A stretch of DNA of 51,444 nt. Source: Muribaculaceae bacterium. GTDB taxonomy: Bacteria; Bacillota; Clostridia; Lachnospirales; Lachnospiraceae. The notes beneath the pieces were generated by a model that saw nothing but the letters and a program-made list of their open reading frames with translations, had not been told where the DNA came from and searched no databases. Of the stretch, positions 1-51,444 are shown in pieces. Numbering within the stretch: the first letter of the stretch is position 1; each line of letters starts with the position of its first letter. The position numbers and the translations under genes were made by a program. The stretch lies in assembly GCA_023663465.1 (NCBI GenBank), contig JAMPHJ010000005.1, positions 1 through 51,444 on the forward strand. Direction: 5' to 3'.

Positions 1-160
1 AAAGAAGACAATGCTTCCAAAGAAGAGGATACTTCCAAAGAAGACAATACTTCCAAAGAGGAAGATACCTCTAAAGAAGACAATGTTTCCAAAGAGGAAG
101 ATACTTCCAAAGAAGACAATGCTTCCAAAGAGGAAGATACTTCCAAGGAAGACAATGAGT
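1..160 (+). repeat. In-frame tandem repeat, 18/36-base unit
   Basis: The first 160 bases repeat an 18-base unit in pairs, encoding alternating xSKEDN and xSKEED hexapeptides. Copies differ at the first residue (Ala, Thr, Val, Glu) and by a few silent changes. The array is probably cut by the window start, so its full length is unknown. It makes a highly charged stalk in the giant surface protein. Confidence 0.9.
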
Positions 161-3100
161 CCAAGGGTGATAATGATTCTGAGGATGGCGAGACTCCCGT
201 AGAGGGTGAGACTCCGTCCGAGGAAGACCCCACAGAAGAAGAGACGGAAAAGGATCCGGAAGAAGGCTCTTCGGAAGAAGAAAAGAAACCGCAGAATACT
301 GTTTCAGAAGTAAGCGCCTATAGTCTGGCAAGACAGAATCTTAGTGAAACGGCAATGAAGCGCATTTTTGAAAGAGTACAGGCGAATGCCCTTCCGTGTC
401 TGGTGGATGGCGCTATCTTGTTTGACAAAGATGCAGAAAGCGGTCAGATTACCGTGAAGAAAGAGGGAAGCAGCACCATCACAAATACGGGTATTTTCAG
501 ACTTGCTGCGATGCTATGCCAGTCCTCTCTGGAAACGGATTTGATTAGCGTAGGGATAGATGCTTTGCGCAAAGGCATTGTAGATGACCAGGATAAGAAT
601 TTTACAACGGACCAGGTTTACTGCAGGTTCGGTTACGACGTTATTACGTCTAAAAATGAAGATAATACCGACACAGGAAATGGCGGCGATACTGGCACGG
701 ATACCGACCCGGACGATGGGAATGGTGGAAACACTGGCACGGGTACTGACGCCGAGGGCGATAGTGGCGAAGGTACGGGTACAGGAGGTGGCACAGAAAC
801 AGACAGCGGTAATACGGATACCACGGAAGTGATGGATTCCATTATTAATAGCAGTTTCTTCCAGCCTACGATTTATCGGGATGGAGCCGATATGGAGCCG
901 GGATATCAGAAGGTTCTGGATGAGATTCAGCTAGAGAATCTATACCGGGAAGCTGATACATCGGGGAGTTTCAGTCCGCTTTCCACGAATATTTCCCAGG
1001 CGGAGGCTCTGCGCCACATCTTGAATTATCAGTTTAGCCGGAGCGTGGAAACGAAGAAGAGCATCAAAGTGCTGGAAATCCAGCCGGCTCTTACGTCTAC
1101 CCCGACGCTTACCAAGGAACAGATTCAGAAATGGGCGCCCGGCGTGGAAGAAGTAGAGACGACGATTATGACCACGGCTGAATTTATCGGTAAGATTGAT
1201 AAAATCAATGAAATTTATGATTTGATTTATCTTGGAACTTCCAAGGAACACTTGAATCTGAGCAACTGGGTTACAAATACAGGTATAAGTCGAGATAGAC
1301 AGTATCTTGGTACTACGGTATTTAACGATTCCGATATGGATGGGCTGATTTATTATAATGTAGGGGATAAGCGCGTTGTTAACCTGACGATGTCGGGTCT
1401 GCTGGATTCAGAATATAAGAACGGCAGGACATGGTTCTATAATTTTGTCCGTTACAGCGGCAATGACATTACGAAGGAAAAGAAAGACGCCTTATTGTCC
1501 TTCTTAAACGGTTCCTATCCAATTATTGTTTCCGATGAGTTTATGGAACAGCCGGTGACGCTTTTTGAAAATAATAATTTTACTGGAAGACGGGGAACGC
1601 TTGCGGTTGGTGAGTATAATCAGGCGGCGCTTGCGGCGCAGCAGATTTATGCAAGGCAGGATACCAGGGGAATATCCAGTCTGAAAGTAAAGCAGGGCTA
1701 TCGGGTTACCTTGTTTGAGGAGAATAATTTTGGCGGTGGGCAACATGTATTCGAGGCGAGGGATAAGAGTCTGGAAATCCCTGTTTTAAGCAGCGTCCCG
1801 TTCTCATCGACAGACAAAAGGACTTGGGATAACCGTTGTCAGTCTATCATCGTAGAAAAGATAGAGGACGCCAATTCCGTCAAGGCAATCGACGGCGACC
1901 ATATTGACAACAGCTCTTATATTTATGAATTTGTCGATACCGCTTTGAAGAAGAACTATATGAATTTCTATGTGGAAGGTGATATTGACGAGACAGGCTC
2001 GGAGCTTTTCAAATTCTATCTGAACAGACCGAAAGCCAGTCTGGTGAACTTTACAGCAAACGGCATGAAAGAAGAAGCATCGGACAATGGAACGCCGATT
2101 AATGACGTGTATTATATCTCTCCGAATGCTGCTGGAAGGTATACGCTGCAATATAGTTTTGAGATTAGAAACGAAGGCGCGGCGAGTATGGATACCCGGT
2201 ATTACTGCAAGCTTTATATCGACGTCAATGCCGATGGTAAGTTTTCCGACAGTGAGGAAGTAACGGATATTGTGATGTTAAACAGGCAGACCGGAGGAGG
2301 GGTTTCCCCCGATGAGCTTTATGCGGGCGTAGCCTATTCAATTACGAGGGAAGTGCCTTCCGGTTATAAGGGGCTGCTGCCTTGGAAAATAGAGGTATGT
2401 CAGATTAATAATACGAATATCTATGCTTCCATGCAGGGCTATACGAAGTTAAACGGACTGGACAGGGAGACGCTGAAAATCTGCCAGATTAATAAAAACG
2501 GCAGTGACGTTATCAGTCTGAAGCACGAAGTCGAGACGAAGGGCAGACATTTTAATACGTTGATTTACGGCGGGACCTATAACGGCGTGAATTATCCCGG
2601 CATTACAGACGATTTCCTGATAGATGTAACGACCATCAACATTTCCGAGTTTGAAAGGGAGTATAACAGGAATCACGATTATCTGAAGCAGTACAATATG
2701 CTGATTCTGGGCTTCTCGGATATGTACGGCGATTTCAGCGGGGACAACCAGACCGGACCGATGAGCGCGATTGTAGAGTTTATCAACAGCGGCAAGAGTG
2801 TGCTTCTGGCGCATGATACGACTTCTTTCTTCAACAATCCGGTAGTGGACGGTCAGGAACTTGGATATCCTTGGAGGAATAATCTGAGGGCGCTGAGATC
2901 GTATTCCAATGATACCCGGAATGCGGCTACCCTGAATAAGTACATTCGTCCATTAGTAGGAATGGATAGATACGGCGTCCAGAGTATTTCTGCTGTAAAG
3001 AGAGGCGTTGCGCTGCATGAAGGAGATGCTGGCTGGGATGAATTGATGTCTTCCGGCAGGGAAGTGGCGTATAAGCCTAAGAGTGGCAGGACAGAGACAG

Positions 3101-4242
3101 TTCCCGAAGCGCATGGTTATACTTATGCGCTGATTAGCGCAAAGGATAGGAAAGCCGAAGCAGAACGCGGCTATTCCGATATCGAATTTTCGAAATGGAA
3201 TCTTTATGAGAGCGGCTATGGCAATTATGATAATGTTGCATTTACGAATCAGTATGTCAATCAGCGGTTCGACGACTGCTACTATTGGGAAAACTGGGAC
3301 GGTAAAGATAATGGACAACTGGATAATGTAAACAACGGGGAAGTTTATAACGTTCATGTAACCCAGGTGAATAAAGGGCAGATTACGGAATATCCGTATA
3401 AACTGCAGGAAGAATTTGAAGTTGCCCAGACCCACAGCCAGTATTATCAGTTAGACTATACGGCGGATGATGACGGGGACGGGCAGAGCGACCTGGTAGT
3501 CTGGTATTGTCTCGGCGGCAGGACTTCGCCTACCGGACATTCCGAATGGACGAATACGATTTATTCCCAGTCGCCGAATGATGTGCGCAATAATTACTAT
3601 ATCTATAATAAAGGCAACATTACCTATACGGGTATGGGACATGCGCGTAAATTGAATGACTACAATGCTTATTATACCTTTGAGGAGGCGAAGCTTTTCA
3701 TCAATACGATTATCGCTTCTTATCAGGCAGGGGTGAAACCGCCGAGCATTACTATCTTAGAAGACGGCAGGGAAGATGCGGCGCAGTTGAAAACCTTATA
3801 CCGCTATTATGATGAAGGAAATATGATATCCCTTTCAGATGCGGCAAGTACGGAAAGCTATGAGAATCTCTATTTTACGGTCCGCGACTTGAACTTCGTC
3901 AAGGGAACCCGGACGATAGCGAGCCATGTATATTATCAGACGGATAGCGGAAGCGAGGTCATCAACGTAGACGGCGAGGAAATCCGGGTGAATAAATTTG
4001 ATGATTATATCTTTAATGCCGTAGACAACAGTCCCGTAAGCGCGGGCGAGCTTGCAAGCGGCGGCATTTACTACATTCAGGCGCCCAAATCTGTTTTGAG
4101 CGACTGCGAGAACGGGCTGGACATTTACTTTGAGGCGCAGAGTACCATTACCACGAATACGACGACTCAGAATGTATACGTCACGGATAAGGTATATGCG
4201 AAGCTTCAGGTATTCAGGGCATATTTGTTTGACCTAGATTGA
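1..4242 (+). CDS. Giant acidic surface protein, DUF5057-like, 5' truncated
   Basis: The frame is open from the first base, so the true start lies upstream; 1413 residues are visible. Residues 1-55 are a Lys/Glu/Asp/Ser repeat stalk, followed by an acidic Pro/Glu stretch. Residues about 220-278 are a Gly/Thr/Asp-rich linker. A VLEIQPA motif (about residue 355) and the following region resemble DUF5057 proteins of Clostridia (family assignment from memory). Residues about 518-621 form a beta/gamma-crystallin-like pair (VTLFENNNF and VTLFEENNF, ending DNRCQSI). Later sections have Rossmann-like strands (NMLILGFSDMYGDF, about 899-945) and Ca-loop-like acidic motifs (DVNADGKF, about 741; DDDGDGQSD, about 1157). 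No C-terminal sortase motif or membrane anchor is visible. It precedes a PilB-type ATPase by 58 bases, so it may belong to a type IV pilus-like operon that starts outside the window. Function is unknown; secretion is inferred from composition. Confidence 0.8.
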   Translation, partial: KEDNASKEEDTSKEDNTSKEEDTSKEDNVSKEEDTSKEDNASKEEDTSKEDNESKGDNDSEDGETPVEGETPSEEDPTEEETEKDPEEGSSEEEKKPQNTVSEVSAYSLARQNLSETAMKRIFERVQANALPCLVDGAILFDKDAESGQITVKKEGSSTITNTGIFRLAAMLCQSSLETDLISVGIDALRKGIVDDQDKNFTTDQVYCRFGYDVITSKNEDNTDTGNGGDTGTDTDPDDGNGGNTGTGTDAEGDSGEGTGTGGGTETDSGNTDTTEVMDSIINSSFFQPTIYRDGADMEPGYQKVLDEIQLENLYREADTSGSFSPLSTNISQAEALRHILNYQFSRSVETKKSIKVLEIQPALTSTPTLTKEQIQKWAPGVEEVETTIMTTAEFIGKIDKINEIYDLIYLGTSKEHLNLSNWVTNTGISRDRQYLGTTVFNDSDMDGLIYYNVGDKRVVNLTMSGLLDSEYKNGRTWFYNFVRYSGNDITKEKKDALLSFLNGSYPIIVSDEFMEQPVTLFENNNFTGRRGTLAVGEYNQAALAAQQIYARQDTRGISSLKVKQGYRVTLFEENNFGGGQHVFEARDKSLEIPVLSSVPFSSTDKRTWDNRCQSIIVEKIEDANSVKAIDGDHIDNSSYIYEFVDTALKKNYMNFYVEGDIDETGSELFKFYLNRPKASLVNFTANGMKEEASDNGTPINDVYYISPNAAGRYTLQYSFEIRNEGAASMDTRYYCKLYIDVNADGKFSDSEEVTDIVMLNRQTGGGVSPDELYAGVAYSITREVPSGYKGLLPWKIEVCQINNTNIYASMQGYTKLNGLDRETLKICQINKNGSDVISLKHEVETKGRHFNTLIYGGTYNGVNYPGITDDFLIDVTTINISEFEREYNRNHDYLKQYNMLILGFSDMYGDFSGDNQTGPMSAIVEFINSGKSVLLAHDTTSFFNNPVVDGQELGYPWRNNLRALRSYSNDTRNAATLNKYIRPLVGMDRYGVQSISAVKRGVALHEGDAGWDELMSSGREVAYKPKSGRTETVPEAHGYTYALISAKDRKAEAERGYSDIEFSKWNLYESGYGNYDNVAFTNQYVNQRFDDCYYWENWDGKDNGQLDNVNNGEVYNVHVTQVNKGQITEYPYKLQEEFEVAQTHSQYYQLDYTADDDGDGQSDLVVWYCLGGRTSPTGHSEWTNTIYSQSPNDVRNNYYIYNKGNITYTGMGHARKLNDYNAYYTFEEAKLFINTIIASYQAGVKPPSITILEDGREDAAQLKTLYRYYDEGNMISLSDAASTESYENLYFTVRDLNFVKGTRTIASHVYYQTDSGSEVINVDGEEIRVNKFDDYIFNAVDNSPVSAGELASGGIYYIQAPKSVLSDCENGLDIYFEAQSTITTNTTTQNVYVTDKVYAKLQVFRAYLFDLD

Positions 4243-4300
4243 TGCGGAAGAATGCGAAGCATTTTTTCCAAGAAAATATAAAATAATAGGAGTGTGTCAT

Positions 4301-6001
4301 ATGGCTTACGGTGCGAAAAAAGTCCGCATGGGCGACCTGTTGGTAAACAGTGGTGTCATTACGGAAGAACAGCTGCAAAGAGCGATGGAAATAAAAGGAA
4401 AGGACCGCAGACTGGGCGAGGCGCTGGTAGACGAGGGCATGGCGTCGGAAGAGGCGATTGCCGAAGCGCTGAGTACCCAGTTGGGGTACGATCTCGTAGA
4501 CTTGCAGAATGTGACGATATCGAAAGATATCCTGTCCCTCGTTCCCGGCAATATTCTGGAGAAATACAAGGTTCTGCCCTTTGAATTTGCAGAAGATAAT
4601 ATGAATGTCCTCAGGGTGGCGATGACGAACCCTACGGACTTGACGGCAATAGACGATATTACGTTAATTACCAATCTGCAGGTGGAGCCTGTCGTCGCTA
4701 CCGTCCGAAGCATCATGATGGCAATCGACAAATACGTCGGGCAGGCGGAGGTTAATTCCGCGCTGGAAGAGTATGCGAAGGAAAAAGAGGAACAGGAAAG
4801 CCTGATGGCGGAGCAGGAAGATATGTACAGCGAAGACGTCAACAACTCTCCGATTGTACAGCTCGTCAAGAACCTGATTGAACAGGCGGTCAGACAGCGT
4901 TCTTCCGATATCCACATCGAGCCGATGGAGAAGCAGGTGCGTATCCGCTACCGTATCGACGGCGCTTTGTATGAGAAGGCGACTTACAGCGCAAGACTCC
5001 TGCCGGCGATGGTGGCGCGGATTAAGATTATCGGCGGTATGGATATCGCGGAAAAGAGGAAGCCGCAGGACGGACGTATTACACAGATTGTAGACAGGCA
5101 TGAGTATGATATCCGTGTTTCCATCCTGCCCACCGTATATGGGGAAAAAATTGTTATGCGTCTGACTTCCAAGAACGCCCTGACAAGGGAAAAGAGTCAG
5201 TTAGGCTTCAAGCCGGATGAATTGAAACGCTTTGACCATATTTTACAGCATCCCCACGGTATCCTGCTGGTTACGGGACCTACCGGAAGCGGTAAGTCTA
5301 CTACGCTATATACCGCGCTTAGTGAATTAAATAAAGAAGACGTTAATATTATTACGGTAGAGGATCCGGTAGAAGCCAATATCGACGGTATCAACCAGGT
5401 ACATGTCAATCCCAAGGCGGATTTGACTTTTGCCAGCGCCCTGCGTTCCATTCTGCGTCAGGATCCCGATATCATCATGATTGGTGAGATTCGTGACCAG
5501 GAGACGGCTTCCATTGCGGTACAGGCATCCATTACAGGGCATCTCGTTGTTTCGACGCTGCATACGAACTCGGCGGCGAGTACGATTACCCGTCTGGCGG
5601 ATATGGGCATCGAGCCGTATCTGATTGCTGATTCCACGGTCGGCATTATCGCCCAGCGTCTTGTCCGCAGGCTTTGTCCGGCATGTAAGAAGGCAAAACA
5701 GGCGGATGCGGAAGAATTGGAGCTTCTGAACTTAGAACCGGATACGGAGCTTACCATTTATGAGCCGTGCGGCTGTTCGCAGTGTGATGGGACCGGCTTT
5801 AGGGGCAGAATCGGCGTTTACGAAATTATGGAAATTTCCCCGGCGCTGAAATCCATTATCAGTAAGGGTGGCGATGCCGAGGCAATCAAGGAGAAAGCCT
5901 TAGAAGAGGGAATGAGCACGCTGCGTATGAGCGCGACAAAATATGTATTGGAAGGAATTACTTCCGTAAACGAAATGATGAAAGTATCCTTTGATTTATA
6001 A
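4301..6001 (+). CDS. PilB/GspE-family type IV pilus or type II secretion assembly ATPase
   Basis: This is a hexameric cytoplasmic motor ATPase that drives pilin polymerisation. The 566-residue product has an N-terminal MshEN-like region (two RLG/RMG-xx-L-xxx-G units at about residues 9-60), a Walker A GPTGSGKSTT (about 326), an Asp-box/Walker B DPDIIMIGEIRD (about 388) and a tetracysteine zinc site (CPAC, about 459, and CSQC, about 489). I chose ATG 4301 because AGGAG at 4288-4292 lies eight bases upstream; the GTG at 4292 overlaps that site. No pilin, PilC or PilM genes follow, so partners must lie upstream with the giant surface protein or elsewhere. The tetracysteine and MshEN domain point to PilB/GspE rather than the retraction ATPase PilT. 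Confidence 0.9.
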   Translation: MAYGAKKVRMGDLLVNSGVITEEQLQRAMEIKGKDRRLGEALVDEGMASEEAIAEALSTQLGYDLVDLQNVTISKDILSLVPGNILEKYKVLPFEFAEDNMNVLRVAMTNPTDLTAIDDITLITNLQVEPVVATVRSIMMAIDKYVGQAEVNSALEEYAKEKEEQESLMAEQEDMYSEDVNNSPIVQLVKNLIEQAVRQRSSDIHIEPMEKQVRIRYRIDGALYEKATYSARLLPAMVARIKIIGGMDIAEKRKPQDGRITQIVDRHEYDIRVSILPTVYGEKIVMRLTSKNALTREKSQLGFKPDELKRFDHILQHPHGILLVTGPTGSGKSTTLYTALSELNKEDVNIITVEDPVEANIDGINQVHVNPKADLTFASALRSILRQDPDIIMIGEIRDQETASIAVQASITGHLVVSTLHTNSAASTITRLADMGIEPYLIADSTVGIIAQRLVRRLCPACKKAKQADAEELELLNLEPDTELTIYEPCGCSQCDGTGFRGRIGVYEIMEISPALKSIISKGGDAEAIKEKALEEGMSTLRMSATKYVLEGITSVNEMMKVSFDL

Positions 6002-6009
6002 ATTTTTTC

Positions 6010-6038
6010 TTGCAACCATTTCAAATATGGTGTATAGT
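6010..6038 (+). promoter_or_regulatory. Sigma-A promoter for topA-codY
   Basis: TTGCAA (6010-6015) and TATAGT (6033-6038) are separated by exactly 17 bases. This gives a leader of roughly 80 bases before topA, containing a short AGATAA/TTATCT inverted repeat. No intrinsic terminator separates the ATPase gene from this promoter, so read-through is possible. Confidence 0.7.
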
Positions 6039-6127
6039 GATTCACGTTAAGGGATTTTGAATGTAGATAAGGATAACATTATCTTATACAATATATACAA
6101 TATCTTTTACAAGGCAGGGGAATTACT

Positions 6128-8218
6128 ATGGCAAAATATTTGGTAATTGTGGAATCACCCGCAAAGGTGAAAACCATTAAAAAATTTCTGGGTTCCGGGT
6201 ATGAAGTCATGGCAAGTAACGGACATGTGCGCGATTTACCCAGAAGTCAGATGGGTATCGACGTAGAGCATGGTTTTGAACCCAAGTACATTACGATTAG
6301 AGGAAAAGGAGATATTCTGGCAAGTCTGCGCAAAGAAGTAAAAAAAGCGGACAAAATCTATCTTGCAACTGACCCAGATAGAGAAGGGGAGGCCATTTCC
6401 TGGCATCTTTTCAGGGCATTGAAGCTGGAAGATAAGAAAGTATACCGTATTACTTTTAACGAAATTACGAAAGGCGCAGTCAAAGAGTCCCTGAAAAATG
6501 CAAGAGAAATCGATATGGATCTGGTAGACGCGCAGCAGGCGAGACGCTGCCTGGACCGTATGGTAGGTTATAAAATTTCCCCGCTGTTGTGGGCGAAAGT
6601 AAAGAGAGGGCTAAGCGCGGGACGCGTACAGTCTGTGGCGCTTAGGATTATCTGCGACAGGGAAGAAGAGATTAATGCATTTATCCCGGAAGAATACTGG
6701 ACGCTGCAGGCGGCGTTTCAGATTCCCGGCGAGAAGAAGCCCCTAATCGCCAAATATTATGGCACGACGAAACAGAAACAGGAAATTTCATCCAAAGAAG
6801 AGCTGGATGAGATTAAGAAATCTTTGGATAATGCAGTCTATCAGGTGACGGACGTAAAACGCGGCGAGAGGGTGAAAAAAGCCCCCCTGCCTTTTACGAC
6901 TTCCACCCTGCAGCAGGAAGCGAGTAAGACGCTGAATTTTTCCACGCAGAAGACGATGCGCCTTGCCCAGCAGCTCTATGAAGGCGTCGATATCAAGGGC
7001 AGCGGAACGGTAGGCATCATTACTTATCTGCGTACAGATTCCGTAAGGATTTCCGAAGATGCAGCCAAAATGGCAAAAGAATACATTGCCGGGAATTATG
7101 GGGAAGATTATGCAGCGGAAGGCTCCGGCGAAGCAAAGGGCACGCAGAAGATTCAGGATGCCCATGAAGCAATCCGTCCTACAGATATCGAGAGGACGCC
7201 CGCTAAGATGAAAGAATCCCTTTCCAGGGATCAGTTCAGGCTTTATCAGTTAATCTGGAAGCGTTTTGTGGCAAGCCGGATGACGCCCGCGCAGTATGAG
7301 ACGACTTCGGTTAAGATTGACGCGGCAAAGCGACGTTTTACGGTAGCCGCTTCCAAACTGAAATTTGACGGTTTTTTAAGCGTCTATAGTGAAGAAGATG
7401 AGAAAGAAGAAAACAATACGCTGGTAAAGGGCATCGATAAGAATACGCAGCTGGTATTCGATTCTTTTGAGGAAAAGCAGCATTTCACGCAGCCGGCGCC
7501 GCATTATACGGAAGCTTCGCTGGTGCATGCCTTAGAAGAGCTGGGAATCGGAAGACCGAGTACCTATGCGCCGACGATTACGACGATTCTTGCCAGACGC
7601 TATATTGTAAAAGAAAATAAGAATTTATATGTGACGGAGCTTGGCGAAATCGTCAATAAAATTATGAAAGAAGCCTTTCCTTCCATTGTGGACGTCAATT
7701 TTACGGCGACGATGGAAGCGCTCTTAGACGGTATTGCAGACGGCAATGTCAGATGGAAGACGGTAATCGCCAATTTTTACCCGGATTTGGAAGAGGCGGT
7801 CGTCAAAGCGGAGAAAGAGCTGGAAGAAGTGGAAATTGCCGATGAGGTATCGGATGAAGTCTGCGAACACTGCGGCAGACAGATGGTCATCAAATACGGA
7901 CCGCACGGCAGGTTCCTCGCATGCCCCGGTTTTCCGGAGTGCCGCAATACGAAGCCTTACTTTGAGAAGATTGGCGTACAATGCCCTCACTGTGGCAAAG
8001 ATATTGTCATGAAGAAAACGAAGAAGGGCAGGAAGTATTACGGATGTATCGACAATCCGCAGTGTGATTTTATGGTATGGCCAAAGCCTGTGAATCAGAA
8101 ATGTCCGAAATGCGGTTCTATTATGCTTGAAAAGGGGACGAAACTGGTCTGTGCGGACGCAGAGTGCGGCTATGTGGAGGAGCAAAAGGCTGATGGGGAG
8201 CGTACAATTATTAGATAA
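6128..8218 (+). CDS. topA: DNA topoisomerase I (type IA)
   Basis: Relaxes negatively supercoiled DNA by passing one strand through a transient single-strand break. The 696-residue protein opens with the Toprim strand (YLVIVESPAK, residues 4-13) and has the acidic metal site DPDREGEA (about 82-89). The active-site tyrosine is Tyr300 in the motif TYLRTDS. The C-terminus carries three four-cysteine zinc ribbons beginning at about residues 578, 618 and 658 (CEHC, CPHC, CPKC). The start follows GGCAGGGG by about six bases. Length and domains are normal for Firmicutes TopA. Its last 26 bases overlap codY, so the two are co-transcribed. Confidence 0.98.
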   Translation: MAKYLVIVESPAKVKTIKKFLGSGYEVMASNGHVRDLPRSQMGIDVEHGFEPKYITIRGKGDILASLRKEVKKADKIYLATDPDREGEAISWHLFRALKLEDKKVYRITFNEITKGAVKESLKNAREIDMDLVDAQQARRCLDRMVGYKISPLLWAKVKRGLSAGRVQSVALRIICDREEEINAFIPEEYWTLQAAFQIPGEKKPLIAKYYGTTKQKQEISSKEELDEIKKSLDNAVYQVTDVKRGERVKKAPLPFTTSTLQQEASKTLNFSTQKTMRLAQQLYEGVDIKGSGTVGIITYLRTDSVRISEDAAKMAKEYIAGNYGEDYAAEGSGEAKGTQKIQDAHEAIRPTDIERTPAKMKESLSRDQFRLYQLIWKRFVASRMTPAQYETTSVKIDAAKRRFTVAASKLKFDGFLSVYSEEDEKEENNTLVKGIDKNTQLVFDSFEEKQHFTQPAPHYTEASLVHALEELGIGRPSTYAPTITTILARRYIVKENKNLYVTELGEIVNKIMKEAFPSIVDVNFTATMEALLDGIADGNVRWKTVIANFYPDLEEAVVKAEKELEEVEIADEVSDEVCEHCGRQMVIKYGPHGRFLACPGFPECRNTKPYFEKIGVQCPHCGKDIVMKKTKKGRKYYGCIDNPQCDFMVWPKPVNQKCPKCGSIMLEKGTKLVCADAECGYVEEQKADGERTIIR

Positions 8219-8978
8219 AACCAGAAAAATAGGGAAGTTATTGCACAATAATAATTCCGGCAAAGTCGTATTCAACGATATCTGCGACGTTTTGAAAGAG
8301 ATTCTTGACTCGAATGTGTTAGTCATCAGTAAGAAGGGCAAGGTCCTGGGCATCGGCGATTTGAAAAGGGTGGAGTCTTTGACGGAGCTTATCGTGGACC
8401 ATGTGGGCGGTTTTATCGACCCCATGTTAAATGAAAGGCTTTTGTCCGTGCTTTCTACGAAAGAAAACGTCAATCTGGAAACCCTTGGATTTGAAAGTAT
8501 CGATACGAAGAAGTTTCAGGCGGTGATTGCGCCGATTGAGATATCCGGCGAAAGGCTGGGGACGCTTTTTATTTATAAATGCGACGAGCAGTATGATATC
8601 GACGATATTATCCTGTGCGAATACGGCATGACGGTCGTAGGACTGGAAATGCTTCGTGCGGTCAATGAGGAGAACGCCGAGGAAAACCGGAAGATAGCGG
8701 TCGTGAAATCGGCGATCAGCACCCTTTCTTTTTCGGAAATGGAAGCGATTACGCATATTTTCGACGAGCTTGGCGGCATGGAAGGAATCCTGGTCGCGAG
8801 TAAAATCGCCGATAAAGTGGGAATTACGCGCTCCGTCATCGTCAATGCCCTGCGCAAGTTTGAGAGCGCGGGCGTGATAGAGTCCCGCTCTTCCGGCATG
8901 AAGGGTACTTATATCAAAGTGTTAAACGACGTCGTTTTCGACGAGGTGGAAAAGCTGAAAACAGAGGGAAGATACTGA
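8193..8978 (+). CDS. codY: GTP- and branched-chain-amino-acid-sensing transcriptional repressor CodY
   Basis: Global nutritional repressor that binds AATTTTCWGAAAATT-like boxes when isoleucine/valine and GTP are plentiful. The 261-residue product (B. subtilis CodY has 259) begins LLDKTRKIGKLLHNN, has an N-terminal GAF-type ligand domain, and ends with the characteristic winged helix SKIADKVGITRSVIVNALRK (about residues 203-222). A longer frame exists upstream, but ATG 8193 matches the family start and has GGAGG at 8176-8180 inside topA. Placement directly ahead of flgB is the same as in Bacillus, where CodY represses the fla/che operon; a CodY-box-like site is present in the promoter downstream. 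Confidence 0.97.
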   Translation: MGSVQLLDKTRKIGKLLHNNNSGKVVFNDICDVLKEILDSNVLVISKKGKVLGIGDLKRVESLTELIVDHVGGFIDPMLNERLLSVLSTKENVNLETLGFESIDTKKFQAVIAPIEISGERLGTLFIYKCDEQYDIDDIILCEYGMTVVGLEMLRAVNEENAEENRKIAVVKSAISTLSFSEMEAITHIFDELGGMEGILVASKIADKVGITRSVIVNALRKFESAGVIESRSSGMKGTYIKVLNDVVFDEVEKLKTEGRY

Positions 8979-9100
8979 TTTTTTAGGAAAGGTGCCTAAG
9001 ACGCCTTCAAGACTACAACAGAATATAGTAAAAGTTAACAATGGATTGGTGAGAGATAAAAGGATTTATGGACGAATGTGTAATAATGTGCTGTAAATTC

Positions 9101-9169
9101 TTTTTCCATTTTTTTCACTTTTTTACTAAAGAAGGTTTCATTTTTTTAGGCTTATCACTTGTTTTTTTT
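9101..9169 (+). promoter_or_regulatory. Helically phased T-tracts upstream of and into the fla promoter
   Basis: Runs of 5-8 T occur at 9101-9105, 9109-9115, 9119-9124, 9141-9147 and 9162-9169. Centre-to-centre distances are about 9, 9.5, 22.5 and 21.5 bases, close to multiples of the helical repeat, as expected of intrinsically curved DNA. The tracts lie immediately upstream of the promoter; the last one enters its spacer. Any role in activation is inference. Confidence 0.5.
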
Positions 9170-9187
9170 CAGAAATAATTCTATAAT
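9159..9187 (+). promoter_or_regulatory. Sigma-A promoter of the flgB rod/hook operon
   Basis: TTGTTT (9159-9164), a 17-base spacer and a consensus TATAAT (9182-9187) sit about 40 bases ahead of flgB. This is the only strong promoter I see between codY and flgE. No strong intrinsic terminator was seen after codY, so partial read-through from codY is possible. Confidence 0.8.
9164..9178 (+). promoter_or_regulatory. CodY-box-like operator within the fla promoter spacer
   Basis: The 15-mer TTTTTTCAGAAATAA matches the CodY consensus AATTTTCWGAAAATT at 10 of 15 positions, with the central ten bases TTTTCAGAAA perfect. It fills the gap between the -35 and -10 elements, where a bound repressor would exclude RNA polymerase. 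The region is T-rich, so chance similarity is possible. Confidence 0.45.
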
Positions 9188-9226
9188 GGATAAAGGATTT
9201 TATGTCAAAGTGGATGAGGTGTGCCT

Positions 9227-9625
9227 ATGAGTTCATTAATTAACACGAATGCATTTGATTATGTGAATGTATTAGAGAAAGCGGCGGATGCGGCATGGAT
9301 GAGACATGACGCGATTTCCAACAATTTATCGAATGTGGATACGCCCGGTTACAAGCGGCAGGATGTCGATTTTGAGTCGCAGCTTGCCCATGCATTGAAA
9401 AATTCCAGATATACGCCGATGGACACGAGGGTGGCGAATATTAACATGAGCCGCTTAAATCCGATCTGCTATACGGACTATGCAAGTTTTTCCTATCGTC
9501 TCGACGGGAATAACGTGGATGTGGATACGGAAGGCGTTTATCTTGCGAAGAACCAGATTACATATCAGGGACTGGAATTGAGCATTGCGCAGGAATTTAA
9601 GAATTTACAGCTTGTTATGAAATAG
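9227..9625 (+). CDS. flgB: Flagellar basal-body proximal rod protein FlgB
   Basis: Forms part of the proximal rod that crosses the cell wall. The 132-residue protein has the family N-terminal motif AISNNLSNVDTPGYKR (residues about 28-43) and a C-terminal helix rich in hydrophobic heptads for rod packing. ATG 9227 is preferred over an in-frame GTG six bases earlier because AGGTG at 9217-9221 is then correctly spaced. It is the first gene of the operon and is followed by flgC after 24 bases. Confidence 0.96.
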   Translation: MSSLINTNAFDYVNVLEKAADAAWMRHDAISNNLSNVDTPGYKRQDVDFESQLAHALKNSRYTPMDTRVANINMSRLNPICYTDYASFSYRLDGNNVDVDTEGVYLAKNQITYQGLELSIAQEFKNLQLVMK

Positions 9626-9649
9626 AAGGCGAAAGAGGAGGGCTAAGTT

Positions 9650-10096
9650 ATGGGATTGTTTACAGCGTTTGACATTAACGCTTCCGGCATGACCGCAGAG
9701 CGTTACCGTATGGATATCATTGCGGAGAATGTGGCGAATACCAATACGACCCGTACCGAGGACGGTACGCCTTACCGCAGGAAAGTGGTAGTTTTTGAAG
9801 AGAAAAATTCACAGACGCCTTTCAGGCATGTGCTGAATCAGGCGAGAGACCGCTATTCGGGTACCGGCGTCAAGGTGAGCGGCGTGTACGAAGATGAGTG
9901 GACAGAGATGAAGATGGTTTACGACCCTTCCCATCCCGATGCGGATGAGAACGGCTATGTGACGTATCCGAACGTCAGTACGATAACCGAGATGACGAAC
10001 CTCATAGACGCAAGCCGCGCATATGAGGCAAATGCCACGGGGCTTTCTGCGAGCAAGAACATGGCGACGCAGGCGCTGGATATCTTGAGGAGTTAA
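9650..10096 (+). CDS. flgC: Flagellar basal-body rod protein FlgC
   Basis: Proximal rod subunit that partners FlgB. The 148-residue product has the rod-protein N-terminus (INASGMTAERYRMDIIAENVANTNTTR) and the C-terminal FlgC/FlgE-family segment ending EANATGLSASKNMATQALDIL, which pairs with the N-terminus in a coiled-coil. GAGGAGGG lies about eight bases ahead of the ATG. Size is typical of the family. Confidence 0.96.
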   Translation: MGLFTAFDINASGMTAERYRMDIIAENVANTNTTRTEDGTPYRRKVVVFEEKNSQTPFRHVLNQARDRYSGTGVKVSGVYEDEWTEMKMVYDPSHPDADENGYVTYPNVSTITEMTNLIDASRAYEANATGLSASKNMATQALDILRS

Positions 10097-10137
10097 GAGA
10101 AATTAAGTTAAGATAAAAGTATTGGAGGCAGGGTAAA

Positions 10138-10464
10138 ATGGCTTTGGATATTACGACATTATACAATGTATCTTCCGGTGCGGTGAAGGAAGCGGCGAAG
10201 GCAGCGCCGACGACCAAAGTAGATACATATGCGGACAAAAGTTTCGGAAATCTTTTAAATACCGCGATTGAGAATATTAATACGACGAACGCATATTTAT
10301 CCGATGCAGAGGATGAAGAGATTAAATGGGCGCTGGGGGAGACAGAGAATACCCATGATTTATCAGTTGCTTTGATGAAGGCGTCCACGGCGTTACAATA
10401 TACGGTTGCTATCAGGGACAAACTCTTAGAATCCTATAAAGAATTGATGCAGATGCAGATTTAG
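10138..10464 (+). CDS. fliE: Flagellar hook-basal body complex protein FliE
   Basis: Adapter joining the MS ring (FliF) to the rod and needed for rod export. The 108-residue protein has the conserved C-terminal half THDLSVALMKASTALQYTVAIRDKLLESYKELMQMQI characteristic of FliE. It lies between flgC and fliF, the usual order, and has GGAGG about ten bases before the ATG. Confidence 0.95.
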   Translation: MALDITTLYNVSSGAVKEAAKAAPTTKVDTYADKSFGNLLNTAIENINTTNAYLSDAEDEEIKWALGETENTHDLSVALMKASTALQYTVAIRDKLLESYKELMQMQI

Positions 10465-10514
10465 TGAGAATCAGCTTTAGAAAATAATGGGATTACCTAA
10501 GGAGAAATGTTGTT

Positions 10515-12125
10515 GTGGATAAGTTATTAGAAACATTAAAGGGGATAACGAACAAAATATTAGAGTGGTGGAATCGTTTTACGACAAAGCAGAAGACTCT
10601 GATTGTTATGGTTCTGGCAACAGTGGTTCTTGCGATGGTGATTACGATTACTGTAATGAGGAGACCGGAGTATGTGCTGCTAAAGGAATGCGAGGATACG
10701 ACGCAGGCGGCGGATATTAAGGAATTGCTGGATGGAGAGGAACTGACTTACCAGATTTCCGACGACGGGCTTACCTTCAGGATTTTGAAATCCCAGCAGT
10801 CGGATGCGATTCTTCTTCTGGGAGCCAACAGTATCAGGACAGCGGGCTATAGCCTGGAAAATGTGACAAACGGCGGATTTTCCACGACGGAATCGGATAA
10901 ACAAAGACAGTATATCAGATATCTGGAAGAATATCTGAAAGATAATCTGATAGAACCCCTTGCCAGTGTAAACAGTGCGACGGTTATGCTGAATATTCCC
11001 GATAATACGGGGACTCTGAGTGATTCCACAGAGGAATCCCACGCTACCATAGTTCTGAATCTGAAAGAAGAGATGTCGGCAGAGACGGCGGCATATCTGG
11101 CGCGCGCGGTGGCGACGGGAATTGGTAATATTACGACCAATAACGTGGTTATTATGGATACGACGGGTAAAATGCTCTTCTCAGGAGATGACAATTATTC
11201 GGTTGCCGGCGCGGCAAATGTGCAGCTGTCCATCAAATCCGAGGCGGAGGCGCTCGTAGTTGGGAAAGTAAAACAGGCGCTTCGGGGAACGAATGAATTT
11301 GACAGTATTGAAGTTGCGACAAACCTGGTGCTGGACTTTGCGACAGTACAGGAAACGGAGCATCTCTATTATGCACCGGAAGGACAGACGGAGGGTGTTT
11401 TAAGTCATGACGATACTTATGAATCTGAGAACGAAACCGGCATAGGCGGCGTTCCGGGAACAGATTCCAACGATAATGATACAACGTATGTGCTCCAGGA
11501 CGATGCTACAGGGAAATCGTCGGTTAAGGAGCAGACCCACGACTATCTGCCGAATGAAAAGATTACGTCAAAAGATACGCCGGCGGGACTGATTGATTAC
11601 AACCAGTCGTCACTTTCCGCTACGGCAATCAGCTATAATATTATCCGGGAAGAGGATGTTCAGGCACAGGGACTCTTAGACGGTGTGACCTGGGATGAAT
11701 ATAAGCTGGCGAATCAGGAACGTACCAAATTAGAAGTAGACGAAGACCTGGTGAATGTGGTTGCACAGGCGTCGGGAATCTCTGCTGACAGGATTGCGCT
11801 GGTCGCTTATAGTGAGAATCTCTTTGTGGACAGGGAAGGCTCCGGCATCAGTGCGATGGACGTTGTACAGATTCTGTTAATCATTGTCATTCTGGCGCTG
11901 CTGGCATTTGTAGTGCTTAGAAGCATGCGCGCTGAGAAAGGTGAGGAGGAAGAAGAGGAGCTTTCCGTGGAATCCCTCTTGCAATCTACACAGGATACGC
12001 AGCTGGCGGACATCTCAATGGAAGAAGAATCAGAGACTACGAAGTTAATTAATAAGTTTGTAGAAGATAATCCAGAAGCGGCGGCGAATCTGCTGCGCAA
12101 CTGGTTAAATGAGGACTGGGGGTAA
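10515..12125 (+). CDS. fliF: Flagellar MS-ring protein FliF
   Basis: Forms the membrane ring that houses the export gate and carries the C ring. The 536-residue protein has a transmembrane helix at residues about 28-47, periplasmic-side ring-building motifs, a Ser/Asp/Thr-rich loop (about 300-330), a second transmembrane helix (about 450-472) and a C-terminal acidic tail ending NLLRNWLNEDWG that binds FliG. Translation starts at GTG 10515 with AAGGAG about ten bases upstream; no in-frame ATG is suitably placed. Length is normal. Confidence 0.96.
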   Translation: MDKLLETLKGITNKILEWWNRFTTKQKTLIVMVLATVVLAMVITITVMRRPEYVLLKECEDTTQAADIKELLDGEELTYQISDDGLTFRILKSQQSDAILLLGANSIRTAGYSLENVTNGGFSTTESDKQRQYIRYLEEYLKDNLIEPLASVNSATVMLNIPDNTGTLSDSTEESHATIVLNLKEEMSAETAAYLARAVATGIGNITTNNVVIMDTTGKMLFSGDDNYSVAGAANVQLSIKSEAEALVVGKVKQALRGTNEFDSIEVATNLVLDFATVQETEHLYYAPEGQTEGVLSHDDTYESENETGIGGVPGTDSNDNDTTYVLQDDATGKSSVKEQTHDYLPNEKITSKDTPAGLIDYNQSSLSATAISYNIIREEDVQAQGLLDGVTWDEYKLANQERTKLEVDEDLVNVVAQASGISADRIALVAYSENLFVDREGSGISAMDVVQILLIIVILALLAFVVLRSMRAEKGEEEEEELSVESLLQSTQDTQLADISMEEESETTKLINKFVEDNPEAAANLLRNWLNEDWG

Positions 12126-12130
12126 TACCA

Positions 12131-13147
12131 ATGGCAAAAACTTCTGATGAAAAAATCTCAGGTTTGCAGAAAGCGGCAGTCCTTCTGATTGCTCTTGGCC
12201 CAGAAAAATCAGCTTCGATTTTTAAACATCTCAAGGATGAAGAAATCGAAGAGTTAACCTTGGAAATTGCAAATACAAGAACAATCACGCCGCAGTTGAA
12301 GGACGAGGTAGTGGAGGAATTTTATCAGGTATGCCTTGCCCAGCAGTATATTGCGGAAGGCGGTATCGGTTACGCCACAGAACTGCTGGAGAAATCTTTC
12401 GGCTCAGATAAGGCAAGAGACGTTATCGGCAAGCTGACGGCGTCTTTGCAGGTAAAACCTTTTGAATTTGTAAGGAAAACAGACCCTTCACAATTATTAA
12501 ACTTTATTCAGGACGAACATCCGCAGACGATTGCGCTGATTTTATCTTATTTATCTCCGGCGCAGTCTGCGCTGATTATTTCAGCGCTGCCGCCGGACAG
12601 ACAGGCGGATGTTGCCAAACGTATCGCGATTATGGACAGGACGAGTCCCGATATCATTAAGGAAGTGGAGAAAGTGTTGGAATCCAAGTTAGCTTCCCTG
12701 GCAAATCAGGATTACACCATTATCGGCGGTGTAGATGCGGTCGTAGAGATTTTGAATACGGTAGACCGCGGTACAGAGAAACATATTATGGAAACAATGG
12801 AAATCGAAGAACCCGAACTTGCCGATGAAATCAGGAAGAAGATGTTTGTATTTGAAGACATCCTGCTTCTGGACGACAGGGCTATTCAGCGTGTACTGCG
12901 TGACGTGGATAACGGAGATCTGGCAATTGCGCTCAAAGGCTCTAACGAGGAAGTGCAGAACGCTATTTTCAACAACTTATCCAAGCGTCTTGCTGTCATG
13001 ATAAAGGAAGATATGGAATTTATGGGACCTGTGCGTATGAAAGATGTAGAAGAAGCACAGCAGAAGATCGTAAATATTATCAGGAAGTTGGAAGATTCCG
13101 CAGAGATTGTTATCTCCAGAGGTGGAGGTGACGAGATAATTGTCTAG
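12131..13147 (+). CDS. fliG: Flagellar motor switch protein FliG
   Basis: Rotor protein that receives torque from the stator and switches rotation direction. The 338-residue product shows the N-terminal FliF-binding domain (KAAVLLIALGPEKSA), the central EHPQ motif (about residue 129) and the C-terminal torque helix with alternating charges (LRDVDNGDLAIALKGS). It follows fliF by five bases and overlaps fliH by eight. Confidence 0.97.
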   Translation: MAKTSDEKISGLQKAAVLLIALGPEKSASIFKHLKDEEIEELTLEIANTRTITPQLKDEVVEEFYQVCLAQQYIAEGGIGYATELLEKSFGSDKARDVIGKLTASLQVKPFEFVRKTDPSQLLNFIQDEHPQTIALILSYLSPAQSALIISALPPDRQADVAKRIAIMDRTSPDIIKEVEKVLESKLASLANQDYTIIGGVDAVVEILNTVDRGTEKHIMETMEIEEPELADEIRKKMFVFEDILLLDDRAIQRVLRDVDNGDLAIALKGSNEEVQNAIFNNLSKRLAVMIKEDMEFMGPVRMKDVEEAQQKIVNIIRKLEDSAEIVISRGGGDEIIV

Positions 13148-14036
13148 TAATATTTTCAGACCTAATACAAATATTTATAAATCACACTGGTTTGTGCTGC
13201 AGGAAGAAGAGAAATGCGTGATTGACAGTAATTCCCGCATTGCCCGCAGGATGGAAGAGCTGGAAGCGGAATTGAGAAGAAACGGCGGAGAATCGGAAGA
13301 CGATGGCGACGGCTTTAGAAGCGGTCTTGGCGGGGAACGAATCGACGCCGTGGATTATGAGGGAGATATCCAGGGCGGCAATGTGATAAAAGCGCAGGAA
13401 GAGCCGGAACCGGAAGGACCAAGCTTAGAAGAAATCCAGGCGCAAATCGACGCCGAGAAGGAAGCCGCCAGAGCGGAAATCGAGCAGTACAAACAGTCTG
13501 CGAGGGCGGAAATCGAGGCGGAAAGGCAGGAAGTCTTAGAAGAGGGCAGAAATGCCGGCTATGAAGAGGGGCTGCGGCGGGCACAGGCGGAAGCTGCCCG
13601 GATGAAGGAAGAGCTGAATCAGGAACGCGCCAGGATGCAGGAGGAATACAATCAGCTGATTGACGAGCTGGAACCGCAGTTTATCGATACGATTACCGCG
13701 GTTTATCAGCATATTTTCCAGACGGATCTGGAAAACGAAAGAGACATTCTGGTACATCTGGTCGATTCGACGCTGCGCAAGATAGAGAGCAGCAGAACTT
13801 TTATCGTGCATGTTTCTAAAGAGGATTATCCCTATGTGAATATGCAGAAAAAGGCGTTGACGGAAGGCGCGGTAAGTGGACGCGGTGTTGTGGAAGTTGT
13901 AGAAGATATCACGCTTCGCAAAAATGAATGCATGATTGAGACGGACGGCGGCATCTTCGACTGCGGCGTAGGGACCCAGTTGGAGGAACTGACGAAGAAA
14001 CTCAGGCTGTTGTCTTTTGAAAAAACCGTGGACTGA
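13140..14036 (+). CDS. fliH: Flagellar export ATPase regulator FliH
   Basis: Stator-like partner that holds and restrains the FliI ATPase of the flagellar export apparatus. The 298-residue protein has a disordered acidic N-terminus, a long Glu/Ala/Arg coiled coil (about residues 95-180, 'EIEQYKQSARAEIEAER') and the conserved C-terminal FliH/HrpE region. It appears to start at TTG 13140: GGAGGTGA at 13124-13131 is eight bases upstream, and the frame overlaps the end of fliG. The next in-frame ATGs are well inside. Confidence 0.92.
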   Translation: MSSNIFRPNTNIYKSHWFVLQEEEKCVIDSNSRIARRMEELEAELRRNGGESEDDGDGFRSGLGGERIDAVDYEGDIQGGNVIKAQEEPEPEGPSLEEIQAQIDAEKEAARAEIEQYKQSARAEIEAERQEVLEEGRNAGYEEGLRRAQAEAARMKEELNQERARMQEEYNQLIDELEPQFIDTITAVYQHIFQTDLENERDILVHLVDSTLRKIESSRTFIVHVSKEDYPYVNMQKKALTEGAVSGRGVVEVVEDITLRKNECMIETDGGIFDCGVGTQLEELTKKLRLLSFEKTVD

Positions 14037-14046
14037 GGAAGAGGTT

Positions 14047-15363
14047 ATGATTGATTTTGCGAAATACGGTAAATTGGTAGACAATCATTTTTTTAAGAGC
14101 ATGGGACGCGTGGAGAACGTGGTAGGGCTTACGATAGAGTCTGCGGGACCGGAAGCGAGACTCGGCGATTTGTGCAGAATCTATCCGGCGGATAAGCAGC
14201 TGCCGCCGATTATGTCGGAAGTGGTTGGTTTCAGGGAACGCAAAACCCTGCTGATGCCTTTTGAGAAGACGGAAGGAATCGGCAGCGGGTGTAAAGTGGA
14301 AAATATGGGAATGCCGCTGTCTGTGCAGGTAAGCGGCTCTCTGTTAGGAAAAGTGCTGGATGGGCTTGGCAGGAGTGAAGAGCCAATGGATGAGGAAGGG
14401 CAGTATGTCAGTTATCCGATGGAGGCGGCTCCGCCGGCGGCGATGGAAAGAGAAATCATAGATGAGGTGTTACCGCTCGGTGTGAAGGCGGTAGATGGGC
14501 TGATGACTGTCGGCAAAGGGCAGAGAATCGGCATTTTTGCAGGCTCTGGGGTTGGAAAGTCTACCCTTATGGGAATGTTTGCCAGAAATACGAAGGCGGA
14601 CATCAACGTGATTGCTTTAATCGGCGAGCGCGGCAGGGAAGTCCGGGAATTTATCGAAAGGGATTTAGGACCGGAAGGAATGAGGCGTTCTGTTGTTGTG
14701 GTTGCGACCTCGGATAAAACGGCGATGGAAAGAAAGAAAGCGGCACAGACGGCGACGGCGATTGCCGAGTATTTCAGGGACCAGGGGAAAGACGTCTTAT
14801 TAATGATGGATTCCCTAACCCGTTTTTCCATGGCGCAGAGGGAAATTGGACTGGCAAGCGGTGAGCCGCCTGTATCGAGGGGTTATCCGCCGAGCGTATA
14901 TTCCGAGATGCCGAAGCTTCTGGAGCGTGCCGGACGTTCCGCCAAGGGGTCTATTACAGGACTTTATACGGTACTGGTGGACGGGGATGATTTTAACGAG
15001 CCGATAACCGATACTGCAAGAAGTATTCTGGACGGGCATATTATGCTGGACAGGAAACTGGCGCACAAAAACCACTATCCGGCGATTGACGTATTGCAGA
15101 GCATTTCCCGGTGCATGAGCCAGATTATAGAGACGGAGCATAAAGTGGCGGCGGGCAAACTGAAAAATGTGCTTGCCACCTACCATGAGGCGGAGGATTT
15201 GATTAACATAGGCGCCTATAAAAGCGGCAGTAACCGGGGGATTGACTACGCGATTGAGAAAATCGACGCAGTCAACGAATATCTGATGCAGGATGTGGAA
15301 AGTAAGTTTGATTACGAGCAGGAATTGGAATTATTGGAAGCATTATTTACAGAGACAGAATAG
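14047..15363 (+). CDS. fliI: Flagellum-specific ATPase FliI
   Basis: Hexameric F1-beta-like ATPase that unloads export substrates at the flagellar type III apparatus. From ATG 14047 the protein has 438 residues, the same as B. subtilis FliI as I recall it. It contains Walker A AGSGVGKSTL (about 165), Walker B LLMMDSLTRF and the SGEPPVSRGYPPSVY block. An in-frame TTG at 14017 lies within fliH; ATG 14047 has AGGAAGAGG immediately upstream and matches the family start. Confidence 0.97.
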   Translation: MIDFAKYGKLVDNHFFKSMGRVENVVGLTIESAGPEARLGDLCRIYPADKQLPPIMSEVVGFRERKTLLMPFEKTEGIGSGCKVENMGMPLSVQVSGSLLGKVLDGLGRSEEPMDEEGQYVSYPMEAAPPAAMEREIIDEVLPLGVKAVDGLMTVGKGQRIGIFAGSGVGKSTLMGMFARNTKADINVIALIGERGREVREFIERDLGPEGMRRSVVVVATSDKTAMERKKAAQTATAIAEYFRDQGKDVLLMMDSLTRFSMAQREIGLASGEPPVSRGYPPSVYSEMPKLLERAGRSAKGSITGLYTVLVDGDDFNEPITDTARSILDGHIMLDRKLAHKNHYPAIDVLQSISRCMSQIIETEHKVAAGKLKNVLATYHEAEDLINIGAYKSGSNRGIDYAIEKIDAVNEYLMQDVESKFDYEQELELLEALFTETE

Positions 15364-15378
15364 AAAGACTGAGGGCGC

Positions 15379-15825
15379 ATGGCGAAATTTGTATACAGGA
15401 TGCAGAGTATTCTGAATATCAAAAACCAGATGGAAAATCAGGCGAAAATGGAGCTGGGACAGGCGCAGCGCCGGCTGCTGGAAGAGGAAGAACGTCTGGG
15501 CATGCTCTATGACAGAAAAGAGAGCTATTTAGAAGACGGCAGGAAGCTGCGAAAGGATGCCTTGAAAGTACAGAGTCTGCGGGACAACGAATATGCCCTT
15601 GCGCGGATGGATGAATTTATAGAGACACAGAAAGAAAACGTGTCGAAAGCCGAAGATAGAGTGGAAGAGGCGAGGGAAAAACTTCAGGAAGTAATGAAGG
15701 AACGCAAAGCGCAGGAACGGCTGCGCGAGAAAGCGTTTGAACAGTTCATGAGAGAAGAAAACGCTAGGGAAGGCAAGGAAGTCGATGAGCTGACAAGTTA
15801 TACCTATGGACAAAAAAGGGGATAG
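15379..15825 (+). CDS. fliJ: Flagellar export chaperone FliJ
   Basis: Small coiled-coil stalk protein that links the FliI ring to FlhA during export. The 148 residues are almost wholly alpha-helical and charged (Lys/Glu/Arg/Gln heptads), beginning FVYRMQSILNIKNQMENQAK, which is typical of FliJ. Sequence conservation in this family is low, so the assignment leans on position between fliI and the MotE-like gene. Confidence 0.9.
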   Translation: MAKFVYRMQSILNIKNQMENQAKMELGQAQRRLLEEEERLGMLYDRKESYLEDGRKLRKDALKVQSLRDNEYALARMDEFIETQKENVSKAEDRVEEAREKLQEVMKERKAQERLREKAFEQFMREENAREGKEVDELTSYTYGQKRG

Positions 15826-15829
15826 AGCA

Positions 15830-16696
15830 ATGGCGGACATGTTGAATGAAGTTGTAGATACCGAAGCCGAGAAAAAAAGGCTGAAAGAAGAGCGTAAAAA
15901 AATAAAGAGTGACCAGAAAGCACAGAAAAAGGAAGCGAAAAGGCGCGCGAAAGAGATTTCCGCGCAGGAAGCGGAGTTAGAGGACGACGAGGCGGGGGGA
16001 ATATCCGTCTTTTTCGTAACACTCGTTATTGTAATTATCTGGATTGGCATTCTCTGTCTGCTGGTGAAGTTAGATGTGGGCGGTTTTGGCTCGAATGTGC
16101 TGGCGCCCGTTTTAAAAGACGTTCCTGTTATTAATAAAATCCTTCCTTCGGAAAGCGTGATTTCCACGGATGACGAGGAAGCTTACGGCGGTTATACGAG
16201 TCTGCGGGAGGCAGTTGATTATATCAGGGAGCTGGAGTTGGAGCTGGAACAGGCGCAGTCTTCCCAGAATGTAGATTCGGAAGAATTGGAAGAGTTGCGG
16301 GCGGAAGTGGAAAGATTACAGACATTTGAGGATGCGCAGTTAGAGTTTGAAAGAATCAGGACAGAGTTTTATGAGGAAGTCATTTATGCGGAAAATGCGC
16401 CGGATCCGGAAGAGTATCAGAAATATTATGAAACGATAGACCCGACCAATGCGGAATATCTTTATAAGCAGGTCGTGGAACAGGTTCAGGTAAATGCGGA
16501 GCTGGAAGATTACGCCCAGGCGTTTGCGGAAATGGAACCTGCGGCGGCGGCGGGTATCTTTGAAGAGATGACTGGGGATCTGGATTTGGCGGCGAAGATA
16601 TTGCAGCAGTTAAGCGCGGAAGACAGAGGAAATATCTTGGCAGCGATGGATGCAGAAATTGCGGCGAGACTGACGAGAATCATGGATCCCGATTAA
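15830..16696 (+). CDS. MotE/YlxF-like membrane protein with MgtE-N domain
   Basis: A 288-residue protein in the ylxF position between fliJ and fliK. It has a charged cytoplasmic N-terminus, one transmembrane helix (about residues 62-85, FFVTLVIVIIWIGILCLLV), a coiled coil (about 120-170) and a C-terminal MgtE_N-type helical repeat (ALFAEMEP-like: AQAFAEMEPAAAAGIFEEM, about 230-285). MotE in rhizobia is an extracytoplasmic MotC chaperone; the role in Firmicutes is unsettled. ATG 15830 is chosen because AAAGGGG is eight bases upstream; an in-frame ATG at 15806 lies within fliJ and lacks a clear site. Confidence 0.85.
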   Translation: MADMLNEVVDTEAEKKRLKEERKKIKSDQKAQKKEAKRRAKEISAQEAELEDDEAGGISVFFVTLVIVIIWIGILCLLVKLDVGGFGSNVLAPVLKDVPVINKILPSESVISTDDEEAYGGYTSLREAVDYIRELELELEQAQSSQNVDSEELEELRAEVERLQTFEDAQLEFERIRTEFYEEVIYAENAPDPEEYQKYYETIDPTNAEYLYKQVVEQVQVNAELEDYAQAFAEMEPAAAAGIFEEMTGDLDLAAKILQQLSAEDRGNILAAMDAEIAARLTRIMDPD

Positions 16697-16879
16697 ATGG
16701 GAGATAGATAGCAGGCGTGACGGCTTCCTATCTGAAAATACGCAGCTTATTTTTGGGGGTATCCCCTTCAGAAAAAGTCTGAAGATAACGATATATATAA
16801 TAGTTGTATATAATGCGTGAAATTCACGCTTTATATAAAAGGCAATGAACCTTGAAAACTAAAGGAAGGAGGAAGGTAA
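16697..16879 (+). promoter_or_regulatory. Structured leader between the motE-like gene and fliK
   Basis: This 183-base gap contains several inverted repeats: AGATAG/CTATCT (16702-16733), GGGG/CCCC (16755-16766), a perfect 6-bp TTCAGA/TCTGAA hairpin (16767-16783) and a perfect 7-1-7 palindrome GCGTGAA-A-TTCACGC (16815-16829). TATAAT motifs occur at 16796 and 16809, but neither has a good -35 at 16-18 bases. GGAAGGAGG precedes fliK. None of the hairpins has a U-run, so I do not call a terminator. Confidence 0.5.
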
Positions 16880-18442
16880 ATGGCAAGCTTACCTGTGAAC
16901 AACAGCTTGAAGGCGCTCACAAACATTGTGAACCCGACTGCAAACGTTCAGAATTATCAGAATGCCGCGCAGACGAAACAGGAAGATGCAGGAGCGGACA
17001 GCTTCGGTCAGGTCATGAGCCGCATGAACGCACAGGAAAACCGGACTGCTGATGTCCAGACGTCAGCCAATACGAAAGCCGGTGCCAATACAAAAACAGC
17101 GGCGGGCAAAACCATGACGACAGGCGTCACAGCAGCCAAAACCGTTAAAGCAGATGCAGCGGCGAAGCCGGAAAAGGCAGCAAAAGCGGAGGATACGGCA
17201 AAAGCAGAGAAGACCCCCGCATCGGAAAAGGACGCTGCAGGGCAGACGGAGCAAAGCGCCGCAGAAGAAAATGTCTCTGGGAAAGATATCGCCGGAGAAG
17301 AACTTTCCGCGCAGGAAGAAGCCGTAACGAAAGCTGGTGGGAAACTGGTGGAAGAGGTAGCGGCACAACTGGACATTCCCGTGGAAGAAGTGGAGGAAGC
17401 AATGGAGGTCTTAGGACTTAGCGCAGTACAGCTATTGGTTCCTGAGAACATGAAACAGCTTCTGTTGACACTATCTGGAAATGAGGATTATCTTTCCATC
17501 GTTACGGACGGCGAACTGTATGGGCATTTCCAGAATCTTCTGGACACCGTGGAAATGACGTTAGAGGAGTTAGGCGCAGAACTTGGGCTTTCTGAAGAGG
17601 AAGTAAATGCGCTGATTGCCGATTTATCAGTCGTAGAGACTGGGACAGACGCCCCGCAGGAGCTTCTGGCACAGATGGATGAGGGCGAAACGGATGAGAC
17701 GCCGGTTATGGAGGGCGCGAAAGATTATGCAGTCGTGGTACATGAAGACGGCGAAACGGTTTCCGTGAAAGTGACCGTGGATGACGTAAGCGGCGAAGAA
17801 ACCGTGAAAGCAGAAGTGACAGAACCGTCAAGACTGCAGAATAAGCAGGAATCCGAGACGCAAAACCATCATAAGGAAAATAATGAAGGCAGAGAAACCA
17901 ACGGATTTACCATGCAGCAGACTCTGGTAGAGCAGCCGGTAATCAATGAGGCGCCCCAGCCCATCGTGGAACGTTTTGTCAGCACGGAAGATATCATGAA
18001 CCAGATTACGGAGTACTTGAAGATGAATCTCAAGGGCGACGTACAGGAGCTGGAATTGCAGTTACATCCCGCAAGCCTTGGAACCGTAAACGTTCAGATA
18101 GCCTCAAAAGACGGCATGATTACGGCGCATTTCACAGCCCAGAATGAAGCGGTGAAATCGGCGATTGAAGGCCAGCTTGTACAGCTGAAGACGCAGTTTG
18201 AGGAACAGGGCATTAAAGTGAACGCAGTGGAAGTATCCGTAGGCGATTACCGTTTCGGACAGAGCTTCTCAAATGACGGTGAAAACGCACCGGGCAGCCG
18301 GGAAGAATCCAGGAAGAGCCGTAGAAGAATCAATTTAAACGAGCTGGATTTGGAAGAACTGCCGGAAGATATGGACGATTCCGAGAGAATTGCAGCCGAG
18401 ATGATGGCAAATAGCGGTAATACGGTGGATTACACAGCGTAA
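16880..18442 (+). CDS. fliK: Flagellar hook-length control protein FliK
   Basis: Secreted molecular ruler that stops hook growth and switches export specificity. The 520-residue protein has a disordered Ala/Lys/Glu/Thr-rich N-terminal half (about residues 60-150) and the conserved C-terminal FliK core (about 390-455) with VQELELQLHPASLGTVNV and a following amphipathic helix. The tail is basic then acidic. GGAAGGAGG lies seven bases before the ATG. FliK length varies widely and is expected to track hook length. Confidence 0.92.
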   Translation: MASLPVNNSLKALTNIVNPTANVQNYQNAAQTKQEDAGADSFGQVMSRMNAQENRTADVQTSANTKAGANTKTAAGKTMTTGVTAAKTVKADAAAKPEKAAKAEDTAKAEKTPASEKDAAGQTEQSAAEENVSGKDIAGEELSAQEEAVTKAGGKLVEEVAAQLDIPVEEVEEAMEVLGLSAVQLLVPENMKQLLLTLSGNEDYLSIVTDGELYGHFQNLLDTVEMTLEELGAELGLSEEEVNALIADLSVVETGTDAPQELLAQMDEGETDETPVMEGAKDYAVVVHEDGETVSVKVTVDDVSGEETVKAEVTEPSRLQNKQESETQNHHKENNEGRETNGFTMQQTLVEQPVINEAPQPIVERFVSTEDIMNQITEYLKMNLKGDVQELELQLHPASLGTVNVQIASKDGMITAHFTAQNEAVKSAIEGQLVQLKTQFEEQGIKVNAVEVSVGDYRFGQSFSNDGENAPGSREESRKSRRRINLNELDLEELPEDMDDSERIAAEMMANSGNTVDYTA

Positions 18443-18463
18443 ATGAGTGAAAGGAGCTAAACT

Positions 18464-19153
18464 ATGATTGGAGCAGTAGAAAACGGAAAACTTGTAGAGT
18501 CTAATTCCGCGGCGTCCCTGGCGCAGGGCACGCACAAAACAAGCAATTCCACAGTCAGCAAAGACCAGTTTTTACAACTTCTGGTAGCGCAGATGAAATA
18601 TCAAGACCCCTTGGAGCCGACTTCCAATACGGAGTATATTTCTCAGTATGCGACCTTCTCAGAGTTAGAGCAGATGCAGAACATGAGCGGTTCCCTGGAA
18701 TTGGCGAGGGCTTCCCAGTTAGTAGGGCAGACCGTATTGATGGAGGTAGCGGATTCCTCGGGAAAAACGACTACGGTACAGGGCAATGTGGATTATGTTG
18801 TTTATGAAAACAACAAAGCGTATCTTTCCATCAACGGCGAATTGTATTCAATGGATGATCTGAATACTGTAGCAGACCCGAATTATCTGGCAGCATATAA
18901 GAAAGCGGCGGAGTTCTTGAATAATTATAACAAACTTCCAGTACTCGCACTTCTGACAATAGACGATAGGGAAGCGGTTGAGAGCATTAACGAGACCTAT
19001 CAGAATATGACGGATTATGAGAAGAAGTTTATTGCAACAGATTATGTAACCGGTCTGAAGAAATATGTAGACAGGATGGAAGAACTGAAAAAATTAGCTG
19101 GCATCACGGATGATGACAATGCAGACACTGACACTGATACTGACACAGAGTAA
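18464..19153 (+). CDS. flgD: Flagellar hook-capping protein FlgD with extra helical tail
   Basis: Cap that guides assembly of FlgE subunits into the hook. Residues about 25-90 are the conserved FlgD N-terminal domain (SKDQFLQLLVAQMKYQDPLEP, then EYISQYATFSELEQMQNM). Residues about 100-130 form a short beta region. After that, residues about 140-212 are helical and resemble the three-helix modules of Gram-positive surface proteins (AVESINETYQNMTDYEKKF). The C-terminus is an Asp/Thr repeat (DTDTDTDTE). The protein is 229 residues, longer than the B. subtilis form. GAAAGGAG precedes the ATG. Confidence 0.93.
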   Translation: MIGAVENGKLVESNSAASLAQGTHKTSNSTVSKDQFLQLLVAQMKYQDPLEPTSNTEYISQYATFSELEQMQNMSGSLELARASQLVGQTVLMEVADSSGKTTTVQGNVDYVVYENNKAYLSINGELYSMDDLNTVADPNYLAAYKKAAEFLNNYNKLPVLALLTIDDREAVESINETYQNMTDYEKKFIATDYVTGLKKYVDRMEELKKLAGITDDDNADTDTDTDTE

Positions 19154-19185
19154 GGATACACAGTAATCTCAAGGAGGAGAAAGGT

Positions 19186-19590
19186 ATGAAGATTCAGAAC
19201 AACGGATTCCTTTCCTTGGAGCAGTTACAAGACAGATACCTGAACCAGAACAAGCGGGTACAGAAAAACACTTCACCGGGCGACGGGCTGAATTTCCAGG
19301 ATATTTTATCCCAGAAGACGAAAGCTCCGCAGGCGGAAGAAGTAAAATTTTCTAAACATGCCGCAAATAGACTGGTAGATAGGAATATCGAACTGACCTC
19401 GGAACAGGTAGAACGCCTGAATCTGGGAGCAGCAAAAGCCGGTGCGAAAGGAATTAATGAGTCATTAGTCATTGTCGATTCCCTTGCTTTTATCGTAAAT
19501 GTACCGAATCATACGGTTATTACAGCAATGGATCAGACAGAAGCAGATGAAAATGTATTTACAAACATCGACGGAGCCGTTATTATTTAG
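19186..19590 (+). CDS. TIGR02530-type flagellar operon protein
   Basis: A 134-residue protein of the family often found between flgD and flgE in Firmicutes and other bacteria. The hallmark segment KFSKHAANRLVDRNIELTSE (about residues 60-79), followed by a KGINESLVIVDSLAFIVNVPNHTVITAMD-like block split by a few variable residues, supports the assignment. No signal peptide is visible. Its function is unknown; the position suggests a hook-assembly accessory. AAGGAGGAGAAAGG precedes the ATG. Confidence 0.88.
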   Translation: MKIQNNGFLSLEQLQDRYLNQNKRVQKNTSPGDGLNFQDILSQKTKAPQAEEVKFSKHAANRLVDRNIELTSEQVERLNLGAAKAGAKGINESLVIVDSLAFIVNVPNHTVITAMDQTEADENVFTNIDGAVII

Positions 19591-19610
19591 CCGGACCTTT
19601 TAGGAGGCTT

Positions 19611-19655
19611 ATGTTCCCGACTGACAGAAGGAACAGACGGCGCGTCACAATATAA
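19611..19655 (+). CDS. Possible 14-residue Arg-rich leader peptide upstream of flgE
   Basis: ATG 19611 is five bases after a perfect AGGAGG (19601-19606 region) and encodes MFPTDRRNRRRVTI, with the TAA stop at 19653-19655 running into the flgE Shine-Dalgarno AAGGAGG. Five of the 14 residues are arginine. The arrangement suggests translational coupling of leader termination to flgE initiation. A 6-bp TGTTCC/GGAACA inverted repeat spans the start. It could also be chance in a 79-base gap; there is no conservation evidence. Confidence 0.4.
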   Translation: MFPTDRRNRRRVTI

Positions 19656-19669
19656 GGAGGTCATTCATT

Positions 19670-21724
19670 ATGATGAGATCACTGTTCTCTGGCGTGGCAG
19701 GTTTAAGAACACACCAGACAAGAATGGACGTTATTGGTAATAATATTGCCAATGTTAACACAACAGCTTACAAATCGCAGTCTATGGTATTCAGCGATTT
19801 GCTTTATCAGACGACACAGGCGGCATCCGGTGCAAATGGTGCGACAGGAAGGGGCGGTACGAATGCCAGACAGATTGGTCTTGGTGCGAAGACCGGGGCG
19901 ATTTCTACGGCGATTACGACACCGGGGTCTGCACAGTCTACGAACAACCCGTTCGACATTATGATTACAGGAGATTCTTTCTTCGTTGTCAGCAACGGTT
20001 CCCAGAATTTCTTTACAAGAGACGGTTCCTTTACGATAGACGGTATGGGAAATCTGGTAATGTCTTCCACCGGTTATACGGTGATGGGCTGGCAGGTTGA
20101 TGAAGAGAGCGGTGAGATTCTGCCGGATACGGTATCCGCTCTTAGGGTCATGAGGGAAGAGAACCTGACCTATCCGCCGGAATCTACGACGAAGGCTTAT
20201 GCGGCGGGCATCATTGATAAGCAGGATCCTGCTTTAAATACGACCGCGGGCAGAACGATTACCTTGAATTTCTTTGATAATCTGGGATATTCCTATACTG
20301 CCAAATTCAGCGCCCACAGTCTGGACGGCGATGGACAGTATTATGTACAGCTGGATGATATTCTGGATTCCGCGGGCGTATCCCTTGTTGAGAAATACAA
20401 TCTGAGCAGCATCAAGGAAGTCGTAACCTTCGGCGGCGAGCAGAAAATTACGACCACAAGCCTCTATTCCCTGCTGGATACGGCGGAGTATGATGCGGCT
20501 ACCAATACTTATAATATGAAATATTATCCGGCGAACATTTTAGACGGATACGGCACAAGCCAGCTGGTTAACGCGGCAATCACGACGAGTATCGCCAACA
20601 TCAACGGCACGGCGGTGAATACGACCAATGCTGATGCCAATACGGTTGCTGCGGGGGATACGGTTACTGTAAAAGGAAAAATTGAATTAAAGAAGAGTGA
20701 GCTGCAGGCGCCTAACTTCAATCTGATTTATGGACCGACCAATGCGACTGTCAATACATCAGTAACGAACTATTGTTACCACGGCACGAAAGCGGATGGC
20801 ACGCCGATAGAATTAGATAGTAGTTCCCCTGTGGCGGACTGGGAAGAAGTGTTGAAGAAATCCTTCCCCGGCGTCAAGGTGGAAAGCGTTAACGTAAAGG
20901 CGGATGGAACGCTGGAAATGAATTTCTCACAGGAATTTAAGGCGACAAAGGCGGGAAAATACGACGCCCAGAAGAAATATTTTGTCGGGGAAAATATAGC
21001 AGACCCGCTAGAGGCATACGGCCTTGCCAATACGGACAATACCACATATACGAAACCCTTTGTGGCAATATCGCCCGATGGCAAGGCGCAGATTACGAAG
21101 ACCTTTACTTACACGGGCAACCAACTTGTATTTAATACGGATAACGGAAAGTTTTCCTATATCGGCAATACGGATAACGATACGGTAACGTTGAATTTCA
21201 GCGAAACTGCTACTTCCAGACAGGGTGAAGTCATTTCCCTGACCCACTTTACCGATATTGACATTGACTTTTCTTCTGTATTGAACCTGAATAACGGCGG
21301 CAAATCTACCGCAGCGATTACAAGCGGCGATAAGGAAGACGGCTCCGGCGCCGGAAGAAAGAACGGTGAGATGACGGGGATTGAAGTCGGTCAGGATGGT
21401 AAGATTACCGCGTACTATGATAACAATCAGACGAAATTGTTAGGGCAGATTGTAGTTGCAAACTTTGCCAATGCGGCCGGTCTTGCAAAACAGGGGGATA
21501 ACCTCTATTCCGCAACCATGAACTCCGGGGAGTTTGACGGTGTGGGAAGCGATATCTCAGAAAACGGCGACTATATGACAAGCGGCGTCTTAGAGATGAG
21601 TAACGTAGACCTTTCTTCTGAATTTACAGAAATGATTACAACCCAGCGTGGATTCCAGGCAAACAGTAGAATTATCACGGTTTCCGATACAATGTTGGAA
21701 GAACTTGTCAATCTGAAGAGATAA
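19670..21724 (+). CDS. flgE: Flagellar hook protein FlgE (long form)
   Basis: Builds the flexible hook joining rod to filament. The N-terminus MMRSLFSGVAGLRTHQTRMDVIGNNIANVNTTAYKS and C-terminus ending in the ITTQRGFQANSRIITVSDTMLEELV helix are diagnostic; they are given here as landmarks at residues 1-36 and about 655-677. At 684 residues it is much longer than the 264-residue B. subtilis protein; the extra mass is in the central surface-exposed domains (about 200-560), rich in Thr/Asn/Asp. TAAGGAGG precedes tandem ATGs; 19670 or 19673 could serve. Confidence 0.95.
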   Translation: MMRSLFSGVAGLRTHQTRMDVIGNNIANVNTTAYKSQSMVFSDLLYQTTQAASGANGATGRGGTNARQIGLGAKTGAISTAITTPGSAQSTNNPFDIMITGDSFFVVSNGSQNFFTRDGSFTIDGMGNLVMSSTGYTVMGWQVDEESGEILPDTVSALRVMREENLTYPPESTTKAYAAGIIDKQDPALNTTAGRTITLNFFDNLGYSYTAKFSAHSLDGDGQYYVQLDDILDSAGVSLVEKYNLSSIKEVVTFGGEQKITTTSLYSLLDTAEYDAATNTYNMKYYPANILDGYGTSQLVNAAITTSIANINGTAVNTTNADANTVAAGDTVTVKGKIELKKSELQAPNFNLIYGPTNATVNTSVTNYCYHGTKADGTPIELDSSSPVADWEEVLKKSFPGVKVESVNVKADGTLEMNFSQEFKATKAGKYDAQKKYFVGENIADPLEAYGLANTDNTTYTKPFVAISPDGKAQITKTFTYTGNQLVFNTDNGKFSYIGNTDNDTVTLNFSETATSRQGEVISLTHFTDIDIDFSSVLNLNNGGKSTAAITSGDKEDGSGAGRKNGEMTGIEVGQDGKITAYYDNNQTKLLGQIVVANFANAAGLAKQGDNLYSATMNSGEFDGVGSDISENGDYMTSGVLEMSNVDLSSEFTEMITTQRGFQANSRIITVSDTMLEELVNLKR

Positions 21725-21746
21725 TATTTACAAATAATTCTAACAG

Positions 21747-21780
21747 AAAGAGGAACTTTTGGGTTCCTCTTTTCTCTTTT
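21747..21780 (+). terminator. Intrinsic terminator after flgE
   Basis: A perfect 10-bp stem, AAAGAGGAAC (21747-21756) with GTTCCTCTTT (21763-21772), a 6-base loop TTTTGG and a pyrimidine tail TCTCTTTT. It would separate the rod/hook block from the swrD-motAB block at least partly. Confidence 0.85.
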
Positions 21781-21792
21781 CTGTGCTAAAAT
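21764..21792 (+). promoter_or_regulatory. Weak extended -10 promoter ahead of swrD
   Basis: TGCTAAAAT (21784-21792) is an extended -10 element. The matching -35 position falls inside the terminator stem (TTCCTC) and is poor, so only the extended -10 supports initiation. A second transcription unit must begin somewhere here if the preceding terminator is efficient. Confidence 0.35.
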
Positions 21793-21862
21793 AGTAAGAA
21801 GGGCATAGGAAAAGTAATGAAGAGCCCAAGAGGGCAGCCCGGAAACAGGGGTGGCGGCATAC

Positions 21863-22048
21863 ATGATAGAAGTAACGAAAATCAATGGAATCAAGGTTTT
21901 GGTGAACCCGGATTTGCTGGAACTGGTGGAGGAAACTCCCGATACAGTGCTTTCTTTTACAACAGGTCGGAAAATAATTGTAAAAGAAAGTAGACAAGAA
22001 GTGAAAAATTTAGTAAAATCGTATAGAAAGGATATTTTTGCAGATTAG
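21863..22048 (+). CDS. swrD: FlbD/SwrD-family flagellar power protein
   Basis: A 61-residue protein starting MIEVTKINGIKVLVNPDLLE, the FlbD family signature. In B. subtilis SwrD (YlzI) is needed for full stator torque and swarming. Here it sits 31 bases ahead of motA, which fits that role. ATG 21863 has AGGGGTGG eight bases upstream; an in-frame GTG at 21851 would overlap this site and is not preferred. Confidence 0.9.
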   Translation: MIEVTKINGIKVLVNPDLLELVEETPDTVLSFTTGRKIIVKESRQEVKNLVKSYRKDIFAD

Positions 22049-22079
22049 TGCAGATTTTGTGTAGATAGGTGAGACGGTT

Positions 22080-22889
22080 ATGGATTTAGCTTCAATTTTA
22101 GGTTTGGTAATATGCTTTGTTCTTGTTATATTCGGAATCGTTTATGATAAAGATACGGGAGTTGATTTTGGGGCGATTAAGAACTTCCTGGACGTTGCCT
22201 CAGCGCTGATTACCTTTGGCGGCGCCTTCTGCTGTATCTTAGCAAGTTATACCTTGAGTGATTTTGTTGCCGGATTGAAGAGTTTTACCTTGATTTTTAA
22301 GGCGTCTGAAATGAATCTTTCCGAGATTATCAAGAAAATCATCGACTTATCGAATGTAGCGCGTAAGGAAGGGCTGCTTTCCTTGGAGGAAGCGGCAGGC
22401 GATATCGACGACCCCTTTTTACAGAAAGGGATTCTGTTAGTTGTAGACGGTACAGACCCAGAGCTTGTCCGCGCGATTATGGAGACAGAGCTTGTCAGCG
22501 TAGAGGGCAGACATAAAGCAAAAATTGGTTTCTGGGAAAACTTGGGCGCTATGGGTCCTGCGTGGGGTATGATTGGTACGCTGATTGGTCTGATTAACAT
22601 GCTCCAGGCGATGGATGACCCGTCAGCTATCGGTCCTGCTATGGCGGTCGCTTTGATTACCACATTGTACGGTTCCATTCTGGCGAACTGGATTTGTTCA
22701 CCGGTAGCAAGTAAATTGAAGAGTAAAAATGCAGATGAGATGATGGTAAAAGAAATTGAAATAGAAGGTCTTTTATCAATTCAGGCGGGCGAAAACCCGC
22801 GTGTCATAGAAGAGAAACTGAAATCCTTCCTGGCGCCGAAAGACAGAACCGGCGGCGAAGAAGAAGCCGGAGGTGAGGTAGATGGCTAG
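22080..22889 (+). CDS. motA: Flagellar stator protein MotA (PomA-like)
   Basis: Ion-channel stator subunit that pushes on FliG. The 269-residue protein has four membrane segments (about residues 5-22, 36-55, 150-172, 182-204), a cytoplasmic loop with torque-related charges, and the channel motif GPAWGMIGTLIGL. The run DDPSAIGPAMAVALITTLYG is nearly the same as I recall for sodium-type PomA. It overlaps motB by eight bases, consistent with a fixed stoichiometry. Confidence 0.95.
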   Translation: MDLASILGLVICFVLVIFGIVYDKDTGVDFGAIKNFLDVASALITFGGAFCCILASYTLSDFVAGLKSFTLIFKASEMNLSEIIKKIIDLSNVARKEGLLSLEEAAGDIDDPFLQKGILLVVDGTDPELVRAIMETELVSVEGRHKAKIGFWENLGAMGPAWGMIGTLIGLINMLQAMDDPSAIGPAMAVALITTLYGSILANWICSPVASKLKSKNADEMMVKEIEIEGLLSIQAGENPRVIEEKLKSFLAPKDRTGGEEEAGGEVDG

Positions 22890-23703
22890 AAGACAGGAAG
22901 ATGAAGTAAAACCGGGCGCACCCGCCTGGCAGTCAACATTTGCCGATTTGATGAACCTGTTGCTGTGCTTCTTCGTTTTGCTGTTTTCCATGTCCACGGT
23001 AGATGCGCAGAAATTTGAAATGATAGCGGCGTCTTTTAACCAGACATTCAGTGTCTTTTCCGCAGGAGCGACGGCGATTGGCGACGGCATCCTGATTAGT
23101 AATGGAGTCAGCCAGTTAAACGAGCTGGACGAATATATCAATAGTACCGGTAAGATGAACCAGGGGCAGACGATTTCTGAGGATGTGGCAGCAGGAGCGG
23201 CGGAGGCAAAAGAAGAGTTTGAGAAAGCCGAGTTAGAAGAATCCGAGGAATTAGCTGAGAAAATAGAGGAAGCTATTGAAGAGAGAGACCTTGGAAAAGA
23301 AGTGGACATTGAGTTTACGGCACAGTATGTCCAGCTTACGTTGAAAGGTTCCCTGTTATTTGATTCTGGAAGTACAGAATTAAAGGAGGCAGCGAAACCA
23401 GTCCTCGACCAGGTGGGAATTATCCTAGAGCGTTATGCGGAAGGCACGATTGAAATTGAAGGACATACGGATAATGTGCCGATGTCCGGCGCAAAATACT
23501 CCAATAACGACGAATTAAGCTCCGGGCGTGCATTATCGGTTTTCAACTATTTATTGGATATTACCAATTTAGACCCGGCGATGATGAAACATTCTGGACG
23601 CGGCGAGTATGTCCCGGTTGCGGATAATTCAACACCCGAAGGCAGGACTATGAACAGGCGGGTTGAGATTAAGATATATCATTCATTAAGCTCTTATTTA
23701 TAA
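22882..23703 (+). CDS. motB: Flagellar stator protein MotB (PomB-like)
   Basis: Stator subunit that carries the ion-binding aspartate and anchors the stator to peptidoglycan. In the 273-residue protein the single transmembrane helix is TFADLMNLLLCFFVLLFSMS (residues 19-38) with Asp22 as the probable ion site; the Cys-Phe-Phe-Val-Leu-Leu run resembles PomB. A Glu-rich linker (about 105-135) precedes the OmpA-like domain (about 145-270), which has the EIEGHTDNVPMSG and NRRVEIKI peptidoglycan-binding motifs. Ion specificity is inferred from these motifs only. Confidence 0.95.
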   Translation: MARRQEDEVKPGAPAWQSTFADLMNLLLCFFVLLFSMSTVDAQKFEMIAASFNQTFSVFSAGATAIGDGILISNGVSQLNELDEYINSTGKMNQGQTISEDVAAGAAEAKEEFEKAELEESEELAEKIEEAIEERDLGKEVDIEFTAQYVQLTLKGSLLFDSGSTELKEAAKPVLDQVGIILERYAEGTIEIEGHTDNVPMSGAKYSNNDELSSGRALSVFNYLLDITNLDPAMMKHSGRGEYVPVADNSTPEGRTMNRRVEIKIYHSLSSYL

Positions 23704-23758
23704 GAAGGAAATGAATTTTGATAAAATTATTTAGAAGTAAAGGGGAGAAAGTGCTATA

Positions 23759-24277
23759 ATGAAAAAGAATCTGATTTCTATTATTATTCTGGCGCTCTTG
23801 GTTGTCAATATTATCCTGACAGCGATTATGATGTTCAGCGTAACGAGTGCGTCCAGGAAGACGGCAGCCTTAGTAGATAATATTTCTACGGCGCTTAATC
23901 TGGAGCTGACTGCGAAGACGGAAGCCGGCGAGGAAGAAATTAACGTATCGATAGCGGATACAGAGACTTACAATATTCCGGAATCTATGACCATCCGAAT
24001 GAAGACAGGTGAGGATGGTGTAGAGCATTATTGCGTATTATCCATCGGGTTTTCCATCAATACAAAGGATAAGGCATATAAGACTTACGGTTCTGATTTG
24101 ACAGCGCAGGAAACTTTGATTAAAGATAAGATTAATACAGTATTTGCACAGTATACGATAGATGAAGCAAGAGGAAATGAGGAGTTAATTAAGAAAGAAA
24201 TCCTGAAAAGCGTACAGGACTTGTTTGAATCCGAATTTATTTTTGACGTATCTTTCAGCAGTATTATATACTCCTAG
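23759..24277 (+). CDS. fliL: Flagellar basal-body-associated protein FliL
   Basis: Single-pass membrane protein that rings and stabilises the stator. The 172-residue product has an N-terminal transmembrane helix (residues 5-27, ISIIILALLVVNIILTAIMM), then an extracellular stomatin-like FliL domain. It lies between motB and fliM, consistent with its stator role. AAGGGGAG precedes the ATG, and the start codon overlaps a TATAAT-like string that I do not consider a promoter. Confidence 0.88.
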   Translation: MKKNLISIIILALLVVNIILTAIMMFSVTSASRKTAALVDNISTALNLELTAKTEAGEEEINVSIADTETYNIPESMTIRMKTGEDGVEHYCVLSIGFSINTKDKAYKTYGSDLTAQETLIKDKINTVFAQYTIDEARGNEELIKKEILKSVQDLFESEFIFDVSFSSIIYS

Positions 24278-24318
24278 CCCAAATGCTTAGACATAATACC
24301 ACGAGGAGGTGAATTTTC

Positions 24319-25302
24319 GTGGGCGAGGTACTGTCTCAAAATGAGATTGATAATTTGCTTGCAGCGTTGAGCAGCGGTGAATTAGATGCGGATCAGATGC
24401 AGGATTCCCAAGAGAAGCAGGTTAAGAATTATGATTTTAAAAGACCTACGAAATTCTCGAAAGAACATCTTCGTACTTTGGAAATTATTTTTGAACACTA
24501 CGGAAGGTTATTATCTACCAATCTTCCAGTATATCTTAGAAAGAATGTACAGGTAGAAGTGACCAGCTCTGAGACGGTTGTTTTCTCAGAATTTAGCAAT
24601 GCATTGTCCAACCCTTTGATTCTGGGCATCGTGGATTTTAAGCCGCTGGGCGGGACGGTCTTGGTAGAGCTTGCTACGAATCTGGGTTTTGCAATGATAG
24701 ACAGGATGCTTGGCGGGCAGGGACTTCCACTTGAGAAAAGCAGGGATTTCTCAGAGATTGAGATGACGATTATTGAGAAAATGCTTGTCATCTGTATGCA
24801 GCTTATGCGCGACCCGTGGAGGAATGTGGCGGATATCAATCCTGTCCTGGAAAGGATTGAGACCAATTCCCAGTTTGCGCAGATTATTGCCCCGAATGAT
24901 ATGATAGCGATTGTTACGCTGGATATTAAAATCGGGGATGCGGAAGGGCTGATGAATATCTGTTTACCGTTCTTCACGCTGGAAAGTGTTATGGATAAAT
25001 TGAATACCAAGTATTGGTATTCTAATATGCAGGAACAGACGGAAGAGAAATATGATGAATATATCGAGGCTTTGATTCGTAAAGTCGATATTCCGATAAA
25101 AGCTGTACTTGGCAGAAGCAGGATATCCGTAACGGATTTTGTCAATCTGCAATGCGGCGATATTATACGGCTGGATACCAATGTAGAAAATGATTTGAAC
25201 GTCTATGTTGGAAATATTAAAAAGTTTACCGCATTACCTGGGTCTAACAAGGATAAATATGCCGTCAGAGTAACGTCGGTATTTAGAGAGGGGGATGAAT
25301 AG
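24319..25302 (+). CDS. fliM: Flagellar motor switch protein FliM
   Basis: C-ring component that binds CheY-P and passes the signal to FliG. The 327-residue protein has the N-terminal CheY-P-binding peptide LSQNEIDNLLAAL (residues 5-17), the CheC-like middle domain and the C-terminal SpoA domain (about 250-320, GRSRISVTDFVNLQCGDII). It starts at GTG 24319 with GAGGAGGTGA about eight bases upstream. Confidence 0.96.
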   Translation: MGEVLSQNEIDNLLAALSSGELDADQMQDSQEKQVKNYDFKRPTKFSKEHLRTLEIIFEHYGRLLSTNLPVYLRKNVQVEVTSSETVVFSEFSNALSNPLILGIVDFKPLGGTVLVELATNLGFAMIDRMLGGQGLPLEKSRDFSEIEMTIIEKMLVICMQLMRDPWRNVADINPVLERIETNSQFAQIIAPNDMIAIVTLDIKIGDAEGLMNICLPFFTLESVMDKLNTKYWYSNMQEQTEEKYDEYIEALIRKVDIPIKAVLGRSRISVTDFVNLQCGDIIRLDTNVENDLNVYVGNIKKFTALPGSNKDKYAVRVTSVFREGDE

Positions 25303-25306
25303 AAGC

Positions 25307-26566
25307 ATGGACGGAATGTTATCACAGGATGAAATCAATGCGCTGCTTAGCGGCGGGGGAGCCTCTGATGCTGACGGCGCCGCGGATTCAGATGAAGCAT
25401 CATCAAGCGATATGTCCGGGATTGACGAGAGTATTATATCTGAAATCGAGCGTGACGCCATCGGCGAAGTTGCCAATATCAGTATGGGCTCGTCAGCGAC
25501 AACATTATTTTCACTTGTCAACCGCAAAGTAAATATTACCACGCCAGTCGTATCTCTGGCGAGATGGGAAAACGTGTTGACAGAGTATGAAAGACCATGC
25601 GTATTTATTCAGATTAAATATACGGTTGGTCTGGATGGATCAAACATCTTGATTTTAAAGGAACATGATGTTAAAGTTATTACAGACTTAATGATGGGCG
25701 GTGATGGCAGCAATACCGACGGAGAGTTAGGGGAATTGCATTTAAGCGCAATTTCAGAGGCGATGAACCAGATGATGGGTTCGTCGGCGACGTCCCTTTC
25801 CACGATGCTTGGTAAGATGATTGATATCAGCCCGCCGGAAGCAAGTCTGGTGGATTTGACAGAATTTAAATCAGGCGGCGACATTGCTCCTTTCCTTGCC
25901 GGGACTTTTGTAAAAATTGCATTCCATATGCAGATTGAGGATTTAGTAGACTCGACGATTATGCAGCTATATCCGATTGATTTTGCAAAAGAGCTTTGTA
26001 GTACGTTCCTGACTTCCCAGATGGGAGAACCTGCACCGGCAGCGCCCGAACCGGCGGCTCCGGCGCCCGCTCCTGCACCGGCAGCAGCGCCGCAGATGGA
26101 CATGGGACAGATGGGGATGCCGCAGATGGATATGGGTCAGATGCAGATGCCCCAGATGGATATGAGCCAGATGCAGATGGGAATGCCCCAGATGCAGATG
26201 GGGATGATGCCCCAGATGGGAATGCCACAGATGCAGATGCCCCAGATGGGAATGCCGCAGATGCAGCCTAATATGAATATCCAGCCGGCGCAGTTCCAGA
26301 ATTTTGCAATGGGCTTTAACCCGATGCAGCCCCAGGAAAATATCGATTTGATTAAAGATGTTCCGCTGGAAGTCACAGTAGAGCTGGGCAGGACTGCAAA
26401 ATCGATTTCAGATATTCTGGATTTTGCACCGGGTACGATTATAGAGCTGGATAAAATTGCTGGTGAACCAATCGACGTACTGGTAAATGGAAAGTTTGTA
26501 GCCAAGGGCGAGGTTGTAGTAATCGAGGAAAGTTTTGGCGTTAGAGTAACTGAAATTATCAAATAA
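25307..26566 (+). CDS. fliY: Flagellar motor switch phosphatase FliY
   Basis: C-ring protein that both dephosphorylates CheY-P and replaces FliN. The 419-residue protein has a CheY-P-binding peptide (MLSQDEINALLSGGG, residues 4-18), a CheC-type domain with two E-x-x-N active sites (EVAN, about 49; EAMN, about 151), a Pro/Ala then Met/Gln/Pro linker (about 245-330) and a C-terminal FliN/SpoA domain (about 345-419). The start is ambiguous: ATG 25295 overlaps fliM but is too close to the G-run; ATG 25307 fits family length, with a long spacer. Confidence 0.93.
   Translation: MDGMLSQDEINALLSGGGASDADGAADSDEASSSDMSGIDESIISEIERDAIGEVANISMGSSATTLFSLVNRKVNITTPVVSLARWENVLTEYERPCVFIQIKYTVGLDGSNILILKEHDVKVITDLMMGGDGSNTDGELGELHLSAISEAMNQMMGSSATSLSTMLGKMIDISPPEASLVDLTEFKSGGDIAPFLAGTFVKIAFHMQIEDLVDSTIMQLYPIDFAKELCSTFLTSQMGEPAPAAPEPAAPAPAPAPAAAPQMDMGQMGMPQMDMGQMQMPQMDMSQMQMGMPQMQMGMMPQMGMPQMQMPQMGMPQMQPNMNIQPAQFQNFAMGFNPMQPQENIDLIKDVPLEVTVELGRTAKSISDILDFAPGTIIELDKIAGEPIDVLVNGKFVAKGEVVVIEESFGVRVTEIIK
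26089..26275 (+). repeat. Met-Gln-Pro low-complexity repeat in fliY
   Basis: A degenerate tandem repeat of CCNCAGATGGNNATG-like units encodes iterations of (G)MPQM(D/Q)MGQM. About 60 residues are dominated by Met, Gln, Pro and Gly. It is an in-frame linker between the CheC-like and SpoA domains. Confidence 0.9.
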
Positions 26567-26603
26567 AATATTATTAAAATAAGATGTAATAGGAGAGAAG
26601 ATA

Positions 26604-26966
26604 ATGGCAAAGAATATTTTAGTATGTGATGATGCAGCTTTCATGCGTATGATGATTAAGGATATCCTGACCAAGAACGGATATAATGTTGCCGGCGAAG
26701 CTGAAAATGGCGCGAAAGCAGTTGAAAAGTACAACGAGCTGAAACCGGATCTTGTATTGATGGATATCACAATGCCGGAAATGGACGGTATCCAGGCGCT
26801 GAAGAAAATCAAAGAGTCTGACCCGGGCGCAATGGTTATCATGTGCTCTGCCATGGGACAGCAGGCGATGGTTATCGAATCCATCCAGTCGGGCGCAAAA
26901 GACTTTATTGTTAAGCCTTTCCAGGCGGATCGTGTATTAGAGGCAGTTAAGAAAGTAGTGGGTTAA
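26604..26966 (+). CDS. cheY: Chemotaxis response regulator CheY
   Basis: Receiver protein phosphorylated by CheA that controls motor rotation. The 120 residues are a single receiver domain: acidic pair Asp9/Asp10, phospho-acceptor Asp54 (LVLMDITMPEMDG), the Ser/Thr switch position in IMCSAMG and the conserved Lys in IVKPFQ. GGAGAG precedes the ATG. The stop is immediately followed by fliO. Confidence 0.97.
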   Translation: MAKNILVCDDAAFMRMMIKDILTKNGYNVAGEAENGAKAVEKYNELKPDLVLMDITMPEMDGIQALKKIKESDPGAMVIMCSAMGQQAMVIESIQSGAKDFIVKPFQADRVLEAVKKVVG

Positions 26967-27356
26967 ATGATACTGGCTGCTTCAAACAATATCAATGCTT
27001 ACGCACAATTTATGACTGTACTTATTATCTTTCTTTTTGTTCTTGGCATCACTTATCTGGCTACCCGGTGGATTTCCGGGTATCAGAAGATGAAGGGCAG
27101 GAATATGAATATGGAGCTGGTAGAAACCTTCCGGCTTGCCAATAATAAGTACATTCAGATTATTCGTGTTGGGCAGAAATATTTGGCAGTGGCAATTGGG
27201 AAAGATTCTGTTACAATGTTAACAGAAATTCCTGAGGAGCAGCTGTTACTTTCTGATGATGCGGACAGCGTTCAGTATGATTTCAAGGAATTACTAGAGA
27301 AAATACAAAAGAAAAATTTTCTGAAAAAAGAAGCTGACCGAAATAAAGATGAGTAG
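26967..27356 (+). CDS. fliO: Flagellar biosynthesis protein FliO (FliZ)
   Basis: Small membrane protein that helps FliP assemble into the export gate. The 129-residue product has one transmembrane helix (about residues 15-34, FMTVLIIFLFVLGITYLAT) and a cytoplasmic beta domain (MELVETFRLANNKYIQIIRVGQKYLAVA, described here as residues about 48-75) typical of FliO. It begins directly after the cheY stop codon, so translation is probably coupled. Confidence 0.9.
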   Translation: MILAASNNINAYAQFMTVLIIFLFVLGITYLATRWISGYQKMKGRNMNMELVETFRLANNKYIQIIRVGQKYLAVAIGKDSVTMLTEIPEEQLLLSDDADSVQYDFKELLEKIQKKNFLKKEADRNKDE

Positions 27357-27365
27357 GCGATAAGG

Positions 27366-28256
27366 ATGAAAGAGTATTTTTCCGGACATCATATGAAAAA
27401 ACGGATATGTCTGCTGCTTTTTGCGGGCATATTGTTTATCGCAGCATTTATGGGCAGGAAAGATATGGTATATGCAACGTCTGAGCGCCCTACTGTGGAT
27501 TCCAACCTGACTGGCGATACAATAGAAAGAACAAATATAGAAGAACCGGGTTCATCAGAGAACGCCGAGGATTTGAGTGAACTGAATATTGCGAATACTG
27601 TGACGGTTACATATAACAATGGTAACGGTACTTTGAATGGCGCCCTGCGGATTCTGATTACCCTTACTTTGATTGCTATTGCACCGTCATTGATTGTTAT
27701 GTTAACCTCGTTTACCAGAATTATTATTGTTCTGCACTTTACGAGGGCGGCATTGAATACGCAGACGGCGCCGCCGAACAATGTACTGATTGGGCTTGCG
27801 TTGTTTTTGACATTTTTCATCATGCAGCCGACGATTTCTTCTATTTATACAGAGGCAATCGTACCGTTTGAGGCAGGGGAGCTGACGCAGGAAGAGGCGT
27901 TTGAAGAAGCGCTGCAGCCAATCAGGGAGTTTATGTATCCTCATACGCAGAAGAAGGACGTCAACTTATTTATGGATATCAGCCGTACAGAGTGGAATGG
28001 GGAGCTGGAAGAAATTCCTATCAGCGTCCTGGTTCCGAGTTTTATTATCAGCGAGCTGAGGACGGCGTTTATTATCGGTTTCCTTGTTTATATTCCGTTT
28101 ATTGTGATTGATATGGTAGTGGCGTCTACGCTGATGGCAATGGGTATGATGATGCTGCCGCCGACTACAATATCCATGCCTTTTAAAATTCTGCTGTTCG
28201 TATTGGCGGATGGCTGGAATCTGATTATAGGCAGTCTGGTCAGGACATTTTATTAG
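27366..28256 (+). CDS. fliP: Flagellar export gate protein FliP
   Basis: Core pore protein of the flagellar type III export gate. The 296-residue protein has an N-terminal signal peptide (KKRICLLLFAGILFIAAFM), a short Ser/Glu-rich segment, then four membrane helices with the conserved MLTSFTRIIIVLHFTR (about residues 117-132) and TTISMPFKILLFVLADGW-type ending. ATG 27366 and ATG 27393 are both possible; the second begins right at the signal peptide. Confidence 0.96.
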   Translation: MKEYFSGHHMKKRICLLLFAGILFIAAFMGRKDMVYATSERPTVDSNLTGDTIERTNIEEPGSSENAEDLSELNIANTVTVTYNNGNGTLNGALRILITLTLIAIAPSLIVMLTSFTRIIIVLHFTRAALNTQTAPPNNVLIGLALFLTFFIMQPTISSIYTEAIVPFEAGELTQEEAFEEALQPIREFMYPHTQKKDVNLFMDISRTEWNGELEEIPISVLVPSFIISELRTAFIIGFLVYIPFIVIDMVVASTLMAMGMMMLPPTTISMPFKILLFVLADGWNLIIGSLVRTFY

Positions 28257-28290
28257 CCAGGCATAGAAGGAATGGAAAGGGGTATTTTGT

Positions 28291-28560
28291 ATGACAATTA
28301 ATGATGTGACGGCAATTATATCGGATGCGCTGTTTACCATTATCAAATGTGCCGCACCGTTACTTCTGGTTTCCCTCTGCGTGGGTCTGACTGTCAGTAT
28401 TTTCCAGACGGTAACGTCGATACAGGAACAGACGCTGACTTTTATTCCTAAGATATTGGCTCTTTTCGTTGCTTTGATGATATTTGGGCACTGGATTATG
28501 AACAACATGGTTGAATTTATGACTAACTTGTGGCAGAATTTCAGCTTATATATCAGGTAA
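28291..28560 (+). CDS. fliQ: Flagellar export gate protein FliQ
   Basis: Export-gate subunit that packs around FliP. The 89 residues form two membrane helices (about 15-37 and 50-73) with the conserved SLCVGLTVSIFQTVTSIQEQT loop landmark spanning about residues 36-56. GGAAAGGGG precedes the ATG. Size and position before fliR are standard. Confidence 0.96.
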   Translation: MTINDVTAIISDALFTIIKCAAPLLLVSLCVGLTVSIFQTVTSIQEQTLTFIPKILALFVALMIFGHWIMNNMVEFMTNLWQNFSLYIR

Positions 28561-28567
28561 GGTTGAA

Positions 28568-29353
28568 ATGGTAGATATTTCTTTTACTTATGCGGATTTA
28601 GAGTATTTCTTATTAATAGTGGTGCGGGTAACGATGTTTATCTATATTGCGCCGTTTTTTGGGATGAACAATACGCCGAACAGGGTAAAAATAGGTCTGG
28701 GCATTTTTATTTCTTATTTGTTGTTTGTGTGCATGGATCATAATGAAGTGGTTTATGATACGGTGACGGAATATGCGATTATTGTCATGAAAGAGGCGAT
28801 AACAGGACTTTTAATCGGTTTTGGGGCACAGATGTGCACGACGATTATTTCCTTCGCCGGACGGATTATGGATATGGAAATCGGTCTGTCCATGGTGTCG
28901 CTGATGGATCCGACTACCAGGGAAAGCGCTACGTTCAGCGGGGTATTGTACCAGTATGCATTTACGCTGATGCTGATTATTTCCGGCATGTATCAGTACC
29001 TGCTTCGGGCTTTGATAGATAGTTTTACGCTGATACCAGTCAACGGGGCGGTTTTCCATACGGATATGCTGATTGATTCCATGCTCCGCTTTTTATGTGA
29101 TTATGTCATTATCGGTTTTCGGATTTGTCTGCCGGTTTTTTGTGTGATATTGCTGTTAAACTGTGTTTTAGGCGTGCTTGCCAAAGTGGCGCCGCAGATG
29201 AATATGTTCGCCGTCGGTATGCAGATGAAAATACTTGTCGGTCTGTCGGTTCTTTTTCTTACAGTCAGCATGATGCCGGGAGCCGCCGATTTTATCTTTC
29301 AGGAGATGAAAAATATGATAACGGCTGTTATGGAAGGTTTGATGAACGTATGA
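28568..29353 (+). CDS. fliR: Flagellar export gate protein FliR
   Basis: Export-gate subunit that seals the FliP/FliQ pore. The 261-residue protein is almost wholly membrane-embedded (about six helices) with the family motifs GFGAQMCTTIISFAGRIMD (about 82-100) and a C-terminal LAKVAPQMNMFAVGMQ block. Its stop overlaps the flhB start by four bases (ATGA). Confidence 0.96.
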   Translation: MVDISFTYADLEYFLLIVVRVTMFIYIAPFFGMNNTPNRVKIGLGIFISYLLFVCMDHNEVVYDTVTEYAIIVMKEAITGLLIGFGAQMCTTIISFAGRIMDMEIGLSMVSLMDPTTRESATFSGVLYQYAFTLMLIISGMYQYLLRALIDSFTLIPVNGAVFHTDMLIDSMLRFLCDYVIIGFRICLPVFCVILLLNCVLGVLAKVAPQMNMFAVGMQMKILVGLSVLFLTVSMMPGAADFIFQEMKNMITAVMEGLMNV

Positions 29354-30462
29354 TTTTGGAATATAATCTTCAATTTTTTGCCCAGGACGGTCCAGGCGGC
29401 GAGAAGACGGAGGAACCTACTCAAAAGAAGTTAAACGACGCCAGAAAAGAAGGACAGGTGGCAAAAAGTACGGAAGTAAACAACGCGTTCGGATTACTTG
29501 CCCTGTTCCTGGTGTTAAAGTTCTGGACAGGTTATTTATATGAACGCTTTATGGGGATGTTCCAGCATGTATATACGCAAATCCCCGAATATGTCAAACA
29601 GTACAACGGATATATGCAGAGAATTACGTTCCGCTCGGTTTTTATCGGAATGATTTCCCAGATGGTTTCCATGTTGGCGCCAATGTTGCTGATTGGGTTT
29701 TGCGTTGCTTTTATATGCAATCTGGTTCAGGTGAAATGGAAACCGACCAAGAAACCGCTGAAACCTAAGTTCAATAAACTGAACCCGGCAAGCGGCATCA
29801 AAAGAATTTTTTCCGCGCGTTCCCTTGTGGAACTGGTAAAGGCTATTGCAAAAATTGCATTGATTACTTATGCAGTATATTCTTATCTGGTAAAGAATGC
29901 ACCAAGTATTTTCCTGTTGTATGATTTGTCCCTGAATCAGGCAATCGTACAAATCGGAACACTTGTTATTAATATAGGACTCAGGGTTTCTCTCTACTAT
30001 ATGCTGATAGCGGCGGCGGATTTCGCCTATCAGAAGATGAAGTTTAAGAAAGATATGAAGATGACCAAGCAAGAGGTCAAAGATGAGTATAAAGATCAGG
30101 AAGGGGATCCGCAGATTAAGAGCAAGCAGAGACAGCGTATGATGGAAGCTTCCAGAAGACGTATGATGCAGCAGCTGCCGGAAGCGGACGTGGTTATTAC
30201 CAACCCGACCCATTATGCCGTAGCGATTAAATATGACCCAGAGCTTTATGATGCGCCATATGTCCTGGCGAAGGGCGCAGACTATCTGGCGCAGAGGATT
30301 AAAGATACGGCGAAGGAACACCATATTGAGATTGTAGAAAATAAACCCCTTGCCAGAATGTTGTATGCGAATGTGGAAGTGGGCAGCGTAGTGCCGCCGG
30401 AGCTGTATCAGGCAGTGGCGGAAGTGCTTGCATTCGTATATCATCTGCAGGGAAAAGTATAG
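29350..30462 (+). CDS. flhB: Flagellar export specificity switch protein FlhB
   Basis: Export-gate protein whose self-cleavage switches substrates from hook to filament type. From ATG 29350, overlapping the fliR stop, it has 370 residues. The N-terminus GEKTEEPTQKKLNDARKEGQ is diagnostic, four membrane helices follow, and the autocleavage motif Asn285-Pro-Thr-His is intact in the C-terminal cytoplasmic domain. A longer in-frame extension back to 29125 lies within fliR and is a shadow. Confidence 0.97.
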   Translation: MILEYNLQFFAQDGPGGEKTEEPTQKKLNDARKEGQVAKSTEVNNAFGLLALFLVLKFWTGYLYERFMGMFQHVYTQIPEYVKQYNGYMQRITFRSVFIGMISQMVSMLAPMLLIGFCVAFICNLVQVKWKPTKKPLKPKFNKLNPASGIKRIFSARSLVELVKAIAKIALITYAVYSYLVKNAPSIFLLYDLSLNQAIVQIGTLVINIGLRVSLYYMLIAAADFAYQKMKFKKDMKMTKQEVKDEYKDQEGDPQIKSKQRQRMMEASRRRMMQQLPEADVVITNPTHYAVAIKYDPELYDAPYVLAKGADYLAQRIKDTAKEHHIEIVENKPLARMLYANVEVGSVVPPELYQAVAEVLAFVYHLQGKV

Positions 30463-30525
30463 AGAAGTATTTGAAGATGACGTAGCGGGCGTCATCGGGA
30501 TAAAGCCGTGAAAGGAGGAGGAAAA

Positions 30526-32568
30526 ATGGGCGGTCTGAAAAAAGCGGATATCGGCGTTATTTTATATGTGCTTTCTGCATTTGTCATGTTGATTATTCCA
30601 ATATCATCGTCCCTTCTTGACGTCCTTCTCGCCTGCAATATGGCAGTGGCTTTTTCGGTTATGTTCAGCAGTATGTTTGCCAATGAAGTTTTGAAGATGT
30701 CTTTTTATCCTACGATTCTGTTGTTTACCACGATTTTCAGGATTGCATTGAATGTATCGTCCACGAGACTGATTCTGACAACAGGAGATCCAGGGAACGT
30801 TGTCCAGACATTCGGGGAGTATGTGGGCGGAGGCGATTTGATTATCGGCGCTATTGTCTTCATTATCCTGATTATCGTACAGTTCATGATTATTAATAAA
30901 GGTACGGAGCGTGTGGCTGAGGTAACGGCAAGATTTACGCTGGACGCTATGCCGGGTAAGCAGATGGCAATCGATGCGGACTTAAATACGGGCGCGATTA
31001 CGGATGAAGAGGCGGCGAAGAGACGTGAGAAAATTCAGGACGAATCCAGTTTCTTCGGTTCCATGGACGGTGCTGTAAAGTATGTAAAAGGAGATGCAAC
31101 GGCAGGTCTGGTAATTACCGCAGTCAATATCGTTGGCGGTATTTTGATGGGAATGTTCAGACAGGGCATGGAATTTACTGACGCTCTGGATAAATATACG
31201 ATTCTGACAATCGGTGACGGTCTTGTAAGCCAGATTCCGTCCCTGCTGATTTCTTTATCGACCGGTATTCTTGTGACCAAGGGCTCGAAAGAGGCGGATT
31301 TTGGTACGGTACTATTAAGCCAGTTGTTCGGTGTGCCAAAAGTGCTTTATATGGTGGGCGCCGTTTTGATTTTCCTTGGAATCGTTACGCCGCTGAACCC
31401 TATCATTTTCGTCAGTCTGGGGCTTGTTTTTATCGTCGTGGGCAGAATCATTGCCGGAACGATTGAGACGGCTGAGATAGAGCGGGAAGTGGATACCGAG
31501 GAGGCGGCTGCGGAAGAAATCAGGCAGCCGGAAAATGTCACATCCCTGCTGCAGGTAGACCCTATCGAGTTAGAGTTTGGATATGGGATTATTCCGCTGG
31601 CGGATGTCAATCAGGGCGGCGACTTATTGGATCGCGTTGTTATGATTCGTAGGCAGATTGCATTGGAGCTTGGTACGGTAGTGCCGATTATCCGTCTGCG
31701 TGACAATATCCAGTTAAATCCGAATCAATATATTATTAAAATAAAAGGCGTGCAGGTCAGCGAGGGGGAAATCCTGTTTGACCACTATATGGCGATGAAT
31801 CCGGGATATGTGGAGGAAGAGATTACGGGAATCCCCACCTTCGAGCCTTCCTTCCATCTGCCAGCCATCTGGATTACGGAAGGACAGAGGGAACGTGCGG
31901 AAAGCATGGGATATACGGTTGTGGATCCGCCTTCTATTATTGCGACCCATCTGACGGAAGTTATCCGGCAGTATATCGCAGAGCTTCTGACAAGACAGGA
32001 TGTACAGAATCTGGTAAACAACTTAAAAGAGACCAATCCGTCCCTGGTGGAAGAACTTGTGCCGAAGCTGCTGGGGCTTGGCGAAATCCAGAAAGTATTG
32101 CAGAATCTGCTGCAGGAAGGTATTTCCATCCGGGATTTGCTGACAATTTTTGAAACGCTGGCGGATTATGCGTCCACGACGAGGGATACGGACATTCTGA
32201 CAGAGTATGTCAGACAGAGTCTCAAGAGGGCGATATCTAACAGATTTTTCCCGGCCAACGAGACGACCAGCGTTGTAACGCTGGATCCGAAAGTGGAGCA
32301 GGAAATAATGGGAAGCGTCAAACAGACGGAACAGGGCGCATATCTGACGCTAGACCCTGCCAAAACGAAGGCGATTATGGAATCAGTGGGCGCAGAGACC
32401 AAGAAATTAGAGGATCTTGGCAAGATACCGATTGTGATTACCTCGCCGATTGTGCGTGCTTATTTTAAGAAATTAACGGAAGATTATTTTAAGGATTTGG
32501 TTGTTGTATCTTATAATGAAGTGGAATCCAATATTGAATTACAGTCCGTTGGGATGGTGACAGCATAA
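30526..32568 (+). CDS. flhA: Flagellar export gate protein FlhA
   Basis: Nonameric export-gate protein that receives chaperone-substrate complexes. The 680-residue product has about eight N-terminal membrane helices (to about residue 310), the conserved FHIPEP-type loop (RFTLDAMPGKQMAIDADLN, about 140-158) and a large C-terminal cytoplasmic domain. ATG 30526 is preferred because AAAGGAGGAGG lies just upstream; an in-frame GTG at 30508 precedes that site. Its stop overlaps the flhF ATG by one base. Confidence 0.97.
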   Translation: MGGLKKADIGVILYVLSAFVMLIIPISSSLLDVLLACNMAVAFSVMFSSMFANEVLKMSFYPTILLFTTIFRIALNVSSTRLILTTGDPGNVVQTFGEYVGGGDLIIGAIVFIILIIVQFMIINKGTERVAEVTARFTLDAMPGKQMAIDADLNTGAITDEEAAKRREKIQDESSFFGSMDGAVKYVKGDATAGLVITAVNIVGGILMGMFRQGMEFTDALDKYTILTIGDGLVSQIPSLLISLSTGILVTKGSKEADFGTVLLSQLFGVPKVLYMVGAVLIFLGIVTPLNPIIFVSLGLVFIVVGRIIAGTIETAEIEREVDTEEAAAEEIRQPENVTSLLQVDPIELEFGYGIIPLADVNQGGDLLDRVVMIRRQIALELGTVVPIIRLRDNIQLNPNQYIIKIKGVQVSEGEILFDHYMAMNPGYVEEEITGIPTFEPSFHLPAIWITEGQRERAESMGYTVVDPPSIIATHLTEVIRQYIAELLTRQDVQNLVNNLKETNPSLVEELVPKLLGLGEIQKVLQNLLQEGISIRDLLTIFETLADYASTTRDTDILTEYVRQSLKRAISNRFFPANETTSVVTLDPKVEQEIMGSVKQTEQGAYLTLDPAKTKAIMESVGAETKKLEDLGKIPIVITSPIVRAYFKKLTEDYFKDLVVVSYNEVESNIELQSVGMVTA

Positions 32569-33815
32569 TGATTATTAAGAAGTTTTTGGGAAAAACAGAA
32601 AACGAAGCGGTTGAGACTGCCAAAAAAGAGCTTGGCGCAAATGTTGTTGTCATGAATGTAAAAAACGTGAAGCGTAAAGGTATGTTTGCTTTTTTAAAAC
32701 CGCAGATGGTGGAAGTTACGGTTGCCTTGGAAGAAGACAGCAGGAACGAAGCGGCAATTACTGCAGAGATGAAGGCGGCGGTTTCCGCGATTAATAACGT
32801 AGTCGTTTCCAGCATGAACCAGGCGCAGCAGCCGGCGCAGAAAGAAGCCCCCAAATCTGCGGCAGCAGAAGGCACGCAGGAAGAAAGCGGCAGGGGAAAC
32901 AAGGATCGAAAAGAAAACGCTTTAGAAGAGAAACTGGACAGTTTACAGTCCCTGCTCCAGCAGCAGCTGCAGAAACCCGAAGAAGAGAAAAAGGAAGAAG
33001 AGGAAGAAGTAAGCGAAACCGCCCGGTTTATGCAGCTTCTTCATACGACGATGCTGGATAATGAAGTAGACGAAGACTACGCGAAGCAGATTATCGAGGA
33101 AATTGAGAAAAACAACAAACCCAACAGTCCTTTTGATTTTGCACTGGCAAATACCTATCAGAAAATGATTCTCAAGTTTGGCAAGCCCGTAGGCATTGCG
33201 CCTTCGGAGAAAGGTGTGAAGGTAGTCTTCTTCGTAGGACCTACAGGGGTCGGCAAAACGACGACGATTGCGAAAATCGCCTCTAAATTCCAGGTGGATG
33301 AAAAGAAAAAGGTCGCATTGTTGACGGCGGATACTTACCGGATTGCAGCGGCGGAGCAGCTTCGTACTTATGCGAATATCCTGGAAGTGCCTTTCCGGGT
33401 TGTTTATGCGGTAGAGGAAATGGAGCAGGCATTGAAAGATTTTAAGGATTATGATTATATTCTGGTGGATACGGCGGGACATTCTTATCATAATGAAGTA
33501 CAGAAAGAAAATATGTCCAGATTTATCCATTCGTTAGATGGCGTCGTGGAGCGGGAAGTATTTCTCGTACTCAGCGCGACGACGAAATATAGGGATTTGG
33601 TCAGTATCGCGGACGCCTATAAAGAAATGGCGGATTACAAACTGATTTTTACGAAACTGGATGAAACGACGACTCTGGGAAATCTTCTGAATCTGAGATT
33701 GTATACGGGAGCGCCGCTTTCCTATGTGACATGCGGACAGAACGTACCGGATGATATCGAGGATTTTAATCCGCAGAAGACGGTGAAAAGATTACTTGGC
33801 GGGAAGAAGAACTAA
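32568..33815 (+). CDS. flhF: Flagellar SRP-like GTPase FlhF
   Basis: SRP-family GTPase that sets flagellar number and placement. The 415-residue protein has an N-terminal domain MIIKKFLGKTENEAVETAKK, a Gln/Glu/Lys-rich linker (about 80-145), an N domain and the G domain with FVGPTGVGKTTTIAKIAS (about 221-238), DTYRIAAAEQL, VDTAGHS and TKLDET. It pairs with the following MinD-like flhG. Confidence 0.97.
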   Translation: MIIKKFLGKTENEAVETAKKELGANVVVMNVKNVKRKGMFAFLKPQMVEVTVALEEDSRNEAAITAEMKAAVSAINNVVVSSMNQAQQPAQKEAPKSAAAEGTQEESGRGNKDRKENALEEKLDSLQSLLQQQLQKPEEEKKEEEEEVSETARFMQLLHTTMLDNEVDEDYAKQIIEEIEKNNKPNSPFDFALANTYQKMILKFGKPVGIAPSEKGVKVVFFVGPTGVGKTTTIAKIASKFQVDEKKKVALLTADTYRIAAAEQLRTYANILEVPFRVVYAVEEMEQALKDFKDYDYILVDTAGHSYHNEVQKENMSRFIHSLDGVVEREVFLVLSATTKYRDLVSIADAYKEMADYKLIFTKLDETTTLGNLLNLRLYTGAPLSYVTCGQNVPDDIEDFNPQKTVKRLLGGKKN

Positions 33816-33827
33816 GGAGGAAGATAC

Positions 33828-34703
33828 ATGGATCAGGCTGAACAACTGAGAAATATAATAAAAGCAAGCAGCCAGCCTCAGCGACCGTTAGCAAGGGTTA
33901 TAACCGTCACAAGCGGGAAGGGGGGCGTCGGGAAATCCAATACGGCGATTAACCTTGCCGTCCAGTTCAAGAAGATGGGACAGAGAGTCATCATACTGGA
34001 TGCGGATTTCGGACTTGCCAATATCGAGATTATGTTTGGGGCAGTGCCGAAACATAATCTGTACGATTTGATTTATCAGGGGAAAAATATCCGGGAAATC
34101 ATTACCTGGGGACCTATGGATGTAGGCTTTATATCGGGCGGTTCGGGAATTGCAGGGATGTCCAATCTAAGCATCGATTATCTGAATTATATCATCAAGA
34201 ATCTTTCGGAGCTGGATGAAATGGCGGATATTATTATCGTGGATACGGGAGCCGGCATTTCCGACGCAGTGCTGGAATTTCTGGTGGCAAGCGGCGAAAT
34301 CCTGCTTGTGACCACGCCGGAACCGACGTCTATCACGGATTCCTATTCCTTGTTAAAGGCACTGAACAGACATCCGAGGTATTCCAAGGAGGTTTCCCAG
34401 ATTAAGGTGATAGCCAATAAAGTAAGCGGCGGACAGGAAGGCAGGGATTTGTTCGGTAAACTGGATACGGTTGTGACAAGGTATCTGATGATTCCGATTA
34501 CTTATCTCGGCATGATACCGCAGGATACCCAGTTGTCGAAGGCAGTCATGCAGCAGATGCCCGTGTCCATCCAGAATCCGGACTCCAAATCTGCGCAGGC
34601 ATATGAGATGCTGGCGGCAAAGCTTATGAATAAGGAACTCAACAAAACATTGACCAAACGTGGAATGGCAGCATTTTTCTCGCATATTATATCAAAAAGA
34701 TAA
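33828..34703 (+). CDS. flhG: MinD-like ATPase FlhG (YlxH)
   Basis: ATPase that stimulates FlhF GTPase and restricts flagellar number. The 291-residue protein shows the deviant Walker A TSGKGGVGKSNTAINLA (about residues 27-43), DADFGLANIEIMFG and the Asp-rich VDTGAGIS motif. A C-terminal amphipathic helix (FFSHIISKR) may bind membrane. AAGGAGGAAG precedes the ATG, 12 bases after flhF. Confidence 0.96.
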   Translation: MDQAEQLRNIIKASSQPQRPLARVITVTSGKGGVGKSNTAINLAVQFKKMGQRVIILDADFGLANIEIMFGAVPKHNLYDLIYQGKNIREIITWGPMDVGFISGGSGIAGMSNLSIDYLNYIIKNLSELDEMADIIIVDTGAGISDAVLEFLVASGEILLVTTPEPTSITDSYSLLKALNRHPRYSKEVSQIKVIANKVSGGQEGRDLFGKLDTVVTRYLMIPITYLGMIPQDTQLSKAVMQQMPVSIQNPDSKSAQAYEMLAAKLMNKELNKTLTKRGMAAFFSHIISKR

Positions 34704-34717
34704 GGAAGGCGTCTGGT

Positions 34718-35458
34718 ATGGAACTGATACTATCAAAATATATCGTGCCGGGTAACCGGCTGCAGCTTCAGCAGATTGTGCGACATAAATCTGACGGGAG
34801 TAACGTCCAGAAAACCTATGACAGTCAGGTAATCGATATCCTTTCCGACGACAGGATTGAGATATCCATGCCGTTTGAGAAGACAAAATTAGTCTTGCTG
34901 CCGGTGGACGGGGAATATAATTTGTTCTTTTATACATCCAACGGTCTCTATCAGTGCTCTGCAAGGGTTATTGACAGATATAAAAACAGCAATGTTTTTT
35001 CCGTATTGATGGACTTGACGAGCAATCTGCGCAAGTATCAGAGACGGGAATATTACCGGTTCAGCTGCGCGCTGGAAATGAATTCCAGGACGCTGCAGGA
35101 AGAAGAAATCGAAACGATGGATGAAGGCGCCGGTGCGCTTGTGCCGGAGCTTCCTTTGCAGCGGAGCGTCATCGTGGATATCAGCGGCGGCGGGCTGCGG
35201 TTTGTCGCAAATTATAAATACGAAGCGGAAAGCCTGATTTTATGTAAATACAACCTGTGGGTGAACGGGGAAAGCAAAGAATTTAGCTTATTTGGAAAAG
35301 TATTGAGCGTCAAGCAGCTGGAAAACAGACCGGGGGTTTACGAGCACCGGGTACAGTATGTAAATATGGATAACGACAATCGGGAAGAGATTATTAAATA
35401 TATTTTCGATGCGGAGCGGGTGGCGCTTCAGAAACAGAAAAACAAAAGGGACGAATAA
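34718..35458 (+). CDS. YcgR-type PilZ c-di-GMP effector (flagellar brake)
   Basis: A 246-residue protein with an N-terminal YcgR-N-like beta domain and a C-terminal PilZ domain. The c-di-GMP-binding motifs are intact: RREYYR (about residues 110-115) and DISGGG (about 152-157). In B. subtilis DgrA and in enterobacteria YcgR, such proteins slow the motor via MotA or FliG/FliM when c-di-GMP is high. Its place inside the operon, between flhG and cheB, argues for a flagellar rather than pilus target. AAGGAAGG precedes the ATG. Confidence 0.88.
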   Translation: MELILSKYIVPGNRLQLQQIVRHKSDGSNVQKTYDSQVIDILSDDRIEISMPFEKTKLVLLPVDGEYNLFFYTSNGLYQCSARVIDRYKNSNVFSVLMDLTSNLRKYQRREYYRFSCALEMNSRTLQEEEIETMDEGAGALVPELPLQRSVIVDISGGGLRFVANYKYEAESLILCKYNLWVNGESKEFSLFGKVLSVKQLENRPGVYEHRVQYVNMDNDNREEIIKYIFDAERVALQKQKNKRDE

Positions 35459-35503
35459 AGATTGGAATGGAAATGCGCAGACTAGGAAAGGGGCATGATA
35501 TAG

Positions 35504-36574
35504 ATGAAAAATATATTAGTCGTTGATGACTCTGCACTTATGAGAAGGGTACTCTGTGATATAATCGATGGTGATGAACGATTCCATGTACAGGATCGTG
35601 CAACCAACGGGCTGGAAGCCTTGGAGCTTCTTAGCAAAAATACCTATGATGCGGTCATTCTGGACGTCAATATGCCGCGTATGAACGGACTGGAGCTATT
35701 GAAGGAATTGCAGAAGCGTAAGATTTCGGCAAGAGTCATGATGGTCAGTACGGATACCAGCGAAGGCGCGAAGACAACGATGGATTCCCTGGAACTAGGG
35801 GCATTGGATTTTGTCCAGAAACCGGGTAATGCAATGGATTGCCGGACCGGGGAATTTAAAGAAAAGCTGTTGCGGACGCTTGCCGTTGTCGTGGATTCCA
35901 GAGTCCAGACATTCGGGAGGGCGCATACCGCAGAGACAGCGGCGACTTCCCGCAAGGTCGTGGAGCTTGTTAACCGTAGCACGTCAACCGTGCCGGGCAA
36001 CAAAATCGTAGCGCTCGCCAGTTCTACGGGTGGACCCAAAGCTCTGCAGTCGGTCATTCCGAAGCTTCCTAAGAATCTGAAAGCGCCGGTGGTCATCGTA
36101 CAGCATATGCCTGTAGGATTTACAGCGTCTTTGGCGGAGCGGCTGGATATGTTAAGCGAATTGAAGGTCAAAGAGGCGGCGGAAGGAGATATATTGGAAG
36201 CCGGGGTTGTATATATTGCGATGGGCGGAAAACATCTGAATGTTGTCCAGTCAGCGGGCAAATACAGTATCCATTATTCGGATGAACCAACCAGGGAAGG
36301 GGTAAAACCCTGCGCAAATTATATGTACGAGTCGTTACGGGACAGCCGGTTTGACCAGATTGTATGTGTGGTTATGACCGGGATGGGCGCCGATGGTACG
36401 AAAGGAATCACGAATCTGAAAGAAAAAAAGAAGCTGCATGTAATTGCGCAGGAAGCGAGCACATGCGCGGTATATGGAATGCCAAGGAGCATCGTCAATT
36501 CAGGTCTGGCAGACCAGATTGTGCCGCTAGAGCAGATTGCGCAGGAAATCATAATGAACGTGGGGGTAAAGTAG
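35504..36574 (+). CDS. cheB: Chemotaxis methylesterase CheB
   Basis: Removes methyl groups from chemoreceptors (and deamidates glutamines) during adaptation. The 356-residue protein has an N-terminal receiver (LVVDDSALMRR; phospho-acceptor in VILDVNMPRMNG, about residue 53) and a C-terminal esterase with ASSTGGPKAL, VQHMPVGFT and the MTGMGADGT aspartate motif. No cheR accompanies it here, so the methyltransferase must be elsewhere. Confidence 0.97.
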   Translation: MKNILVVDDSALMRRVLCDIIDGDERFHVQDRATNGLEALELLSKNTYDAVILDVNMPRMNGLELLKELQKRKISARVMMVSTDTSEGAKTTMDSLELGALDFVQKPGNAMDCRTGEFKEKLLRTLAVVVDSRVQTFGRAHTAETAATSRKVVELVNRSTSTVPGNKIVALASSTGGPKALQSVIPKLPKNLKAPVVIVQHMPVGFTASLAERLDMLSELKVKEAAEGDILEAGVVYIAMGGKHLNVVQSAGKYSIHYSDEPTREGVKPCANYMYESLRDSRFDQIVCVVMTGMGADGTKGITNLKEKKKLHVIAQEASTCAVYGMPRSIVNSGLADQIVPLEQIAQEIIMNVGVK

Positions 36575-36575
36575 T

Positions 36576-38717
36576 ATGGACGTAAGCCAATATTTGGAAA
36601 TTTTCCTTGATGAAACAAACGAGCATTTACAGAGTCTGAACACACAGATTCTCTCATTGGAGCAAGAGCCTGATAATATGGACACCATCAATGAGATTTT
36701 CCGTGCTGCCCATTCCTTAAAAGGTATGGCGGGGACGATGGGTTATAAGAGAATGCAGAATCTTACCCATGACATGGAAAATGTCTTTTCGGAAGTCCGC
36801 AACGGCAATATCACGGTTAAGGCGAATATGATTGATATCCTGTTTCAGTGTCTGGATGCATTGGAAGAGTATAATACCAACATCAGGGAAAGTGCAGATG
36901 AAGGCACAAATGATAACGAACCGTTGATTAAGCAGTTAAATGCTATTTTAAACGGCGGGGACGCAGGAGATGAGGCGCCGCAGGAAAAAGAGCAGAAGGC
37001 TGACGATAAGAAAGCGGACGATATGGAATGGAAGGATATCAAGCTGGGAGATTCTGAGGTAACGGTATTGACCGAAGCGCTGCGTCAAGGCAACAAAGTC
37101 TACGCATTGAATGTCAAAGTGCAGGAATCCTGTATTTTAAAGGCGGCAAGAGCTTTCCTCGTATTCAAGGCGGTAGAGGAATGCGGCGAAATTATCTTTT
37201 CCCATCCCTCAGCGCAGGATATCGAGGATGAGAAGTTTGACTTAGATTTCAGTCTGGTAGTGGTTACATCGGGTCCTTTGGAAGATGTGATTAAGGCAGC
37301 AAAGAACGTATCGGAAATTGAAGATGTCGTAGGAGATGTTTATAACCTTGATAATATTCCGAAGGCTGCGGTCACAGAGGAGGAAAAGAAGGAAGATAAG
37401 AAGGCAGAATCCTCAAAACAGGAAGTTGCCAAAGCGGAACCCGCAAAAGAAAAGCCGGCAAAAGCGGAAACCACCGCGGTATCGGATCCTGCATCCGCCA
37501 AACCGCAGCAGCAGGCCACAGCGGCTAAGAACGATAAGAAACCTGCAGCAAACAAGCCGGTTGTCAATCGGACAGTCAGGGTGGATATTGAGAAACTGGA
37601 TACGTTGATGAATCTTGTCAGCGAGCTGATTATCGCGAAGAATTCCCTTGTAGCGGCATCGAATACGACAGAGGGAAGCGCCAATACGGAAGTCAACGAT
37701 CAGATTGAATATCTGGAAAGCGTGACGACTTCCCTGCACGAATCCGTTATGAAAGTGCGAATGGTTCCCATTGAGAGCGTTGTAACCAAATTCCCTCGTA
37801 TGATTCGTGATTTGTCCAAGAAACTGGATAAGAAGATGGAGTTATATATGTCCGGTGAAGAGACGGAATTAGACCGTACCGTAGTAGATGAAATCGGCGA
37901 TCCGTTGATGCATCTGCTCCGTAATTCGGCGGATCATGGGTTAGAGTCTGCGGAAGTGCGTAAGGAAAGAGGAAAGCCGGAAGTCGGTTCTATTTTCTTA
38001 GATGCTTATCAGGACGGCAATAACGTCGTCATTGAAGTCAGGGATGACGGTAACGGAATCGATACGGAATCCGTAAAGAATAAAGCGATTGACCGCGGTG
38101 TTATTACAGCTGAACAGGCAGAGAACATGAGCGAGAAAGAAATCATCGACTTGTTGTTCCATGCAGGTTTTTCTACAGCGAAAGCAGTATCCGATATTTC
38201 GGGCAGGGGCGTTGGTCTGGACGTTGTAAAATCCAAGATTGAGTCTCTAAGCGGCGAAGTGGAAGTAAAGAGTAAGCTGGGCGTAGGAAGCACATGGACT
38301 ATCCGTCTGCCGTTGACATTGGCGATTATCCAGGCGCTGATGGTTATTGTCGGCGATGAGAAATACGCGATTTCGCTGGATTCCATCCAGACGATTGAAG
38401 ATACCCCGATTAGCGATGTGAAGTTGGTACAGAACAAAGAAGTGATTCATTTAAGAGGCAGCGTTATCCCGTTAATCCGTCTGAATGAGATTCTGGATAT
38501 TCCCCCGAAAGAGGAAGCTCCTGAGAATCTGATTGTCGTAATTGTCAAGAAAGGCGACAAGCTGGCGGGTCTGGTAGTCGATGAGCTGATAGGACAGCAG
38601 GAAATCGTTATTAAGTCTCTGGGTAAATATATCAGTAAATGTAAGATTATCAGCGGCGCAACGATTCTTGGCGATGGCGAAGTGGCATTGATTCTGGATG
38701 CCAATTCGGTGATTTAA
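36576..38717 (+). CDS. cheA: Chemotaxis histidine kinase CheA
   Basis: Receptor-coupled kinase that phosphorylates CheY and CheB. The 713-residue protein has an Hpt domain with His46 (RAAHSLKGMAGTMG), a P2 docking domain (about 150-255), a Lys/Ala/Pro-rich linker (about 265-325), the dimerisation helices, an HATPase domain (HLLRNSADHGLE; VRDDGNGID; SGRGVGLDVV) and a C-terminal CheW-like domain (about 575-713). GGGGG in the end of cheB serves as ribosome site. Confidence 0.98.
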   Translation: MDVSQYLEIFLDETNEHLQSLNTQILSLEQEPDNMDTINEIFRAAHSLKGMAGTMGYKRMQNLTHDMENVFSEVRNGNITVKANMIDILFQCLDALEEYNTNIRESADEGTNDNEPLIKQLNAILNGGDAGDEAPQEKEQKADDKKADDMEWKDIKLGDSEVTVLTEALRQGNKVYALNVKVQESCILKAARAFLVFKAVEECGEIIFSHPSAQDIEDEKFDLDFSLVVVTSGPLEDVIKAAKNVSEIEDVVGDVYNLDNIPKAAVTEEEKKEDKKAESSKQEVAKAEPAKEKPAKAETTAVSDPASAKPQQQATAAKNDKKPAANKPVVNRTVRVDIEKLDTLMNLVSELIIAKNSLVAASNTTEGSANTEVNDQIEYLESVTTSLHESVMKVRMVPIESVVTKFPRMIRDLSKKLDKKMELYMSGEETELDRTVVDEIGDPLMHLLRNSADHGLESAEVRKERGKPEVGSIFLDAYQDGNNVVIEVRDDGNGIDTESVKNKAIDRGVITAEQAENMSEKEIIDLLFHAGFSTAKAVSDISGRGVGLDVVKSKIESLSGEVEVKSKLGVGSTWTIRLPLTLAIIQALMVIVGDEKYAISLDSIQTIEDTPISDVKLVQNKEVIHLRGSVIPLIRLNEILDIPPKEEAPENLIVVIVKKGDKLAGLVVDELIGQQEIVIKSLGKYISKCKIISGATILGDGEVALILDANSVI

Positions 38718-38736
38718 GCGAGGGGAGGACGAATTA

Positions 38737-39189
38737 ATGGATGAATTAAAAACAATCGGCGGAACAACGCAATATATCGTAATTAAACTTGGGGATGAGC
38801 AGTATGGGATTGATATCAAATATATCGACAATATTGTAAGAATGCAGCACATTACCAGAGTACCCAAGATAGAACCCTATCTGAAGGGTGTTATCAACCT
38901 GCGCGGCGAGGTTGTGCCCGTTATGAGCATCCGTATCAAGATGGGGCTGCCAGAGGATGTGGTAACAAAATCCAGCAGGATTATTATCATCAAACTGGAG
39001 CAGCATGGTTATATCGGCGTGATTGTGGACGAGGTAAAGGAAGTCGTTACGCTGGATACGGAGCAGGTTGAAAAGGTAGCATATGATTCAAAGGATGAAA
39101 AAGGCAACTTTATTTCCGGAGTCGGCAAATGTGAAGGAGGACTTATTTCCCTATTAGACCTTAATCTCGTTATGCCGGAAAATTCTTAG
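38737..39189 (+). CDS. cheW: Chemotaxis coupling protein CheW
   Basis: Adapter linking CheA to chemoreceptors. The 150 residues form one CheW (SH3-like) domain with QYIVIKLGDEQYGIDIKYI, the VPKIEPYLKGVINLRG segment and a VDEVKEVV strand. GAGGGGAGGA precedes the ATG. Position after cheA is standard. Confidence 0.97.
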   Translation: MDELKTIGGTTQYIVIKLGDEQYGIDIKYIDNIVRMQHITRVPKIEPYLKGVINLRGEVVPVMSIRIKMGLPEDVVTKSSRIIIIKLEQHGYIGVIVDEVKEVVTLDTEQVEKVAYDSKDEKGNFISGVGKCEGGLISLLDLNLVMPENS

Positions 39190-39200
39190 GAGGTTCATGC

Positions 39201-39818
39201 GTGGGAGAATTAAATTTAGAGCAAATGTCTCAGGAATATTTTGATATTCTGAAAGAAATAGGTAATATCGGTGCAGGGAATGCAACAACGGCGCTGGCGC
39301 AGATGCTCCAGTGTAAAGTGGATATGTCGGTGCCGCAGGTCAATCTGCTGGAATTTAAGGAACTCGGCTCTACAATGGGCGGCGAGGAGCAGATTATGGC
39401 AGGTATTTATCTTGGTGTGGAAGGCGATATTACCGGCAGCATCATGTTTCTTCTGGAAAAGAATGCCGCCCGTTTCCTGGTATCGAAGTTGATGGGGATG
39501 GAGTTAGAGGGCGATGATTTTAGCGAAATGGAATATTCTGCACTGAAAGAAGTGGGGAATATCATTACAGGCGCTTACCTGAACTCCTTATCGTCTTTGA
39601 CAAATTTGAAAATCTTTCCATCCATACCGGATATCACCGTGGATATGGCGGGCGCAATTTTGAGCGTGCCCGCAATCGAGTTTGGAGCATTGGGAGATAG
39701 AATCTTGTTGATTCAGACCCAGTTCTTTGACGAGGTGGCAATAGATGGATATTTTATTCTGATTCCGGATATGGACTCTTATAGTAAGATATTATCTGCG
39801 CTTGGTATGGGAATTTAA
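39201..39818 (+). CDS. cheC: CheY-P phosphatase CheC
   Basis: Dephosphorylates CheY-P and binds CheD. The 205-residue protein has two E-x-x-N active-site helices (LKEIGNIGAGNATTALA, about residue 17; LKEVGNIITGAYLNSLS, about 115). It starts at GTG 39201 with TAGGAGG about eight bases upstream. Together with FliY this gives two CheY-P phosphatases in one locus, as in Bacillus. Confidence 0.95.
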   Translation: MGELNLEQMSQEYFDILKEIGNIGAGNATTALAQMLQCKVDMSVPQVNLLEFKELGSTMGGEEQIMAGIYLGVEGDITGSIMFLLEKNAARFLVSKLMGMELEGDDFSEMEYSALKEVGNIITGAYLNSLSSLTNLKIFPSIPDITVDMAGAILSVPAIEFGALGDRILLIQTQFFDEVAIDGYFILIPDMDSYSKILSALGMGI

Positions 39819-39851
39819 TGATACTGATAGTGAAGGTGGGGATTCAGAAAT

Positions 39852-40340
39852 ATGGCTCAAGTGATAAAGGTTGGCATGGCCGATTTAAATATATGTGTTA
39901 GCCCCGATGGAATTACGACATTGGGGCTGGGTTCGTGCGTTGGTATCGCCGTGAGAGACCCTATAACAAAAATCGGGGGATTGGCGCATATCATGCTCCC
40001 GGACAGTACATCAATCAGAAATAACTCCAATATTCCTAAGTTTGCCGATACAGGAATTGAGGAATTGGTCAAAAGAGTTGTGGCAAGAGGGGCAAACAGG
40101 ACGCGGCTGGTTGCAAAGATTGCAGGCGGGGCGCAGATGTTTGCTTTTCAGGGCGGCAATTCTGAGGCAGTCCGGGTAGGGGAAAGGAATGTGGAGGCAA
40201 GCAAAAAGAAGCTTGCCCAAATGCGGATACCGATTCTGGCGGAAGATACCGGTAAAAATTACGGAAGAACCGTTATCTTCTATCCGGAAAACGGAGATTT
40301 TGTGATTCGTGCGGTAGGAAAACCGGAAAAAGTTATTTAA
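39852..40340 (+). CDS. cheD: Chemoreceptor glutamine deamidase CheD
   Basis: Deamidates receptor glutamines and is exchanged between receptors and CheC. In the 162-residue protein the catalytic cysteine is in GLGSCVGIAVRD (about residue 31) and the histidine in GLAHIMLPDS (about 48). It directly follows cheC, its binding partner. Confidence 0.96.
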   Translation: MAQVIKVGMADLNICVSPDGITTLGLGSCVGIAVRDPITKIGGLAHIMLPDSTSIRNNSNIPKFADTGIEELVKRVVARGANRTRLVAKIAGGAQMFAFQGGNSEAVRVGERNVEASKKKLAQMRIPILAEDTGKNYGRTVIFYPENGDFVIRAVGKPEKVI

Positions 40341-40356
40341 TCGGAAGGTAAAGAAA

Positions 40357-40800
40357 TTGGATACAGAAAATCAGAAGACGAATACAACCGCCTCGGACGC
40401 AGCGCATGAAGAGGTTCTGGAAGAGGCTCTCGATGAAATCAGGGATGCTGCGTATTTAGAGATAGAAAAAGAACGAGATCGTAAGAGAGAGCTGAAAAAG
40501 GCGCAAGAACGTGCTAGGAAAAGAAGGCTGATTCCCCCTTTTATGATGCTCCTTGCAGGCGCAATTATCAGCATTGCGATGTATATTATGCATTATCCGG
40601 TGAAGGGTAGGCTTGTTGTTTTACTGTGTGTGTTGATTATTTCCTATCTTGTAGGGGAAATATTTAAATGGATGCTGGATCGTTTTGAGGCGCAGATTGA
40701 GGAGGCACGCATGGAAGAGGGCGAAGTCATTGAAAAGGAGCTGGAGGAAGATGGGGAAGCGGCAAAGGTGAATCAATCGGGTGAAGCCGGCGAGGAATGA
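40357..40800 (+). CDS. Unknown two-helix membrane protein between cheD and sigD
   Basis: I do not recognise this 147-residue protein. It has an acidic then strongly basic helical N-terminus (to about residue 59), two membrane helices (about 62-79 and 86-105), and an acidic helical C-terminal tail. Translation appears to start at TTG 40357 with GGAAGG about eight bases upstream; no in-frame ATG lies ahead of the membrane part. It occupies an intraoperonic slot just before the late sigma factor, so a role in motility or sigma control is possible but unproven. Confidence 0.75.
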   Translation: MDTENQKTNTTASDAAHEEVLEEALDEIRDAAYLEIEKERDRKRELKKAQERARKRRLIPPFMMLLAGAIISIAMYIMHYPVKGRLVVLLCVLIISYLVGEIFKWMLDRFEAQIEEARMEEGEVIEKELEEDGEAAKVNQSGEAGEE

Positions 40801-40838
40801 TAGCTTCTTAATTATAGGAATGTAATGGAGAAACGTGC

Positions 40839-41612
40839 ATGGAAGAAGCAGGCAGAAAGAAGCTTTGGGAGGAATATGAGAAGACAAAGGCTCCCGAAGT
40901 GAGGGAAAAAATTATACTGGAGTATGCGCCGCTTGTGAAACTTGTTGCGGGACGTCTTAGTATGTATCTGGGTTACAATGTGGAGTATGAAGATTTAGTA
41001 AGTTATGGCGTTTTCGGATTGATTGATGCAATTGATAAATTTGATACGCTCAAGGACGTTAAATTTGAAACTTATGCCAGTCTTCGGATTCGTGGCGCCA
41101 TTTTGGACCAGATACGCAAGATGGACTGGATACCCAGGACCATCAGGCAGAAACAGAAAAAGATTGACGCCGTAATCAGGGAAATTGAAACGAAGCACGG
41201 CAGAAGCGCGACCGATGATGAAATAGCAGCGGGTCTCGGCATTACCAATGACGAATATATTGACTGGCAGTCTCAGATGAAAGTAACAAATATTGTGTCC
41301 TTAAATGAATTTATGGAGCAGGGCAGTGAGATTCCAAACGACAATAACAGTCATAGTACGCAGTTTGACGGACCGGAAGAGGTCATCGAGAAAGAGGAAC
41401 TGAAAAGGATTCTGGCGGAGTCCTTAGAGACGCTGACAGAAAAAGAGAGGAAAGTAATTTTATTGTACTATTATGAGGATCTGACATTGAAAGAAATCAG
41501 CAGTATTTTAGAGGTGTCGGAATCCAGGATTTCACAGCTGCATACGAGGGCTTTGCAGAAAATGAAAGTCAGACTGGGGAGTTATATGGGTATTCTGACT
41601 GACAGGAATTAA
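40839..41612 (+). CDS. sigD: Flagellar RNA polymerase sigma factor SigD (sigma-28)
   Basis: Directs transcription of late flagellar, chemotaxis and autolysin genes. The 257-residue protein has region 2 (YEDLVSYGVFGLIDAIDKFD, about 48-67), region 3 (RKMDWIPRTIRQK) and region 4 helix-turn-helix (TLKEISSILEVSESRISQLH, about 221-240). ATG 40839 is supported by family length and by a GGAG (40829-40832) a few bases upstream. Its anti-sigma factor FlgM is not in the window. A close match to the sigma-D promoter consensus occurs downstream at 47508-47535. Confidence 0.97.
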   Translation: MEEAGRKKLWEEYEKTKAPEVREKIILEYAPLVKLVAGRLSMYLGYNVEYEDLVSYGVFGLIDAIDKFDTLKDVKFETYASLRIRGAILDQIRKMDWIPRTIRQKQKKIDAVIREIETKHGRSATDDEIAAGLGITNDEYIDWQSQMKVTNIVSLNEFMEQGSEIPNDNNSHSTQFDGPEEVIEKEELKRILAESLETLTEKERKVILLYYYEDLTLKEISSILEVSESRISQLHTRALQKMKVRLGSYMGILTDRN

Positions 41613-41660
41613 GGACACTGATAATTGTTGTACAGCACGAAGAGAATAGATGGGGTGAAT

Positions 41661-43250
41661 ATGAACGGATATTTCAGATTGATTCATGAAAAGAACAGAA
41701 CCGGTATAAAGCTGATTCCGCCGACGGACGGCGGTAAACCGATTGCCGCTAAAGATGTGACAGAATACTTGTCAATGAAAGACATTGTTTATGACAGGAC
41801 TGTTTTATACAAAGCGATGGAAGCGATGGAAAATGAAGAGAAAGTCGTTCTCTTGTCAAACATACCTACGCTTGTGGAGCGGGAGTGTTATAAGTTTACG
41901 ATGTCGCAGGATTACATGCAGGCTTATGTGAAGTTTTATGCCCCTTCTATCGGCGGTGAGGAAATGACGCCCCAGGAACTGATCGAGGATTTGAAAATCA
42001 AGGGAATCCGTTTCGGAGTGAAACAGGAGGTTGTTGCGGAATTTTTTAAAAACCGTAATTATTGTGAAGAAATCCTGATAGCGGAGGGTCTGGCTCCTGT
42101 ACAGGGAAAAGATGCGTATATTGAATATCATTTTAATACAGATAAAAAAGCGAAACCTACATTGAAGGAAGATGGCAGCGTGGATTTCTTCCAGCTGAAT
42201 GTGGTGCAGCATTGTAATAAGGGCGACGTACTGGCGACGCTTGTTCCCGAAGTGCCGGGGAAATACGGCATGACGATTACCGGGGAACGTATTAAACCTT
42301 TTGATGTAAAAAAGACTGCGTTAAAGTACGGAAATAATATTGAAATTTCAGAGGATAAAACAACATTGACTTCTATGGTCAACGGACATGTGGAACTGGT
42401 AGAGGACAGTGTTTTCGTTTCGGATGTACTTATCGTGGAAAATGTGGATAATGCAACCGGCAATATAGATTATGAAGGAAGCGTGCAGATTAACGGCAAT
42501 GTATGCACGAATTTCCAGGTGAAAGCGAAGGGCAATATCGAGGTAAAAGGCGTCGTAGAAGGCGCGGTGATAGAAGCGGACGGCAATATTATCATTGCCA
42601 GGGGCATGAACGGCATGGCAAGGGGAACGCTGAAAGCCGGCGGCAATATTATTGCGAAATTCTTAGAGAACGTAAAAGCGGAGGCGGGCGGTTATATCGC
42701 TTCCGAGTCTATCCTGCATAGTACAGTTATGGCGGGAACGGAAATTAATGTAGACGGTAAGAGGGGATTTATCACGGGCGGAAAAGCCAGCGCGGTAAAT
42801 TGTATCAATGTAAAGACCCTGGGTTCTTCCATGGGCGCCGATACGGTTGTGGAAGTGGGAACTGATCCGAATCTCGCCATAAAAATACAGGAGCTGCAGC
42901 AGCAGATAGAGGAAGAGGAAAAATCCTTACAGCCTATTCAGCAGATTCTTGTGACGACGAAACAAAAAATTGCCAAAGGCGTTAAAATGACGCCGGAGCA
43001 GCTGCAATATATCAAAACGCTCACAGATGCGAATCAGGTAAAAACAGCAAACTTAAAAAGCTATGCAGAAGAGGTGGAAACGCTGCAGAAACAGATGAAG
43101 GGTAAGGAAGGCGCTGCTGTGATTGTCAGGGGTTCCGTATATCCGGGTACCAGAATCTGTATCGGGGACGTGTCCATGACCGTACAGAAATCGGCGCAGT
43201 ATTGCAGGTTCATTAAATCCCGCGGGGATGTAAAACTGACGGGGATTTAA
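41661..43250 (+). CDS. FapA/DUF342-family protein
   Basis: A 529-residue protein with the DUF342 (FapA) layout: N-terminal alpha/beta part, a long right-handed parallel beta-helix-like repeat region (about residues 255-410, with Gly/Asn/Val turns such as GNIEVKGVVEGAV and GNIIIARGMNG) and a C-terminal coiled coil (about 410-485). FapA proteins are found beside flagellar or polarity genes in several bacteria, with no settled function. ATG 41661 is chosen (GGGGTGA upstream); the frame extends back to 41625 but lacks a good site. Confidence 0.88.
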   Translation: MNGYFRLIHEKNRTGIKLIPPTDGGKPIAAKDVTEYLSMKDIVYDRTVLYKAMEAMENEEKVVLLSNIPTLVERECYKFTMSQDYMQAYVKFYAPSIGGEEMTPQELIEDLKIKGIRFGVKQEVVAEFFKNRNYCEEILIAEGLAPVQGKDAYIEYHFNTDKKAKPTLKEDGSVDFFQLNVVQHCNKGDVLATLVPEVPGKYGMTITGERIKPFDVKKTALKYGNNIEISEDKTTLTSMVNGHVELVEDSVFVSDVLIVENVDNATGNIDYEGSVQINGNVCTNFQVKAKGNIEVKGVVEGAVIEADGNIIIARGMNGMARGTLKAGGNIIAKFLENVKAEAGGYIASESILHSTVMAGTEINVDGKRGFITGGKASAVNCINVKTLGSSMGADTVVEVGTDPNLAIKIQELQQQIEEEEKSLQPIQQILVTTKQKIAKGVKMTPEQLQYIKTLTDANQVKTANLKSYAEEVETLQKQMKGKEGAAVIVRGSVYPGTRICIGDVSMTVQKSAQYCRFIKSRGDVKLTGI

Positions 43251-43283
43251 GGTGTTTTAAGGTGTTATAGGAGGCGATAGGCT

Positions 43284-43601
43284 ATGGCGATAGGGCAGAT
43301 TGAAATACAGGGACAAATCACAAGGGCGCATGATATTACGACGATTAAGCATCATGAAGACAATAAGGGAATGGTAGAGCAGACAAACGTCAGTAACCAA
43401 TTCGCTAAGCAGGTTGAGAACCATGTGAAGAGAGTAAACGATGGGCAGAAGCCGGAGTACTATAATAAAAAATTTGATGCCAAGGATAAAGGCAGCAATG
43501 AATACAGCGGTGACGGCGGACGCAGAAGAAAAAAGACAGAAAAAGAGCAGGACGGTAAGGTACTTTTAAAAAGCGTCGGAAATATTGATTTTTCTGTATA
43601 A
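43284..43601 (+). CDS. Small basic unknown protein in the post-sigD block
   Basis: A 105-residue, highly polar protein that I do not recognise. It begins AIGQIEIQGQITRAHDITTI, continues through Lys/Asn/Gln-rich sequence and a Gly-Gly-Arg-Arg-Arg-Lys-Lys basic cluster (about 79-86), and ends LLKSVGNIDFSV. No signal peptide or membrane helix is visible. TAGGAGG precedes the ATG. It follows FapA by 33 bases and probably shares its transcript. Confidence 0.8.
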   Translation: MAIGQIEIQGQITRAHDITTIKHHEDNKGMVEQTNVSNQFAKQVENHVKRVNDGQKPEYYNKKFDAKDKGSNEYSGDGGRRRKKTEKEQDGKVLLKSVGNIDFSV

Positions 43602-43646
43602 TCATGACAATAGAACGTTACGGAACATATTTTTCTTGTTTATTTT

Positions 43647-43677
43647 AATAGAATCCTCGCAGAGCGGGGATTCTATT
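43647..43677 (+). other. Stable stem-loop after the small unknown gene
   Basis: AATAGAATCCTCGC pairs with GCGGGGATTCTATT across a 3-base loop (AGA), giving a 14-bp stem with one G-U pair. The bases after it (ATGTACATTG) are not a U-tract, so it is a poor intrinsic terminator. It could protect or process the mRNA between this gene and the next. The 136-base gap holds nothing else I can support. Confidence 0.7.
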
Positions 43678-43737
43678 ATGTACATTGATTAGGTCCTATA
43701 AAAAGCGACGGCAAATATCGCGGACTGAGAGAAAGGC

Positions 43738-44802
43738 ATGGTTATTAACATGGGCGTAACTGAGATTATTTTAATAATAGCAGGTGTTATTGCTTTTGCA
43801 TTAGGATATATTCTGCCTACCCGGAAGAGGAATATGGATGAGGAACTCCAGTTAATCAGTGAGGACGAGGTGCGCAAGCTGATTGACAGGGAAACCGAGG
43901 GCGTAAAAGAGCATATTGCGGATATTGTGGATGAGACAATTACTTATGCCATGGAAAAAGCGGAACGCTCCATGGAACGGCTGACCAATGAGAAAATCAT
44001 GGCAATCAACGAATATTCTGATACGGTGATAGAAGAAATCAATAAGAATCATAAAGAGGTTCTCTTTTTATACGATATGCTGAACGACAAAGATGAAAAT
44101 CTAAAGAGTGTCGTTTCCGAGTCTATGAAGTTAGCGGAAGAGATTAAGCAGACTGTCAGGGATGCGGAAATTACAGCAGGAGAAACCCAGGATGCTCTAA
44201 AAGAAACGCAGGAAGCTCTTGTAGAAATGCAGGAAGCTCTTATAGAGATACAAGAAGCTGTGAAACGCAGGGCGGCAGCGGTAGCCGAAATGCCTGATAT
44301 CGCACCGGCTCATGCGCCCCAGATGGCGGAAGTACAAGAGCCTGTCAGAAACGTGGCGCCGCAGACAGTGGACATGCCAGAACTGGAAATGGAGGCTCCA
44401 ATGGTGGAAAACCCGGAAGCGGAAACCTTTGTTCCTTTTATTCCACAGAGGGTAGAGATTGTCCACGGAGCCGAAGGGGATTATGTGGCGTCGGAGCAGC
44501 CGGAGTTACCGGTGCAGGAGCTTTTTGATTTTGCCCCTGCAGAGAAGAGCAGCGTAAATGCGGAAAGAGTCATGGAGGAGTACCGGGAAGAAACGCCTGA
44601 TTATGGGACTTTCCGGGATAGGTCAGAGGAAATCAAATCCGTGGATCTTCGGTTTGTCAGCGGAAAAGAAAATACAAGAAACAGTAACGATAGGATTTTG
44701 GAACTGCATAAGGCAGGAAAATCCAATATGGCGATAGCCAGGGAACTGGGTCTTGGAATCGGGGAAGTGAAACTGGTCATCGATTTGTTTGAAGGATTAT
44801 AA
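43738..44802 (+). CDS. DUF6115-like membrane coiled-coil protein in the SwrB position
   Basis: A 354-residue protein with one N-terminal membrane helix (about residues 8-25), a long coiled coil (about 40-180) containing repeated QEALxExQEAL hexamer-like units, a Pro/Glu/Met-rich middle, and a C-terminal helix-turn-helix-like segment (ILELHKAGKSNMAIARELGL, about 321-340). The ending resembles what I recall of DUF6115. In B. subtilis the gene between sigD and rpsB is swrB, which activates basal-body maturation; topology here matches. Homology is inference. ATG 43738 or 43750 could be used; neither has ideal spacing. Confidence 0.8.
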   Translation: MVINMGVTEIILIIAGVIAFALGYILPTRKRNMDEELQLISEDEVRKLIDRETEGVKEHIADIVDETITYAMEKAERSMERLTNEKIMAINEYSDTVIEEINKNHKEVLFLYDMLNDKDENLKSVVSESMKLAEEIKQTVRDAEITAGETQDALKETQEALVEMQEALIEIQEAVKRRAAAVAEMPDIAPAHAPQMAEVQEPVRNVAPQTVDMPELEMEAPMVENPEAETFVPFIPQRVEIVHGAEGDYVASEQPELPVQELFDFAPAEKSSVNAERVMEEYREETPDYGTFRDRSEEIKSVDLRFVSGKENTRNSNDRILELHKAGKSNMAIARELGLGIGEVKLVIDLFEGL

Positions 44803-44815
44803 TGGCAGGTGGCTT

Positions 44816-45514
44816 ATGGAATTGAAATATTATTTACGGGGGCTTGGGCTTGGCATTGTGGTGACGGCGATTATCATGGGCATCGCATCTTCAAGAGGAC
44901 GGAAAATGACGGATGCGGAAATTATCGCCAGGGCCAGGCAGCTTGGAATGACAGAAAATACGGTTTTGACGGACAACGCCGGCAAGGATGATGCGTCAGA
45001 AGACTTATCCGGGGAACAGGACGCCGATACGGATGGGAACGAGTCAGGAAACGATGCAGCGGATAACTCTGCTGGAAATGATACGGCAGAAAATCCCCCG
45101 GCGGATGAAAATCCCGGACAGGATAATGCAGGCAGTGATGAAGCGCTAACGTCTGATACGGATAGGGAAAATCGCGATTCGGAGACTCCAGGAGGGGCAG
45201 ACGCCCCAGAAGAAGAGAATGCTGCGGGAGAAACAGACGGGTCAAAGAAGCCGGATGATTCGGAAAATGAAGATTTAGAAGAGACAGACACCCATAAGAC
45301 GTCGAAGGCAGTCGTTATTGTCATCGGAAGCGGCGACGGTTCCTATGCCGCCAGCAAAAAATTGGAAGATGCAGGCGCAATCGCTTCGGCGGCGGATTTT
45401 GATACATTCTTATGTGAGAACGGCTATGACAAGAAAATCCGGACGGGAACCTATACAATTCCCGCCAATGCCAGCGAAGAGCAGATGGCGCGGATTATTA
45501 CGGGAGCCGAATAA
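44816..45514 (+). CDS. MltG/YceG N-domain-like membrane protein without catalytic domain
   Basis: A 232-residue protein. It has an N-terminal membrane helix (about residues 9-24), a MTDAEIIARARQLGM segment, a very acidic Asp/Asn/Glu linker (about 60-160), and a C-terminal domain (about 163-230) resembling the LysM-like part of endolytic transglycosylase MltG (GDGSYAASKKLEDAGAIASA, then RTGTYTIPANASEEQM). The transglycosylase domain is absent, so a peptidoglycan-binding or regulatory role is more likely than catalysis. ATG 44816 is supported by AGGTGG. Confidence 0.72.
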   Translation: MELKYYLRGLGLGIVVTAIIMGIASSRGRKMTDAEIIARARQLGMTENTVLTDNAGKDDASEDLSGEQDADTDGNESGNDAADNSAGNDTAENPPADENPGQDNAGSDEALTSDTDRENRDSETPGGADAPEEENAAGETDGSKKPDDSENEDLEETDTHKTSKAVVIVIGSGDGSYAASKKLEDAGAIASAADFDTFLCENGYDKKIRTGTYTIPANASEEQMARIITGAE

Positions 45515-45519
45515 AAGGC

Positions 45520-45548
45520 TTGCATAATGAGGGGTTTTATGGTATAGT
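45520..45548 (+). promoter_or_regulatory. Sigma-A promoter for rpsB-tsf
   Basis: TTGCAT (45520-45525), a 17-base spacer and TATAGT (45543-45548) preceded by TG (extended -10, TGGTATAGT). This gives a transcript start near 45555 and a leader of about 140 bases. Confidence 0.8.
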
Positions 45549-45554
45549 ATCTAA

Positions 45555-45693
45555 GCGTGTCTGGATAATCATACCATGCACCATAAAAAACACATGTGCC
45601 CATGACCCGTTGGTGCTTCTGGGTAAGAAGTTAGCGGGCAGACAGTTTCGTCTAAGGCATATGGAAGAAAACAACTAAATGGAGGAAAGAAAC
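45555..45693 (+). ncRNA. Structured rpsB leader, possible S2 autoregulatory element
   Basis: The leader contains nested pairings: GCACC (45578-45582) with GGTGC (45612-45616), GCCC (45598-45601) or CCCG (45606-45609) with the downstream GGGC/CGGG (45635-45639), a perfect CTTCT-GGGTA-AGAAG hairpin (45616-45630), and an AGAC-AGTTTC-GTCT hairpin (45640-45653). The two ways of pairing the C-runs and the long untranslated length fit a ribosomal-protein leader. No family match could be tested. Confidence 0.5.
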
Positions 45694-46467
45694 ATGAGCG
45701 TTATTTCAATGAAGCAGTTATTAGAAGCAGGTGTTCACTTCGGACACCAGACAAGAAGATGGAACCCCAAAATGGCTCCGTATATCTTTACAGAGAGAAA
45801 CGGTATCCACATCATTGACTTACAGAAATCCGTAGGGAAAGTGGACGAAGCATACAGAGCTGTATTCGATGTGGCTTCCCAGGGCGGAACTATTCTTTTC
45901 GTCGGCACGAAGAAACAGGCGCAGGACGCTGTCAAGACAGAAGCGGAACGCTGTGGAATGTATTATGTAAACGAGAGATGGCTGGGCGGAATGCTGACCA
46001 ACTTCAAGACAATCCAGTCCAGAATCGAAAGACTGAAAGCAATTGAAACCATGTCGGAAGACGGCACGTTTGAAGTGCTTCCCAAGAAAGAGGTTATCAA
46101 ACTCAGAAAAGAATGGGAAAAATTAGAGAAAAACCTGGGCGGAATCAAAGAAATGACAAGGATTCCCGACTGTATTTTTGTAGTAGACCCTAAGAAGGAA
46201 AAAATCTGCGTACAGGAAGCGCATACCCTTGGCATTACGTTGATTGGTATCGGCGATACGAACTGCGACCCGGAAGAACTGGATTATATTATTCCGGGGA
46301 ATGATGATGCAATCCGGGCAGTGAAACTGATTGTTTCCAAAATGGCGGACGCTGTTATTGAAGCCAACCAGGGCGAAGAAAATTATGTAGAAGAAACAGA
46401 TAACGCCGCACAGGAAGCTGCAGCAGAAGAGGACACTGTTACAGAAGCACAAAACACGGAAGCATAA
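45694..46467 (+). CDS. rpsB: 30S ribosomal protein S2
   Basis: Structural protein of the small ribosomal subunit. The 257-residue product begins [26 protein letters not shown] and contains the VDPKKE and GIGDTNCDP motifs. The last 35 residues are an acidic Glu/Ala/Asn tail beyond the conserved core. ATG 45694 follows GGAGG at 45681-45685; an in-frame ATG at 45679 overlaps that site and is not used. Confidence 0.99.
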
Positions 46468-46503
46468 GGAAAAGGAAAGATAAATAGTAGGAGGAAAATA
46501 TCG

Positions 46504-47442
46504 ATGGCTATCACAGCAGCAATGGTAAAAGAATTAAGAGAAATGACCGATGCGGGCATGATGGATTGTAAAAAGGCGCTCGTTGAGACCGACGGCGATA
46601 TGGAAGCAGCGGTTGAGTATCTGAGAAAGAACGGACAGGCAAAAGCAGAAAAGAAAGCTGGCAGAATCGCGGCGGAAGGGCTTTGCCGTGTTGCAATAAA
46701 AGACGACAAGACGGCAGCAGTCGTAGAAGTCAATTCTGAGACGGATTTCGTAGCGAAAAATGAAGACTTCCAGGCATATGTAGAAGCAGTTGCCACACAG
46801 GCAGTTAATTCTAATGCAGCTGACTTAGACGCTTTTCTGGCGGAAAGCTGGCATCTGGATACTTCTAAGACCGTCAAAGATGCGCTTGTTGATAAAATTG
46901 CGGTTATTGGCGAGAATTTAAGTATCAGAAGGTTCCAGAAAGTCGTTGCAGCAGACGGCTGCGCAGTAACTTATGTACATGGCGGCGGCAGAATCGGCGT
47001 TATCGTGGAAGCAGCTACCGATGTTGTAAACGATGGTGTGAAAGAGGCGCTGACGAATCTTGCAATGCAGGTTGCCGCATTAAATCCGAAATATGTTTCT
47101 ACGGATGATGTATCCGAGGAATATAAGGCGCATGAAAAAGAGATTCTTGCAGAGCAGATTAAGAACGACCCGAAGATGGCAGGAAAGCCGGAAAAAGTTA
47201 TCGAAGGCGCTGTCAACGGACGTCTGAACAAAGAATTAAAAGAAGTATGTCTCTTAGAGCAGGTATATGTTAAAGCGGAAGACGGCAAACAGCCGGTGGC
47301 AAAATATATCGAGCAGGTTGCGAAAGAGAACAATGCGAACCTTTCCATCAAATCTTTCGTCCGTTTTGAGACCGGCGAAGGCATTGAGAAAAAGGAAGAG
47401 AATTTCGCGGAAGAAGTAGCGAAGCAGATGGCAGGAAATTAA
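46504..47442 (+). CDS. tsf: Elongation factor Ts
   Basis: Nucleotide exchange factor that regenerates EF-Tu-GTP. The 312-residue protein has the N-terminal UBA domain (VKELREMTDAGMMDCKKAL), the TDFVAKN motif (about residue 81) and two subdomains of the core. TAGGAGG precedes the ATG. The rpsB-tsf pairing is universal in Firmicutes. Confidence 0.99.
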   Translation: MAITAAMVKELREMTDAGMMDCKKALVETDGDMEAAVEYLRKNGQAKAEKKAGRIAAEGLCRVAIKDDKTAAVVEVNSETDFVAKNEDFQAYVEAVATQAVNSNAADLDAFLAESWHLDTSKTVKDALVDKIAVIGENLSIRRFQKVVAADGCAVTYVHGGGRIGVIVEAATDVVNDGVKEALTNLAMQVAALNPKYVSTDDVSEEYKAHEKEILAEQIKNDPKMAGKPEKVIEGAVNGRLNKELKEVCLLEQVYVKAEDGKQPVAKYIEQVAKENNANLSIKSFVRFETGEGIEKKEENFAEEVAKQMAGN

Positions 47443-47463
47443 AAAATACAGAAATGAACCGAT

Positions 47464-47506
47464 AAGACATCATTACTTGTTATAGGAGTAATGGTGTCTT
47501 TCTTCT
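47464..47506 (+). terminator. Intrinsic terminator after tsf
   Basis: AAGACATCATTACT (47464-47477) pairs with AGTAATGGTGTCTT (47487-47500), a 14-bp stem with one U-G pair and a 9-base loop, followed by TCTTCT. The tail is pyrimidine-rich rather than a pure U-run. Confidence 0.8.
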
Positions 47507-47507
47507 A

Positions 47508-47535
47508 TAAAGAAATTCCTCCAATCTGCCGATAT
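47508..47535 (+). promoter_or_regulatory. Sigma-D (sigma-28) promoter, near-consensus
   Basis: TAAA (47508-47511) and GCCGATAT (47528-47535) are separated by 16 bases. The -10 octamer is a perfect match to the Bacillus sigma-D consensus TAAA-N14-16-GCCGATAT. It is intergenic, immediately after the tsf terminator and about 100 bases ahead of the DUF6033-like gene. It is the only such intergenic match I found in the window. Confidence 0.85.
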
Positions 47536-47548
47536 ATCAGATAAGAGT

Positions 47549-47578
47549 CGTTATGGAACAATACAAAATTTCATAACG
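47549..47578 (+). other. 5'-UTR hairpin downstream of the sigma-D promoter
   Basis: CGTTATGGAA pairs with TTTCATAACG (one G-U pair) around a 10-base A-rich loop, about 10 bases into the predicted transcript. It has no U-tract after it, so it is not a terminator. It could stabilise the mRNA 5' end or bind a regulator. Confidence 0.6.
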
Positions 47579-47638
47579 GGTGTAATATTATCATATTATA
47601 GAAACGGATTTCGCACACAGTCAAAGGAGGACGAGCAA

Positions 47639-48340
47639 ATGAGTAAAATCGAGGGGTATAGCGTATACCAGAACAATTATGCATCTAGTGCAGTAAAGAG
47701 CCGGAATGCAAAAGACGCGAAGAAGACGGATGAGACCAAGAAAAATGAGAAAAAAGAGAACCCGGTACAGTTGAGCCAGAAAGCAAAGAAACTGTTGGAA
47801 AAACTGCAGAAAACTTACGGCAATATGGATTTTATCGTTGCCGATTATGCCAGTGACGAAGAGGCGTCTGCATATCTGGCAAGGGGCACGAAGGAATACA
47901 GCGTTCTGCTTGATCCAGAAACTTTAGAAGAAATGGCGTCCGACGATACAGTATTGGAAGAACAGATCGGCGTTTTGGAAGATGCAGTCGGACAGCTAAA
48001 AGATATGAAAGAACAGTTAGGGGACAAGAAAGACGAAGTGACGCATCTTGGCGTATCCATTGATAAGGATGGCAGCGTATCTTATTTTGCCGATTTGGAA
48101 AAGGCAGGGGAAAAGCAGAAAGAATGGATAGAAAAGACGCTGGAAAATAAGAAAGAAGAGAGAAGTGAACGGGAAAAGAAAGCGCAGGAAGAACTGGCGG
48201 CGCATGAGAGAACACAGAAGACGAGTGTGCGCGCGGATTCCGTAGAGGAATTACTTGAGAAAATCCGTACGCTGGATTGGGATCAGGTAAAATCCGAGGA
48301 AAAACAGGAAACCGGAGGAAGGTTTGATTTTAGTATCTAA
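47639..48340 (+). CDS. DUF6033-like protein, predicted sigma-D regulon member
   Basis: A 233-residue hydrophilic protein that I recognise only as similar to DUF6033 proteins of Lachnospiraceae (from memory). The N-terminus MSKIEGYSVYQNNYASSAVK is followed by Lys-rich sequence and by PVQLSQKAKKLLEKLQKTYGNMDFIVADYAS (shown by its parts at about residues 41-72). The second half is a charged coiled coil (about 140-195). It ends GGRFDFSI. There is no signal peptide. The N-terminal pattern, with a LSQKAKKLLEKL-type helix, is reminiscent of flagellar axial or chaperone-associated proteins, but this is inference. AAAGGAGG precedes the ATG. Confidence 0.8.
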   Translation: MSKIEGYSVYQNNYASSAVKSRNAKDAKKTDETKKNEKKENPVQLSQKAKKLLEKLQKTYGNMDFIVADYASDEEASAYLARGTKEYSVLLDPETLEEMASDDTVLEEQIGVLEDAVGQLKDMKEQLGDKKDEVTHLGVSIDKDGSVSYFADLEKAGEKQKEWIEKTLENKKEERSEREKKAQEELAAHERTQKTSVRADSVEELLEKIRTLDWDQVKSEEKQETGGRFDFSI

Positions 48341-48369
48341 GATTTTAGGATATAAGAGGACGGACAGTC

Positions 48370-49989
48370 ATGGAAAATTTAAGAAATGAGACGGTTCCCG
48401 TAAGAGAGGGTATCTTGCGGAAGAAATATTATCTTTATCTTACGGAGTTTTTTGCGGGAATGTCGGTAATGGCAGTGGAGCTTGGCGCAAGCCGGCTCCT
48501 TGCTCCGTATTTCAGCTCTTCGCAGATTGTATGGACAATTATCATCGGGACGATTATGATTGCCATGGCGCTTGGCAATATCTGGGGCGGCAGGAGCGCG
48601 GACAAAAATCCGGATCCGGACAGGCTTTATGTCCGGATTATCATAGCGGCAATCTGGATTGCGGCGATTCCGGTCGTGGGCAAATACATTATTATAGGAA
48701 TTTCGGCGGCGCTGGTTTTTACGATTAGCAATCAGTTTTTAGTCTGCGCGGCTTTTTTGGCGTGTATGGTTATTTTTGTGTTTCCGCTGTTTTTGCTGGG
48801 GACGGTAACGCCGTCTTTGGTGAAGTATACGGTGGACAGCTTAGATGAGAGCGGAAAAACGGTAGGGTCGCTTGGCGCGTTTAATACGATTGGAAGCATT
48901 ATTGGGACATTCCTGCCCACATTTGTGACGATTCCGACAGTGGGCACGTCCGTCACATTTCTAATTTTTGCAGGGATACTGCTGGCGCTTTCCGCCATCT
49001 ATTTTATCAGTACGAAAAGGAAAAAAGGACAATTAATAGCGGGTGTTATATTATATATCATATGCTGTATATCCGGGGCTTCCAACAGTTTTGCATTCTG
49101 GGAAAAGGACTTATTATACGAAGGCGAGTCCATCTACAATTATCTGCAGGTAAAGGAAACGCCGGACAGCGTTATTTTATCGACGAATGTACTGTTTGGC
49201 GTGCAGTCCATCATGAAAAAAGAGGGCGGCGCCACGGGAATGTACTATGACTATGCAATGGCTGCGCCGCTGATGGCGGGAGCCTCGGACGGGGATATTT
49301 TGATTCTGGGTATGGGAACCGGAACATACGCCAGGCAGTGTCAGCGTTATTACGAAGGAGCTTTTGTGGAAGGCGTGGAAATCGACCAGAAGATAACGGA
49401 TTTATCGGGAACGTATTTTGATCTGCCTTCTTCGGTGCCGGTGACGACTTATGACGGGCGCAGTTTCCTGGCAGCGGATAAAAAGCTCTACGATGTGATT
49501 ATGGTGGACGCCTATCAGGATATTACGATTCCGTTCCAGATGTCGTCCGTGGAATTTTTTACTTTGGTCAAAGAGCATCTGAAGGAAAACGGCGTTATGG
49601 TCGTCAATATGAATATGCATTCCGATAGGGAAGGAAATATCAACGAATATCTGTCGGATACGATTGCTGCTGTTTTTGAGAATGTATATACCGTGGACGT
49701 GTCAGGTTCCACTAACCGGGAACTTTTTGCCACGCAGAATGAGGATATGCTGGCGGAGTTTGAAGCTGGCAGAAGCGAGGTTGCGGATGAGCAGCTGCAA
49801 AAGATGCTTGCAAAGACCGCGGAGGGCATTCTTCCTTATGAAAAGGGGGAATATCTGCTGACGGATGATAAAGCGCCCGTCGAACTGCTGGGAATGCAGG
49901 TCATAGACGATTTGATTAAACGGGAGTTAGTTTATTATAAACAGGTATTTAAAGAGGAAGGAATCGAAGGTCTGCTGCGGGGATTTTAA
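48370..49989 (+). CDS. Fused MFS-like transporter/spermidine-synthase-like protein
   Basis: A 539-residue two-part protein. Residues about 20-245 contain eight or so membrane helices with the ELGASRLLAPYFSSSQIVW and LGTVTPSLVKY motifs typical of the fused MFS/spermidine synthase family. Residues about 255-500 form a Rossmann methyltransferase-like fold with ILGMGTGTYARQC (about 312-324), GVEIDQKI and a VDAYQD motif at the spermidine-synthase active-site position. Substrate is unknown; aminopropyl transfer cannot be assumed. It lies 29 bases after the DUF6033-like gene with no promoter or terminator between, so it is probably on the same sigma-D transcript. Confidence 0.88.
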   Translation: MENLRNETVPVREGILRKKYYLYLTEFFAGMSVMAVELGASRLLAPYFSSSQIVWTIIIGTIMIAMALGNIWGGRSADKNPDPDRLYVRIIIAAIWIAAIPVVGKYIIIGISAALVFTISNQFLVCAAFLACMVIFVFPLFLLGTVTPSLVKYTVDSLDESGKTVGSLGAFNTIGSIIGTFLPTFVTIPTVGTSVTFLIFAGILLALSAIYFISTKRKKGQLIAGVILYIICCISGASNSFAFWEKDLLYEGESIYNYLQVKETPDSVILSTNVLFGVQSIMKKEGGATGMYYDYAMAAPLMAGASDGDILILGMGTGTYARQCQRYYEGAFVEGVEIDQKITDLSGTYFDLPSSVPVTTYDGRSFLAADKKLYDVIMVDAYQDITIPFQMSSVEFFTLVKEHLKENGVMVVNMNMHSDREGNINEYLSDTIAAVFENVYTVDVSGSTNRELFATQNEDMLAEFEAGRSEVADEQLQKMLAKTAEGILPYEKGEYLLTDDKAPVELLGMQVIDDLIKRELVYYKQVFKEEGIEGLLRGF

Positions 49990-50078
49990 AAAAGGGCGTT
50001 TAAAAAGTTTCTTTTCGGAGATGCTAAAGAAAAAGCAGGATATGGAAAGCGGCATATCCGGAAAGGAAACAGTCAAAG

Positions 50079-50681
50079 ATGGAATTGAAAAACAGCGTGA
50101 CCAAAGAGAATCTGATGCGTGCCTTCGCGGGGGAAAGCCAGGCGAGAAACCGTTATACCATTGCTGCGGGACAGGCAAGAGAGGAAAAATTGTATGTTAT
50201 TGAAGCGGTATTTCGTTTTACCGCCAAGCAGGAAAAAGAACATGCGGAGGTTTTTTACCGCTATTTAAGTGAGATGGCAGGGGAAAATATCGCCATAGAC
50301 GGCGCATATCCGGTGGATATATCCAATGATGCCGCTTCCCTTCTGCGGATGGCGCAGCACAATGAGTACGAAGAGCATGACGATGTATATCAGAATTTTG
50401 CCAGGAAAGCGGAAGAGGAAGGGTTTTCTCATATAGCGGATTCTTTTAGACAGATTGCGGAAATTGAGAAGATTCATGGAAATCGTTTCGGTCAGTTTGC
50501 CGAGTGGTTGGAGCAGGGTAAGCTCTTCGTATCCGATGTGGAAACGGCGTGGATGTGCATGGAGTGCGGACATATTTACCGTGGTACGCAGGTGCCGCCG
50601 GTCTGTCCGGTCTGTCACAATGACAGGGGTTATTTTGTCCGGCTGGAACTGGCGCCCTATACGGGGGACTGTTGTATGTAG
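50079..50681 (+). CDS. Rubrerythrin
   Basis: Non-haem iron peroxidase that reduces hydrogen peroxide in anaerobes. The 200-residue protein has the diiron four-helix domain (about residues 1-150, with the E-x-x-x-R start AFAGESQARNRY, an EKEHAEVFYRY helix and a EIEKIHGNRF helix) and a C-terminal rubredoxin-like iron site (CMECGHIY, about 166; CPVCHND, about 182). The domain order is that of classical rubrerythrin. The ribosome site is weak (AAAGG about 17 bases ahead; CAAAG nearer). Confidence 0.96.
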   Translation: MELKNSVTKENLMRAFAGESQARNRYTIAAGQAREEKLYVIEAVFRFTAKQEKEHAEVFYRYLSEMAGENIAIDGAYPVDISNDAASLLRMAQHNEYEEHDDVYQNFARKAEEEGFSHIADSFRQIAEIEKIHGNRFGQFAEWLEQGKLFVSDVETAWMCMECGHIYRGTQVPPVCPVCHNDRGYFVRLELAPYTGDCCM

Positions 50682-50704
50682 ACTTGTTAAAAGAGCATTG
50701 CAGC

Positions 50705-50747
50705 GAAAGGAGATTCCTATTTTAGATAGGAGTCTCCCTTTATTTGT
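50705..50747 (+). terminator. Intrinsic terminator after rubrerythrin
   Basis: GGAGATTCCTAT pairs with ATAGGAGTCTCC (one U-G pair) around a short TTTAG loop, followed by CCTTTATTTG. The flanking AAAGG/CCTTT extends the stem with a bulge. Confidence 0.8.
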
Positions 50748-50787
50748 CCAATTTTTATCTGCTCCTCAAAAAAATTTCCTAATCTTT

Positions 50788-50817
50788 TTCATAAAATTCC
50801 TTTGCGTAACTTATAAT
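50788..50817 (+). promoter_or_regulatory. Probable sigma-A promoter for the deacetylase gene
   Basis: TTCATA (50788-50793) and consensus TATAAT (50812-50817) with an 18-base spacer. An alternative is TTGCGT (50802-50807) with TATTAT (50824-50829), 16 bases apart. Either would give a short leader. Confidence 0.45.
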
Positions 50818-50864
50818 ATGTGTTATTATATATAAGAATATGGAAAGCTTAGGAGCCGATGGAA

Positions 50865-51444
50865 ATGGTCGGAACAGACACAGGAGCGGGAAAGACAGGC
50901 AGGATGGGCGGACGTTTTCCAAGAATGTGGGGCATTGTCCTTCTCGTTATGATTATATTGGTTTCCGTAACGGTTTTTCGTTTCGTGGGAGCGCATTTTC
51001 AGACAGTGAGGGAAAAGCTGATAGCCTGGAAGGCGCAGACCAAAGAAGCCGAGATTGTTTCCGCTGCGGAAGTTTCGGATATGGATATGATAGAGGAAAT
51101 AGAAGAAAGCAGCCCGGAGCCGGAAACGGATTCACCGCTTTATACGGCGGAGCCTGTGACCGTTTCTAAACGGGGACAGGCAGATAGGACAGCAGGGGAT
51201 GACAGCTTAGACCCGGCAAAAGAAGCGGAAGATATTCATAAGGTCTATTTGACTTTTGATGACGGACCAAGCAGCAATACGGGCAGGATTTTGGATATCC
51301 TTGCGGAATATGACGTGAAGGCGACGTTTTTTGTCGTTGGGAAAGAAGAGGAAGAATATCAGGCGTTATATAATCGCATTGTGGAGGAAGGCCATACGTT
51401 GGGAATGCATTCCTACAGTCATAAGTATGGCGAAATCTATCAGT
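50865..51444 (+). CDS. Polysaccharide deacetylase (NodB family), 3' truncated by window
   Basis: Open to the last base; 193 codons are visible. The product has an N-terminal membrane anchor (about residues 22-42, WGIVLLVMIILVSVTVFRF), an acidic linker and the start of a NodB homology domain: motif 1 TFDDGP (about residues 129-134) and motif 2 HSYSH (about 183-187), which supply the metal ligands and catalytic Asp. It should act outside the membrane on peptidoglycan or another N-acetylated glycan. ATG 50865 has AGGAG nine bases upstream; ATG 50859 is too close to it. Confidence 0.93.
   Translation, partial: MVGTDTGAGKTGRMGGRFPRMWGIVLLVMIILVSVTVFRFVGAHFQTVREKLIAWKAQTKEAEIVSAAEVSDMDMIEEIEESSPEPETDSPLYTAEPVTVSKRGQADRTAGDDSLDPAKEAEDIHKVYLTFDDGPSSNTGRILDILAEYDVKATFFVVGKEEEEYQALYNRIVEEGHTLGMHSYSHKYGEIYQ

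Follow-up and report, generated by a model that had tools for sequence, protein, structure and literature searches.

What governs the two genes that follow tsf in the 51,444-nt stretch of DNA analysed here (the window), and are both of them flagellar? The first gene encodes a DUF6033 protein and the second a membrane spermidine-synthase-like protein (MFS_SpdSyn). An earlier note had described a near-perfect sigma-D promoter just after the tsf terminator, and such a promoter was indeed present: TAAAGAAATTCCTCCAATCTGCCGATAT, at 47508-47535, has a 16-nt spacer, agrees with all 12 sigma-D consensus positions and starts 7 nt past the terminator-like hairpin (47464-47500). The terminator stretch (47455-47520) folded with -20.4 kcal/mol (z -4.67). 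The features of the locus are collected in Table 1.

Table 1. Features of the DUF6033 locus and related genes in the window.
Feature	Position	Strand	Support
fliA/sigD, FliA/WhiG-family sigma factor, would read the promoter	40839..41612	+	TIGR02479 E 2e-79
tsf, elongation factor Ts; upstream neighbour, outside the unit	46504..47442	+	PF00889 E 1e-63
Intrinsic-terminator-like hairpin 3' of tsf	47464..47500	+	15 pairs
Sigma-D promoter TAAA-N16-GCCGATAT	47508..47535	+	12/12 consensus positions
Leader hairpin GAA[ACGGAU]UUC, candidate CsrA-type GGA-in-loop site	47601..47612	+	stem weak in source genome
Shine-Dalgarno AAAGGAGGA with second GGA	47623..47631	+	clade alignment
DUF6033 protein, 233 aa, no cysteine, FlgM-like N-terminus	47639..48340	+	PF19498 E 2.1e-53
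MFS_SpdSyn membrane spermidine-synthase-like protein, 539 aa; probable passenger	48370..49989	+	NF037959 E 1.4e-60, PF01564 E 2.4e-11

The pattern TAAA-N14..16-GCCGATA had a single match in the window, with 0.11 expected per shuffle. In the 3.15-Mb source genome, the 11-letter sigma-D pattern occurred 11 times and the reversed control 15 times, so that the match by itself is not above chance. The site in the window is credible because it is conserved upstream of DUF6033 homologues. When the motif was sought in front of these homologues, as the earlier note had suggested, a score of at least 10/12 was found in 74 of 101 non-redundant upstream regions, at least 11 in 41 and a perfect score in 15. 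The corresponding values were 4.6%, 0.3% and 0 in 2020 resampled control upstreams, and 21 and 4 of 364 neighbouring genes reached at least 10 and at least 11, respectively. Among loci of the closest clade the site was kept in the alignment, only the first base of the -10 element varying, and its footprint was conserved within an intergenic region that could otherwise hardly be aligned. A chance match, the reading that the genome-wide counts would favour, is extremely improbable in view of this footprint and of the sites before the homologues. The remaining 27 of the 101 upstream regions scored below 10, and 12 had neither a site (at least 10) nor the leader hairpin described below. In the source genome, flgM reached a score of 10; three flagellin-like genes reached 11, 10 and 9, and the contig end truncates a fourth. 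The DUF6033 gene thus has what a sigma-D regulon promoter consists of, namely the consensus, at a suitable distance and conserved in homologues.

Furthermore, the distribution of DUF6033 followed that of flagella. Among 120 sampled genomes of the window's family, DUF6033 was present in 40, all of them within the 65 that encode FlhA and none within the 55 that do not (p 7e-15). MFS_SpdSyn was found in 23 of the same 65 and in 15 of the 55 (p 0.43). The claim that both genes belong to the late flagellar or motility regulon is therefore strongly supported for DUF6033, with its conserved promoter and its tracking of flagellar genes, and unsupported for the enzyme, given its distribution and its upstream regions.

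The gap between the two genes was 29 nt long (48341-48369) and showed, in a simple consensus scan, neither a terminator-like site nor a promoter-like site on the + strand, in agreement with the 29 bases without signal that had been reported. MFS_SpdSyn started within 60 nt behind DUF6033 in 8 of 9 closest-clade loci and in 0 of 71 others whose flanks were examined. These two observations would favour an enzyme of the motility regulon that modifies the filament, a glycan or polyamines, as had been suggested; this reading is nevertheless very unlikely. Apart from being equally common without flagella, the family was without a sigma-D site of its own, only 1 of 30 upstream regions scoring at least 10/12, which is the chance level; no neighbour within about 1.5 kb was common to more than 2 of 29 other loci; and DUF6033 adjoined it in only 2 of 30 family-sample loci, once in the reverse order, although a very divergent DUF6033 could be missed in this count. 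The idea of MFS_SpdSyn as a flagellar gene was set aside because of its distribution and gene context. Judging from sequence comparison, it is probably a lineage-specific passenger gene; in the closest clade, transcription from the sigma-D promoter could plausibly continue into it, so that it would be transcribed at some level behind DUF6033.

The protein itself belongs to the MFS-fused spermidine synthase-like family NF037959 (205.4 bits against a cut-off of 40) and spans nearly the full model (4-480 of 480) with both of its parts. The canonical motifs of spermidine synthase (aminopropyltransferase) are GGGDG and DxxDP. Both are present in the solved spermidine synthases, whereas they were replaced in the window protein and in 29 aligned relatives, which carried G[MN]G[TS]G in 27 of 29 and DAYQDI in 29 of 29.

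A second element was observed in the leader of the DUF6033 gene, where a short hairpin with GGA in its loop precedes the GGA of the Shine-Dalgarno sequence. Among the 9 closest named loci, 7 carried the hairpin GAA[ACGGAU]UUC unchanged, and the other two had a changed loop base. Across the family, a GGA-loop hairpin ahead of a Shine-Dalgarno GGA occurred in 51 of 101 DUF6033 leaders, compared with 43 of 375 genes taken as controls (p 6e-16) and 8% of leaders obtained by resampling; the other 50 were without a hairpin by the rule used. When the loop was chosen by sequence alone, 69 of the 101 leaders had any candidate, and the 60 with exactly one were tested. Their mean stem was 3.27 pairs, against 1.33 with swapped arms (maximum 1.92 in 2000), and for the 37 distinct 4-nt arm pairs it was 2.41 against 0.95 (maximum 1.54). 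Of five pairing measures taken on an alignment of 42 selected leaders, two lay near their shuffled values, these being pairs changed on both sides (5 versus 4.6) and further pair types (21 versus 18.1). The layout of a CsrA target, with GGA in a hairpin loop and in the Shine-Dalgarno sequence, is present in these 51 of 101 leaders; in the window the motif is there, and its stem is weak, with only 3-4 bp, and lies outside the predicted minimum-energy fold. Two relatives that combine promoter and hairpin, and whose records carry no metagenome label, are Lachnospiraceae bacterium 10-1 (11/12, stem 6) and Butyrivibrio sp. XPD2002 (10/12, stem 5). The leader hairpin of the flagellin gene in the source genome likewise fell outside the predicted minimum-energy fold.

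The resemblance to flagellin leaders was analysed with two models. The training set of model R1 comprised 42 DUF6033 leaders and no flagellin leader; of the 51 hairpin leaders, 9 close repeats or atypical loops had been dropped by eye. It matched the window at 47584-47638 with 42.7 bits, this leader being a member of the training set. Across the source genome, the second match of R1 was the flagellin leader (E 3.8e-5), and the third (E 0.06) lay ahead of an unrelated-looking small protein. At E<=0.01, R1 found 16 of 30 flagellin loci, 0 of 28 SpdSyn loci and 1 of 31 flgM loci, and it can point to further late-flagellar genes. The reciprocal model R2 was built from the 9 of 19 flagellin leaders that aligned without gaps in the hairpin, since the 3' arm was misaligned in the full set; at E<=0.01 it found just 2 DUF6033 leaders, the one in the window not being among them. 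Additionally, csrA (PF02599 E 3.1e-25) and fliW (PF02623 E 6.6e-39) were adjacent in the source genome, on a contig that also carries flaG, fliD and a flagellin gene.

GGA in a short hairpin loop together with GGA in the Shine-Dalgarno sequence is the CsrA layout described in passages of PMC7652899 and PMC8523840. In these and in parts of PMC6529632, the CsrA-FliW system of Firmicutes is described around flagellin, and the promoter analysis in passages of PMC3720852 concerns flagellin genes. The word DUF6033 was absent from the open-licence library searched, and none of the papers listed there, judged by titles and abstract openings, joined this family to sigma-D or CsrA. The GGA-loop hairpin and Shine-Dalgarno GGA of DUF6033 leaders, which the earlier note had not mentioned, would be a new observation, with the layout of the CsrA sites on flagellin mRNA. 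Like the hag/fliC mRNA of Bacillus subtilis and Clostridioides difficile, the DUF6033 gene has a sigma-D promoter, an upstream GGA and a Shine-Dalgarno GGA in a genome with csrA and fliW; unlike it, its product is not flagellin, and the CsrA site is here predicted from sequence. It could also be that the hairpin is real and a factor different from CsrA recognises it, or that it only tunes the access of the ribosome. The weak stem in the window would be consistent with this, but the described layout, its recurrence in the flagellin leader of the same genome and the presence of csrA and fliW make it unlikely.

Taken together, promoter conservation, flagellar co-occurrence, the pairing hairpin, the flagellin-leader match and the presence of csrA and fliW are supported by comparison; CsrA binding, export and function are inferred. 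The DUF6033 gene probably belongs to the late flagellar genes and is subject to two controls like those of flagellin, with which its product would be made and, like it, exported. RNA polymerase with sigma-D, the product of fliA of the window, would transcribe it from the promoter at 47508-47535. A CsrA dimer would then bind the GGA-loop hairpin and the Shine-Dalgarno GGA, which follows it at a distance of about 20 nt, and would block the ribosome until flagellin export frees FliW, which would remove the CsrA block. Since the block would be lifted by FliW, DUF6033 would be made only during filament building, in step with flagellin. The protein may finally leave the cell as a late flagellar export substrate by means of its FlgM-like N-terminus and act on or around the filament.

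With regard to the protein, the window member matched PF19498 over the whole model (1-205 of 205) with 181.7 bits against a cut-off of 25. Like FlgM, the exported anti-sigma factor, DUF6033 has a sigma-D site, a short N-terminus of similar pattern and almost no cysteine (13 of 26510 aa in 103 proteins, compared with 1 of 2850 in FlgM and 1.49% in neighbouring proteins). In hhalign, DUF6033 N-termini scored 23-25 against FlgM, the best of 100 column shuffles scoring 18.7; the resemblance is weak, with a probability of 42-47% and 33 of 79 N-termini used. Unlike FlgM, DUF6033 has its own conserved core, is two to three times as long and stays below the FlgM cut-offs (TIGR03824, 10.8 bits against 40.75; no match to Pfam FlgM, PF04316, at 0.001). 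A role as FlgM replacement was ruled out, as the genome encodes its own flgM. The best match of the DUF6033 profile to solved structures had E 0.45, and a Pfam scan of 71 members returned DUF6033 in all 71 and other families only with weak E-values, each in at most 10.

Alternatively, DUF6033 could be made with flagellin and stay in the cytoplasm, serving the late flagellar stage as a regulator or chaperone that partners, for example, sigma-D, FliW or an export chaperone. Sigma-D and CsrA-type control would suit any late-stage factor, the FlgM-like N-terminus could serve for binding and not for export, and the C-terminal half is highly charged. Nor does the absence of cysteine prove export, because FliA of the window, a cytoplasmic protein, and 12 of 119 matched neighbours are also cysteine-free. 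Nevertheless, this explanation is somewhat unlikely: over the family, cysteine is as depleted as in FlgM and about 30 times rarer than in neighbouring proteins; the number of matches, up to 8 in one genome, would be more fitting for surface or secreted proteins than for a regulator; and no anti-sigma factor is missing, as the genome has its own FlgM.

With these results DUF6033, a protein family of unknown function found in a third of the sampled family genomes, acquires an expression time, a likely partner system and two control steps. We tentatively suggest, as a possibility, that DUF6033 proteins form a so far unrecognised class of accessory proteins that the flagellum exports and the flagellin homeostasis circuit controls. 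If so, FliW-CsrA would govern a second exported family besides flagellin, and in the source genome perhaps one more gene (G000:C144), and a flagellated bacterium would ship cargo as its filament grows. Were there a second conserved family of targets, the reach of the circuit would extend beyond filament mass. Flagellar export is not possible for every member of the family, since genome G404 is FlhA-negative and has DUF6033-like genes, and the members in G142 and G272 are without sigma-D sites. In the class sample, 13 of 14 genomes with DUF6033 over the cut-off had the export gate, G404 being the exception.

Among the accessory genes near DUF6033, one cluster was found in 5 of 80 DUF6033 loci, and its one scanned member matched the FlxA-like proteins (PF14282), a different protein family. 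In E. coli, flxA is a FliA target. Genome G359, outside the window's family, had four DUF6033 matches; the two examined both had perfect sigma-D sites, and one of these two lay on the 3' side of flhA and of a sigma-factor gene, with a FlxA-like gene behind it.

The placement of a sigma-D promoter directly after the tsf terminator, proposed in the earlier note, was confirmed in the window, which is one entire contig of a genome 86% complete. In two close relatives, an extra gene was found between tsf and DUF6033 (L080:4646-5896 and L084:4652-5899), that of L080 being a PAS-GGDEF diguanylate cyclase gene.

Layout of the window around the DUF6033 gene, in order along the forward strand
Feature	Position	Remarks
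Flagellar/chemotaxis locus		fliA and FapA at its end
DUF6115 gene, YceG-like gene, rpsB, tsf		after the flagellar locus, in this order; YceG-like match weak, below cut-off
Terminator-like hairpin	47464-47500	strong; after tsf
Sigma-D site	47508-47535	perfect; after the terminator-like hairpin
DUF6033 (PF19498)	47639-48340 (+)	downstream of the sigma-D site
MFS_SpdSyn (NF037959)	48370-49989 (+)	starts 29 nt past DUF6033
Rubrerythrin, polysaccharide deacetylase		downstream of MFS_SpdSyn

Taken alone, the sigma-D pattern in the window was hardly beyond chance, its 11-letter form occurring 11 times genome-wide versus 15 for the reversed control. Therefore, the regions upstream of homologues were examined for the motif, a check suggested in the earlier note. 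Upstream sequence of at most 250 nt per DUF6033 gene was taken from 30 and 80 loci, with script-chosen start codons, and 101 regions were left after excluding eight near-duplicates and a short one. The best sigma-D site, scored as consensus positions matched out of 12 (TAAA plus the -10 octamer), reached 10 or more in 74/101, 11 or more in 41 and the full 12 in 15. The corresponding values for resampled controls were 4.6%, 0.3% and 0/2020, and real neighbouring genes scored at least 10 in 21/364 and at least 11 in 4/364, one of these four being a DUF6033 gene itself. As yardsticks, 17/31 flgM and 15/31 flagellin upstream regions scored at least 10. In the closest clade, the DUF6033 intergenic region was barely alignable outside two blocks, the first being the sigma-D site and the second, AGAAACGGATTTCG...AAAGTCAAAGGAGGAC, adjoining the start codon.

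In a sample of 120 genomes from the window's family, 40 had DUF6033, 65 FlhA (the export-gate protein), 64 FlgM and 65 flagellin. All 40 DUF6033-bearing genomes were FlhA-positive, and DUF6033 was present in 0/55 FlhA-negative genomes (p 7e-15, a value that ignores genome relatedness). In the class sample of 292 genomes, DUF6033 exceeded the cut-off in 14, and FlhA was found in 13 of them, the exception being G404; the DUF6033 genes of G404 and of two further genomes, G142 and G272, had different surroundings and no sigma-D site. In G359, which belongs to another family of the class, both of the DUF6033 matches inspected (two of four) carried a perfect site; one of these genes was located downstream of flhA and a sigma factor and upstream of an FlxA-like gene, with fliR- and flhB-like genes alongside flhA (by eye). 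The DUF6033 gene of G217 had a site of 10/12. The promoter counts and the co-occurrence with FlhA argue that DUF6033 belongs to the motility regulon, as the earlier note had interpreted it.

The second conserved block can fold as GAA[ACGGAU]UUC, which places a GGA in the loop some 20 nt upstream of the Shine-Dalgarno GGA. CsrA has been described as binding GGA in hairpin loops, with the SELEX consensus RUACARGGAUGU, mostly six-base loops and stems of at most four contiguous pairs, and as repressing hag from two sites, one covering the Shine-Dalgarno (PMC7652899); similar CsrA sites are predicted for C. difficile fliC (PMC8523840). Like B. subtilis hag and C. difficile fliC, the DUF6033 leader has a GGA site upstream and a Shine-Dalgarno GGA, so the block is read as a flagellin-type leader with a predicted CsrA site.

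A fixed-rule hairpin was present in 51/101 DUF6033 leaders versus 43/375 control genes (p 6e-16), at least four of the latter being DUF6033 genes themselves (L104:4597, L114:101, L127:4566 and L138:3495), and in 8% of resampled leaders. Both the sigma-D site and the hairpin were observed in 36/101 upstream regions, and neither in 12/101. Loops were also picked by sequence alone (ANGGAN), so that pairing was not selected for; 69/101 leaders had such a loop, 60 exactly one, and in these 60 the mean stem was 3.27 pairs versus 1.33 with the arms exchanged among sequences (maximum 1.92 of 2000). When each distinct 4-nt arm pair was counted once (37 pairs), the means were 2.41 and 0.95 (maximum 1.54). 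Covariation scored 0.42 (0.12 shuffled, at most 0.13 slid) across 42 aligned leaders that had been selected as hairpin-bearing; double-sided changes (5 versus 4.6) and further pair types (21 versus 18.1) were both near the shuffles. The stem of the window's leader is short and absent from the predicted minimum-energy fold, as is that of the flagellin leader of the same genome; two longer-stemmed relatives (L005, L010) were folded, and the hairpin was present in the predicted fold.

A model, R1, was built from the same 42 hairpin-bearing DUF6033 leaders and no flagellin. When the window's genome was scanned (150/1521 first-look candidates scored), the top match was the DUF6033 leader, a member of the training set; the second (E 3.8e-5) had its 3' end exactly at a flagellin start codon, and the third (E 0.06) lay upstream of an unrelated-looking small protein. 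In this genome, fliW adjoins csrA on the contig with flaG, fliD and the flagellin gene. At E<=0.01, R1 matched 16/30 flagellin loci of other genomes, 0/28 SpdSyn loci (two with a DUF6033 gene excluded) and 1/31 flgM loci. Over 80 loci (872.5 kb; 26 in training), 37 matches were obtained at this threshold, of which 30 fell at the start codon of DUF6033; the other seven lay ahead of further DUF6033 genes (three, by Pfam), a DUF6033 look-alike (one) and a 195-aa protein without Pfam match in the same array (two), the last (L120) being unexplained. The reverse test with a model of nine flagellin leaders was weak: six of 10 matches at E<=1 fell at DUF6033 leaders, of which two reached E<=0.01, and the leader of the window's DUF6033 was not among them. 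The DUF6033 leader is built like a flagellin leader, the more interesting result and one absent from the earlier note. The single flgM-locus match (L158:1757-1813, E 0.0005) was placed just upstream of flgM, which may be under the same leader control there.

Cysteine made up 13/26510 residues (0.05%) in 103 DUF6033 proteins, 1/2850 in FlgM and 0.30% in flagellin frames, versus 1.49% in neighbouring proteins and 1.38% in size- and charge-matched neighbours, 12/119 of which were cysteine-free. The N-terminus of the window's DUF6033 subfamily (33/79 N-termini) aligned to FlgM with an hhalign score of 23-25 (maximum of 100 column shuffles, 18.7), at a probability of only 42-47%. FlgM is exported in B. 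subtilis, according to the title of a reference cited in PMC6529632. Late export of DUF6033 via the flagellum would be the slightly favoured fate; a cytoplasmic late-stage factor is possible, as cysteine-free proteins that stay inside the cell exist, FliA of the window among them. No solved structural relative of DUF6033 was found by sequence search.

The further proposal that the enzyme belongs to the motility regulon found no support. MFS_SpdSyn was present in 38/120 family genomes, 23/65 with FlhA and 15/55 without (p 0.43), and 1/30 of its upstream regions scored at least 10/12 for sigma-D. No neighbour within about 1.5 kb was common to more than two of the 29 other loci. The enzyme followed closely behind DUF6033 in 8/9 closest loci and 0/71 others (within the flanks covered), and its likeliest role in the window is that of a passenger in the sigma-D unit. 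The GGGDG and DxxDP motifs of spermidine synthases have a catalytic role. The relatives of MFS_SpdSyn differ from solved spermidine synthases in having G[MN]G[TS]G for GGGDG (27/29) and, in place of the aminopropyltransferase motif DxxDP, an invariant DAYQDI (29/29 aligned; window 48370-49989, L032-L060). Since DxxDP is so replaced, the MFS_SpdSyn family, itself conserved, probably has a different chemistry.

Leader or sigma-D signals were also observed elsewhere. In the window's genome, a 266-aa protein without Pfam match (L073/L259, G000:C144:14064-14976) combined a perfect sigma-D site with a hairpin in its leader (ggtaa[AAGGAT]ttacc, upstream of CAGGGAGGA) and had an R1 match of just E 2.4; it is possibly a further sigma-D/CsrA-type gene. 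A 209-aa protein starting MSVNGVTGATSAYEAYQ... (L257, G000:C123:15806-15884) had a weak leader-model match (E 1.4) and a sigma-D-like site of 9/12, and both leader models matched weakly (E 0.13 and 2.0) at 19134-19185 of the window, ahead of a PF12611 gene within the flagellar operon. Rows of two to three genes of DUF6033 types (L114:41-1335, L117:4712-6000 and L127:4506-6000), including the 195-aa protein in L114 and L117, showed a leader-model match per gene, weaker ahead of the last (E 0.03-0.08), whose sigma-D site was poor (8/12).

At L214 (G404:C11:5066-13071; no FlhA found in this genome), a series of short proteins, DUF6033-like or similar in appearance and without sigma-D sites, lay downstream of apparent response-regulator and sensor-kinase genes. 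Two FlhA-positive genomes of the class carried distant DUF6033 members (L215:5021-15380 and L216:7209-14557) next to a small cysteine-rich peptide gene and genes resembling those of ABC transporters and proteases, a setting that by eye suggests a peptide-natural-product locus, and a weak leader-model match (7150-7207, E 0.09) was located just upstream of the L216 member.
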